Part shown: positions 1-51,160 of the stretch, one piece after another
Numbering within the stretch: position 1 is the first letter of the stretch
Layout: every line of letters begins with the position of its first letter
Origin: Aquisalimonas sp.
Lineage (GTDB): Bacteria > Pseudomonadota > Gammaproteobacteria > Nitrococcales > Aquisalimonadaceae
Assembly: GCF_007120195.1 (NCBI RefSeq)
Contig: NZ_SKOG01000049.1
Span: 1 to 51,160 of the forward strand
Reading direction: 5' to 3'
Length of the DNA stretch: 51,160 nucleotides
The notes under the pieces: generated by a model
The model's database searches: none
What the model was told of the DNA's origin: nothing
Seen by the model: only the letters and a program-made list of their open reading frames with translations
Made by a program: the position numbers and the translations under genes

Positions 1-842
1 ACAGCCATTCGCTGCTGTTTGCCGTGGTTGCCGCCATGGCGCTGGGATGGGCAGCATCACGGCTGCATGCACGCACAGCCGTCCCGTGGCGTGCGTGGAC
101 GGGGATGCTTGGTGCGGCACTGCTCTCGCACATCGCACTCGATCTGTTCACCGTAGAAGGCGTCCACCTCTTTCTGCCCTTCCATGCCGAGCCTGTTGCC
201 TTCGCGACGATCTCACTGGTGGATCCAGTGTATACCGTGCCTCTACTGGTGGCCGTTCTTGGCGCTGTCCTGTGGCGTCGCGCTGCTGGCGCGCGCCGTG
301 TGTTCGCGATCGCGGGCCTCGGCCTGAGCACGCTGTATCTGGGCATGACCGTCGTGAACAAGGTGCACATGGAGCAGCATTTTCAGGCGCAGCTGGAGCA
401 TCAGGAGATCTCCTACGAGCGCCTTCTCGTACAGCCGACGTTGTTCAACAACGTGCTCTGGCGTGCCATCGCGCAGACCGATGAGGGGTACTATGTCGGG
501 TTCCGCTCGCACCTGGATGGTACAGGGGGGGTTCGCTGGCGTTTCATTCCGCGGCATGAGGACAAGCTCTCGGCCATTGAGGCCGATCCTTCAGTCGATC
601 GTCTGCGTCGGCTCACCCGCAACTGGTACGTGGTGGCGCGTGACGGCGACGGACTCATCGTGACCGATATGCGCTATGGCAATGCCCTGGAGTGGCGCGA
701 TGACGAGGGGGAACCCTGGTTCGCCTTTCGGTTGCGTCAACCCGGGGACGGTGTGGTGATCGAGCGCATTCCGTGCGGTAGCGATCTCGGTGACTACGGG
801 GAGCGCCTGCAGGCATTGTTTGTCCGCATGCTTGGAATCTGA
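1..842 (+). CDS. DUF457/YdjM-type membrane metal-dependent hydrolase, 5' truncated by window
   Basis: The open frame enters from the left edge in phase with base 3 and reads SHSLLFAVVAAM before the first possible GTG start at base 24, so the true start lies outside the window. THSLLFA-like segments after a conserved His are typical of the YdjM/YbcI (DUF457) inner-membrane putative hydrolases. The visible part has several membrane segments, and SHIALDLFT carries the second conserved His/Asp pair of the family. The last ~160 residues form a soluble domain containing DKLSAIEAD and a WFAFRLRQ strand. The exact substrate of this family is not established. The gene converges on merR, leaving only about 20 bases between stops. 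Confidence 0.75.
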   Translation, partial: SHSLLFAVVAAMALGWAASRLHARTAVPWRAWTGMLGAALLSHIALDLFTVEGVHLFLPFHAEPVAFATISLVDPVYTVPLLVAVLGAVLWRRAAGARRVFAIAGLGLSTLYLGMTVVNKVHMEQHFQAQLEHQEISYERLLVQPTLFNNVLWRAIAQTDEGYYVGFRSHLDGTGGVRWRFIPRHEDKLSAIEADPSVDRLRRLTRNWYVVARDGDGLIVTDMRYGNALEWRDDEGEPWFAFRLRQPGDGVVIERIPCGSDLGDYGERLQALFVRMLGI

Positions 843-861
843 GCCCTGGTCCTGCGCGCCT

Positions 862-1287
862 TCATGGGTGCTGTTCAGAGGTCCCCGTCCGCGGTACCTC
901 GAACAACGCCTCCAACATGGAACAATCAGGAGTATTGGCGCCCGTGCAGCGGCCGACCAGCTCGGCCAGGGCGTTCTCTACCCGGCGCAGATCAGCGATC
1001 TTGTCCCGCACCGCATCCAGGTGCTCCTGACCCAGCGCCTGCACCTCGGCGCAGGTGTAGGTGCCACCGTCGATCATGCGCAACAGGGCACGGACTTCCT
1101 CCAGCGAAAAGCCCAGATCGCGCATCCGTCGGATGAACACCAGGCGACGGCGGTGGCTGTCGCCATAGACGCGGTAGTTGTTCGAGGCCCGCGCCGGCGG
1201 TGGCAGGACACCGATGCGTTCGTAGTAGCGAATGGTCTCCACCTGGCAACCCGTCTCACAGGCCAACTGCCCGATACGTAGTTTCAC
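862..1287 (-). CDS. merR: MerR-family mercury(II)-responsive regulator
   Basis: The 141-residue product begins VKLRIGQLACETG at a GTG start; the frame stays open upstream, but those residues do not resemble the family. The N-terminal winged helix is seen in VETIRYYERIGVLPPP and YRVYGDSHRRRL, followed by the long dimer helix. Three cysteines sit at about 79 (TYTCAEV), 114 and 122 (GRCTGANTPDCSM), matching the metal-binding Cys of MerR/CadR/PbrR proteins. The last pair is CX7C, one residue shorter than in classical Tn501 MerR, so metal choice cannot be read from this alone. Divergent merF and merA make Hg(II) the obvious ligand. The regulator would repress and then activate the promoter at 1302-1332. 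Confidence 0.88.
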   Translation of the reverse strand: MKLRIGQLACETGCQVETIRYYERIGVLPPPARASNNYRVYGDSHRRRLVFIRRMRDLGFSLEEVRALLRMIDGGTYTCAEVQALGQEHLDAVRDKIADLRRVENALAELVGRCTGANTPDCSMLEALFEVPRTGTSEQHP

Positions 1288-1301
1288 GAATGCCTCGCTT
1301 G

Positions 1302-1332
1302 TTGACCCTTTAGCGACTACAGGGTCTATGAT
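1302..1332 (+). promoter_or_regulatory. MerR-controlled promoter and operator for merFA
   Basis: The -35 box TTGACC (1302-1307) and -10 box TATGAT (1327-1332) are 19 bp apart, the overlong spacer that defines MerR-activated promoters. The spacer is filled by a dyad at 1304-1326 with arms GACCCT-n-TAG and CTA-n-AGGGTC, perfect apart from one position pair and centred at 1315. The site begins 15 bp upstream of the merR start codon, so one operator can control both directions. Confidence 0.88.
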
Positions 1333-1487
1333 TCGGTCATTCCAGTCAACGACGCGGGCAGGCGATCCATGGCACGGCAAACAACCGACACCACGAAAGG
1401 GTTGTCAGAACACGTGGCCTCATCGAGGCGCTGACAAGCGCGACGGCCAACGCGGGCTTTCTTTCCAGCGTGCAGGAGTAACCGGCC

Positions 1488-3393
<1,906 letters not shown>

Positions 3394-3848
3394 GCTTATT
3401 GTTATCTATCAAGGGAGAGCGCAATGCCAAGCAACATGTTGGACGCAACAACCCGTCCAGGTGAAAAGTTCGGCTTACTCTCCCGCCGCAACAGGCAATG
3501 CGAGATGTAGGTTAAAGAATCTGCCGGCGGCCGAGTGCGAGGATGGTTTCGTCGCACTGCTACCGTGGAACCGGGGACAGAGCCTACCGGCTACCGAGCC
3601 CGCCAGCTAGGTGCGGTTGGTGGAGCGCTCAGTACGCTGGTGTAACCTTTGCTGTGTGACGGGTTGGCGGGTCGTAGGCGGTGCAGTCGCGCCCGACGGA
3701 CTGCCACGGTTCGAGTTGGCCCAGCCGTCGGCGAGGCCCAAGCACGATGCAATCGTAGCAATGGGCTGAAAGTGATGAAACGGGCGCCCGCGTATTGTGG
3801 CAACCCGGTTCTGACTTGTGATTTCGGTAACCGAAGGCGATCGACTGC
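3394..3848. other. Non-coding or decayed stretch after merA
   Basis: No recognisable gene is visible in these 455 bases. The only candidate is a 28-codon frame at 3424-3510 on the plus strand (begins MPSNMLDATTRPG). It has an acceptable AGGGAGAG ribosome site but resembles no protein I know. A longer plus-strand frame through 3610 looks like chance. No mer accessory gene (merB, merD, merE) and no transposon end could be identified. The neighbouring porin and gap remnants suggest the stretch is degenerate. Confidence 0.4.
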
Positions 3849-4366
3849 CTAGAAGTCGAGCTGCATGCCTACGGCGAAGAGGTCATAGTCGTCTTGGAAG
3901 TCCGACTCGCCTGCTGCAGTTCGCCCAGCAGCGTCAGCTGCGGGGTCAGCTGATAACGCGCGAACAGCATCCCCATTTGATTCTTCCCGGACGGGGCGCT
4001 GCCCACCGCGGTTGTGGTGGCATCCTGATCGGCTTCACCGTAGTTCACGCCCACCAGCGTGTTGCCGAAGGTGTAATCGAGCTCCACATACCACATGTCC
4101 GTATCCACCTCGGCGGCGTCAACGCCGCCGAGCCCGAACAGGCCCAGCTGGCCGATACCCTTGGTGTCAGTATATGCTGCGGTAAAACGTACCCCGGCTG
4201 CACTTACGCGACCACCGAATTCGTAGGCTTGGTACTCGTAGCTGAAGTCCGATTCAACGAGCTCAACCTCCTGGTAGAGGAAGCCGGTCCAATGCTTTGA
4301 TGTATTGGCCTCTAACCGCGACAGCAAACGGCCTCGTGGCTCGATGATGTGCGGGGCATCGGTCAC
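3849..4366 (-). pseudogene. Porin C-terminal fragment with a frameshift
   Basis: Reading leftward, about 150 residues look like outer-membrane porin beta-strands: HWTGFLYQEVELVES, YEFGGRVSAAGVRFTAAYTDT, MWYVELDYTFGNTLVGVNY and MGMLFARYQLTPQLTLLGELQQA. Just after GELQQA the frame breaks. Moving one base over gives ESDFQDDYDLFAVGMQLDF and a stop at 3849-3851, a perfect porin ending with the C-terminal Phe needed for Bam-dependent insertion. So about one base has been lost near 3908-3913. The N-terminal half, including any signal peptide, is absent: upstream of LEANTSKHW nothing porin-like remains. This is a 5'-deleted, frameshifted relic. Confidence 0.85.
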
Positions 4367-4493
4367 CGTCTATCCGAAAGGCCTCGACTCCTCGACGCCT
4401 GCCCCGGGCGCCAATCCCCGGGATGGCGGCACTACAGCACTGCAAGATGCGGACAACTCGATGGCGGGGGCCGTGAGCGCAGTCACAGCTTGG

Positions 4494-4620
4494 CTAGGCA
4501 GCCCGAAGGACGGCGCGGGTCGTGCCTAGCATGCGGCTCGAAAACCCGCCTTCATTGTCATACCAGGCGCAGACCTTCACGAATAATGGCGATGCGATAA
4601 ACCTGCTTGCGTTCTCCATG
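4494..4620 (-). pseudogene. 3' remnant of a glyceraldehyde-3-phosphate dehydrogenase gene
   Basis: The leftward frame ending at 4494 encodes FVKVCAWYDNEGGFSSRMLG plus a short tail. This matches the extreme C-terminus of GAPDH, where the family consensus is roughly VKVxxWYDNEWGYSNRMLDT. The Trp after NE is Gly here, and nothing upstream matches the rest of the enzyme, so only about 30 codons survive. It lies directly downstream, on the same strand, of the methylglyoxal-synthase/SorC fusion gene. An ancestral gap gene therefore probably ended that operon. The match is short but distinctive. Confidence 0.7.
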
Positions 4621-4645
4621 CTGCCCAATCGCCGCGTGCCCGGGG

Positions 4646-6622
4646 TTACGTCCGCTCCCCCGCGACGGTTTCCAGGATCCGCCACGCGAAATCCAGGTCG
4701 GTCACCAGTACCGAGGCGAATCCGGCGTGCAAAGCGGCCAGGGCGGGGCGGACCCGATCGGGATCGGCGCCACACAAGAGCACGCTGGCCCCGCTCGCGG
4801 CCGCGTTGCGGAGTTGCTCGGCACTGATCCCCACGCGGTGGAAATACTGGGGTTCGAGTTCGGTGCCGTCCGCCTCCAGGAAAATGCCGCAGACCTCGCC
4901 GACGGCTTGCCCCTCCATCTGGGCGTAGAGGGCTGTCGGCAGCGTGGCGCCGGCGCCCAGTTGAGGCCGTACCGGGTCGCAGGTCAGCACCAGGGCATCC
5001 AGGTCGTCCCAGGAGCCGCCGCCGCTGTCGTCGCCGCAAATGCCGGTGGACTGGGAGAGGGTCGCGTCGCAAAAGGCGTATTGGGGCAACGACCCGGCCT
5101 CACCGCCGAAGTGCCGGGCCAGGCGCGCTGCACTTTGATTCGCTTCGTTGCGGGGGTCGGTGGTGCCCATGATCCCGACCAGCGGGGCGACACGCACGTT
5201 GCCGGGTCTCAGGAACTGCGGTGCCGCGACCGGGTGGGTCAGCTTGGGCTTGGCGTTGGCGTCGGCGAGCCACTCGGGCAGTTCGCTCAGAGTCGCGGTC
5301 AACTGATGGGCCTCGTAGCCCCAGGTCACGCCAACGCGAGCCGCAACGGAGCTTCCCCGCCGTTGCTCGGCGCGGTGGGCGACCAAGCCATGGAGGTACC
5401 AGGCGCCGCGCTCCAGCACGGCGCGCCACAGGCGCCCGGGTTTTTGAGCGCGCGTGGGCTTCTTGCCGTTGATGTCGGCGAGCACAAGTTCGACCCCCCA
5501 AAGGCGCTGAAACGCTTCGCTGACTGTTACGGGACTGGTCCAGCCGGCCTCCAGGCAGCGTTCCCAGGCTTGCGCCCAACGGCTCGCCGAGCCTGGATCG
5601 TGCAGCAGCATGACGTCGTGTTCCGGGATGCGGGTGGTGCGCTCCAGGAGCTGAATGTCGGCTTCGTGCTCCCGAGACACGTGGGGGTCTTCGAAGAAAA
5701 TGACCTTGTGGCACGCATCCCGCAGAACGGCTTCGGCGATGCGGACGTCGCCGCCCTTGGGTCCGCTGGGTTGGGCCGCTACCCAGTGGTGCCCATCAAG
5801 GCGCTCGGCGAGCCGCGCACGGGCGGCTTCCGTTTCGGCGTTGCTTGCTTGGGCGGCCCGCAGCCGGGCAGGCACGTGGCCGAGTTGCTTGAAGGCCTGG
5901 GCTTCCGCCTCAAGGTCGTCCCAGACCTCGGCGAGTCGTCCTGGCCGTTCCCCATTGAGCAGTGCACCGGTGGTGCCGGTGGCCAACCTCCCACCGAAGC
6001 GCGCAATGAGGTCGAAATGAGCCTCGGCGAAGCGCAGCATGGCGCCCTTGCGGGTATCATGCGCGATCAGCGCCAGGGTCTGCGCTTGTAGTCCCGTTGC
6101 GGCTTCAGGCAGGAGGCGCTGCAGCAATTCGTGGCTGACGAAATGCCTGGTCGCGCTCGGGTGGGGTGTGCCTTTGGCGCGGCGGGTGGCACACCAGCTG
6201 AGCCCATACCATTCTGCTGCCGCGTGGTAGCTGGCCAGGAAGGTGGTTTCGGTGACGACACACTCGCGTTTGAGCGCGAGGCTGTCCGGGAACATGGACG
6301 TGGCGTCGCGGGGGTCGATGAGGTAAATGACCTCGTCGATCGGCTGTTCATCGCTGCTGGCCCCCTGGACGACGCGATCGGCGAGCGCCACCAGCCCGCC
6401 CTGGCGGCCAGCCGGCAGGCAGTACAGGTGCGGATAGTCCTGCAGGAGGCCGTAGCGCAGCAGGGCCCGATAGGTGCCCTCCACGGCATGGATTTGCGGT
6501 TGCAGCACCTCGCGCAGGTAGGGCTCCAGGGCTCGCACCAGACGGATTAAGGGGCTGGAGGGGCCTTCGCGTAGGGCGCGATTGGCCACCAGGCCGATGA
6601 CGTGTTGGCGCTTGTTTGCCAT
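4646..6622 (-). CDS. Tandem methylglyoxal synthase domains fused to a SorC/CggR-type sugar-phosphate sensor
   Basis: The 658-residue product starts at the ATG preceded by GGAGGAG (9 bases); the frame stays open 15 codons further without a better start. Positions below count from that longer frame (subtract 15). Residues ~20-165 are MgsA-like but degenerate: ANR replaces HD, EGTYR replaces TGTTG, and only IDP remains of the FWDP motif. Residues ~195-350 are a complete MgsA domain with IAHDTRK, ATGTTG, SGPKGGD, FFEDP and the H-x2-D pair, aligning with E. coli His19/Asp20, Asp71, Asp91, His98 and Asp101. Residues ~385-665 resemble the effector domain of CggR/SorC regulators (VAPLVGIMGTTDPRNEAN, AVGEVCGIFLEADG, VLVTDLDFAWRIL), but there is no helix-turn-helix. 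It probably converts dihydroxyacetone phosphate to methylglyoxal under control of a sugar-phosphate ligand. It follows glpD and a DJ-1 gene. Confidence 0.85.
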   Translation of the reverse strand: MANKRQHVIGLVANRALREGPSSPLIRLVRALEPYLREVLQPQIHAVEGTYRALLRYGLLQDYPHLYCLPAGRQGGLVALADRVVQGASSDEQPIDEVIYLIDPRDATSMFPDSLALKRECVVTETTFLASYHAAAEWYGLSWCATRRAKGTPHPSATRHFVSHELLQRLLPEAATGLQAQTLALIAHDTRKGAMLRFAEAHFDLIARFGGRLATGTTGALLNGERPGRLAEVWDDLEAEAQAFKQLGHVPARLRAAQASNAETEAARARLAERLDGHHWVAAQPSGPKGGDVRIAEAVLRDACHKVIFFEDPHVSREHEADIQLLERTTRIPEHDVMLLHDPGSASRWAQAWERCLEAGWTSPVTVSEAFQRLWGVELVLADINGKKPTRAQKPGRLWRAVLERGAWYLHGLVAHRAEQRRGSSVAARVGVTWGYEAHQLTATLSELPEWLADANAKPKLTHPVAAPQFLRPGNVRVAPLVGIMGTTDPRNEANQSAARLARHFGGEAGSLPQYAFCDATLSQSTGICGDDSGGGSWDDLDALVLTCDPVRPQLGAGATLPTALYAQMEGQAVGEVCGIFLEADGTELEPQYFHRVGISAEQLRNAAASGASVLLCGADPDRVRPALAALHAGFASVLVTDLDFAWRILETVAGERT

Positions 6623-6767
6623 GATGGAAATCTCCTCCTGCCCGGGATTCTCCGCAGTGCACACCAAGCCGGGCGCCAGTCAGACCCCTCGGGTGTCGGG
6701 TGGTCCGCGAGGCGCTGTCCCTGCGGTGGCAGGGCGCGACGGTGGCAACCGCCCGAGTGATCAAGGG

Positions 6768-6796
6768 ACCCGCGCCAGCCTCGAGCTGGCGCGGGT
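6768..6796 (-). terminator. Perfect 12-bp GC hairpin between the DJ-1 and methylglyoxal synthase genes
   Basis: Arms ACCCGCGCCAGC and GCTGGCGCGGGT are separated by a 5-base loop, within the 215-base gap after the DJ-1 stop. In the leftward direction it is followed only by CCCTT, not a real U-tract. It may therefore act as an attenuating or mRNA-stabilising stem that sets lower expression of the synthase rather than as a full terminator. Confidence 0.5.
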
Positions 6797-6837
6797 GTTG
6801 GCCGGGAATCCCCCCATAGGGTTCCGCCGGCGGCCGA

Positions 6838-7419
6838 CTACAACGTGATACGCGTGCCCAACGTTTGCAGAAACGCCGCCAGCCAGGCCGGATGCCCGGG
6901 CCAGGCCGGGCTGGTCACCAGATTACCGTCGGTTTCGGCTGCATCGACGGCGATATCGGCATAACTCCCGCCGGCAAGCCGTACCTCCGGGGCGCAGGCC
7001 GGGTAGGCAGCCACGCGCCGCCCCTCGATGACGCCGGCGCCGGCCAGGATCTGGGCGCCGTGGCAGACCGCGGCGATGGGCTTCTCGGTGCTTGCGAAGT
7101 GACGCACTATGTCGACGACCTGGGGGTCCAGGCGCAGGTACTCGGGCGCGCGTCCGCCGGGGACCACCAAGGCGTCGTAATCGGCGACGTTGACGTCGCT
7201 GAAGGTCGCGTTGAGGGTGAAGTTGTGGCCTTGTTTCTCGGTGTAGGTCTGGTCGCCCTCGAAGTCATGTATGGCGGTCTTGACCGACTGACCTGCCTCT
7301 TTGCCTGGGGAGATGGCGTCGACTTGGTGGCCGACCATCATCAGGGCCTGGAACGGAACCATTACTTCGTAGTCCTCGACAAAGTCGCCGACCAGCATCA
7401 GGATGCGTTTTGCAGCCAT
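6838..7419 (-). CDS. DJ-1/PfpI-family protein, likely glyoxalase III or deglycase-type
   Basis: This 193-residue protein has the DJ-1/PfpI fold: the strand [15 protein letters not shown], then [12 protein letters not shown], then the nucleophile elbow AVCHGAQIL. The catalytic Cys is at about 119 with His120, and Glu15 aligns with Glu12 of PfpI, so the triad appears intact. YhbO/PfpI relatives are described as methylglyoxal-handling (glutathione-independent glyoxalase or deglycase) or stress proteins; which applies here cannot be told from sequence. The AGAGGAG ribosome site precedes the ATG. It sits between glpD and the methylglyoxal-synthase fusion on the same strand, which strongly suggests it handles methylglyoxal made from glycerol. 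Confidence 0.88.
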
Positions 7420-7487
7420 GGGTTTTCTCCTCTTTCGTGAGTATGTCAGGGCGTGACGCCCCGGTTTGCCTTGATTCAGGCCGGGGG

Positions 7488-9146
7488 TTAGCCGGCCGCC
7501 TCGCGGGTCTGTCGGGCCTCGGCCCCCTGTGGATGGAAGCGGGTGATATAGTCCCGATAGGTTGCGATTTCGCTGCGCGCGCGCTCAGCCGTCCAGCCCA
7601 GATAGTTTTGTCCCACTGCAGCAGCGGCTTCGACGGCGTCCAGCCCGGCGCCGGGGCCGATACCCGCCATGGTCCGGCGCATCAGGGCGTCGGTGAGCGT
7701 CTGCGCCATCTCCTCGCGGAACGCGAAGACAATTTCTGCAGCCAGTGCACCGGTGGCAGGACTGACGACCTTGCCCAATTCCGGCTCGGCACGGATCAAA
7801 TCCACCACGCCTTGTGCGCGCACGCCGTATACCTCCACGAGCCGCCGTGCGGTGGCGGCTTTCAGTCCGCAGGTCCTCTCGAAGCTGTCACGGAATTGCG
7901 CCAGGTCTTCCGTCGTCCCGCCTGGCAAGGCCTGAGTTTTGGTGGGGCAGCGCGGCAGTTTCCAGTTTTTCGCCTTGCCGATTAGCTCCACGGCCTCCTC
8001 TGAAAGGTGTCGGTAGGTGGTGAGTTTGCCGCCGATCACCGACCACAATCCGTTGACCTCGCTGCCGTGACTCACGACCAGGTGGCGCCGTGTGATGGCG
8101 CCCGTGGAGCCTTTGCCGACGTGCGGCAACGGCCGCACGCCAGCGTAGGCATACAGCACGGAGGCGCGCGTGAGCTGGGCGGTAGGGATCATGCGGTTGG
8201 TTTCTGCCACCAGGTATTCGATTTCTTCTTCCGTGGGCTCCACGCGGCCAGGGTCGCCTTCGTAGCGCGTGTCGGTCGTGCCGATCAGGTAGAGGCCGTT
8301 CCAGGGCAGGGTGAAGTAGGGGCGAGCATCGGCTGCCGCCTCCGCATAGAGGGCCCGCGTCGGCGCCCCGGGAAAGGCTGACACCACGATGTGCGTGCCC
8401 TTGGTGCCGCCGATACGCTGGTCGAAACGCCGCCCTGAAGCGGTTAGGACCTGGTCCACCCATGGGCCGGCGACGTTGATGACCGCACCGGCGTAGGCCT
8501 GGTGACTGCCGCCGCCGAGGCGATCCTCGAACTCAACGCCTTGCACCGTGGAACTCGCCTCGTCGAGCAGGATGCGTCCGGCACGTGCGTAAGTGATCAG
8601 CTCAGCGCCGTTCTCCCGGGCGGAGAGGAGATTCTCCAGCACCAGCCGCTCCGGAAAAGTGACTTGGGCGTCGTAATACATGGCGGCCCCGCGCAGGCCC
8701 TCGGGGTTAAGCCCGGGTTCCTCGGCCAGCACCTTGTCGCGCTTAAACATACGATGGCGGGGAAGCGTCTTGTCGTAGGACAGGAAATCGTAGGCGATCA
8801 TACCCAACCGCACCAGCAACGGCCCGCGCTTATTGGTGTTGTAGATGGGGATCAGCAGCGGAAGCGGGCGCACCAAGTGGGGCGCGGTGCGCAGTAGAAT
8901 CTCCCGGTCCCGCAGCGACTCGCGCACCAAGCCCAGCTCAGCGTGCTCGAGATAACGCAGGCCGCCGTGGATCAGTCGGCTGTTCCAGCTCGATGTGCCG
9001 CTGCACAGGTCGTCCTGCTCCAGTACGAGCACCTTCAGACCCCGCAGGGATGCGTCCCGCGCGATGCCGGCCCCGTTGACACCTGCGCCGATAACAATGA
9101 GGTCGAAACGACGCTCGCTGAGGTCCTGGGGGATCCGTGATGTCAT
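7488..9146 (-). CDS. glpD: Aerobic glycerol-3-phosphate dehydrogenase
   Basis: The 552-residue flavoprotein oxidises glycerol-3-phosphate to dihydroxyacetone phosphate and passes electrons to quinone at the inner membrane. The N-terminal FAD motif is [18 protein letters not shown]. Typical GlpD blocks follow: [55 protein letters not shown] and IGGKLTTYR, then the C-terminal helical domain. The start chosen has GGAG nine bases upstream; a frame eight codons longer lacks one. The gene follows glpR on the same strand but has its own promoter candidate at 9603-9631 and a leader of about 450 nt. The DJ-1 gene begins 68 bases after its stop. Confidence 0.96.
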
Positions 9147-9200
9147 GATTCCATACTCCGTAGGCTGCACTTGCCGTCGATTACGCCGCCGGGTTTTGCG

Positions 9201-9425
9201 TCAGTGGCGTGCTGGTTGCTCTGTGTCCCCGGGAAGCGGCGGAGGCTGTTGGTGTACAAAAACCGCTGTCGTGTGGCCGGCAACAAGGGGGGAGAGCACG
9301 GACTGCCACCACGGGCATGGGCGCAGGCTGCGATAAGCCACCTCGCGTCGAGCCCGCGGGGAGGCGGATGCCCGCGATCGGGAATTTCGAGCGGGTTGAA
9401 TGGCCAGTGAATCGTACTTGACCAT
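9201..9425 (-). CDS. Possible 74-residue protein in the glpD leader, unrecognised
   Basis: Inside the long leader of glpD a leftward frame (begins MVKYDSLAIQPARNS) starts directly behind an excellent ribosome site, AGGAGGAGAATATTC. The protein is Arg- and Pro-rich, has no membrane segment and matches no family I know. The ribosome site is the only real support. The frame may be a degenerate gene, a leader peptide or chance. The rest of 9147-9869 holds the glpD promoter region and no other gene. Confidence 0.3.
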   Translation of the reverse strand: MVKYDSLAIQPARNSRSRASASPRARREVAYRSLRPCPWWQSVLSPLVAGHTTAVFVHQQPPPLPGDTEQPARH

Positions 9426-9555
9426 GAATATTCTCCTCCTCTCTTCAGGCAGCTTGTCTCAGCCAGGCCATTGTTCTCGATCGCTTGGATCCATGGCTTA
9501 TGGCCGGTCTTCGCGCCCTGCGCACAAGGTCCATCCGGCCAGCGTGCGTTTAAGT

Positions 9556-9565
9556 TCGTACACGA
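9556..9565. promoter_or_regulatory. GlpR-like operator core downstream of the glpD promoter
   Basis: TCGTACACGA is an imperfectly palindromic TCG-N4-CGA core, like the centre of the E. coli GlpR site (TCGWWAWCGA). With flanks, 9551-9570 agrees with the 20-base E. coli consensus at about 15 positions. It would lie about 30-40 bases into the glpD transcript. Binding by this GlpR is inference. Confidence 0.45.
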
Positions 9566-9592
9566 TGAGCAGCGAACCATACACTCGCGACC

Positions 9593-9631
9593 TTATGCAC
9601 ACACAATAGTGCATAATATTTCGACTAGCAA
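9593..9631 (-). promoter_or_regulatory. Putative glpD promoter overlapped by an 8-bp inverted repeat
   Basis: On the minus strand TTGCTA (9631-9626) and TATTGT (9608-9603) are separated by exactly 17 bp, a good sigma-70 promoter pointing to glpD. A perfect inverted repeat, TTATGCAC and GTGCATAA with an 8-base spacer (9593-9616), covers the -10 box and start point. This is the usual position for a repressor operator. The local sequence is AT-rich against a GC-rich background. Confidence 0.6.
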
Positions 9632-9869
9632 CATTATGAAACGATTCTTTTCGGTTCTGCTTACGCAGCGACTTGATGGCTCGTCGGCTGCTGCTCCGCT
9701 GCAACAGGGCGCTTGTGTACAGCCTCTCCACAGCGGCAGCCCGGTGGAGAAGGGACATCGTTCATCGCGGTGCTATTGGCTGGCGCTGTGCCACAGGCGG
9801 TTGCGGTTAGGCGCAATGCGGCCGCACTGAGCGATGATGGTAAGTCGTATCTCGCGCATAGTGCGACGC

Positions 9870-10667
9870 TCAGCCAGTGTACGATTCCTCGGGCTCGATG
9901 CCTGTCCCGGTGGCCGAGGCCACCTGCACCTTAACGCCCGCTTCCACGAGTACTGGGATCATGGCCGGTGGCGGGGATGCATCCGTGAACAGGACGTCGA
10001 TCTGGGACAAGTGGCCGAGTTCCACCAGGGCGTCACGGCCAAACTTGCTGTGGTCGGCTGCCAGGAACACCCGTCGCGAATGGGCGAGGATAGCCTGGGA
10101 CACGCGCACCTCGCGGTAGTCGAAGTCGCGCAGGGTGCCGTCCGAGTCGATGCCGGAGATGCCGATGACGCCGTAGTCCGCCTTGAATTGGCGGATGAAA
10201 TCGATGGTCGCCTCACCGGTCACACCGCGGTCCCGCCCGCGAACCAGGCCGGAGGTAATGACGACTTCGGATCTGGGGTCGTCGCAGAGCATGGTCGCCA
10301 CATTGAGGTTGTTGGTGATCACCCGCAGCCCGGCGTGCCCCGTCAAGGCCGCGGCGACCGCCTCGGTGGTGGTGCCGAGGTTAATGAACAGCGATGCTCG
10401 GTTGGGTATGTGCTCGGCGAGCAACGCCGCGATCCGCTGCTTCTCCGGCAGAAGAAGGCCGCAGCGGGCGATATAGGCCACGTTCTCGGCGCCGGAGGCC
10501 GGCGCTACGCCGCCGTGGTAGCGCCGCACCAGGCCCTCGTCGGCGAGCGCATTCACGTCTCGGCGAATCGTTTGCGGCGTGACATCAAACGTCTGCGCGA
10601 GGTCCTCAATCGAGCTGAACCCTTGCTCTCGGACCGTCCGGACGAGCTCGTTCTGCCGAAAGTTCAT
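9870..10667 (-). CDS. glpR: DeoR-family repressor of glycerol genes
   Basis: The 265-residue regulator has an N-terminal DeoR helix-turn-helix (FSSIEDLAQTFDVTPQTIRRDVNAL) followed by RRYHGGVA and a DeoR-type sensor domain with INLGTTTEAVA, the phosphate-loop segment that binds a sugar phosphate, probably glycerol-3-phosphate. FLAADHSKFGR near the C-terminus is also characteristic. AGGAGG lies nine bases before the ATG. It is divergent from glpKF and upstream of glpD, so it very likely represses both arms. A 39-codon frame overlaps its start by four bases and may couple its translation. Confidence 0.93.
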   Translation of the reverse strand: MNFRQNELVRTVREQGFSSIEDLAQTFDVTPQTIRRDVNALADEGLVRRYHGGVAPASGAENVAYIARCGLLLPEKQRIAALLAEHIPNRASLFINLGTTTEAVAAALTGHAGLRVITNNLNVATMLCDDPRSEVVITSGLVRGRDRGVTGEATIDFIRQFKADYGVIGISGIDSDGTLRDFDYREVRVSQAILAHSRRVFLAADHSKFGRDALVELGHLSQIDVLFTDASPPPAMIPVLVEAGVKVQVASATGTGIEPEESYTG

Positions 10668-10783
10668 GATCGAACACCTCCTGGCATGGTGACCAGCTCG
10701 CGCGGGGTGACGTGCTCACTCCGGCGGTCGCGATGATTCTTTGCCAGATCGGGGGGTGCACCGATCCCGGTTGTGCGTGGCAT
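10664..10783 (-). CDS. 39-codon upstream frame overlapping the glpR start (ATGA)
   Basis: A leftward frame beginning MPRTTGIGAPPDLAKN has an AGGAG site upstream of its ATG. Its TGA stop overlaps the glpR ATG as ATGA. The product is basic and Pro/Arg-rich with no recognisable domain. The glpR ribosome site lies inside this frame, so ribosomes reading it would deliver translation to glpR. It may be a coupling leader peptide; the peptide itself need not have a function. Confidence 0.45.
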   Translation of the reverse strand: MPRTTGIGAPPDLAKNHRDRRSEHVTPRELVTMPGGVRS

Positions 10784-10958
10784 GGCCGATCTCCTAATCC
10801 ATGGCATTTGGGGGCCGACACGTTAGGCTAACCCATTGATCTCAAAGGCGCCATTGTCGTATTCGGCGCGTGTCTGGCGCAACGCTCCGCGGCTCCTCGT
10901 GGGTGCTGACCGCTGTGCTGTGAGCATTGCCATTCGTAAGTATTCAGAAATTTTCGCC

Positions 10959-10993
10959 TTGACCTTCATGTTGATGGTGTTATCTTTCATGTT
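10959..10993 (+). promoter_or_regulatory. Putative glpKF promoter with two phased direct repeats
   Basis: TTGACC (10959-10964) and TATCTT (10981-10986) are 16 bp apart, pointing to glpK. TTCATGTT occurs at 10965-10972, directly after the -35 box, and again at 10986-10993, across the -10 box and start. The two copies are 21 bp apart, two helical turns, so a repressor dimer or tetramer could bind one face. A similar TTTCATAATGTT is found at the glpD promoter on the minus strand. The leader to the first downstream gene is about 330 nt with no other clear gene. Confidence 0.5.
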
Positions 10994-11322
10994 AAACCAA
11001 GGAAGAAAAAACTCGAGCATGCAGAGTGCCAGTTTTACATACACTGTGCAGGTGACCGCAAGTAGCCCGGGGCAGCCACGGGATGGGGATGACTCAGGAC
11101 GCGACCACTCCCAGAGCGAACAACGTGTGTCAAGACGGCGCGGCTGAAGACTTGGATGGGGTGGCAACGAAGACACGGCACTGTCCGCGTCGCCACAGGG
11201 CGAAGGCACTTCACTTCACGGGGTACCGAGCAAAACTGGAGCACCCTAGTGAGATCGAGGAAGAGCAGGGGCTACACCCTGTCGTTTCACAATAAGGGCA
11301 ACAACGCGAGGAGAAGACTGCA

Positions 11323-11487
11323 ATGGCACCATTTCTTAAGGAAATCATCGGAACGATCATCCTGTTCGTCGCCACCAATCCGCTGGCGACGGTGATCGCC
11401 CTTAGCGTCATTGTGATCAGTGTGGCTACTGCGGTGGCAGCGGCGCGGCGTCGAGCAACCCTCGTGACATCGGAAACAGCGCCCTAA
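11323..11487 (+). CDS. Small single-span membrane protein preceding glpK
   Basis: A 54-residue frame has a good ribosome site (GAGGAG, about nine bases before the ATG). The peptide begins MAPFLKEIIGTIILF and has a long hydrophobic stretch from residue ~8 to ~40, probably one or two short helices around a central NP, then a basic tail (AAARRRAT). I know no family match. Its position 71 bases before glpK, behind the same putative promoter, suggests it belongs to the glycerol operon, perhaps as an accessory to the facilitator or kinase. That role is inference. Confidence 0.6.
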   Translation: MAPFLKEIIGTIILFVATNPLATVIALSVIVISVATAVAAARRRATLVTSETAP

Positions 11488-11555
11488 GTAAGGGCGGTTG
11501 CGCTTCACCAGCACTATCCACCTCGGGTGGAAAACCAACGAATCGGAGGAGTTGA

Positions 11556-13061
<1,506 letters not shown>

Positions 13062-13411
13062 CCGTAATAGCCACGGCAGAGCGCCCGAAGAGAACGAGCG
13101 CTCCTGCGTGGCGACCACGTTCAAGCGAGTCTGCCGCCAATTAATGCACTGACCAGCCGAGCGTCGCGGCGAATGCGTGCCGGAAGACGCCGTGGAGCGC
13201 TGTGTCCGAGAACGCCTGGGTCGGGTTCACCGAAGGGGAGGCCAGGGCGCAGGGTGTGAAGGTGCGCAAGCGCCGCCCTGAGGGCACATAGCCCGGCGAT
13301 CATAAAGAAGCAGAAGGTGGTGCCCTGCGTCAGTTGAGCAGGCGGATGCGGCAAATGTGGTTAATTTGAACCAATCAGTTCAGAAATCGCAATTTTTTGG
13401 AGGTATTTTCC
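13062..13411. other. Intergenic region between glpK and glpF
   Basis: No gene is supported here; a minus-strand frame at 13121-13354 has neither a ribosome site nor family resemblance. The last ~55 bases before glpF are AT-rich and carry a small inverted repeat, TGGTT-N6-AACCA (13358-13373), which may mark a promoter or operator. No convincing terminator follows glpK, so readthrough into glpF is likely. Confidence 0.4.
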
Positions 13412-14167
13412 ATGGTCTATCTTGGGGAGTTCATTGGTACCGCAATCCTGATCCTGCTCGGCAACGGGGTCGTCGCCAACGTGGTCCTGAAGGGCACGAA
13501 GGGTAACAATAGCGGATGGATCGTCATTGCCACCGGCTGGGGAATCGCCGTTGCCATGGCCGTGTACGCGATGGGTTGGTTGAGTGGAGCGCACATCAAC
13601 CCTGCCGTCACATTCGGCCTTGCGGTTGGCGGCCAATTCGATTGGGCGCTCGTGCCTGGCTATTTTCTGGCGCAGGTCGCCGGTGCCGCGTTTGGCTCGT
13701 TTCTCGTTTACCTTTGCTACTACCAGCACTGGGCGCTCACCGACGACCCTACGCTGAAGCTCGCGGCGCATTCCACGATCCCCGCAGTGCGCGGTTATGG
13801 TCCCAACTTCCTCACCGAGGTCATCGGCACGTTCATGCTCGTCTTCGGCATCTTCGCCATTGTCATCGGAGGCGGTCAGGCGTTCGGCGAAATGGCGACC
13901 GTGGATCTCCGGGACGCCTGGACCGCCGGCATGTGGCCCCTTGTGGTCGGTTTCCTGGTGTGGGGTATCGGTCTTTCACTGGGTGGCCCAACGGGGTACG
14001 CAATCAACCCGGCTCGCGACCTCGGACCGCGAATCATGCATCAGTTGCTTCCGATTCCTGGCAAGGGCACGTCCGACTGGGCGTACAGCTGGGTGCCGAT
14101 CGTGGCGCCACTGCTCGGCGGTGGGCTGGCCGGGATCGTATGGCTGGTCTTTTCCCCGGCCCTCTAG
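13412..14167 (+). CDS. glpF: Glycerol facilitator, aquaglyceroporin
   Basis: The 251-residue MIP-family channel lets glycerol diffuse through the inner membrane. Both half-helix signatures are present: SGAHINPAVTFGLA and GYAINPARDLGPR. The longer sequence between membrane segments 3 and 4 and the residue D after the second NPAR are typical of aquaglyceroporins rather than water-only channels. Six membrane spans are apparent. The start at 13412 has GGAGG eight bases upstream; five further upstream codons are in frame but would use part of this site. It is the last gene of the rightward glycerol arm. Confidence 0.94.
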   Translation: MVYLGEFIGTAILILLGNGVVANVVLKGTKGNNSGWIVIATGWGIAVAMAVYAMGWLSGAHINPAVTFGLAVGGQFDWALVPGYFLAQVAGAAFGSFLVYLCYYQHWALTDDPTLKLAAHSTIPAVRGYGPNFLTEVIGTFMLVFGIFAIVIGGGQAFGEMATVDLRDAWTAGMWPLVVGFLVWGIGLSLGGPTGYAINPARDLGPRIMHQLLPIPGKGTSDWAYSWVPIVAPLLGGGLAGIVWLVFSPAL

Positions 14168-14210
14168 CCCTAGAGCCCTACCAAGCGATGCGCATAGCCA
14201 ATCGCGCGTG

Positions 14211-15737
14211 TTATGAGTCAGGAGCCGGAACCGCCTGAAAGAGGCGGTTCCGGAGTGATTTCAGTGCCTTCTCTCTGGCATCGGACGTGCTGCTGGGAAA
14301 CCCGACCGATACCGACAGGGAACCGCCGTCCCCCGGCGTCTGCTCTGGATGGCCCTGCGACGCCGGCTCAAGGCCATGGTGTTGTCCTGCGTGATAGGTC
14401 GACCAATCCGGGCTGTCCCGGGCGCGCATCAGCTCCTTTGGAAGTGTACGCCCGAAGGGCGCCACAGCGTGGGCATTGGTCGTGTTGACGGCATTCATGC
14501 TCGCATGCCCGCGCAATTGCAGGGTGGCAATGAGCTGAAGATTGCGCAGGGCAATGAGCCGGATTACGGCCTCGCTCACCTTCAGTACCTCGATGCCATA
14601 GGCGTAGCGGCTGAAGGTGCTCCGGAGCATTTTTCTCCCGGCGATTCCTGCGCCCAACAGCCCGCCGGCGACGGTGCCGGCGCCGAGTAACGTGCCACCT
14701 GTTGATGCGTCGAGGGCGCTGCCGGCCAGCGCCCCGCTGGCGACGGGGCCCATGGACTTGACGCCGTAGTAGCGCAGGGTGCTCTCGGAGAACGGATCGC
14801 TCTGCCACTGCCAGGCCTGAATGTCGTCATGGACTCGGTCGCCCAGGAGTTCGGGCGCGTAGTTGAACGCCTTGAGGATATCGTCCATGAGCTGCTGCTC
14901 GCGCCAGTGGACGAAGTGGCGCATACGGCGCTCGGCGGCGTTTCTTCGCTCAATGGAATCGACCGGCGCCGTGTCCTGGCACGCCGCGCAATCAATCAGC
15001 GCCGTGGCAAGCGCCATGGTCGCTGCCTCGAGTCGCCAGTCCGCCTCCCGGGCACGGCTGGCGATGAGCGCCTCAAGGGCGCGCTCGGATGACGGCAGAA
15101 TCAAGCCGAGGCTCTTGTAAAGGCGGTGTTCGGCGTCCCATCGATACACGACCGCGTCGAAGCCGACGATGACCTGATGCCCCTGCCTGCGCAGCGCTTC
15201 GCGCCACTGTGTCTCCCGGCTCGCCTGGCAGGCCGTGAAGTTAAGCAGGGGCAACAACGGCCGCCCGCAGCTGGCTAGAATCAGGAGTTCGTCGAGGTAC
15301 TTCTCCAGCACCGGCTCCCGGGCGTCGATGACATAGATGCAGGCATCGCTTGCCAGGATCTGGTCGAGCACCCGCAGCTCCTGCTCGTAGCGACTGCGCA
15401 TGGCGGCGCTGTCGAGCATGGAAAGGAGGACCGTGGCATTGTCGTGGCGGTTGCGGCGCGCGTTTTCCAGTGTCTCGACGAGTTCGGTCGAGTTCTCCAA
15501 TCCGGGGGTGTCGTAGCAGGTCACCCGGATGTCGGGCGTGTCGATCAAGGGCAGCGGCTGTACTTGCTGGGTAGTCGATGGCGAGGATGACACCTCCCCG
15601 TACGTCGCGGTGCGGCCCAGCGTCCGCAGCAAAGACGTCTTCCCCACGTTGGTGTGGCCCGCCACCACGAGGTGCAGGTCGTGGCCGGTTCCTGCACCTG
15701 GGTCTGCGTTCCTGTCCTGCATGTCGGTGGTTGCCAT
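14211..15737 (-). CDS. DUF3482 P-loop GTPase-like protein
   Basis: The 508-residue product begins at the ATG that overlaps the stop of the preceding gene by one base (TAATG); in-frame sequence further upstream is the other gene read in a shadow frame. Residues 18-60 have a GTPase fold: VVAGHTNVGKTSLLRTLG is the P-loop and CYDTPGLEN the switch II DxxG. The usual NKxD motif is not obvious (LLNFTACQ at the place). The C-terminal half is DUF3482, with a Gly/Ala-rich helical stretch (GALAGSALDASTGGTLLGAG) that could insert in membrane. Function is unknown. Pairing with a DUF2868 protein recurs in gammaproteobacteria. Confidence 0.85.
   Translation of the reverse strand: MATTDMQDRNADPGAGTGHDLHLVVAGHTNVGKTSLLRTLGRTATYGEVSSSPSTTQQVQPLPLIDTPDIRVTCYDTPGLENSTELVETLENARRNRHDNATVLLSMLDSAAMRSRYEQELRVLDQILASDACIYVIDAREPVLEKYLDELLILASCGRPLLPLLNFTACQASRETQWREALRRQGHQVIVGFDAVVYRWDAEHRLYKSLGLILPSSERALEALIASRAREADWRLEAATMALATALIDCAACQDTAPVDSIERRNAAERRMRHFVHWREQQLMDDILKAFNYAPELLGDRVHDDIQAWQWQSDPFSESTLRYYGVKSMGPVASGALAGSALDASTGGTLLGAGTVAGGLLGAGIAGRKMLRSTFSRYAYGIEVLKVSEAVIRLIALRNLQLIATLQLRGHASMNAVNTTNAHAVAPFGRTLPKELMRARDSPDWSTYHAGQHHGLEPASQGHPEQTPGDGGSLSVSVGFPSSTSDAREKALKSLRNRLFQAVPAPDS
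14225..14253 (+). terminator. 12-bp perfect hairpin after glpF
   Basis: Arms CCGGAACCGCCT and AGGCGGTTCCGG surround a GAAAG loop 57 bases after the glpF stop. It also forms the 3' end of the convergent DUF3482 coding sequence. No U-run follows on the plus strand (AGTGATTTC), so it is either a weak terminator or a 3'-end protecting stem. Confidence 0.55.
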
Positions 15738-17314
15738 TACTGGGTTGCGTTGGGTGCGGCGTTGGGTGCAGTGGTGAACAACATGGACTCCAGCTCCCTT
15801 TGGCTGATGTGCCGCAACCGCTTCCAGTCTGCAACCAGTGTTGCCGTGACCCCGGCGCGCTGTGCCCGCTCGATCCAGTCCTGTTCGCGCCGATCCCCAT
15901 CCTCCCCGCGCGCGGTCAGTCGGTCGACTTCTGTGATAATCATCAGTACCGGCACACTTGCGGCGCACGCAATCGCGGCGAGTTGCTCCGTCGCCCCTCG
16001 GTCGGGCGTTCGCACCATCGACACCGCAACCACCACAAAAGCAGGCCGTGGGGACAGGGCCTCCAGCTTTGCAAGCGTCCGCCTGGCATCCGCGCGAGTC
16101 GTGATATGCCCGAGCGTCATGCACTGCCAGTGGTCAGTCGTGGGAGGCCAGCCATCCGGGTCGTCCAGCTCCAGGGCGATGAGCGCAAAGGATGAGCCGC
16201 TGCCACGCGTCTGTGGGGGAGCAATCGGTGTCTCGCGTTGCAGCACGTCTGGCGGTCGCTGGCCCAGGGGGCGGTCAGCGCCTTCGGCGCGGCGCAGTGA
16301 CAGTAGCAAGTCCTGGAAGAACGGGTGACCCGTATCAAGGGTTAACTGACGGCTCAGCCGCCGCAGGCGCAGTGCGTATACGGCCCCGAGGAGCAGGCGC
16401 GGACCCAGGCCGTACACCGCTAGCGCGGTGACCAGGAACCACCCCCAGGCGGCCCTTGAGGATGTGCCGGCCTCGGTGCCGATGCGCGCATCGTGGATCA
16501 TCTCGCCGGTGGGCGCCGGTGCGCCCAGCATGCCGGGGATCCAGCCGATGCCGCGCAGGAGGGCATCGATCTGCGCGTCGGCAAGTATTGTTGTACCCCA
16601 GACAAAGTCATACTGGACAAAGACCAGTAGAATCCAGCAGCCGAGCAACGCCCCAAGCGAGAAGGCTACCCAGAACAGGTGGGAGTAGAGCGCGGCAATG
16701 CATCGGCCAAGCGTGGCTTCGCCCAGCTGGCGTGTAAGGGCCCTGAGTGCCGCCTGCCGGTTGATCGCGGTCTCCGGGTGAGCCGGTGACATCCTGGAAA
16801 TTAGCCGTGATGTTGCCACCAGAGCCCGGCCGATTGGTGCACGCCAGGACCCTGGAGCGGGCGCCTTTGCCGTCGGGGGAGGGGGTGCCCCCTGGAATAG
16901 CGCCCGAAGTCCACCGGCCAGCGGGCGCCAGACGGGGGTCAGGGCAAGCACCATCGCCAGGATAACAAGGCCGAGGAGGGGTGGTCCCGCGAGCAGCGTC
17001 AGCGCCAGCAGAATATCGATCGTCTCTCCGCTGCTCGCCTGGATTGCGGTCCGACTTGCGGCCCATCCCAGGAACAAGGCAACGACGAGCAAAAAGGCAC
17101 CGGCCTGCCGAAGGCTGCCGATGATGCTGTCGTTGGCCTCTTTGAGACCCTCGCAGGCGCGGGCGTTGGCAACCAGGGCCAGAAGCCGCGCTTGTGGGTC
17201 ACCGTGGACCTGCAGTGCCGCTTCCTTGGCGCGATCATCGCCCAGCAGGAGATTTCGCCCGTTCGGGTGCTGCCGCACGGTCTCGGCGAGAAGCAGCTTG
17301 TCCAGGCGGGTCAT
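15737..17314 (-). CDS. DUF2868 membrane protein
   Basis: This protein of about 525 residues shows four to five membrane segments, for example AFLLVVALFLGWAAS, LLALTLLAGPPLLGLVILAMV, WVAFSLGALLGCWILLVF and WFLVTALAVYGLG. A C-terminal cytoplasmic Rossmann-like part (FALIALELDDPDGWP, RPAFVVVAVSMVRTPDRG, VPVLMIITEVDRL) recalls a nucleotide-free GTPase fold. ATG 17314, GTG 17317 and TTG 17335 are all in frame; AGAGG sits best for the GTG/ATG pair. It belongs to the DUF2868 family, whose function is unknown, and it is translationally coupled to the DUF3482 GTPase through TAATG. The two probably form a membrane complex. Confidence 0.82.
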   Translation of the reverse strand: MTRLDKLLLAETVRQHPNGRNLLLGDDRAKEAALQVHGDPQARLLALVANARACEGLKEANDSIIGSLRQAGAFLLVVALFLGWAASRTAIQASSGETIDILLALTLLAGPPLLGLVILAMVLALTPVWRPLAGGLRALFQGAPPPPTAKAPAPGSWRAPIGRALVATSRLISRMSPAHPETAINRQAALRALTRQLGEATLGRCIAALYSHLFWVAFSLGALLGCWILLVFVQYDFVWGTTILADAQIDALLRGIGWIPGMLGAPAPTGEMIHDARIGTEAGTSSRAAWGWFLVTALAVYGLGPRLLLGAVYALRLRRLSRQLTLDTGHPFFQDLLLSLRRAEGADRPLGQRPPDVLQRETPIAPPQTRGSGSSFALIALELDDPDGWPPTTDHWQCMTLGHITTRADARRTLAKLEALSPRPAFVVVAVSMVRTPDRGATEQLAAIACAASVPVLMIITEVDRLTARGEDGDRREQDWIERAQRAGVTATLVADWKRLRHISQRELESMLFTTAPNAAPNATQ

Positions 17315-17549
17315 CACCAGATGGATCCTCTTCAATAGCTAAAACTGTCGCATGCCGCCAGGTTTGCCGTACTCAGGTCATTCGGCACCCGTGTTGGTTA
17401 GGTAAAGCCTCAACCGGCCGCGGCACGCTGATCCGGATGGGCGCAACCGGCCCGACGTCGTCATAGGGCCCCGGGGTGGCCCATTGCTGGCTGATCGGTG
17501 CAGGCCAATCATGATGACTGGCGGTTGAGCGGCCGGGTAGCGTCGACTG

Positions 17550-18344
17550 TCACAGTTTGTAGAAGGCGTAATCGTCGTGGAGTCGCGCGCCAATCAAGCG
17601 ATCTACATGCGCGATTTCAGGCGGCTCCAGGTGATCGACATAACCGCCGATCCGGCCTTCCCGGGTCTTGTAGGTGCTTTGGTCGTCGACGTCGCGCGGA
17701 GCCAGACGGCCACTGCCCAGCGCGTTAGTGGATTCCAGCCGCCGCATGTTCTCGAAAGTGCAGGCATCGACCGCAGTCTGCAGTGTCTCAGTGCTAACGC
17801 CTTTGATGCCAACGAAGCGTACCAGTCGTTCCAGCTCGCGCGTTGCATCAGCATGTAGATTCTCGTAGGTCAGGAGCAGAAAATCATCCGGTATCCCTCG
17901 GTTCTCGGCCCAGATGTTGTAAAAGGCGATATTGGTCTCGATGCTGCCCACAGGTTCGTAGACGTACTCCCTTATTGTGCCGTGGAAGTTGATGTTGCGC
18001 TTGGTCTTCTGGAAGTATGCCGAGACGGTGACATCGCGCGGATCGCGCACGAGGAAAACGACCTTGCTGCCGCGGTAAAAGGACTTGTCCGTTTCCACCT
18101 CCTCCGCACGCTGGAATTCCGGGCCTCCATCGTGGTGCTGCAATATCAAAGGGAGATCACGGCACTTGCGCGTGTAGCGGCGAAGTTTCAGGGGATTATC
18201 GATGGACACTCCATAATGCAGCTCGATTACCTTGGAGAGCATGAGAACGAGCCATGTACGGCCACACTTCGGAAACGAGACGATATGAATGTCCGCGCGG
18301 CGCATCAGCCAGTTGCGACGCAGGCGCTTCCAGTAGTCGTGCAT
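17550..18344 (-). CDS. Sulfotransferase-domain protein
   Basis: The 264-residue enzyme has the two PAPS-binding motifs of sulfotransferases: SFPKCGRTWLVLML near residue 24 (5'-phosphosulfate loop, with Lys) and VFLVRDPRDVTVSAYFQ (3'-phosphate motif) in the middle. LLTYENL and the C-terminal IGGYVDHL are also family features. GGAGG nine bases before the ATG at 18344 fixes the start; upstream in-frame codons are unlike the family. It lies next to glycosyltransferases on the same strand, so it may sulfate a surface glycan. The acceptor cannot be told. Confidence 0.85.
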   Translation of the reverse strand: MHDYWKRLRRNWLMRRADIHIVSFPKCGRTWLVLMLSKVIELHYGVSIDNPLKLRRYTRKCRDLPLILQHHDGGPEFQRAEEVETDKSFYRGSKVVFLVRDPRDVTVSAYFQKTKRNINFHGTIREYVYEPVGSIETNIAFYNIWAENRGIPDDFLLLTYENLHADATRELERLVRFVGIKGVSTETLQTAVDACTFENMRRLESTNALGSGRLAPRDVDDQSTYKTREGRIGGYVDHLEPPEIAHVDRLIGARLHDDYAFYKL

Positions 18345-18488
18345 GTCCAGGTGCCTCCATATGGCTGAGCGCGGGAGCCTTACGCCTGATGTGTGGGTGA
18401 TAGAAAACGCCACAATGATACTAATGTTCCACCGGTCGGTGTTGGAACGCTCAGATCGTGCCTGTCTTGGGCAGCAGAGGCCCCGCGA

Positions 18489-19592
18489 TTAGGGACCGAT
18501 AATGGCGTTGAGGTACGCGCGCGCGCTCGCGCTCGCCTCGTGCTCGGTAATCAACCCCGACAAGGTCTGTGGTGAGAGCGGGTCTTTGAGCATGTTGAGA
18601 AGCTGCCTGGCCAGCGCCTCGTGGTCACCGACGGCAGCCAGCGCCCGTGCGCCCATGGGCTGGAGCACCTCGGCCGGCCCGGAGGGGCAATCCGTCGATA
18701 CCACAGGCGTGCCGCAGGCAAGCGCCTCGACAATGACCGCAGAGGCGCCTTCCCGGCGCGATGAGAGTGCGAACACCGCCGCGCGGCGCATGTACTGATA
18801 GGGGTTGGCTGCAAATCCGGGCATGTCCAGCGCGTCCGCGACGCCAAGCTCCACGGCGAGTGACGACAGTCTGCCGCGTTCCCCTCCTTCGCCCAGAATC
18901 ACCAGCTTGCAGTCGATCTCCTCCCGGACGCACGCGAATGCACGGATGAGAGTGGCGAAGTCCTTGCGTGGCTCGAGGGAGCCCGCGCCCAGAATGATCG
19001 GGGGTTGCCCGGCCGCGAACCAGGGGTGGTCGGGCGTGTCCGCGGCCATACGGTGGAGCTGCGCATTGACCAGCGGGTTGCGAATCACATGCAGGCGCTC
19101 GCGACGGACGGTGGCAATCTGCACCAAGTCCTCGCCGACGCCTTGCGAGGGCGCAATCACGGCGTCAGCCGTCGGATACCAGTGACGCATGGAGCGGAAC
19201 AAGCGCTCACGCTGCGCGGGCCGCATCTCGGCGCCCATTGCCGTCAGCGACATGCCCATACGAATGGCAACGCGCGCCGGGATCCCCGTCAGGCGGCGGG
19301 CGAGCAGCGCAGCGCGGTTGAGCTGGTGGTTCGCGGTGAGAAGCGCCGTGGGGCGATGGCGGAGCAGGTAGGGGATCAGCGCGGGGAACACCAGCTTCTT
19401 GGTGCGAACGGGTAGGCGAACAATCCGAATGGAACACGGCAGCGCTTCGGGAATTGATGGTCCATGGCCGCCAATGACCAGCAGATCGAAGGCGGCGCCG
19501 CTGTGCGCGAACTCGGGCAGCAGATTGTGGATGACGCGGTCGACGCCGCTATGGCCCGAGGTCGCGAACAGCAGGGCAACGCGCTCAGGCAT
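18489..19592 (-). CDS. GT4-family glycosyltransferase (third of three in tandem)
   Basis: The 367-residue GT-B enzyme has an N-terminal acceptor domain (LLFATSGHSGVDRVIHNLL) and a C-terminal nucleotide-sugar domain (GAGSLEPRKDFATLIRAF, LVILGEGGERG, then SSRREGASAVIVEALACG with the E-x7-E motif). Its ATG overlaps the upstream glycosyltransferase stop by eight bases (ATGCCTGA), so it is translationally coupled. It shares STDCPSGPAE and HPWF blocks with both neighbours, which points to tandem duplication. Donor and acceptor sugars are unknown. A surface polysaccharide or glycan role is likely. Confidence 0.88.
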   Translation of the reverse strand: MPERVALLFATSGHSGVDRVIHNLLPEFAHSGAAFDLLVIGGHGPSIPEALPCSIRIVRLPVRTKKLVFPALIPYLLRHRPTALLTANHQLNRAALLARRLTGIPARVAIRMGMSLTAMGAEMRPAQRERLFRSMRHWYPTADAVIAPSQGVGEDLVQIATVRRERLHVIRNPLVNAQLHRMAADTPDHPWFAAGQPPIILGAGSLEPRKDFATLIRAFACVREEIDCKLVILGEGGERGRLSSLAVELGVADALDMPGFAANPYQYMRRAAVFALSSRREGASAVIVEALACGTPVVSTDCPSGPAEVLQPMGARALAAVGDHEALARQLLNMLKDPLSPQTLSGLITEHEASASARAYLNAIIGP

Positions 19593-20706
19593 CGCGAGGA
19601 GCCCCTCTGGGGTGCAGCCCGAGGACATCCAGGTACTCCTCGGCGATCCGATCACTCCGGAAGCGCTGCGCGGCCTCCCGTAAAGCCGCGCCGTTGGGAG
19701 GCGCATCGAGCGTGTCCCGGATCGCGCGCGCAAGCGCGCACGGGTCACCGACGGGGACCAGCGCGCCATGCCGCCCCCCCTCCAGAATCTCGGCGGGTCC
19801 GCTGGGGCAGTCGGTCGAGACGAGCGGCGTTCCCACCGCCATCGCCTCGATCAGCACATTGCCGAGTCCCTCGTAACGGGAGGACAGGACGAACAGGCTG
19901 GCACCCGCCATCCAGGGAATGGGATCCTGAACGTAGCCTGGCAGGAGCACATCGCCAGCGATGTCGAGTGCGGCCACTTTGGATTCGAGCGCGCGCCGCT
20001 CCGGGCCTTCGCCGAGAATGACGAGCCGGGCCGGGTGTTCGCGGCGGACGATCGCAAACGCCTCCAGCAACGTGGCGAAGTCCTTGGAGGCGCTCAGGCG
20101 GCCGGCGCCGAGGATGACCGGCACCTGCGCGCCAGGACGGAACCATGGATGGTCGACCGCGATCGCGGAGCGGCGCAGCAGCGCGGGGGTGACGACCGGG
20201 TTGTAGATCAGCCTGATTTTCTCCGGCGGGAAGTGGAACTTCGAGATCAGGTCGTCCCGCACCCCTTCGGAGATGGCGATAATCCGGTCGGCATAGGGGT
20301 AGAGCCACTTTGCCGCGCGCCGTTTGCCGCCGCGTCGCAACGTCTGGCTCAGCGTGTTGGTGACTTTCACCACCACGCGCACGTCGTGTCGCGCAAGAAT
20401 CCGGGCCAGCACGGCGACCTTGGCCGCATGGTCCTTCGCCGTCAGTACGGCCTGTGGCCGGCTCGCACGCAGGTACCGGATAAACCTTGGAACCGCATCC
20501 AGCTTCCCGCGGGTCTGCAGGTCCACAATGCGAACCTCCGGGGGAAACTCATGGGGATACGGCACCTGGCCACCCCGGGTGAGGAGAAACTCCACGCCAA
20601 CTCCCCGCGCGACGAACTCCCGGCAGAGATCCACCAGGTTCCGTTCGATGCCACCCCATTGCTTGAGCGGTGCGAGAATTGCCAGGAGTGGCGGCGCATC
20701 ACTCAT
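19585..20706 (-). CDS. GT4-family glycosyltransferase (second of three in tandem)
   Basis: This 373-residue GT-B enzyme has the N-terminal LKQWGGIERNLVDLCREF and the C-terminal donor domain GAGRLSASKDFATLLEAF, LVILGEGPERRAL and SSRYEGLGNVLIEAMAVG with the conserved Glu pair. It looks complete, including the linker ADRIIAISEGVRDDL that its upstream neighbour lacks. Its start overlaps the upstream stop by four bases (ATGA). The long upstream extension of the frame is a shadow of the neighbour. Confidence 0.9.
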   Translation of the reverse strand: MSDAPPLLAILAPLKQWGGIERNLVDLCREFVARGVGVEFLLTRGGQVPYPHEFPPEVRIVDLQTRGKLDAVPRFIRYLRASRPQAVLTAKDHAAKVAVLARILARHDVRVVVKVTNTLSQTLRRGGKRRAAKWLYPYADRIIAISEGVRDDLISKFHFPPEKIRLIYNPVVTPALLRRSAIAVDHPWFRPGAQVPVILGAGRLSASKDFATLLEAFAIVRREHPARLVILGEGPERRALESKVAALDIAGDVLLPGYVQDPIPWMAGASLFVLSSRYEGLGNVLIEAMAVGTPLVSTDCPSGPAEILEGGRHGALVPVGDPCALARAIRDTLDAPPNGAALREAAQRFRSDRIAEEYLDVLGLHPRGAPRDA

Positions 20707-21722
20707 CGCCCGGCGCCTCGCGCCCCAGGGGGCAATTCGAAGATCTCCAGATGCCGCCGCGCCGAGGTCTGCGCGGTAAACTCTGAGACAGCCTCGTCGG
20801 AATCGAAGACGGGGTGGTCGCCATCCAGGGCGCGGCGAATCGCCTGGGTCAATGCCTCGGTGTCGGCTGGTGGGACGAGATGACCGTAGCGGCCACCATC
20901 GATGATTTCTGCCGGCCCGCTGGGGCAGTCCGTCGCCACGACCGGAACATCCAGCGCTAGCGCCTCTGCGAGCACATTGCCGAAACCCTCCCAGAGCGAG
21001 CACAGGACAAACACATCGGCCTTCGCCATCCAGGCGTAGGGATTGCCCACGAAGCCGGGCATGGACAGCCAGGCTTCGCCGTCGCCATAATCATCCGCGC
21101 GCTCCTGTAGTGCCTGTCGAAGGGGACCATCCCCGAGAATGATCAATCGAACACTGCGTTCGCGACGCAACCGCGCCACGGCATCAACCAGGCGGCTCTG
21201 ATCCTTTTGCGGCGCAAGGCGCCCGGCCGTGAGCACGACCGGAATGTCCGTATCGTTGCACAGCCAGGGATGGTCGACGCCTTCATCGCCGAGCTCGCGA
21301 TGCCGTGGAGTGACGACACCGTTATAGATGCGGTGGACTGGTACGCCTGATAGTCCGATTGTCTCGAGGGAGGGCAGTGAGCGCATGCGCGCGACAATGA
21401 TGTTGGCCAAGTGCGCGGTCGACATGATCACCTTCGGGCGCACCCGCCGTAGATGCCACCATAACGCCGGAAGCGTCGTCCATTTACTGCGGGTGCCCAG
21501 ATCAACGAACGAGACCATATGGCCGATCTCGTCGGGGTAAAAGCAGGTGCCGCCGCGATAGCTGATGATTTGCACAGACAAACCGAGCCCCACCCAAACC
21601 TTGATGACATTCGCAAGGTGCCGCGGAACACCCCCTTCAGCCGGAAAGGCTCCGAACAAGGCGATATCGATGCCGTGTTGCTGTCCCGTTGCCACACCCT
21701 CTTGGTCGAGTTGTGCTGTCAT
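20703..21722 (-). CDS. GT4-family glycosyltransferase (first of three), with apparent internal deletion
   Basis: The 339-residue product resembles its two downstream neighbours at both ends: GAFPAEGGVPRHLANV at the N-terminus, and AGRLAPQKDQ, LIILGDGPLRQAL and CSLWEGFGNVLAEALALD with the Glu pair at the C-terminus. Between IIVARMRS and HRIYNGVVTP only about 18 residues are present, where the neighbours have about 55-60, including the ADxIIAxSEGV segment that closes the N-terminal Rossmann fold. The frame is kept. Either this is an inactive deletion allele or a compact variant. It is the first gene of a three-gene coupled run. Confidence 0.8.
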   Translation of the reverse strand: MTAQLDQEGVATGQQHGIDIALFGAFPAEGGVPRHLANVIKVWVGLGLSVQIISYRGGTCFYPDEIGHMVSFVDLGTRSKWTTLPALWWHLRRVRPKVIMSTAHLANIIVARMRSLPSLETIGLSGVPVHRIYNGVVTPRHRELGDEGVDHPWLCNDTDIPVVLTAGRLAPQKDQSRLVDAVARLRRERSVRLIILGDGPLRQALQERADDYGDGEAWLSMPGFVGNPYAWMAKADVFVLCSLWEGFGNVLAEALALDVPVVATDCPSGPAEIIDGGRYGHLVPPADTEALTQAIRRALDGDHPVFDSDEAVSEFTAQTSARRHLEIFELPPGARGAGR

Positions 21723-21939
21723 TGTCGCAGGCGAGCTGACCGGTCAATTGGTCCAAAGTCTTTACGTCCACGCGATACGGCGGACGCGCATGGCAATGCT
21801 ATTGGGAGCTGAGAGGGTATCCTATGACGTCTCGGCTGGCGAGCAGTGCCATGGCACCGTCGTGCCCCCTGGTCATCTTGGGCCGACACGCTCGGCGGCA
21901 ATGCGATCGTAACGACAATCCAGCAGGAGAATAAAGGGG

Positions 21940-22959
21940 ATGCAAACGGCACCGTTTCTCACAGCGCCGCTGCGGTCATGGGCCCGGCACTATGCTGCAC
22001 GGTTGACCCGTCGCCAGGACGCGTCGCTCGCGTTGCTGGAATCCCTGATCCGGCAAGAGGGTGAGCATACGCTCGTCGCTCCGCCGTTACCGCAGCGTTG
22101 GTACGAGCGCTGGCTTTTTCGAATGGCGACACGGCTCGAGGCTGACGGCCTGCTGGCCGCCTTGAGGCGGGGGCATTATCGGGCGTTGCGGGGTGCAGAA
22201 CACCCCGCTTGGCGGTCCTATCAATATCGTGGCTTCCACGTGAAACACGATATACGGCAGAAATCGCAGTGGGATGCCTATATTCACGGGCGCACTCAGG
22301 CGGGCGTGGCGTATTGGCTTGAGCGAAGTGCTTCTCCGGGTGCGACCGTACTGGATATTGGTGCCAACGCGGGCGTGGTCTCCCTCGATCTCGCGCGAGC
22401 CGTGGGTCAACATGGGACTGTCCACGCATTCGAACCCAACCCACAGGCGTACCAGTTGCTCCGGCAAGCCGTCTCGGCCAACGGGCTAGAAGGGTGTGTG
22501 GAGGTCCATACGTTCGCCTTGGGTGACGAGGATGCAACGACGACCCTGAGTGTTCCCGCGAGCAATGACGGGGCCGCATCCCTCCGGGAACCAGGCGCTG
22601 GCGAGCGCAGCGTTACGGTGCAGGTGCGGCGATTCAGCGGCTGGTGGGAGGCCCGGAGGCACCCTCGCATCGATGTGATCAAACTCGACGTCGAAGGGTT
22701 TGAGGCCCGCGTGATCAACGGGCTTGAACCGGTGTTGATGCGCGACCGTCCCGTTGTTGTCATGGAACTAAACCCCGGCGCTTACGATGCAGCGGCGCTC
22801 TTGGAGGGATTGCGCGCCAAAGGGTATGACAGCTTCCGCATCATGGCGGCGCCTCCGTACTTTTCCCATTTGTTGGGACCAGTCACCACACAAACCGATG
22901 TCGTGTGTCTGCCGCGGGTGCACGGGCGAGCCACCGGGCCGCCATTAGGCAACCCGTAA
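21940..22959 (+). CDS. FkbM-family SAM-dependent methyltransferase
   Basis: The 339-residue product carries an FkbM methyltransferase domain from about residue 120: VLDIGANAGVVSLDLA (SAM motif I), VHAFEPNPQAYQLL, and IDVIKLDVEGFEARVINGL. The ~100-residue N-terminal extension is basic and helical and of unknown role. FkbM enzymes O-methylate sugars or polyketides; beside glycosyltransferases and a sulfotransferase a glycan substrate is likely. It is divergent from the glycosyltransferase run across 217 bases and overlaps the convergent GGDEF/EAL gene by 15 bases. Confidence 0.88.
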   Translation: MQTAPFLTAPLRSWARHYAARLTRRQDASLALLESLIRQEGEHTLVAPPLPQRWYERWLFRMATRLEADGLLAALRRGHYRALRGAEHPAWRSYQYRGFHVKHDIRQKSQWDAYIHGRTQAGVAYWLERSASPGATVLDIGANAGVVSLDLARAVGQHGTVHAFEPNPQAYQLLRQAVSANGLEGCVEVHTFALGDEDATTTLSVPASNDGAASLREPGAGERSVTVQVRRFSGWWEARRHPRIDVIKLDVEGFEARVINGLEPVLMRDRPVVVMELNPGAYDAAALLEGLRAKGYDSFRIMAAPPYFSHLLGPVTTQTDVVCLPRVHGRATGPPLGNP

Positions 22960-25554
22960 AAAAGTGTCCAGTTTGCCGGCTGATAACGGCGGAGCAAACA
23001 GGTAGCCCTGGTAGGCGAGGCAATTGTTGCCGTGCAGGTAATCCCGCACCGCTTCCGTCTCCACGCCCTCGGCAATGGTCGCCAGGCCCAGGCTATCGGC
23101 CAGGACAATCATCGTGCGCACGATGATGGCATCACTGGGATCGGTGAGAACATCCCTGACAAAGCGTTGATCGAGCTTCAACTCGCTCAGGGGCAGGCGC
23201 CTGAGATTGTACAGCGATGAGTAGCCCGTTCCGAAGTCGTCCAACGAAAAGCGCACACCCTGGGCGCTCAGGGTGCTCATCTTGGCGACAGCGTCCTCCA
23301 CATCTTTAACCAGCACGGCTTCAGTTAGTTCCAGTGTGAGCCGCTGCGGATTAGCACCGGTGTGACGGATGACATCCAATACCCGCTGTGCAAAGTCCGG
23401 ATGATGGAACTCGGTGGCACTGACATTGAGTGCCAGGGTCAGGTGGGCTGTCTGCGGGGTTTTGGACCAGGTTGCAAGCCGTTCGCAGACAGCCTCCAGC
23501 ATGACGCGGCCCAGGGGGATGATCAGCCCGGTTTCCTCGGCCATGGGAATGAACTCCGCCGGGCCAATCAGGCCGCGCCGCGGATGCTGCCAGCGCGCCA
23601 GCGCTTCCAGCCCCGAAAGGCGCCCGCTCGCGTCAACCTGGGGTTGGTAATAGGCATGGAATTCCCGGCGCTCCAGACCCTCACGGATCTCCACCTCCAG
23701 ACTGGCGCGCCGGTTGACGGCGGCCTGCATCGCCGGATCGAACAGTTGCAGGGTATTGCGACCCATTGCTTTGGCACGATACATGGCGAGATCCGCCCGC
23801 TTCATGACCTCATCCACGGTGTCGTCTCGGTCTCCGAACAAGGCGAGTCCAACGCTGGTGGTGGCGTGGTGTTCACGGCCGGCAAGCGCATAGGGCTTGC
23901 GAAGCGTGGCAAGAATCTTCTCGCCCACCGTCTTCGCCTGCACGGCGGCCGCCTCGGCGTCGTCGCTAAGTTGTTCGATAATGATCACGAATTCGTCGCC
24001 GCCGAGGCGGCCCACGGTATCGCTCTCGCGCATGGCAGTGCACAGGCGCGAGGCTGCCTGCTTAAGCAGCAGGTCGCCCGTGTCGTGGCCCAGGGTGTCG
24101 TTGAGGGTCTTGAAGTTATCCAGATCGAGGAAAAAAACCGCGCCTTTATGGCGATTGCGGGAACAGGCCGATAAGGCGTGCTGGAGCCGGTCGAGCAGCA
24201 GGCGCCTGTTGGGCAACTGCGTCAGCGGGTCGTACCAGGCGAGGAATTGAATGTGCTCCCGCGCGCGCTCGCGCTCGGTGATATCGTGAAACAAGACAGC
24301 AACTCGATTGCTGTGAGCGTCGCCGGTTTTGAAAACATGAACATCGAATAGTGTGTTCAGCGACCGTGCCCACCGCTCGAGGTGCTCTCCTTCGCCGGTG
24401 CGAACGACGCGGTCGCACATCTCGCTCCACGTCGGGTCGGTCTGCGGCCATACGTCGCTCAGCCGGTGGCCCGTGTAATCCTGACCCACCATCTTGATTG
24501 CCGCCGGATTCGCCTCCAGGCACCGGGGGTCGACCGGCTCGCCATCGACGAAGATCACTTCAATGAGCAGCAGCCCCTCATGCATCGACTCGAACAGCGC
24601 CCGGTACTTCGCTTCACTTTGGCGCAGTGCCTGCTCGGCGTTCGCACGCTTGACAGCAGCCCAGGTGCGCTCGGCAACCTGACGCAATAGGCTGAGCTCA
24701 TGGTCCCGCCATGCACGGGGCTCAGTATCCATGGCATAGAGGTAAGCGACCAGGCGAGCGTCCCTGATCAGCGGAATAGCCGCCGCCGCGCGCAGCTCCA
24801 TCGCCTGAATTTCCTCTGAGCCATCGGTGGTTCCGCGCGCTTCGGTGCTGATGTCCGTGTATGCGACATCGCGGCCGGCGTGCATGGCCGGGCCGAAGCG
24901 GTCACCATACTCGAAGATGCGGTGTGGCCCGCGGATGGCCACCATTCGGCCATCGCTGTATTCACCGCCCCCGACCACGGTCTGGCCGTCTGCTCCGACG
25001 TCCGCATAACCGACCACGGCCAGGTTGAGCCGGCGGCCGAGCGCCTCGGCAGCAGCCGACATGATCGCTTGCGGGTCGGATAATGGCCGCAGCCGATCGT
25101 TGAGTTCCAACAAAAACCGCTGCCGCGCTTCGCTGTCCCGCAGCGCGTGCTCGGCCCGTTTGCGTGCAGTAATGTCGGAGAACAACAGGGCGACCTGCCG
25201 GCGCTCCGGCTTCCCCACGCGAAAGGCCTCGACAGCAAACCAACGGCCCAACGCCTTGGACTGTTCCACAAAGCGCCGCGGTGCGCCGGTCAGGGCGACA
25301 CGGCCGTAGATCACGAGCCAGTGCCGCTCCAGTTCCGGCACAAGTTCGCGCGCTGTCTTGCCAACCGGGTTGATCAACCCGGTGTGGCGTTCGAAGGCCG
25401 GATTAGCCTCCAGCCAGCGGTAGTCGGAGGCGCGACCGTCGGCGTCGAACAGCACCTCGAAGACGCAGAACCCCTGCTCGATGGACTCGACGAGCATCCG
25501 GTAACGCTCTTCTCTCTCCCGTAACGCCTCCTCTGTGTTCATCCGCGTTCGCAC
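22945..25554 (-). CDS. PAS-GAF-PAS-GGDEF-EAL cyclic-di-GMP signalling protein
   Basis: The protein has up to 869 residues, soluble throughout. Two PAS domains (about 15-130 and 320-440) flank a GAF-like domain (about 150-300). GGDEF follows (DPLTQLPNRRLLLDRL, GRLGGDEFVIIIE) and then EAL (GLEALARWQHP, LNVSATEF, SLDDFGTGYSSL, IAEGVET). The GGDEF signature and EAL catalytic residues are intact, so it could be bifunctional, making and breaking cyclic-di-GMP. No membrane segment is seen, so the PAS and GAF domains would sense cytoplasmic cues. GTG 25554 and ATG 25542 are both possible starts. Proximity to surface-glycan genes is suggestive only. Confidence 0.93.
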   Translation of the reverse strand: MRTRMNTEEALREREERYRMLVESIEQGFCVFEVLFDADGRASDYRWLEANPAFERHTGLINPVGKTARELVPELERHWLVIYGRVALTGAPRRFVEQSKALGRWFAVEAFRVGKPERRQVALLFSDITARKRAEHALRDSEARQRFLLELNDRLRPLSDPQAIMSAAAEALGRRLNLAVVGYADVGADGQTVVGGGEYSDGRMVAIRGPHRIFEYGDRFGPAMHAGRDVAYTDISTEARGTTDGSEEIQAMELRAAAAIPLIRDARLVAYLYAMDTEPRAWRDHELSLLRQVAERTWAAVKRANAEQALRQSEAKYRALFESMHEGLLLIEVIFVDGEPVDPRCLEANPAAIKMVGQDYTGHRLSDVWPQTDPTWSEMCDRVVRTGEGEHLERWARSLNTLFDVHVFKTGDAHSNRVAVLFHDITERERAREHIQFLAWYDPLTQLPNRRLLLDRLQHALSACSRNRHKGAVFFLDLDNFKTLNDTLGHDTGDLLLKQAASRLCTAMRESDTVGRLGGDEFVIIIEQLSDDAEAAAVQAKTVGEKILATLRKPYALAGREHHATTSVGLALFGDRDDTVDEVMKRADLAMYRAKAMGRNTLQLFDPAMQAAVNRRASLEVEIREGLERREFHAYYQPQVDASGRLSGLEALARWQHPRRGLIGPAEFIPMAEETGLIIPLGRVMLEAVCERLATWSKTPQTAHLTLALNVSATEFHHPDFAQRVLDVIRHTGANPQRLTLELTEAVLVKDVEDAVAKMSTLSAQGVRFSLDDFGTGYSSLYNLRRLPLSELKLDQRFVRDVLTDPSDAIIVRTMIVLADSLGLATIAEGVETEAVRDYLHGNNCLAYQGYLFAPPLSAGKLDTFLRVA

Positions 25555-25720
25555 CCACCTTTCGATTTGACGCCCAAATTATGACAGACGAGTCATGTGT
25601 GTGTCTTGCGGCAATCGCATGGCGCCCCTACTCCCATCTCGAACGCTCTATAATCTTGCCACACCTAATTTTAGGCACGGCCGCCAGCACGTTGGCGGTC
25701 ACCACGCAGGAGCCTGCCCG

Positions 25721-26323
25721 ATGGACCGTGCGATCGAGGACACGCTTGCATTCTGGTTCGGGGATCAGCCTTTGGGCGATGGGCCCGAGGTCGACCGCTC
25801 GGCGCGGTGGTTTAGCAAGAGCGAGGCCCAGGATGCCGAGATTCGGCGTCGCTTCGGTGCGCAAGTCAGCGCGGCGCTGGCCGGGGAGCTGGATGCCTGG
25901 GCGCAGACACCGCCGGGACGGTTGGCGCTGGTGGTGACACTGGATCAGTTTACCCGCAACATCCACCGCCATACCCCAGCCGCCTTCGCGGGGGATGCCC
26001 GTGCGTTGGCCCACGCGCTCGAGGCGCTGGATCGAGGGGAGGATCTCGGACTGCGCCTGATCGAGCGGGTGTTTCTGTACATGCCGCTCGAGCATGCTGA
26101 GGATATGGCGATGCAGCATCGCTGCGTTGCGTGCTTTCGCGAACTGGAGCAGGCGGCACCGGCAAGGGATCAAGCCAAGTTCCGAGGCTTCACCGATTAC
26201 GCGGAGCGCCACCGAGAGGTCATCCGGCGGTTTGGGCGGTTTCCGCACCGCAACGCCATTCTGGGGCGGGAGAACACCCCGGAGGAGGCGGCGTACCTGT
26301 CTCAGCCGGGTGCAGGGTTCTGA
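25721..26323 (+). CDS. DUF924 family protein
   Basis: This 200-residue all-helical protein begins MDRAIEDTLAFWFG and shows the DUF924 blocks ARWFSKSEAQDAEIRRRF, GRLALVVTLDQFTRNIHR, FLYMPLEHAEDM, FTDYAERHREVIRRFGRFPHRN and the ending EEAAYL. These proteins adopt a TPR-like fold; their biochemical role is not known. The start is supported by AGGAG nine bases upstream. It is divergent from the GGDEF/EAL gene; a TATAAT at 25649-25654 may serve it, but no good -35 box is paired with it. Confidence 0.88.
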   Translation: MDRAIEDTLAFWFGDQPLGDGPEVDRSARWFSKSEAQDAEIRRRFGAQVSAALAGELDAWAQTPPGRLALVVTLDQFTRNIHRHTPAAFAGDARALAHALEALDRGEDLGLRLIERVFLYMPLEHAEDMAMQHRCVACFRELEQAAPARDQAKFRGFTDYAERHREVIRRFGRFPHRNAILGRENTPEEAAYLSQPGAGF

Positions 26324-26638
26324 TGGACTCCCTTGCGCGCGGAAATGACACGCACCGGCCGGGCGTTCGGCCCAGGACGGGTCGTTCGATCCCGTAGCCG
26401 CTCATTGCGCGTGCATCCCGCATTGTCGGCGTCATGCACCGAGAATGCTTCGGCGGCGGGGGTCCACTCTCCGACGGCCAACCGGCTTCCCGGATAGGGA
26501 GACCTGTTGTGGCCTGTTATTGTGACCGCCGTTGGTCCTCTGACGTTACTGTTGCACTCACCTTAGCGTCTGTTCAGACCAATTGCTGTTGGCTGGTGGC
26601 TGGCCGCTGATCGATGACACCGTAAGGAGTAGTGCCCC
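26324..26638. other. Intergenic region upstream of the MFS gene
   Basis: No gene, terminator hairpin with U-tract or confident promoter is visible in these 315 bases. The only clear signal is the AAGGAG ribosome site at its right end serving the GTG start at 26639. No regulator gene is adjacent to the pump. Confidence 0.4.
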
Positions 26639-28102
26639 GTGGAACAGGAAGTGGAGCGGCTTTTCGCTCGCTACGGCGCCGGTTACAAGTGGATGGCGCT
26701 TGTCACCGTCATGTTGGGAACGCTGTCCACGGCGGTCGCGACCACGGTCGTGAACGTCGCCATCCCAGATGTGATGCACGACTTCGACGTCGGCCAGCGG
26801 GAGGCACACTGGCTTTCCACTGGATTTCTCGCGGCCATGACCACAGCCATTCTGCTCAACGCCTGGGCGCTGCAGCGCTTCGGCATGCGGCGTGTCTACG
26901 TCTTTGGCCTGCTGGTGTTCGTGTTGGCCTCGCTGCTCGGGGTCTGGGCCGCAGCGCTGGAGCTTGTGATCCTCGCGCGCGTGTTGCAGGGGCTTGTGGC
27001 GGGTGTGTTGCAGCCGTTGGCGATCACCCTGATTTACCAGGTGTTCCCGCAACGTCAGCGCGGGCTTGGTATCGGGCTGTTTGGGCTTGGGGTGATTCTT
27101 GGTCCGGCCATCGGCCCGGCGCTGGGTGGGGTGCTTGTGGACGCGGTGGGCTGGCGCGCGGTCATGGCCCTGCCGGTGCCGACGGCAGTCCTTGGCGGCG
27201 CCCTGGCGGTGTTTCTTGTACCTGTACGGCGGGGCGCCGGCCGGCGGGTGCAGCTGGACTGGCTCAGCGTGCTGATGCTCGGGCTGGCGGTGACGGGGCT
27301 GTTGTGGTCCATGGTCAGTGGCCAGCGCCTGGGCTGGACCTCTTGGCCGGTGCTGCCAACCCTGATCGCTGTGCTGGGCTTGTCCCTCGGATTCGTGGCC
27401 AGGCAGTTACTTGCCCGGGAACCCCTGCTGGACCCGCGGCTGTATCAGGCCCCTGCGTTCGCCGCCGGTTCCACCATCGCCCTGCTGTTCGGTGCAGGGC
27501 TATTCGGCTCGACCTACCTGATCCCGCTGTTCGTCCAGGAGATTCAGGAACTCTCCCCCACGGCAGCGGGACTCGTTCTGATGCCCGCGGGGCTGGTCAT
27601 GGCCGCGGCCTTCCCGTTGGGCGGCCACCTGGCGGATCGGGTACGTACGGTGGTCCCCATTGCTGCGGGGCTCGTGATCATGGCGTTGTCCTGCCTGGCG
27701 CTGGGGTTTGCTGGCCCGCAGACGGGAGTCCTCGCGGTGACGGCATGGGTGGCCCTGGGCCGTGTTGGGCTCGGGCTGGGGATGCCGGCGATTCAGACGG
27801 GCTCGCTGTACCGGCTGCCCCTCAGTCGCACGGCGCAGGGTGCCGGCGCCCTGCAGTTCTCCCAGCAACTCGGGGGTGCCATCGGCGTCACCAGCCTGGC
27901 GGTGCTCCTGGAGTGGCGCGCACTGCGGGAGGCGCGCCGCCTGCTGCCTGACGATCCGGTTACCAAGGAGGCGTTGCTCACGAGCATACCGCCCGAACTC
28001 TACCGGGAAGCCTACACCGTCGGGTTCCAGTGGAGCTTCCTGGTGCTGGGGCTCGTCTTTGTGCTCGCCCTGGCAGCGGCGGGACGCTTCGCCAAGTACT
28101 GA
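26639..28102 (+). CDS. DHA2-family MFS multidrug-type efflux pump, 14 spans
   Basis: The 487-residue inner-membrane protein resembles EmrB/QacA-type drug:proton antiporters. It has LSTAVATTVVNVAIPDVMHDF (the helix 1 motif D1), LNAWALQRFGMRRVY (motif A), RVLQGLVAGVLQPL (motif B) and IGLFGLGVILGPAIGPALGG (motif C of antiporters), and about 14 predicted helices. It starts at GTG with AAGGAG about ten bases upstream. There is no adjacent membrane-fusion protein (EmrA), so it may act alone. Substrate unknown. Confidence 0.9.
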   Translation: MEQEVERLFARYGAGYKWMALVTVMLGTLSTAVATTVVNVAIPDVMHDFDVGQREAHWLSTGFLAAMTTAILLNAWALQRFGMRRVYVFGLLVFVLASLLGVWAAALELVILARVLQGLVAGVLQPLAITLIYQVFPQRQRGLGIGLFGLGVILGPAIGPALGGVLVDAVGWRAVMALPVPTAVLGGALAVFLVPVRRGAGRRVQLDWLSVLMLGLAVTGLLWSMVSGQRLGWTSWPVLPTLIAVLGLSLGFVARQLLAREPLLDPRLYQAPAFAAGSTIALLFGAGLFGSTYLIPLFVQEIQELSPTAAGLVLMPAGLVMAAAFPLGGHLADRVRTVVPIAAGLVIMALSCLALGFAGPQTGVLAVTAWVALGRVGLGLGMPAIQTGSLYRLPLSRTAQGAGALQFSQQLGGAIGVTSLAVLLEWRALREARRLLPDDPVTKEALLTSIPPELYREAYTVGFQWSFLVLGLVFVLALAAAGRFAKY

Positions 28103-28194
28103 GGTTATGTAGTGGGCGGTGGTTACAGGACACTAGCTCGGCAGGCATTGATAGACTGGAGAGGCTGTGATTCCCATCCACTGCAGGAGGCCTC

Positions 28195-28428
28195 GTGTTT
28201 GACACATTACCCTTGTCACCCTGGCAACGCGTGCTGCTGTGGCCGGGGGGTGTATTCATGGACTGGCTGGCCCGCACACGGCCGGATATCGTGATTGAGT
28301 ACGGTTTCGGCTTTACCGTTGAGTCATACGTATTCTGGTCCGGCGTGATCTCGCTGGTGTTCTGGTTCGCTGTTTTGTTGCTGCTGCTCGGGATCGTGCG
28401 TTGGGGCTGGCGGCAGGTTCACGGCTGA
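28195..28428 (+). CDS. Small membrane protein after the MFS pump
   Basis: A 77-residue frame starts at GTG behind AGGAGG (spacing four bases). One strong hydrophobic helix (ISLVFWFAVLLLLLGIVRWGW) ends the protein, and an amphipathic or weakly hydrophobic segment lies before it. I recognise no family. It is 92 bases after the pump and may be co-transcribed. ATG 28258 is an alternative start that keeps the main helix. Confidence 0.55.
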   Translation: MFDTLPLSPWQRVLLWPGGVFMDWLARTRPDIVIEYGFGFTVESYVFWSGVISLVFWFAVLLLLLGIVRWGWRQVHG

Positions 28429-28502
28429 CTCGACGGGGCGGCGATCTGTGACGGGCGGGCAGGCTTGTCCGGTCCGATACTTGTTCACTACCTATACAAG
28501 TG

Positions 28503-28531
28503 TTGTTTAATCGTTATCGTTGCACTAGACT
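28503..28531 (+). promoter_or_regulatory. Orphan sigma-70 promoter for a candidate small RNA
   Basis: TTGTTT (28503-28508) and TAGACT (28526-28531) are 17 bp apart in an AT-rich patch. No protein-coding gene follows on this strand before the terminator at 28651. Just upstream, ACTTGT-N11-ACAAGT (28479-28501) is an inverted repeat that could be an operator. Confidence 0.6.
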
Positions 28532-28537
28532 ATGGCG

Positions 28538-28651
28538 TCAACGCAGTACACCAGGGAGCGTGTTGCCGTGGTCGTCTGCTGAAGTGCTTCTCGCGTTGGC
28601 GCATCCTGTCCCCAACCTGCGCCCCCCGGCCCTTGCGGCCGGGTTTTTTTT
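28538..28651 (+). ncRNA. Candidate structured small RNA, about 114 nt
   Basis: A transcript from the promoter at 28503-28531 would end at the terminator at 28651. It can form three hairpins in a row. The first (28543-28579) pairs GCAG-AC-ACCA with TGGT-GT-CTGC, with one bulged base on each side. The second (28598-28623) pairs GGCGCA with TGCGCC. The third is the terminator. There is no ribosome site with a useful frame. A 16-codon frame from 28532 would begin upstream of the predicted start point. I recognise no known family, and the flanking genes are unrelated or on the other strand. A truncated attenuator is the main alternative. Confidence 0.55.
28625..28651 (+). terminator. Strong intrinsic terminator
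   Basis: A 7-bp all-GC stem (CCCGGCC and GGCCGGG, loop CTTGC) is followed immediately by eight T residues. This is the clearest intrinsic terminator in the window. It lies 197 bases after the nearest plus-strand gene, which favours a separate short transcript. Confidence 0.92.
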
Positions 28652-28838
28652 GCCCGGTGGAAGTAGAAGTGCGCCGCGAGACCGCCGCTCAGATAACGAG
28701 CCCGGGTCACACCGCGCCGAGGCATCCTCAGCCGCACGGCCCATTTTGCTGCGCCGAAGGTGCGGCACCGTCACTCATGGACGGACACAGACTGGCACGT
28801 CGCAGCGGCCGGCAATCTCTGTGTTGCAAGCGGTCGGT

Positions 28839-31800
28839 CTACGCTTCTGACATCGTGGGCCTTGCCTCCGCCCCAGCCGGTGCCGCCGCGGCCTCCAGCA
28901 CCGCGGTGACCTGCTGTGCGTCGGCAACGGCCTGTCGGTGCCCCGGAAGGCGTCCCAGGACATAATGATACCGCTCCGTGCGGCTCAGAGGGCGCCGCGG
29001 GTCCAGGAGTCCGGCGTCTGCGAGCCAGTCCGCGATCTGTTCGATGCGCTTGTCGCCCACGCCGGGAATGCGATCCTCGCGCAGCGAATCGAGAAATGCC
29101 TTAGGGTCGCCGCCGACGCTGGCGGCCCGCTCGGCCAAGGCATCCAGGTGTTTCCAGTTGCTCATCGTGCTTTGCTCCAGGGCGGGGCGATCCACGGGTG
29201 TGCCGCGACCGATGCGCCAGGCATCCACCCAAGCGCGGGCGGCGAGGATACGCCGCTGGAGACGCTCCAGCTCGGCATTGTCCAGATGCCGGCCGGCGAG
29301 CGGGCCCTGGAGGAAGCTCTCGGCCTGGCCGACGGTTTCCAGGCGGAAGTCAGTGAGCAGCCTGTAGAGGAACGGGAGGTCGTCGTCGAGCACATACAAC
29401 AGATGCAGCGAGCCGGCATCGGCCAGCGGGTTGATGGCAGTAACACCCAGCAGCTCGGCATAGCTCGCCGCATTGTGGCCATCGGGAGGGGAAACCGCTT
29501 CGGGCTCTGACAGCGTCAGTGCGGGCGGCGTCGGTCCTTGCAGGCGCGTAAGATCGATGACGTGGGGCCGTTCACCCGTCGCCCGCAGCCAACGTTGCAC
29601 GTCCTCGGGCTGCGCGGTCAGATACAGCAGCTGGCGCCCCTCTTCGCGGGTCAGTGCATGCAAGGTGTTGGCTACGGCATCGAACCGTCGGGGGTCGGTG
29701 GTGGTCAGCGCCTCGTCGAGGAGCAGTGGCAGTGGCACATGATGGCCTTCCTGCTGCTCCACCCAGGCCATGCGCAGGGCTATCAGTAATTGCATGCGCG
29801 TGCCCACGGACAGGGCGTCAAGGTCGCGGACGCTGCCAGTGGCGCTCTCCCGGGCGCAGGGTTCGCCGGCCCCGTTGATTTCCAGGGTAAATGCGTCGTG
29901 GGTGAACCGGCGCAGCCGCTGGTCGGCCAGGCGTATGGCCTCGGGTTGTTGGTCCCGGCGGTGGTGTTGCTCCACATCGTTGAGCAGAAAGCGGGCGGCT
30001 TCCGCGACCATGCGCTGGTCCAGACGCTCGGCCAGCATTTCACGGGCCTGATCACGGGCCGCGCGGGCTTCCTCCAGGCGCAGTTGCCGCTGCGCCTCGC
30101 GCAGCGCTTGCAGGATCTCGCCCTGCTCCCGCAGGAGCCTTGGGTGCTCATCCGCTGCCGCCTCGGCAAGGTGCAGTTGCTCCCTCAGGGCGGCCCTGTC
30201 ATCGGCCTCGGCACGTTCCAGCAGGTCGGCCGGCGCGTCGGCAAGCCGCTCGCGGGCGGCATCCTCCCGGACGGTGGCGTTGCGCATGGCTTCACGAGCG
30301 GCGTACCAGGCAGGCAGGTCATGGAGCCGGGCAAGCAGCGTCTCCCGCTCGCCCGGCTCCAGGCCGGCGCGCCGATACAGCCGGTCCAGGGCGACGGCCG
30401 CTTCCCGCGCCGCGGCCTCGGCCCGTTCGGCCTGTTCCAACGCCCTGGTGCGGGTGCGTCGGGCCTCAGCGGCGGTCTCGAGGCGCTGGTCCAGCTGATC
30501 CAGTGCGCGCCCAAGCTCGGCCGGTGCCGAGCTCTCCGGGGGTACGTCCCACCGTCGGAGAGAGTCGGCCAACGCCGTGCCCAGCGGTGCCACGCGCTCA
30601 ACAAGCTGGCGGCAGCGCGCTTCCGCCTCCCGCTGCGCCAGCAGCGCTTCATCCCATTTGGCCGTGCGTTGGACCAGGAGCTGGAAGTGGTGGGGCAGGG
30701 TCTCCGGGTCCAGGGTGAGCCCGGTTGCCGCGGCCAGCTCATGGAGCTGCGCCCGCGCCCGCTCAAGTCGTGAACGGGCGGCGTCCATGCGCTCATCAAA
30801 ACCGGGATCCATGGTGGCGCGGCTCATCGAACGCTCCGATTGCCAGGCCAGCCAGCCCAGAGCACCCAGGCAAAGGATAGCCGCAATCAGTGTCAGGGCA
30901 GGTTGCGCCGCCAGAGCGTTGTAGGCCAACGCACCGACGCCTGCGCACACCAGCATGATGGCGGCCCTGTTGCGCCACGGTGAACGCTGCGCGGCAGCGC
31001 CTTCGGCTGCCTGCTCCCGGGCGGCCTGGGCATCGGCTTCGGCCTGTGCCTGGTGCCATGCCGCCAGGGCCTGGGACATGTCCTGGGCGGCTTCCTCAAG
31101 GCGCGCCATCGTGTGTTGCTCCAACGCGGGCGACGCTGGCGGTTCCGACCCCAGCAGGCTTGCCGCCTCCCGCGCGCGGGAGGCGGCCTTGTACGTCTCC
31201 TCCCGGGCCTGATTCAGGTGTGCGGTCAGCTCGCGTAGTTCCTCCAGGCGCCGGCGCATGGCCGGAATATCCGGCTGTCCCTCGCTGCAATCCGCCAGCC
31301 CGGTTGCCTGCACGCGCTGCAGCGCCGCTGCGGCCTGGGCGTGGGCCTGCTTCGCGATCTGCCGCTCCCGGTCGTGGTTTTGCTCGAGACGCTCCAGCTC
31401 TCCGGCCTCGATGCCCTCGGGCATGATTTCCGGGAACTGCTGCAGGCGCGCCTGGGCCTCACGGGTGGCCTCACGGGCGTCGACCAGGGCGACGGCCGCG
31501 CCGCAGTGTTCCGCGCGTCGCAGGGCGTCGCCGGCCCGGCGAATGGCCTCCTCGAGTTCCGGCAGGCGTTCGCGCTTGGCCAGCAGTTCCCGGTTGCCGG
31601 CCTCTGCTGTGCGCAGCTGTTGCTCGGCTCGTCCCAGGGCGTCCGCAGCGTGTCGGTCCCGTCGTGGGTGGACGGCCAGTGGCCCGCCGTCGGCTTGCAA
31701 CGCGGGCAAGTCATAACCGCCAGCCAGTTCCCGCCGGAGATGGGCGACGACGGTCCGGTCGCTTCGCGTCATCTGCAAGAGTTCATCGATGGGCAGGAAA

Positions 31801-32111
31801 TAGCCGCCCAGGGCCTCGGCATCCGGCAGCGCCGGCGGCGTGTGCACAACACCGTCGCGCTGCCAAATGACGTCCCGTCCCACCCGCTCCGTATGCCAGC
31901 GGTGGTCGGCGTCGCTGAACACGGCCTCGAGCATTAGATTGCCTGGGTCATCGGGGCGGGGTGCGAGCAGTAGACGCAGTGCCCGCAGCAGGCTGCTCTT
32001 GCCGGAGGCGTTTGGGCCGGTGACGACGTTAATGCCAGCACCGAACGTGTCGATGGCAATGGGTTCGCGCAGGCCCGGCAACCGGTGTATGTACAGTGAC
32101 ACGAGCTTCAC
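28839..32111 (-). CDS. Rad50/SbcC-like (YhaN-type) ATPase with C-terminal helix-hairpin-helix extension
   Basis: The 1090-residue ATPase has Walker A (GPNASGKSSLLRALRLLL) near residue 33, two long coiled-coil arms, a hydrophobic hairpin at about 380-423 (two membrane helices, as in Bacillus YhaN), the ABC signature region DALSVGTRMQLLIALRMA and Walker B LPLLLDEALTTTD. There is no CxxC zinc hook. After the ATPase ends near residue 885, about 200 further residues follow, with a helix-hairpin-helix-like motif at about 1019-1048 (RIPGVGDKRIEQIADWL). Its GTG start overlaps the stop of the nuclease gene (GTGA). It most likely works with that nuclease in DNA end processing or repair at the membrane. 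Confidence 0.88.
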   Translation of the reverse strand: MKLVSLYIHRLPGLREPIAIDTFGAGINVVTGPNASGKSSLLRALRLLLAPRPDDPGNLMLEAVFSDADHRWHTERVGRDVIWQRDGVVHTPPALPDAEALGGYFLPIDELLQMTRSDRTVVAHLRRELAGGYDLPALQADGGPLAVHPRRDRHAADALGRAEQQLRTAEAGNRELLAKRERLPELEEAIRRAGDALRRAEHCGAAVALVDAREATREAQARLQQFPEIMPEGIEAGELERLEQNHDRERQIAKQAHAQAAAALQRVQATGLADCSEGQPDIPAMRRRLEELRELTAHLNQAREETYKAASRAREAASLLGSEPPASPALEQHTMARLEEAAQDMSQALAAWHQAQAEADAQAAREQAAEGAAAQRSPWRNRAAIMLVCAGVGALAYNALAAQPALTLIAAILCLGALGWLAWQSERSMSRATMDPGFDERMDAARSRLERARAQLHELAAATGLTLDPETLPHHFQLLVQRTAKWDEALLAQREAEARCRQLVERVAPLGTALADSLRRWDVPPESSAPAELGRALDQLDQRLETAAEARRTRTRALEQAERAEAAAREAAVALDRLYRRAGLEPGERETLLARLHDLPAWYAAREAMRNATVREDAARERLADAPADLLERAEADDRAALREQLHLAEAAADEHPRLLREQGEILQALREAQRQLRLEEARAARDQAREMLAERLDQRMVAEAARFLLNDVEQHHRRDQQPEAIRLADQRLRRFTHDAFTLEINGAGEPCARESATGSVRDLDALSVGTRMQLLIALRMAWVEQQEGHHVPLPLLLDEALTTTDPRRFDAVANTLHALTREEGRQLLYLTAQPEDVQRWLRATGERPHVIDLTRLQGPTPPALTLSEPEAVSPPDGHNAASYAELLGVTAINPLADAGSLHLLYVLDDDLPFLYRLLTDFRLETVGQAESFLQGPLAGRHLDNAELERLQRRILAARAWVDAWRIGRGTPVDRPALEQSTMSNWKHLDALAERAASVGGDPKAFLDSLREDRIPGVGDKRIEQIADWLADAGLLDPRRPLSRTERYHYVLGRLPGHRQAVADAQQVTAVLEAAAAPAGAEARPTMSEA

Positions 32112-33394
32112 GGAGTCCCCTCTCTGCGCTGAGCCAGCAGCTCATCGAGGCTGGTGAGCGCTCCGCGTCGCAGCCAGTCGAGAAGGGTCGCCTCGTCCGG
32201 ATCGCTGGTGTCAAGCCTGCTCCAGGCCGGGTCCCGTTGCACGGCCTGGAGGTGAGCGCGCGCACGATCGAGTAACGCCTGCCGCTCCGGGTCGCCCGCG
32301 GGTGCGTCCTCGAGCAGTTGCAGCCGGCGGGCCAGCAGACCCGCCGGGTCTGGGCGTTGTGCCAGGGTCTGGAGATCGATCTCGGGGCGCGTATTCAGCC
32401 ACCAGTGCCCGACAAAGCCGTGCATGCCGCCGGCCAGTGGCAGGTCGCTCAGGTCTTCATTGGCGAGCAGAGCCGCGACCTCCCGCCGCAGCCGCGTGCG
32501 GCCGTGGAGGCGCAGCCGCAACCCAAGGGCGTCGGGGCGGAACGTGTCATCGCTGAGTTGTCGGGCCGTGGCCTCGGCGCTGGCCAGGATCCGGGAGCGC
32601 GCTTCGGTCGCATCCGCCAGGTCGGTGAGATCCACGTCCAGGACCTCCCAGCGCAGAGGCGCCAGAGGCCAGTGAGTGATGCTGCGAATCTCGCCGGATT
32701 CAATGGTGTATAGCCATGGGCCCCGGGCGCCCGTCTCACTGGCGCGAAGGGCAGTCACCGAACCAAGATAACCCGAGGGTTGGTTCGCTGCCAGTGCGTC
32801 GGGTTTGTGTATGTGACCGAGCAGCCAGGCGTCCAGTCCGGCCGCATGGAGCTCACGGCTGGAAACCGGCGCGTGATGGCTGTCGCGGTGGTCGCGATCG
32901 CAATGAAGCAGACCCAGCATGGGGCCCTGGGGAGCGTTGAAGGATTGGCCGGCCAGGGGGTTATCCGGCGTGATGGGGGAGGGGAACGACCAGCCGTACA
33001 CGCGTACGGTCGTCCCGTCGGCCCCGGTCAGGTCCACGGCTTCCCAGGTACCGCCGCGGCCGAGGAGTCGGAACCCGGCGACTTCCTCCGCCAACTGGGG
33101 TAGAACCTGCACGTCGTGGTTGCCGGCGACACCGACCACGGTGATACCGGACTCGACCAGCGCGGTGACGCCTCGGCGCAGTTCGGCGAAGGCTTCGAAG
33201 AAGTCGTCCGCCTGCTCCACGACATCACCGGCAAAGGCGACGACGTCGACGCCCTCGCGCCGGGCCGCCTCCACGAGCCGCTCCAGCGCCCCCGCGGGTC
33301 CGAGGCGCCGCTCCCCCAGGCGGGCCTTGACGGCATCAGGCAGACGCCCAGAGCGGCGCCCCAGATGCAGATCTCCAACGCCCAGTAATCGCAT
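32108..33394 (-). CDS. Mre11/SbcD-like metallophosphoesterase exonuclease (YhaO-type)
   Basis: The 428-residue protein has all phosphoesterase motifs of the Mre11/SbcD group: GVGDLHLG (I), FAGDVVEQADDFF (II), GVAGNHDVQ (III), LLHCDRDHR and LLGHIHKP (IV and V). Residues ~270-428 form the capping and C-terminal region with repeated Leu-rich helices. It is translationally coupled to the following Rad50-like ATPase gene by a four-base overlap, so the two form an SbcCD/YhaON-like pair. GGAGGA is about 14 bases before the ATG. Confidence 0.92.
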   Translation of the reverse strand: MRLLGVGDLHLGRRSGRLPDAVKARLGERRLGPAGALERLVEAARREGVDVVAFAGDVVEQADDFFEAFAELRRGVTALVESGITVVGVAGNHDVQVLPQLAEEVAGFRLLGRGGTWEAVDLTGADGTTVRVYGWSFPSPITPDNPLAGQSFNAPQGPMLGLLHCDRDHRDSHHAPVSSRELHAAGLDAWLLGHIHKPDALAANQPSGYLGSVTALRASETGARGPWLYTIESGEIRSITHWPLAPLRWEVLDVDLTDLADATEARSRILASAEATARQLSDDTFRPDALGLRLRLHGRTRLRREVAALLANEDLSDLPLAGGMHGFVGHWWLNTRPEIDLQTLAQRPDPAGLLARRLQLLEDAPAGDPERQALLDRARAHLQAVQRDPAWSRLDTSDPDEATLLDWLRRGALTSLDELLAQRREGTP

Positions 33395-33553
33395 GCGCGT
33401 TTACCCGGTTCCTCCCATGCCAGCGCGCAGACACGATACCTGTTTCGGCGGCCGCTGCCGAGTCACGGTTCCCCGTGCACAGCGGCATCGTCACGTTGTA
33501 GTCTGGACATCCTCTAACACTGGTGCTCATTTGGGACAATGCGGAGGCATCGA

Positions 33554-34219
33554 ATGACAGAATTCGTGACCATCACGGGCGTCTACCAGGGACGGGTCCG
33601 CCGGATGGAAGGCGATGGCAGACCGACGGCCATCTACAAGCAGCCGGTGCAGCACGCGGTGGCACTGGGGGATGGTGGGCTTGCCGACGATCAGCAGGGC
33701 GACCGCAAGGCCCACGGTGGGGCGGAGCGCGCGCTCAGCCATTATCCCGCGGAACATTACGGGGTCTGGGCATCGGTATACCCGCAAGCGGCCTCCCTGC
33801 TTCGCCCCGGCGTGTTTGGTGAGAATGTTTCCACGAGCGGGCTCACCGAGGGTAGCGTTGCCGTTGGTGATGTCTTTCGGATGGGCACGGCTGTGGTTCA
33901 GATCAGCCAGCCGCGGCAACCCTGCTGGAAGATTAGTCACCGGCTCAATCTCCCCGAGCTGGCGCGGGAAGTGGCCGAGACGGGGCGTTCGGGCTGGTTG
34001 TACCGGGTACTGGAAACGGGCTATCTCGGCCCAGGCGACGTGGCCGAGCGGTTGGACCGTGCCACGCATGGGTATTCCCTGGCGGACATGTGGGCCATGC
34101 ACAACGCCCGGCGGCCGACGATGGACGACCTGGAGGCCCTTGCGACCTTGGACGTCCTCGCCGACTCCTGGCGCCAGCGATTCGCCAGCCGGTTGGACTG
34201 GATGCGGCGCCACGCCTGA
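33554..34219 (+). CDS. MOSC domain protein, YiiM-like
   Basis: The 221-residue protein carries a MOSC domain with the YiiM pattern: ALGDGGLADDQQGDRKAHGGAERALSHYP, LLRPGVFGENVSTSGL, MGTAVVQISQPRQPCWKI (the conserved Cys) and GRSGWLYRVL. MOSC domains bind a sulfur-carrying or molybdenum cofactor, and YiiM-type proteins reduce N-hydroxylated bases such as 6-hydroxyaminopurine. GGAGG lies before the ATG at 33554. It is divergent from the nuclease/ATPase pair and leads a run with an ABC-class ATPase and an SDR. Confidence 0.9.
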   Translation: MTEFVTITGVYQGRVRRMEGDGRPTAIYKQPVQHAVALGDGGLADDQQGDRKAHGGAERALSHYPAEHYGVWASVYPQAASLLRPGVFGENVSTSGLTEGSVAVGDVFRMGTAVVQISQPRQPCWKISHRLNLPELAREVAETGRSGWLYRVLETGYLGPGDVAERLDRATHGYSLADMWAMHNARRPTMDDLEALATLDVLADSWRQRFASRLDWMRRHA

Positions 34220-34259
34220 TGGTGTTGACGGGCACCTGGCGCACCTGCATGGAGGATGG

Positions 34260-35936
34260 ATGAAACGCCTGCAATCCATACTGCTGAATATCGATGGTAA
34301 AGGGTACAAGGCCTATCGGCAGCTCACGGGTGCGTACGCTTTCGACGACTTCGCACTGTACGTGGATCACGTGCAGGGCGACCCCTTCGCAGCGCCATCC
34401 CGCCTGCGTGCCATCATGCCCTGGCACGAGGCGCGTTTGCCGGATGCGGCTCGAGAACCCGAACCAAGGGCCAGGGCAGCCCGGGACTGGCTGGGTCGGG
34501 TCTTCCGGGAGGCGGCGCGGAGCGCTCCCGAGATCCGAATTGATGCCGGTCGCGAGACGGTACTGGACCGCACTGCCGTGCTCTTTACCGATGAGGGCGT
34601 GGAGCTGCGGTTTACCGTCAACCTTCCGGCCAATGGGCGCTCCATCCTCGGCAAAACGGCCAGGGATCTCCTTTGCCGGACGCTGCCCCGGGTGATCCGG
34701 CAGAGTGCGCGCAGGGAACACCTGGATGAGCAGGCGTTGCGGCTCCACTGCGATGGGGTGGAGGACCAGGTGGCTTTGCGCGCTGCCTTGGGTCGCCAGG
34801 GCCTCGTCGCCTTTGTAGCCGACGAGGCGGTGTTGCCACGCCGCTCCGGCGTGGACGATCGTCCTCTGGCGGACGCCATCGCCTTTCGGGCGCCGGCGAG
34901 CCTGCGCGTCGAGTTGCACACGCCCAACGCGGGGCCCTTGGCGGGCCTGGGTGTTCCGCGCGGTATTACCCTGATCGTCGGCGGTGGCTTTCACGGCAAG
35001 TCGACGCTGCTGAGCGCAGTGCAAAACGGTGTCTACGACCACATCCCGGGCGACGGGCGTGACCGGGTCGTCGCCGACGCCGAGGCCGTCAAGCTGCGCG
35101 CGGAGGATGGTCGTGCCGTCCACGCCATGGATCTGTCGCCGTTTATCAACGGGCTGCCCTATGGTAAATCCACCACAGCCTTTTCCACGGAACTGGCTTC
35201 CGGTTCCACCAGCCAGGCGGCCGCATTGCAGGAGGCCCTGGAATTGGGTGCACGCACGCTGCTTGTGGACGAGGATACGTCCGCGACCAACTTCATGATT
35301 CGCGATGCCCGTATGCAGGCATTGGTGGCGAAGGCCGAAGAGCCGATTACGCCGTTCGTGGACCGCATTGCCGAGCTGCGTGACCGGCTGGGCGTCTCCA
35401 CTGTGTTGGTCATGGGCGGGTCCGGCGACTATCTCGGCGCGGCGGATACCGTCATTCAGATGCATGACTACCAGCCCCGGGACGTTACCTGCAAAGCCCA
35501 CCGGATCGCGCGTGACTTCGACAGCGTGCGACACGTTGAGGCTCAGGCGCCATTGGCGGCCCCGCGCCCGCGCACGCTGGACGTCCGCTCCGTTGAACCG
35601 GCGGGCAAACGCGGGAAGCGGCGGGTTAAGGTCCGCGGGACCGACGCCCTGGAATTCGGCGACGACGTGGTCGACCTGCGCGCCCTGGAACAACTCGTCG
35701 ATGCCTCCCAGGTGCGCGCCATCGGGTTGGTGCTGCCGGCCGCGGGTGTTCGCAGGGACGCGGCCCTTGACGAGGTACCGTCCTGGTTCCGGGCGTATCT
35801 GGACAAGCCCTGGTCCGAGCTTACTGGCCGGCCCGACGGCGATTTGGTACGCCCGCGCCTGGTCGAACTCATGGCGGTACTGAATCGATTGCGCTCAGCC
35901 CGATTCACAGCGAACAACGGAGAAGCCCATGAATGA
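34260..35936 (+). CDS. ABC-class ATPase of the COG3044 type
   Basis: The 558-residue cytoplasmic protein begins MKRLQSILLNIDGKGYKAYRQ with GGAGG directly upstream. Features are a P-loop, IVGGGFHGKSTLLSAV, near residue 240; LASGSTSQAAALQEALELG, which resembles an ABC signature; and Walker B TLLVDEDTSATNFMIRD. VSTVLVMGGSGDYLGAADTVIQM follows. There is no transmembrane domain and no partner permease, so it is not a transporter ATPase. The family is widespread but uncharacterised. It overlaps the following SDR gene by eight bases. Confidence 0.85.
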   Translation: MKRLQSILLNIDGKGYKAYRQLTGAYAFDDFALYVDHVQGDPFAAPSRLRAIMPWHEARLPDAAREPEPRARAARDWLGRVFREAARSAPEIRIDAGRETVLDRTAVLFTDEGVELRFTVNLPANGRSILGKTARDLLCRTLPRVIRQSARREHLDEQALRLHCDGVEDQVALRAALGRQGLVAFVADEAVLPRRSGVDDRPLADAIAFRAPASLRVELHTPNAGPLAGLGVPRGITLIVGGGFHGKSTLLSAVQNGVYDHIPGDGRDRVVADAEAVKLRAEDGRAVHAMDLSPFINGLPYGKSTTAFSTELASGSTSQAAALQEALELGARTLLVDEDTSATNFMIRDARMQALVAKAEEPITPFVDRIAELRDRLGVSTVLVMGGSGDYLGAADTVIQMHDYQPRDVTCKAHRIARDFDSVRHVEAQAPLAAPRPRTLDVRSVEPAGKRGKRRVKVRGTDALEFGDDVVDLRALEQLVDASQVRAIGLVLPAAGVRRDAALDEVPSWFRAYLDKPWSELTGRPDGDLVRPRLVELMAVLNRLRSARFTANNGEAHE

Positions 35937-36702
35937 TGCCCTTTTTGACATGACGGGCCGGGTCGCACTGGTGACCGGCGCCTCCAGCGGTCTGGGCGCA
36001 CATTTCGCGCGTGTGCTCGCCGGTAATGGTGCTCGCGTCGTGGTCGCGGCGCGCCGCCAGGACCGCCTGCGCGAACTGGTGGACGGGATCGGGGCAGCGG
36101 GCGGAGAGGCCACTGCGATCGCCATGGATGTGACCGATGCAGACAGCGTCGGGAAGGGGTTCGACGCCGCCGAGCAGGCCTACGGCGTTGTGGATGTGCT
36201 GGTTAACAATGCCGGCGTTGCACAGTCCCGGTCGTTCCTGAAGACAACCGAGGCCGACTGGGACCACGTCATGGAGACCAACCTCAAGGCGGCCTGGCGC
36301 GTCGCCCGGGTCGGAGCCGAACGCATGAAGCAAGCCGGTCAGCCGGGGAGTATCGTCAATATCGCCTCCCTGCTCGGACTCGGTGTGCAGTTCGGCGAGT
36401 CCCTGTACGCCACCTCCAAGGCCGGTGTGGTGCAGCTTACGCGGCACATGGCCCTCGAACTGATGCGTTACCGCATTCGCGTGAACGCGATCTGCCCCGG
36501 CTATTTCGAGACGGAAATGAATCGGGATTTCTTCAAGAGTGACCGGGGGCAGAGCTATGTCAGGGACAATATTCCCAGCAAACGTCTCGGCGACCTCCCC
36601 GAACTGTCGGGCCCGCTCCTGCTGCTCGCCTCTGATGCGGGCTCATTCGTCAATGGCATCGCGCTGCCGGTCGACGGGGGCCATCTTTTGAAATCGTTGT
36701 AG
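35929..36702 (+). CDS. Short-chain dehydrogenase/reductase
   Basis: This 257-residue classical SDR has the TGASSGLGAHFAR cofactor motif, NNAGVAQS, catalytic Ser in IVNIASLLGL, and YATSK with the catalytic Tyr and Lys, ending ALPVDGGHLLKSL. Arg residues after the second strand (VVAARRQDRL) favour NADP(H). Substrate is not predictable. Its ATG overlaps the ABC-class ATPase stop by eight bases, so it is translationally coupled. Confidence 0.92.
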   Translation: MNDALFDMTGRVALVTGASSGLGAHFARVLAGNGARVVVAARRQDRLRELVDGIGAAGGEATAIAMDVTDADSVGKGFDAAEQAYGVVDVLVNNAGVAQSRSFLKTTEADWDHVMETNLKAAWRVARVGAERMKQAGQPGSIVNIASLLGLGVQFGESLYATSKAGVVQLTRHMALELMRYRIRVNAICPGYFETEMNRDFFKSDRGQSYVRDNIPSKRLGDLPELSGPLLLLASDAGSFVNGIALPVDGGHLLKSL

Positions 36703-36767
36703 CGCCTCTCGGTCGGCGCACCCGACGTCCTGTCGCGAAGAGGCCATCGAGACCACAGACCACCCAA

Positions 36768-36797
36768 CCCGGCTGCACATGGGTGAACGCAGCCGGG
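36768..36797. terminator. Inverted repeat between the convergent SDR and acs genes
   Basis: Nine-base arms CCCGGCTGC and GCAGCCGGG enclose a 12-base loop. A second stem (GCCTGGC and GCCAGGC, 36832-36865, with an inner CCCTT/AAGGG) lies closer to acs. Neither has a T-run. Together they probably form a bidirectional 3'-end region for the two converging genes. Confidence 0.5.
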
Positions 36798-36872
36798 AAG
36801 GTGGGTACATGTGGCGCTGCTTGCGCAGTCTGCCTGGCACCCTTACTCAAGGGACGGGGCCAGGCAACGCTG

Positions 36873-38813
36873 CTACCGGTTCTCTCGATTTTCGATGAGT
36901 TCGTCCACGACTGAGGGATCGGCCAGGGTGCTGGTATCGCCGAGGCTATCCAGCTCGTTGGACGCAACCTTGCGCAGGATACGGCGCATGATCTTCCCGG
37001 AGCGCGTCTTCGGTAGCCCGGGAGCCCACTGGATGAAGTCAGGTTTGGCAATGGCACCGATTTCCTTGCGAACGATATCCACCAGCTCCTTGCGCAATTC
37101 CTCGGACGGTTGCTCGCCGCCCATAAGGGTCACGTAGGCGTAGATGCCCTCGCCCTTGACATCGTGCGGAAAGCCCACGACTGCGGCCTCGGCCACCTTC
37201 GGGTGCAACACCAGGGCGCTCTCCACTTCGGCGGTACCCATGCGGTGTCCGGAGACGTTGAGCACGTCGTCCACGCGACCGGTGATCCAGTAGTAGCCGT
37301 CCTCGTCCCGCCGGGCGCCGTCCCCGGTGAAGTACTTGCCCTTAAAGGCGGAGAGGTACGTTTCCATGAATCGCTTGTGGTCGCCGTAGATGGTGCGCAT
37401 CATCGACGGCCAGGAGCGCGCGATGCAAAGGTTGCCGTCGGTGGCGCCCTCCAGCAGGTTGCCGTCGTTGTCCACCAGCTGCGGCTCGACCCCGAAGAAC
37501 GGCATACTGGCCGCACCGGGCTTGAGGTCCGTGGCGCCGGGCAGTGGCGTAATCATGATGGAGCCGGTTTCCGTCTGCCACCAGGTGTCGACGATGGGGC
37601 AGCGGCCATCGCCCACCACGTTGTAGTACCACTCCCAGGCTTGCGGGTTGATGGGCTCGCCGACGGTACCGAGGATGCGCAGCGACTTGCGGCTGTACTT
37701 CTTTACCGGCTCGTCGCCTTTCGCGATCAACGCACGGATGGCTGTAGGCGCCGTGTAAAAGATGGACACATTGTGCTTGTCCACGACATCCCACATGCGG
37801 CCGGCGTCGGGGTAAGTGGGCACGCCTTCGAACATGACCGATGTCGCGCCATTCACCAACGGGCCGTAGACGATGTAGGTGTGACCCGTCACCCAGCCGA
37901 CGTCGGCGGTGCACCAATAAACATCGCCGTCGTGGTAGTCGAACACGTACTTATGGGTAAGGCCTGCGCCGAGCAGGTAACCGCCCGTGGTGTGGAGCAC
38001 GCCCTTTGGTTTGCCGGTGGATCCGGAGGTATACAGAATGAACAATGGGTCCTCGGACTCCATCTCCTCGGCGGGGCACTCCGGGGAGGCCGCTTGTTCC
38101 AGCTCGTGGAACCAGACGTCGCGGTTGTCATCCCAGTCAACCTTGTTGCCGGTGCGCTGGACCACCACCAGGGTGTGCACGTCGGGGCATTCCTGCAGCG
38201 CCTCGTCGGCGTTCGCCTTCAGCGGGAAGCTGCGTCCGCCGCGGGCACTCTCATCTGCGGTCACGACAACGCGGCAGTCGGAGTCCAGAACGCGATCACG
38301 CAAACCGTGGGGCGAGAAGCCACCAAAGACCACGGAATGAATGGCGCCAATGCGCGTGCAGGCAAGCATCGCCACGGCGGCTTCCGGCACCATGGGCAGG
38401 TAGATGGCCACGCGGTCGCCGCGTTTGACTCCCCTGTCCCGCAAGGCGTTGGCAAAGCGCGAGACCCGCTCGTGGAGCTGCCGGTACGTGATGTGCTGAA
38501 CGGCATCCTTGTTGGGATCGTCCGGCTCCCAGATGATGGCCGTCTGATCGCCCCGGCTGTCGAGGTGGCGATCCAGGCAGTTGTAGGCGGCATTCAGGCG
38601 GCCGCCGTCGAACCAGCGGATCTCACCTTTCTCGAGATCGGAGCTGTTCACTGTGTCCCAGCGCTTGAACCAGGTCAGCCGCTCGGCCTGCTCAGCCCAG
38701 AATGCGTCCGCATCGTCCAGTGAGCGCTTGTACATCTCCCGGTAGGTGTCGGCATCAATATGCGCCTGTTTCGCAACGTCTGCGGGAACGGGATAGACCT
38801 TCGTGTCGGACAT
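36873..38813 (-). CDS. acs: Acetyl-CoA synthetase
   Basis: The 646-residue AMP-forming enzyme activates acetate with ATP and CoA. It shows [15 protein letters not shown], the phosphate-binding loop [64 protein letters not shown] and [14 protein letters not shown] with the Lys that is acetylated to silence the enzyme. Start at 38813 has GGAGGAG upstream; a frame 11 codons longer does not. It is on the same strand as and directly downstream of a CbrA/CbrB-type sensor pair, which probably controls it. A pat acetylase or actP permease is not in the window. Confidence 0.97.
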
Positions 38814-39131
38814 CGGATGACTCCTCCTTTGGATTTGGACGGCCAACGTTCACCGCCGGCTCGTCATTTCGCAGTCCTGCTACTGCCAAGCCTAGCAGCC
38901 GCGCGCAGTATTTCCGGTGGTTGCGTGCCTGGATCAATCTGCATGGGCGCGGGTCAGCCAGCGGTGATGCCTGAAGGAAATTGCCAACCACCTGCCCCGT
39001 ATAGGATTTTAAACGTAACCGCACAGGCTACCTCAAACGCCGGGGCGATTGCCAATACTGTGAGCGCGGGTAGCGGCTGCGCGACCGCTGGTGCACGGTG
39101 GTGTTAATCACACTCGAGGCCGACACAATGG
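38814..39131. other. Upstream region of acs
   Basis: These 318 bases contain no gene. On the minus strand I looked for a -24/-12 promoter (GG-N10-GC) expected for activation by the neighbouring sigma-54 activator and found none with correct spacing. The nearest (TTGGCAATCGCCCCGGC) is one base off. TTGGCAA recurs twice (complement at 38981-38987 and 39049-39055) but out of helical phase. The acs promoter is therefore not assigned. Confidence 0.4.
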
Positions 39132-40475
<1,344 letters not shown>

Positions 40476-40509
40476 GGTTATGCCAAGTTCCCGGTGTCTT
40501 TCAGTGAGC

Positions 40510-43473
40510 CTACCCGTGATCGAGCGCCATGCCATCGTCTTTCTGCGCCGGCATTGCCCGCAGGCGCAGTGTGACGCGGGTGCCGCCGCCACGGTTTTCG
40601 ATGAGTACCTCGCCGCCGTGCTCCCGCACGATGTTGTAAACCAGGGGGAGCCCCAGCCCCGTTCCATGGCCGGGCCGTTTCGTCGTCACGAACGGCTCCA
40701 GAACGTGATCCAGGACGTCGGCGGAGATGCCGCCACCGTTGTCATGGACGACAACGGCAAACCAGTCATCCTCCTGGCGCGTCTGCAAGATTTCGACGCG
40801 CGCTTCGTCGATTTGGTCGGCGCAGGCATCGGTCGCGTTGCTGAACAGGTTTACGAACACCTGCACCAGCTGCTGTGGATCGCCGCTGACGATCACGTTC
40901 TGCGGCAGTTGATTGTCGAAGCGCACGACACGGGCGCGCCGGCTTAGCGTGGTCAGGCGAATCGCCTCATCGACGGTCTGGGCCAGATCGACCGGCTCCG
41001 GCGGGCGCTGGTTGCCCACGCCCCCATGGGCGTATCGCACAAGGCTCTGGACGATGTTGTTGATCCGCTGGGCCTGAGTGAGCACGTCCTCGGCGATGGC
41101 GGCGGTGCGCTCAGCATCCGTGTGGTCATCGCGTAGCTCCTGGGCCAGACAGCAGATCCCGGTCACGGGATTGCCGATCTCGTGGGCGACGCCGGCGGCA
41201 AGTCGGCCAATGGAGGCCAGCCGTTCGCTATGGGCCAGCTCTTGTTCCAGTAGCGAGACATCGGTCAGATCTTCGACCAGCAGCACGGTATCATCGCCGC
41301 GGTTGCTGTTGGCCGGATCCTCGATGGTGGCCTTGTGCAGGCTGTACCAGCGGGGTTGATCATCTGTGTGGATCTCCTGGCGGTGCCAATGGTCCTGGTC
41401 TGATTTGTGGAATGAGGCCAGCAATGGGCCCCATGGCGCCGGGAGTTCGTCCAGGTGACGGCCCACAACATCGGACATGGAGATTTGGGTCAGCTCGGCG
41501 ATGGCCGCGTTCCAGCGCACCAGGCGCCCGCCCTGGGCCACGGCGCAAACCCCAAGCGGCAGGTCCTCGATGATCTGGCGGTGGTAGCGACGTAGCCGGT
41601 CCAACTCCGCAGCCAGACCGCGCAGGCGCGTGCGCGAGGTCTCGAGGCGGTCCTCGATGAGGCGGACGTTTTGCGCCAGCGCCGTCCGGCTCTGGGTGTC
41701 CATCTGCAGGCGCTCGTCCACGATCATGCGCGCGAGCACTGGACCCATCATCCCGGAAATATTGCGTTCGACCTGGGCACGCAGCCCGTGGAGGTGAGTC
41801 GGGCGAGTTTCGTCCCAGTGCAGCCCTCGTTCCCGGACGGCCTTTTCCACCTCCTTGTGCGCTGCGCTCTTGCCCATGACCGAGGCGAGCCGTTTGACGA
41901 ACTGCTGCGGGGAGCGGGCGTGCAGATCACCCACCGGAAGGGTGGGGTTGAGATCGCGGCACACGGCCGCTGCCTCGCGCTCGCGCTCGTCCGGGCGGCT
42001 CAGCAGCGAAATGACAACGAACAGGACGCTGTTCAGCGCGAGGGACCAGAATGTTGCGGACTGGTAAATGGCCGGTTGCCCTTCTCCAGCACTTGCCAGA
42101 CCCAGCCACGCCATGGTGCTGTCGCCGGTCACCGGGGGCAGCAGCACGGTGAACACCCACACGGCCGATCCACCGAGCAGACCGGCAATGAAACCGCCGC
42201 TGGTGGCCCGAGGCCAGAAGAGCAGGCCGATGATCCCAGGCAGCAGCTGGGCCATGGCCAGGAAAGAGATCAACCCCCAGCCGACGAGCCCCGAGGTAGG
42301 CTCCAGGATCTGGTAGAAGCCGTATCCGGCGGCGATGACGGCGACCATGACGATACGCCTCGCCCAGCGCAGGGCGCCGTACAGGTCCCGGTGCGGTTGC
42401 GGGCCGGCGAAGGGCAGCACCAGGTGGTTGAGCGTCATCGAGGAGATGGCCAGGGTACTGACCACGATCATGGCGCTGGCAGCGGATATCCCACCGAGGT
42501 AGGCCAGCAGTGCCAGGGTGGTGCTACCGCTGGCCAGTGAGATTCCGAGGACGTGGTAGTCCGCGGGGGTTCCGGGTTGCAGGACTTCAGCAGCCCAGAG
42601 TATGGGTGGAATCGCCAGGGTCAGCGCCAGGAGGAACAGAGGGAATCCCCAGCTGGCAACATTCAGGTGGCCGGGGTTCTGGTTCTCTGCGAACAGCATG
42701 TGAAACTGTCGCGGAAGCAGGAAACCGGCGGCGAAGGCCAGCACCAGGAGACTGACCCAGGGCCCTTCCCTGGCGGGCGCGTAAAGCGCCTCCAAGTGTT
42801 CCGGGTTGGCGGCCAACCACGCATGCATTCCGCCGAGGCCGCCGAACGCCTGCCAGATTGCAACCCCGGCGACCAACAGCAGGGCCACGAGTTTCATCAG
42901 CGACTCAAAGGCGATGGCGGCCACCAGGCCGTCGTGGTGTTCCCGCGGCGAGACGTGCCGGGCGCCGAAGATTATGGTGAAGCCTGTAACGAGCACCACG
43001 AACCAGAATGCCAGCACATCCGGCGAGGCTTCCCGCGTCATGACCTGCGTGGACTCGGCCACAGCGCGAATTTGCAGGGCAATATAGGGCAGCACCCCGG
43101 CGAGCATCAGCAGCGTCACCACGATACCCGCCATCTGGCTGTTGAAGCGGAACGCGAACAGGTCGGCGACGGAGGTGAGCTGATACGTGCGCGTCAGGCG
43201 CAGGATCGGCATCAGCAGCACGGGCGTGAGCACGAACGCCAGCGTGACCCCCAGGTAGATCGTGAGAAAGTTGAGGCCCTGCTCCTTGGCGAACCCGACG
43301 CTGCCGTAATAGCTCCAGGTGGTTGCGTAGACGCCAAGGGAGAGCACGTAAACCAGTGGGTTGCGCGTCAGCCACGTTGGCAGCCACTGCCGATCCGTGA
43401 TGTAGGCGATCAGAAACAACAGTAGCAAGTAGCCGACCGCAACCGCCGAGATGACACCCAGGTCAAGTGTCAT
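40510..43473 (-). CDS. CbrA-like sensor kinase fused to a sodium/solute symporter domain
   Basis: The 987-residue protein has an N-terminal SSS-family transporter domain of about 500 residues with about 13 membrane spans (TRNPLVYVLSLGVYATTWSYYGS, YIALQIRAVAESTQ, ILRLTRTYQLTSVADL). A linker, a PAS domain (about 620-730), a HisKA domain with the phosphorylated His in GVAHEIGNPVTG, and an HATPase domain (FVNLFSNATDA, VHDNGGGIS, GHGTGLGLPLVYNIV) follow. This is the architecture of Pseudomonas CbrA and Vibrio CrbS, which sense carbon supply. A small membrane protein gene overlaps its start by 11 bases. Confidence 0.93.
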   Translation of the reverse strand: MTLDLGVISAVAVGYLLLLFLIAYITDRQWLPTWLTRNPLVYVLSLGVYATTWSYYGSVGFAKEQGLNFLTIYLGVTLAFVLTPVLLMPILRLTRTYQLTSVADLFAFRFNSQMAGIVVTLLMLAGVLPYIALQIRAVAESTQVMTREASPDVLAFWFVVLVTGFTIIFGARHVSPREHHDGLVAAIAFESLMKLVALLLVAGVAIWQAFGGLGGMHAWLAANPEHLEALYAPAREGPWVSLLVLAFAAGFLLPRQFHMLFAENQNPGHLNVASWGFPLFLLALTLAIPPILWAAEVLQPGTPADYHVLGISLASGSTTLALLAYLGGISAASAMIVVSTLAISSMTLNHLVLPFAGPQPHRDLYGALRWARRIVMVAVIAAGYGFYQILEPTSGLVGWGLISFLAMAQLLPGIIGLLFWPRATSGGFIAGLLGGSAVWVFTVLLPPVTGDSTMAWLGLASAGEGQPAIYQSATFWSLALNSVLFVVISLLSRPDEREREAAAVCRDLNPTLPVGDLHARSPQQFVKRLASVMGKSAAHKEVEKAVRERGLHWDETRPTHLHGLRAQVERNISGMMGPVLARMIVDERLQMDTQSRTALAQNVRLIEDRLETSRTRLRGLAAELDRLRRYHRQIIEDLPLGVCAVAQGGRLVRWNAAIAELTQISMSDVVGRHLDELPAPWGPLLASFHKSDQDHWHRQEIHTDDQPRWYSLHKATIEDPANSNRGDDTVLLVEDLTDVSLLEQELAHSERLASIGRLAAGVAHEIGNPVTGICCLAQELRDDHTDAERTAAIAEDVLTQAQRINNIVQSLVRYAHGGVGNQRPPEPVDLAQTVDEAIRLTTLSRRARVVRFDNQLPQNVIVSGDPQQLVQVFVNLFSNATDACADQIDEARVEILQTRQEDDWFAVVVHDNGGGISADVLDHVLEPFVTTKRPGHGTGLGLPLVYNIVREHGGEVLIENRGGGTRVTLRLRAMPAQKDDGMALDHG

Positions 43474-43660
43474 AATGCCCCAAGCGCAGCGACAGCAGCA
43501 CCGACAGACCGATGAGCAGCCCCCAGAGCACCCAGGCCGTATACCAGGGCGCGCCGATACTCATCCACCAGGCCGAGAACGGCGAAGCGATCAGTAACAG
43601 GCCAAGCAGGAACAGCAACACACTGGACACCCCCGGCCCGGTATCCTGTATCGGGGCCAT
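43463..43660 (-). CDS. CbrX-like small membrane protein overlapping the sensor kinase gene
   Basis: A 65-residue protein with two membrane helices (SSVLLFLLGLLLIASPF and TAWVLWGLLIGLSVLLSL) starts at an ATG behind GGAGGAG. Its 3' end overlaps the start of the CbrA-like gene by 11 bases, so translation of the kinase is probably coupled to it. Pseudomonas has a small protein gene, cbrX, in the same place; the resemblance is by size, topology and position. Confidence 0.78.
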   Translation of the reverse strand: MAPIQDTGPGVSSVLLFLLGLLLIASPFSAWWMSIGAPWYTAWVLWGLLIGLSVLLSLRLGHYDT

Positions 43661-43788
43661 GCCGATTCTCCTCCGGACAGTTGTTTTCCTTGTGTTACCT
43701 AAGGTAGCACAGCATTCTGCTCCGGGAGAACTGGATTTTCCGAGTGATTTCGCGGCTCGCCATAGGGCGGCAGCGCAGTGCCGGGGCG

Positions 43789-44706
43789 TCATTCCCGGGG
43801 CACGTCTTCTCCGCACGGTGCGGCGGTCATGCCCCGCAATGGGCGGGCGTCCCAATGGGCCAGTGCCCAATGCCAGAGGGTGTCGAGATCGGCATCCGCG
43901 AGTTGGGCAGGTGGCCGCTGCCGAAGGAATTTGAGCGCCGCGAAGAGTTGCCGTGCGGGGGCCGTGTCGTCCAGAGGCTGGGCCAGATTCTGCTTGCTCA
44001 GTTTGCGGCCTTGGGCATTCAACGCCAGTGGCAGGTGTGCGTAGGTGGGTGGGGTGGCGCCCAGGTATTCCATGACCAGAACCTGGGGCGGCGTGCACAG
44101 GAGTAAGTCGTGTCCCCGGACCACATGGGTGATCCCGCTCGCCGCGTCGTCCACAGCCGCGGCCAGGTGATACGCGGGCCAACCGTCCGCACGCTGGATC
44201 AGGAAATCCCCGACGTCGCTGGCGAGGTCCACGGTCACGGGCCCCTGGAAAGCATCATGGATGTGGACGCTCCCCTCGGCACGGGCCCTCCAGGTGCGCG
44301 CTTCCCACCCGGCTGGCAGCCCTTGGCGGCAGGTGCCCGGGTAAATGACCCCGTTCATGGCGGGGCGGCCATCGCGCAGGACCATCTTGCGCGTGCAACC
44401 GCACGGGAAGGCCAGCCCCTGCCAGTAGAGCTGCTCCACGGCGGTGTCGTAGGCCTCGCGCCGCTGGCTTTGGTACACGACAGGTCCGTCCGGCTCGAAA
44501 CCAAAGATGTCCAGGGTGTGGCGAATGCCGTCCGCCGCGCCGGCTTGCTCCCGCGCCGGATCGATATCGTCGATGCGCAGCAGCCACTCGCCGTAGTGGT
44601 GCCGGGCGTCCAGATAAGAACCCACTGCGGCCACCAACGAGCCAAAATGCAGCGGACCCGTGGGGCTGGGTGCGAACCGACCGCGGTAGGGGCGCGACTC
44701 AGTCAC
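43789..44706 (-). CDS. gluQ: Glutamyl-Q tRNA(Asp) synthetase
   Basis: The 305-residue protein is a truncated class I glutamyl-tRNA synthetase homologue lacking the anticodon-binding domain. It has GRFAPSPTGPLHFGSLVAA (HIGH-like), LLRIDDIDPARE, zinc-binding FPCGCTRK, VVRGHDLL and GRKLSKQN (KMSKS-like). It attaches glutamate to the queuosine base in the anticodon of tRNA(Asp). The GTG start has only a weak ribosome site. It is 14 bases downstream of queF, which makes the precursor of the same modified base. In many gammaproteobacteria gluQ lies after dksA instead. Confidence 0.94.
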   Translation of the reverse strand: MTESRPYRGRFAPSPTGPLHFGSLVAAVGSYLDARHHYGEWLLRIDDIDPAREQAGAADGIRHTLDIFGFEPDGPVVYQSQRREAYDTAVEQLYWQGLAFPCGCTRKMVLRDGRPAMNGVIYPGTCRQGLPAGWEARTWRARAEGSVHIHDAFQGPVTVDLASDVGDFLIQRADGWPAYHLAAAVDDAASGITHVVRGHDLLLCTPPQVLVMEYLGATPPTYAHLPLALNAQGRKLSKQNLAQPLDDTAPARQLFAALKFLRQRPPAQLADADLDTLWHWALAHWDARPLRGMTAAPCGEDVPRE

Positions 44707-44719
44707 GGCTGGCTCGGGG

Positions 44720-45109
44720 TCAGGGCAGGGTCACCGGCTGCGGCGGCGTCCAGCCATGGGCACGGTGCTCTGCGATAACGGTGGTATAGATGCCGCCCCG
44801 AACGTTGAATTCGCCAATCAGGCGCATGAACCGCGGCTGTGTGGCGGCCACGAGATCGTTCAAAATGGCGTGGGTGACCTTTTCATGGAACGCCCCCTCG
44901 TCCCGGTAGGACCATATATAAAGTTTCAAAGACTTGAGTTCTACGCAGTCGCGATCCGGCACGTATTCGAGGTGCAATGTCGCAAAGTCCGGCTGGCCGG
45001 TCTTGGGACACAGGCAGGTGAACTCCGGGATCCGCATGCGGATGGTATAGTCACGCTCCGGCTGCGGGTTCGGAAATGTCTCGAGATCGCGTCTCGCTGT
45101 CATTGGCAT
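44720..45109 (-). CDS. queF: NADPH-dependent 7-cyano-7-deazaguanine reductase, short type
   Basis: The 129-residue enzyme reduces preQ0 to preQ1 in queuosine synthesis. It has [20 protein letters not shown] (catalytic Cys and Asp), the QueF motif [20 protein letters not shown], and FNVRGGIYT near the C-terminus. It is the short, unimodular form (YkvM type) rather than the ~280-residue E. coli form. Starts at 45109 or 45103 are both possible; in-frame sequence further upstream is not QueF-like. It is co-directional with gluQ and divergent from smc. Confidence 0.95.
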
Positions 45110-45281
45110 GGCTTTCCAATCGCTTGGGTGGACGGGATAATGGCAACCTGAATCGCAACCCGGGTCGTTGGCGTCACCAACCGCTCCGGTTGCAGCCAGT
45201 GATGTTAGCCGGAAGTCTACCGGTCCGCTCGCTGTCGGGCCATGTGCGCAGCGCAGAATGACACAGGGATGACCGCCTTTC

Positions 45282-48200
45282 ATGCGGCTCAAGAAGATCA
45301 AACTGGCGGGTTTCAAATCGTTCTTGGATCCGACCACCGTTCATCTGCCCAGTAACCTTGTGGGGGTTGTTGGGCCGAACGGATGCGGCAAGTCCAATGT
45401 TATCGATGCCGTGCGCTGGGTGATGGGCGAGAGTTCCGCCAAGCACCTGCGCGGCGAATCCATGGCCGATGTCATCTTTAACGGCTCAAGCACCCGCAAG
45501 CCGGTGGGTCAGGCGTCCATCGAGCTGGTATTCGACAACAGTGACGGCACCCTGGGCGGTCAGTATGCCAGCTACAGCGAGATCTCCGTGAAGCGGCAGG
45601 TCAATCGCGAGGCCCAGTCCCAGTATCTGCTCAATGGCACGCGCTGCCGCAGGCGCGACATCACGGAGGTTTTCCTGGGCACCGGCCTGGGCCCCCGCAG
45701 CTACTCCATCATTGAGCAGGGTATGATTTCGCGCATTATCGAGGCCAGGCCCGAGGAACTGCGGGTCTATCTCGAGGAGGCAGCCGGAATTTCGCTTTAC
45801 AAGGAGCGCCGGCGGGAGACCGAGCGCCGCATCCGTGACACCCGGGAGAACATGGAGCGCCTTGACGATGTGCGCGAGGAAGTCGCCGGTCAGCTCGACA
45901 GACTGAGCCGTCAGGCCCGCACGGCGGCGCGTTACAAGGCGCTAAAAAGCGAAGCGCGTCAGTTGCGCGCCGAGTTGCTGGCGCTGCGCCTGCGCGAGCT
46001 CGCGGCGGAGATGCGTATCGGCGAGCGCGCGCTGGAAGACAAGCGCAACGCACTGGAAGCCGAGGTCGCCTGCCAGCGGGCGGCGGAACGTGATCTCGTG
46101 CAACAGCGCGAGCGCCACAGTGAGCTGGGTGAAGCGTTGAATGCTGCCCAGGGGCGCTACTACGCCCTGGGTAGCGAGATTTCCCGGACCGATCAGCAGA
46201 TCAACCACGAGCGCGAGTTGTGTCGCCAGCAGGAGGAGGACCTCGCCGCCACCAGCCAGTCACTGGAAGAGCTGCAGCGGACCATCCAGGACGACGAGGA
46301 CAAGCTCGCCGTGGTGCGCGCGCGCCTCCAGGAGCTGGCGCCCGAGATCGAGCAAGTCCAGGCGGAGGAGGAGGGGGCCTCGGATCAAGCGATCGCGGCG
46401 CAACGGGCCATGGACGCGTGGCGGCAGCGCTGGGAGGCCTTTAGCGAGCACGCGGCCGAGGCCGTGCAAAGCGCGCAGGTGGAGCGCACACGCATCGAGG
46501 GGCTGGAGCAGCGGCAGCAGGAGCTTGCCAACCGCCGTGGGCGACTGATCGCCGAGCGCGACGGTCTCGATCCGGATGCCGTCGTCGCCGGCCTGGAGGC
46601 ACTCGGTGAGCAAGCCGATGAACTGCTGGAGCACCAGGAACAACTGGCCGCTCAGCTGGACGACACCGAACAGGCAGCGACTGAGCTTGCCGACCGCGAG
46701 GGCGAGCTGGACGATGGTATTCATGAGCTCCGCGGTGAAATCCAGCAGAACGAGGCGCGGCTGACATCGTTGGAGACACTGCAGCACCACGCCCTTGGCG
46801 AGAGCGATGGCGCCGTCGTGGACTGGCTCACGCGCCATGGCATCGACGCCCCCTTACGGCTTGCGCAGCTGCTTGCCGTGGACCCCGGGTGGGAGAGAGC
46901 CGTGGAGACCGTGCTTGCCGACCGCCTACAGGCGGTGTGCGTGGAGCCGACGTGCATGCCCGCCGGTTCGGCCCTCGGTGCCCCCCGGCAGGGCCGCGTC
47001 ATTCTGGTCGATGGGGACACGTCCTGTGCCGGCGATGGGGCACCCCGTGCGGGCCTGGTACCGTTGCTGCACCATGCTGCCGCCCCCAGCGCGCTTGATG
47101 ATCTGCTCGACGGGGTCTACTGTGCCGCCGACGTTGATGAGGCTGAGCGGCTGCGCGCTCGGCTGGAGCGGGGCGAATGCCTGGTCACGCCGGAGGGGCG
47201 GCTCGTTGGGCGGAGCTGGACGCAGATCTGCGGCGGTGACGCGGGCGATGACAGCGTGCTCGCCCGTGAGCGTGCCATGGAAGCGCTTCGGGACGCCCTG
47301 AGTGCGTCCGGCGAGCGGCTGGACCGCCTCATGGGGCAGCGTTGCGACGTGCAGAGACAGCGCCTTGATCGCGAGCAGGCGCGGGACCGGCTTCGGCACG
47401 ATTGCAATGCGGCCGCGCAGCGGCTGACTGAGGTGCGGACACGGCAGGAAAACTCGCAGCAACGGTTGGAGGAACTGCGCGAGCGCCACGGCCGCTTGGG
47501 CAACGATCTTGCCGAGCTGGATCGCGAAGCAACGGAGGCCGCCGAGGCTGTGCGTGGTGCGCGTGATCGCCTGCAGGAGGCCATGGATCGCAGTGCAGCC
47601 GATCAAGACGAGCGTGTCCGCCTGCAGCGGGAGGGCGAGGACCACCGGCAGGCCGTTGCCGAGGCGCGGGAAATCACGCGGGAGCGGCGGGAGCGCCGGC
47701 ATGACTTGCTGCTCAAGCAGGAGAGCGCCAGCGCGGCGCAGCAATCCCTGCAAGAGCAGTTGCGGCGGTTGTCCGACCAGCAGGAGCGGCTTTGCGCTCG
47801 ACAGCAGGAGCTGCGGAGCGCGCGAGCGCACCAGGGCGATCCGGTGCCCGGGCTGGAGGCCGAGCGCGAGGAGCTGCTCAACCATCGACTGGAGGCGGAA
47901 CAGGCCCTCAAGGATGCCCGCGATCGCATGGCCGAGGTGGAAGCGCGGCTGCGGGAGTTCGAGGAGCGGCGCCAGCAGGCGCAGCAGGCCGTGGAAGGCC
48001 TACGCCAGGAGCTCGAGCAGATGCAGTTGCGGGACCAGGAGCTGCGGGTGCGGCGGCAGACCCAGGAGGAACAGCTGGTCGATCTGGGCTTCGACCTGGA
48101 GACCCTGCAGCGGAATCTGCCCGACGAGGCCAGCGACACGGACTGGCAGTCGCGACTTGATCAGGTCGAACAGCAGATCAATCGCCTCGGTCCGATCAAC

Positions 48201-48803
48201 CTGGCAGCCATTGACGAGCACGCGCAGCTCTCGGAGCGCAAAGATTACCTGGATCAGCAGCATGCCGACCTGACGGAGGCCATGGAGACGCTGGAGACCG
48301 CGATTCGCAAGATCGACAGGGAAACGCGGCAACGCTTCCAGGCGACGTTCGATCAGGTCAACGCCGGTATGCAACGCATGTATCCGCGGCTGTTCGGCGG
48401 TGGTGAAGCGTATCTGGAGATGACCAGCGATGATCTCCTGGAGACCGGCATTACCATCATGGCGCGGCCGCCCGGCAAGCGGATTAGCACGATCCATCTG
48501 CTCTCCGGCGGGGAGAAGGCACTGACGGCCGTCGCGCTGATTTTTGCCATCTTTGAGCTCAACCCCGCGCCGTTTTGCATGCTCGATGAGGTGGATGCCC
48601 CGCTCGATGAGGCCAATGTGGGGCGGTTCTGCGGGTTGGTTCAGGAAATGTCGGCCCGGGTCCAGTTCATCCTGATCACCCATAACAAGGCCACCATGGA
48701 GATTGTCAGCCACCTCATGGGTGTCACCATGCACGAGGCGGGTGTCTCCCGGCTCGTCGCCGTGGACGTAGATGAGGCCGCAGAGATGGCCGTTGCGGTG
48801 TGA
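45282..48803 (+). CDS. smc: Chromosome segregation ATPase SMC
   Basis: The 1173-residue SMC has the N-terminal head with Walker [23 protein letters not shown] and [15 protein letters not shown], about 320 residues of coiled coil, a hinge at about 515-640 ([18 protein letters not shown] through [15 protein letters not shown]), the return coiled coil, and the C-terminal head with signature [18 protein letters not shown] and Walker [21 protein letters not shown]. It organises the chromosome with ScpA and ScpB, which are not in this window. It is followed by zipA after 161 bases, an order seen in other gammaproteobacteria. Confidence 0.97.
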
Positions 48804-48964
48804 CAGTCGTCGGTGGCATAGAGCCGGTGGTATTGGCGCCTGCACGATGAGACGCTGGAACTCGTTGAACAACGAAGGGAGCTTGTGCGCAGAGGCGAGC
48901 CAGTTACGCTAGAGGATCGGAGGCGTTGATCCGATATTCGATTTGATTTTCGCGGACGGAGACG

Positions 48965-50119
48965 ATGGATACACTGCGCTGGATATTGTTGATTGTGGGG
49001 CTCCTGGTTATTGCCGGTCTGTTCGGCTACTACAAGTGGGAGGAAAGGCGCGCCTCCCGCCCTCGGCGCAAGGCATCGCACTTGCACAAGACCTCAAAGA
49101 AAAAGGGGGCGGCCCGCGATGATCGGGATGTCGAAGCGGCCCTCCAGGACATGGACGACTTCTTGCTCGATGACGAGGCCGAAGGGGCACCGGATTTGGA
49201 TCCGGGCCTGGCGTCGCTGGAAGTCGATCCCGACGACGAACCGTGGACACACAACCCGACCCCGGCCAGCCATTACGGCTTCGACGATCCGGACTCCAAT
49301 GTCGGGCCCGTGCGTGTGCGTCGTGTTGACGTGGACGACGAGCAGCGGGCAGAAGAGCCGCGGCCCGCGGCGGGTTTTGCCGAGCCCCCTGGTGATGATG
49401 CGCACAGGGAGGGCTGGCGGCAACACGACGCCGTGGAGGACCAGCCGGAACGTGTCCAAGCCGCGGAGCCAGAGGAGACGGGGGAGGCTGCCGAAGCCGA
49501 TCGGCTCGAGAATGAACAGGACGAGGAAAAAGGGCAAACCTGGGGTGTGGGGCCGGTGCGTATCCGTCGCCCTGCGTGGGCGCGGGAGACCTCCTCGCGG
49601 GATGGCGGCCCTGAGCAGAAACAGCGCGCGGTCGACGCCCCGGGGGACGACGACGATCGCGTTGCGGAGACGGTGGGCGAGAAGATCATCGTGCTCCATA
49701 TCCACGCGGGTGAAGGCCTGTGCTTCACGGCGCCGGCGGTCAAGGAGGCCCTGGACAACGTGGGTCTGCGCTTCGGTCAACACGGCATATACCACCGGCA
49801 CGTCGAGACGCGCCGGGGTGAAGAGCCGGTGTACAGCGTCGCCAGCATGGTCAAGCCCGGCACCCTGGACCCCAACGATCCGGATACCCTGGAGACACCT
49901 GGGTTGGCAATGTTCCTGCGCTTGCCTGGCCCCTTCGACGGTCTGTCGGCCTTCGAGCAGATGCTGGAAACCGCCCGGCGGCTGGCGGATCAGCTGGACG
50001 GCCATCTGCTCGACAGCACCCGCTGCAACCTGACGGCACAGGCTGTGGAGCACATCCGCGAGGACCTGCGCGAATACCGCCGCCTCGCCCACTTGGCGGC
50101 ACGCAAGTCGCGAGCTTAG
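48965..50119 (+). CDS. zipA: Cell division protein ZipA
   Basis: The 384-residue protein starts MDTLRWILLIVGLLVIAGLF, the single N-terminal membrane anchor typical of ZipA, then a basic patch, then about 200 residues of acidic, low-complexity linker (many Asp, Glu, Pro). The C-terminal FtsZ-binding domain spans ~240-380 (EKIIVLHIHAGEGLCFTAPAV, LRFGQHGIYHRHVE, PFDGLSAFEQMLETARRLADQLDG). It tethers FtsZ to the membrane at the divisome. Downstream, where ligA is common in relatives, there is instead an unrecognised membrane protein gene. Confidence 0.93.
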   Translation: MDTLRWILLIVGLLVIAGLFGYYKWEERRASRPRRKASHLHKTSKKKGAARDDRDVEAALQDMDDFLLDDEAEGAPDLDPGLASLEVDPDDEPWTHNPTPASHYGFDDPDSNVGPVRVRRVDVDDEQRAEEPRPAAGFAEPPGDDAHREGWRQHDAVEDQPERVQAAEPEETGEAAEADRLENEQDEEKGQTWGVGPVRIRRPAWARETSSRDGGPEQKQRAVDAPGDDDDRVAETVGEKIIVLHIHAGEGLCFTAPAVKEALDNVGLRFGQHGIYHRHVETRRGEEPVYSVASMVKPGTLDPNDPDTLETPGLAMFLRLPGPFDGLSAFEQMLETARRLADQLDGHLLDSTRCNLTAQAVEHIREDLREYRRLAHLAARKSRA

Positions 50120-50267
50120 CTGGAATGTAAGCGCTTGCATTGCGATGGCAGGGCGGCAGGCTCCATCCGCCTTCCCGGGCGTGTCATCGCGTCGCATGCG
50201 TCTTGCCCGGGCACCGCGCAGATCCAGCGCGCCCTGATGAAGCAAGGACACTAGGGTGGACGCTTCA

Positions 50268-51160
50268 ATGCTCGGATTTCTCCAGGGCTTTGCCTACGGG
50301 CTGTTTGTCTCCTGCTTGCCTTGGTTCCTGGTGGGCATGGTGAACCCGGCGCTCGCGGTTCCCAATGAGCCGCCGAGCCGGTTCCACGTGATCCTGCGGT
50401 ACTGGTTGGCCGTTCCGTTTATCGCCTTTGTGGTGTGGATGACCTCGCTGTGGGGCGGGTTTGGACCCTCCCTGGCTGGCTGGGTGGTTGGGCTGCTGGC
50501 GATTGCCGTCGAGGTGCCGGTGGAGCGGGCCTGGCGGCGCTGGCGTGTGCGCCGGGCGGAGCAGCGTCGCCGCCGGGAGCAGCAGGTTCGGGAGCAGCAG
50601 AGGCAGGCACAACAGCAGGCGGCCGAGCGTGAATCCGGGGTGGCGGTGCTGGACCCATCCAGCCCCCCGGCGGATGCCGATGCCGTCGTCCACGACCTAT
50701 GTCGAGCGAAACAGCGACTGCTCGACGTGCAACGTCGTGACCTGGCCATCCAGGTGGATCGCCTCTACTCGCGCTACACCCAGGGCCTGGCCGTCCTGGG
50801 CTCACGCTTCGATGCCTCCGAGCTCACCTATGTGCGTTCAGCCGGCCTGCTGGCTGAAGTCTGTCGCGGCGCCCTGGACAACTTCCACGCCATGGCCTCC
50901 CAGGCCGGCAGTGTGGCCGGTGTGGACGCCGGCTATGTGCGGGGACGCCTGCAGCGGCAAGGTGATACGCTGCCGACGGAGGAGCGTAAGGCCCTGGAGC
51001 GGCGCCTGGAGCTGCTGGACGAAACGGAAGCCAGTCTGCGCACACTGGCCGCGCGCAATGAAGCCGTGATCACGGCGCTGGATGACGCCGCGGTTGCCGT
51101 GGCGCGGATCGAGACGGCGCGACCCCATAAGTCTGTGGCTGCCGAGCGGGCCTTGCAGGA
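50268..51160 (+). CDS. Unrecognised membrane and coiled-coil protein, cut by the window end
   Basis: A frame stays open from ATG 50268 (or GTG 50256, which has the better-placed AAGGA) to the last base, giving at least 297 residues. The first ~85 residues contain two to three membrane helices (FLQGFAYGLFVSCLPWFLVGMV, LAVPFIAFVVWMTSLW, LAGWVVGLLAIAVEV). A strongly basic then Gln/Arg-rich helix (RRAEQRRRREQQVREQQ) is followed by a mostly helical cytoplasmic part with predicted coiled coil. I recognise no family. Codon use and GC match the neighbours. Confidence 0.75.
   Translation, partial: MLGFLQGFAYGLFVSCLPWFLVGMVNPALAVPNEPPSRFHVILRYWLAVPFIAFVVWMTSLWGGFGPSLAGWVVGLLAIAVEVPVERAWRRWRVRRAEQRRRREQQVREQQRQAQQQAAERESGVAVLDPSSPPADADAVVHDLCRAKQRLLDVQRRDLAIQVDRLYSRYTQGLAVLGSRFDASELTYVRSAGLLAEVCRGALDNFHAMASQAGSVAGVDAGYVRGRLQRQGDTLPTEERKALERRLELLDETEASLRTLAARNEAVITALDDAAVAVARIETARPHKSVAAERALQ

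Follow-up and report, generated by a model that had tools for sequence, protein, structure and literature searches.

The intergenic segment studied here is a conserved, predicted non-coding small RNA (sRNA) gene of the salt-loving Aquisalimonas, not catalogued before, and its orphan transcription unit is real. Homologues were accepted in 12 of the 14 genomes of its family. Besides the conserved unit, our computations recovered a predicted operator at its promoter, a regulon of genes sharing the operator repeats, a MerR-type regulator and, in some genomes, a short LOV protein. We consider it likely that the product is a trans-acting sRNA of a LitR/short-LOV blue-light regulon, reaching its targets by predicted pairing. 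Because its operator DNA is the same as the apparent switch of the light genes, the RNA is probably made on blue light.

A conserved orphan transcription unit

The window (the whole 51,160-nt stretch of DNA analysed) comes from a genome of 4.05 Mb (G000). The predicted sRNA unit (Table 1) is flanked by a gene for a 77-aa protein and by a converging gene for an SMC-like protein (28839-32111, minus strand) and, by sequence, carries both a promoter and an intrinsic terminator of its own, neither of them inside a gene. On the same minus strand, 28839-33394 encodes an SMC-like ATPase (1090 aa) and a metallophosphoesterase (428 aa), which we take to resemble a nuclease pair of the SbcCD/YhaNO type.

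Table 1. Features of the sRNA locus in the window
Feature	Position	Strand	Basis or remark
77-aa hydrophobic protein, syntenic marker upstream of the sRNA	28195..28428	+	no Pfam or NCBIfam match for the window protein
Predicted operator, three 11-bp-spaced repeats	28482..28509	+	TGTTCA 28482-28487, TATACA 28493-28498, TGTTTA 28504-28509; matrix rank
-35 element TTGTTT	28503..28508	+	sequence reading; TTGCAC-like in most homologues
-10 element TAGACT	28526..28531	+	17 bp from -35; -10 of each member hand-picked
Predicted sRNA, about 114 nt	28538..28651	+	start set 7 nt past -10, end at terminator
Pyrimidine-rich tract CUUCUCGCGUU	28587..28597	+	outside the conserved stems; alignments
Hairpin 2, stem GGCGCA/UGCGCC, loop UCCUGUCCCCAACC (candidate seed)	28598..28623	+	conserved
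Intrinsic terminator, 7 G/C pairs + U8	28625..28651	+	stem 28625-28643, eight T at 28644-28651; 98.8% of cells paired in 12 sequences

A sequence-only reading had proposed a promoter with 17-bp spacing, three hairpins, the last a seven-bp GC terminator with eight T residues, and no gene or known RNA family. The promoter, the second stem and the terminator were all located, and the latter two are conserved in homologues. The first hairpin (28543-28579) is not shared generally: the 11 homologues fold otherwise in their 5' parts. Among relatives that keep the flanking genes, stems 2 and 3 persisted and stem 1 did not; G001, which bears on this comparison, retains the 77-aa gene and has no sRNA. 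The fold of the window RNA was unexceptional (z -0.74; 43 of 200 shuffles equally good) and a strict promoter scan of 27600-29600 returned no site, so the case rests on conservation. All 12 members share the promoter layout TTG-x3, 17 bp, TA-x3-T (-10 hand-picked from the alignment), and their predicted transcripts range from 109 to 128 nt. Together, the conserved promoter, operator, second hairpin and terminator, with no conserved ORF, bear out the proposal of an orphan sRNA with its own regulated promoter.

A plain DNA search covered 95 relatives, 35 of which gave some match at E ≤ 0.1. Nine of the 13 other family genomes matched at E ≤ 1.2e-5, and two gave weaker matches (G007, E 0.002; G013, E 0.004) that were accepted on promoter, hairpin, terminator and neighbouring gene; with G000 these make up the 12 members, all from the window's family. 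Other loci from this search (L009, L011, L013, L014, L018-L026 and L029) turned out to be terminators or gene sequence; the reading took in the matches other than L015, L027, L028, L030 and those without a locus. A covariance model built from the 12 members (R1; 71 positions, 13 pairs) recovered them at E ≤ 2.4e-12, values that hold by construction, and found no further believable member. No sRNA was found in G001 or G012 (best R1 E 1.2 and 0.10, respectively; of the low matches in these two, G012:C17, locus L025, was read), and the absence from G012 is uncertain because its assembly consists of 220 contigs. In the rest of the order (40 genomes), eight had weak R1 matches: the best (E 3.5e-5) was a gene-end terminator and the other seven lay at E 0.002 to 0.07. 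Those of G019, G025 (L018) and G049 were read and rejected, and L044-L054 were left out of the reading. In 274 genomes of the class, G000 included, three matches outside the family passed the cut-off of 1e-3 (E 3.2e-5 to 5.8e-4) and lacked the conserved features. Plasmid and phage collections contained no match to the sRNA unit. Near one R1 match, L077 (G131), lies another unit that looks like promoter, hairpin and terminator and follows a long inverted repeat; it may be an unrelated sRNA.

Promoter repeats and the genes that share them

The inverted repeat that had been noticed ahead of the promoter (28479-28501) is present, but it is better read as part of three direct repeats with 11-bp spacing (TGTTCA-N5-TATACA-N5-TGTTTA), the third overlapping the -35 element. 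From sequence, this array is best read as a predicted CarH/LitR-type direct-repeat operator. CarH operators have been described as tandem arrays of the 11-bp repeat nnnnTnnACAn across -35/-10, and recognition is possible with one or two full repeats and flanking imperfect ones (PMC9304148). The window array has this arrangement of a LitR/CarH regulon, with one full and two imperfect TnnACA repeats, and resembles the CarH operators of Thermus and Myxococcales, whose tandem repeats overlap -35 and/or -10. Counting against the LitR reading, TATACA alone among the three window repeats keeps the full TnnACA core, and an element TGTACT-N5-T(G/A)TAC, placed over -10/+1 in eight of the 12 members, is degenerate in the window. 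Most homologous promoters have TGTACA-like units ahead of -35. Fur, HutC, LexA, TyrR and LuxR-type boxes were considered and dropped, and the closest competitor, an array of OmpR-type direct repeats, lost out once neighbouring genes indicated LitR.

With three mismatches allowed, a pattern search placed the repeat unit of the sRNA promoter also beside folE and a FAD oxidoreductase gene. The exact pattern KRTACWNNNNNTRTACA, picked after some sites had already been seen, matched 45 times across five genomes, strands counted separately, and its reversed control 3 times. As TGTACA is its own reverse complement, some places were counted twice; the 45 matches correspond to 35 separate places, two being sRNA promoters. 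A matrix built from the 43 matches away from the sRNA ranked 28482-28498 and 28493-28509 as the top three of all 51-kb positions (16.7, 16.6 and 16.0; next site 13.5), and for none of the 12 sRNA promoters did more than 3 of 300 shuffles attain its best score. A scan for TNTACA-N5-TNTACA with two mismatches gave 17 window matches, spread across the window, versus 5.5 expected. Single imperfect matches being common, we give weight to the array of tandem repeats and to its matrix rank.

We examined 21 site contexts, namely 20 of the 35 exact-pattern places and L099 from the three-mismatch search; of the other exact-pattern places, three more were regulator promoters and 10 were left out of the context reading. 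Light-regulon genes or the regulator accounted for 12 contexts (Pfam run on 10 proteins): two regulator genes, four folE (three by Pfam, L099 by eye), two FAD oxidoreductases, two cyclopropane-synthase-like methyltransferases and two photolyase-related DPRP genes, one of these in G000. The other nine had no clear light link, among them a short-chain dehydrogenase-like gene (L153). Unlike the case of CarH, no carotenoid cluster was recognised among the 21. For the Pseudomonas class II LitR with its short LOV, a published account lists phrB, ufaM, folE and cryB as light-induced and gives sites spaced TGTACA-N12-TGTACA (PMC9758184). The repeat-bearing genes resemble this class II gene set (PplR/PmlR): in both, a MerR-type regulator without a clear B12 domain accompanies a short LOV protein, and photolyase-related, folE, FAD oxidoreductase and fatty-acid-type methyltransferase genes stand under TGTACA-type sites. 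The systems differ in spacing (N12 there, N5 with an 11-bp period here), in the predicted sRNA that belongs to the set here, and in the regulator gene, which here follows a DHFR-like gene (by eye).

The regulator and the short LOV protein

A MerR-type protein with a LitR/CarH-like HTH is encoded in all 14 family genomes; the one of G000 (G000:C87:36764-37594) is class-II-like. As in a LitR/CarH regulon, this cognate-type regulator has like sites at its own promoter, where GATACA-N5-T(A/G)TACA was found in 13 of 13 genomes examined (all but G013), part of it doubling as an extended -10. Its presence in G001 and G012, both without an sRNA found, counts against the LitR reading. The solved chains nearest to the regulator, in the HTH region only, were 3whp, CarH 5c8d and 2jml. 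No B12 Pfam domain was matched in the G000 regulator at E 0.001, and the orthologues of G007 and G013 gave weak B12-binding_2 matches. By our reading, the regulator has DD where B12-type relatives carry ExHxLG. The B12-binding domain and histidine motif of class I (B12) LitR/CarH proteins were thus not found, and the regulator differs from CarH in having no B12-binding signature. A second MerR protein, bearing the B12-type motif GExHxLG, was observed at each of L137, L138 and L139 (G008, G013 and G005, respectively); PF02607 and regulator searches of the 14 genomes found such a protein only in these three, and none in G000. The LitR of Vibrio is an unrelated protein sharing the name.

An exact LOV signature was present in eight of the 14 genomes, and a short LOV protein of about 150 aa in only four (G000, on C39; G003; G010; G012). 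The short LOV gene adjoins one for a related protein, which in G000 has a polyketide-cyclase-type domain, and the best-scoring repeat site of the 3-kb locus lay just upstream of the gene pair in all four (scores 14.1-19.3, without shuffle control). Among the solved structures closest to the G000 LOV are chains of 3sw1 and 7a6p, both 'sensory box' proteins, which we take to be Pseudomonas short LOVs.

The sRNA could be real and its repeats answer another regulator or signal, such as a MerR protein of the MlrA kind controlled by stress or redox state, in which case it would not be a light RNA. Among NCBIfam models the regulator does score best with MlrA (76.7 bits, against 64.6 for CarH, both far below cut-offs), and the nine contexts without a clear light link and the scarcity of the short LOV point the same way. 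Against this stand the like repeats ahead of photolyase-related, folE, FAD oxidoreductase, cyclopropane-synthase-like and short-LOV genes, a set much like the published class II regulon, and we judge this explanation unlikely.

Conserved elements and proposed role of the RNA

The conserved core of the RNA is GGCGCA-loop-UGCGCC-terminator. The first five pairs of hairpin 2 form in all 12 members and the sixth in eight. One compensatory change was seen in this hairpin (G-C to A-U, in G009); this single covarying pair compares with a shuffled mean of 0.1 and is reached by 42 of 500 shuffles, a slight support because most pairs never vary. Eleven members carry the C-rich loop CCUGUCCCC exactly or with one base changed, G013 being the exception. 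A tract, CUUCUCGCG, is common to nine members, in one of them with a single change, and G007, G010 and G013 deviate in the alignments. Rfam, at gathering and relaxed thresholds, yielded nothing above gathering, consistent with the earlier impression that no known family fits. The best sub-threshold match was suhB/mmgR (RF00519), which covered hairpin 2 and the terminator but scored 21.4 bits versus a gathering threshold of 41.

The 77-aa gene is present in 13 of the 14 family genomes, and eight named records that carry it belong to A. lutea, to two Aquisalimonas MAGs or to MAGs of Ectothiorhodospiraceae. Its synteny with the sRNA at 10 of the 12 loci would suit a promoter-terminator unit that serves only this neighbour and has no role in trans. 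However, 2.6 kb separate the two in G005, the loop (and, in nine of the 12, the tract) is kept beyond the needs of a terminator, and the sRNA unit has its own predicted operator, which together make such an arrangement very improbable. A short mRNA for a micro-protein has still less to recommend it: LLALAHPVP can be read in one frame of the window and G004 RNAs and LAHPVP in others, but there is no common start, the LLALAHPVP frame has no stop ahead of the terminator, and no ORF shared across the 12 members was found.

Around the 77-aa gene we made further observations. In 11 aligned sequences of its protein, WPG..FMDW and GF..ESY..W are invariant, and in G001 flgN/flgM-like flagellar genes follow it (by eye). 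In the window, 28121-28136 reads GGTTACAGGACACTAG, which differs at two positions from a portion of GCACTTCGGGGACAGGACACTAG, an intergenic repeat with several copies in G003; this match may be due to chance, as 34 of 100 shuffles also have one.

Neither candidate seed had complements above control in G000 and G003, and a start-codon target common to these two genomes was not detected. For the complement GGGGACAGG there were 62 matches versus 68 for the reversed control; several of those in G003 are a single repeated intergenic element, and the one site common to both genomes (L197/L217) lies inside a gene, away from its start. The complement CGCGAGAAG gave 95 matches versus 184 for control, and none of the 93 distinct sites examined was near a start and shared. 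A site upstream of hemC was set aside as a target, as it sits at the end of the preceding gene.

The preferred light-regulon reading takes repression in darkness and release by the LOV protein from work on Pseudomonas. In the dark, LitR would act as a repressor on the 11-bp repeats over -35 and block transcription; in most relatives it would instead sit on the repeats over -10/+1. Blue light, perceived by the short LOV protein, would remove LitR, and the RNA of about 114 nt would then be made, ending at its U8 terminator. Its C/U-rich loop and tract, neither of which lies in a conserved stem, would probably base-pair with purine-rich sequence in the ribosome-binding regions of target mRNAs, and Hfq-aided pairing may silence these targets in light stress. 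Overall, we lean towards a LitR/LOV photosensory circuit with an sRNA arm, in which a family-specific RNA derepressed by blue light would silence its targets as the repair and pterin genes turn on.

In a literature search that covered few subscription journals, we found no earlier sRNA under a CarH/LitR-family repressor. In the accessible portion of a review on gene expression controlled by light, sRNA comes up once, as part of an engineered system (PMC9614035). Rhodobacter has photooxidative-stress sRNAs (SorX, StsR) that are likewise small RNAs tied to light stress; StsR is described with alternative sigma factors in the part of the work available (PMC8307010), and SorX has no homology to the RNA described here (16.6 bits versus a cut-off of 46.6). 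The LitR-type light responses of non-phototrophs are known as regulons of protein genes, for photolyase, pterins and fatty-acid modification. The present work defines a new sRNA family, with a covariance model ready for use, and, if the light-regulon reading is true, an sRNA under a LitR operator would add post-transcriptional silencing to the light response.
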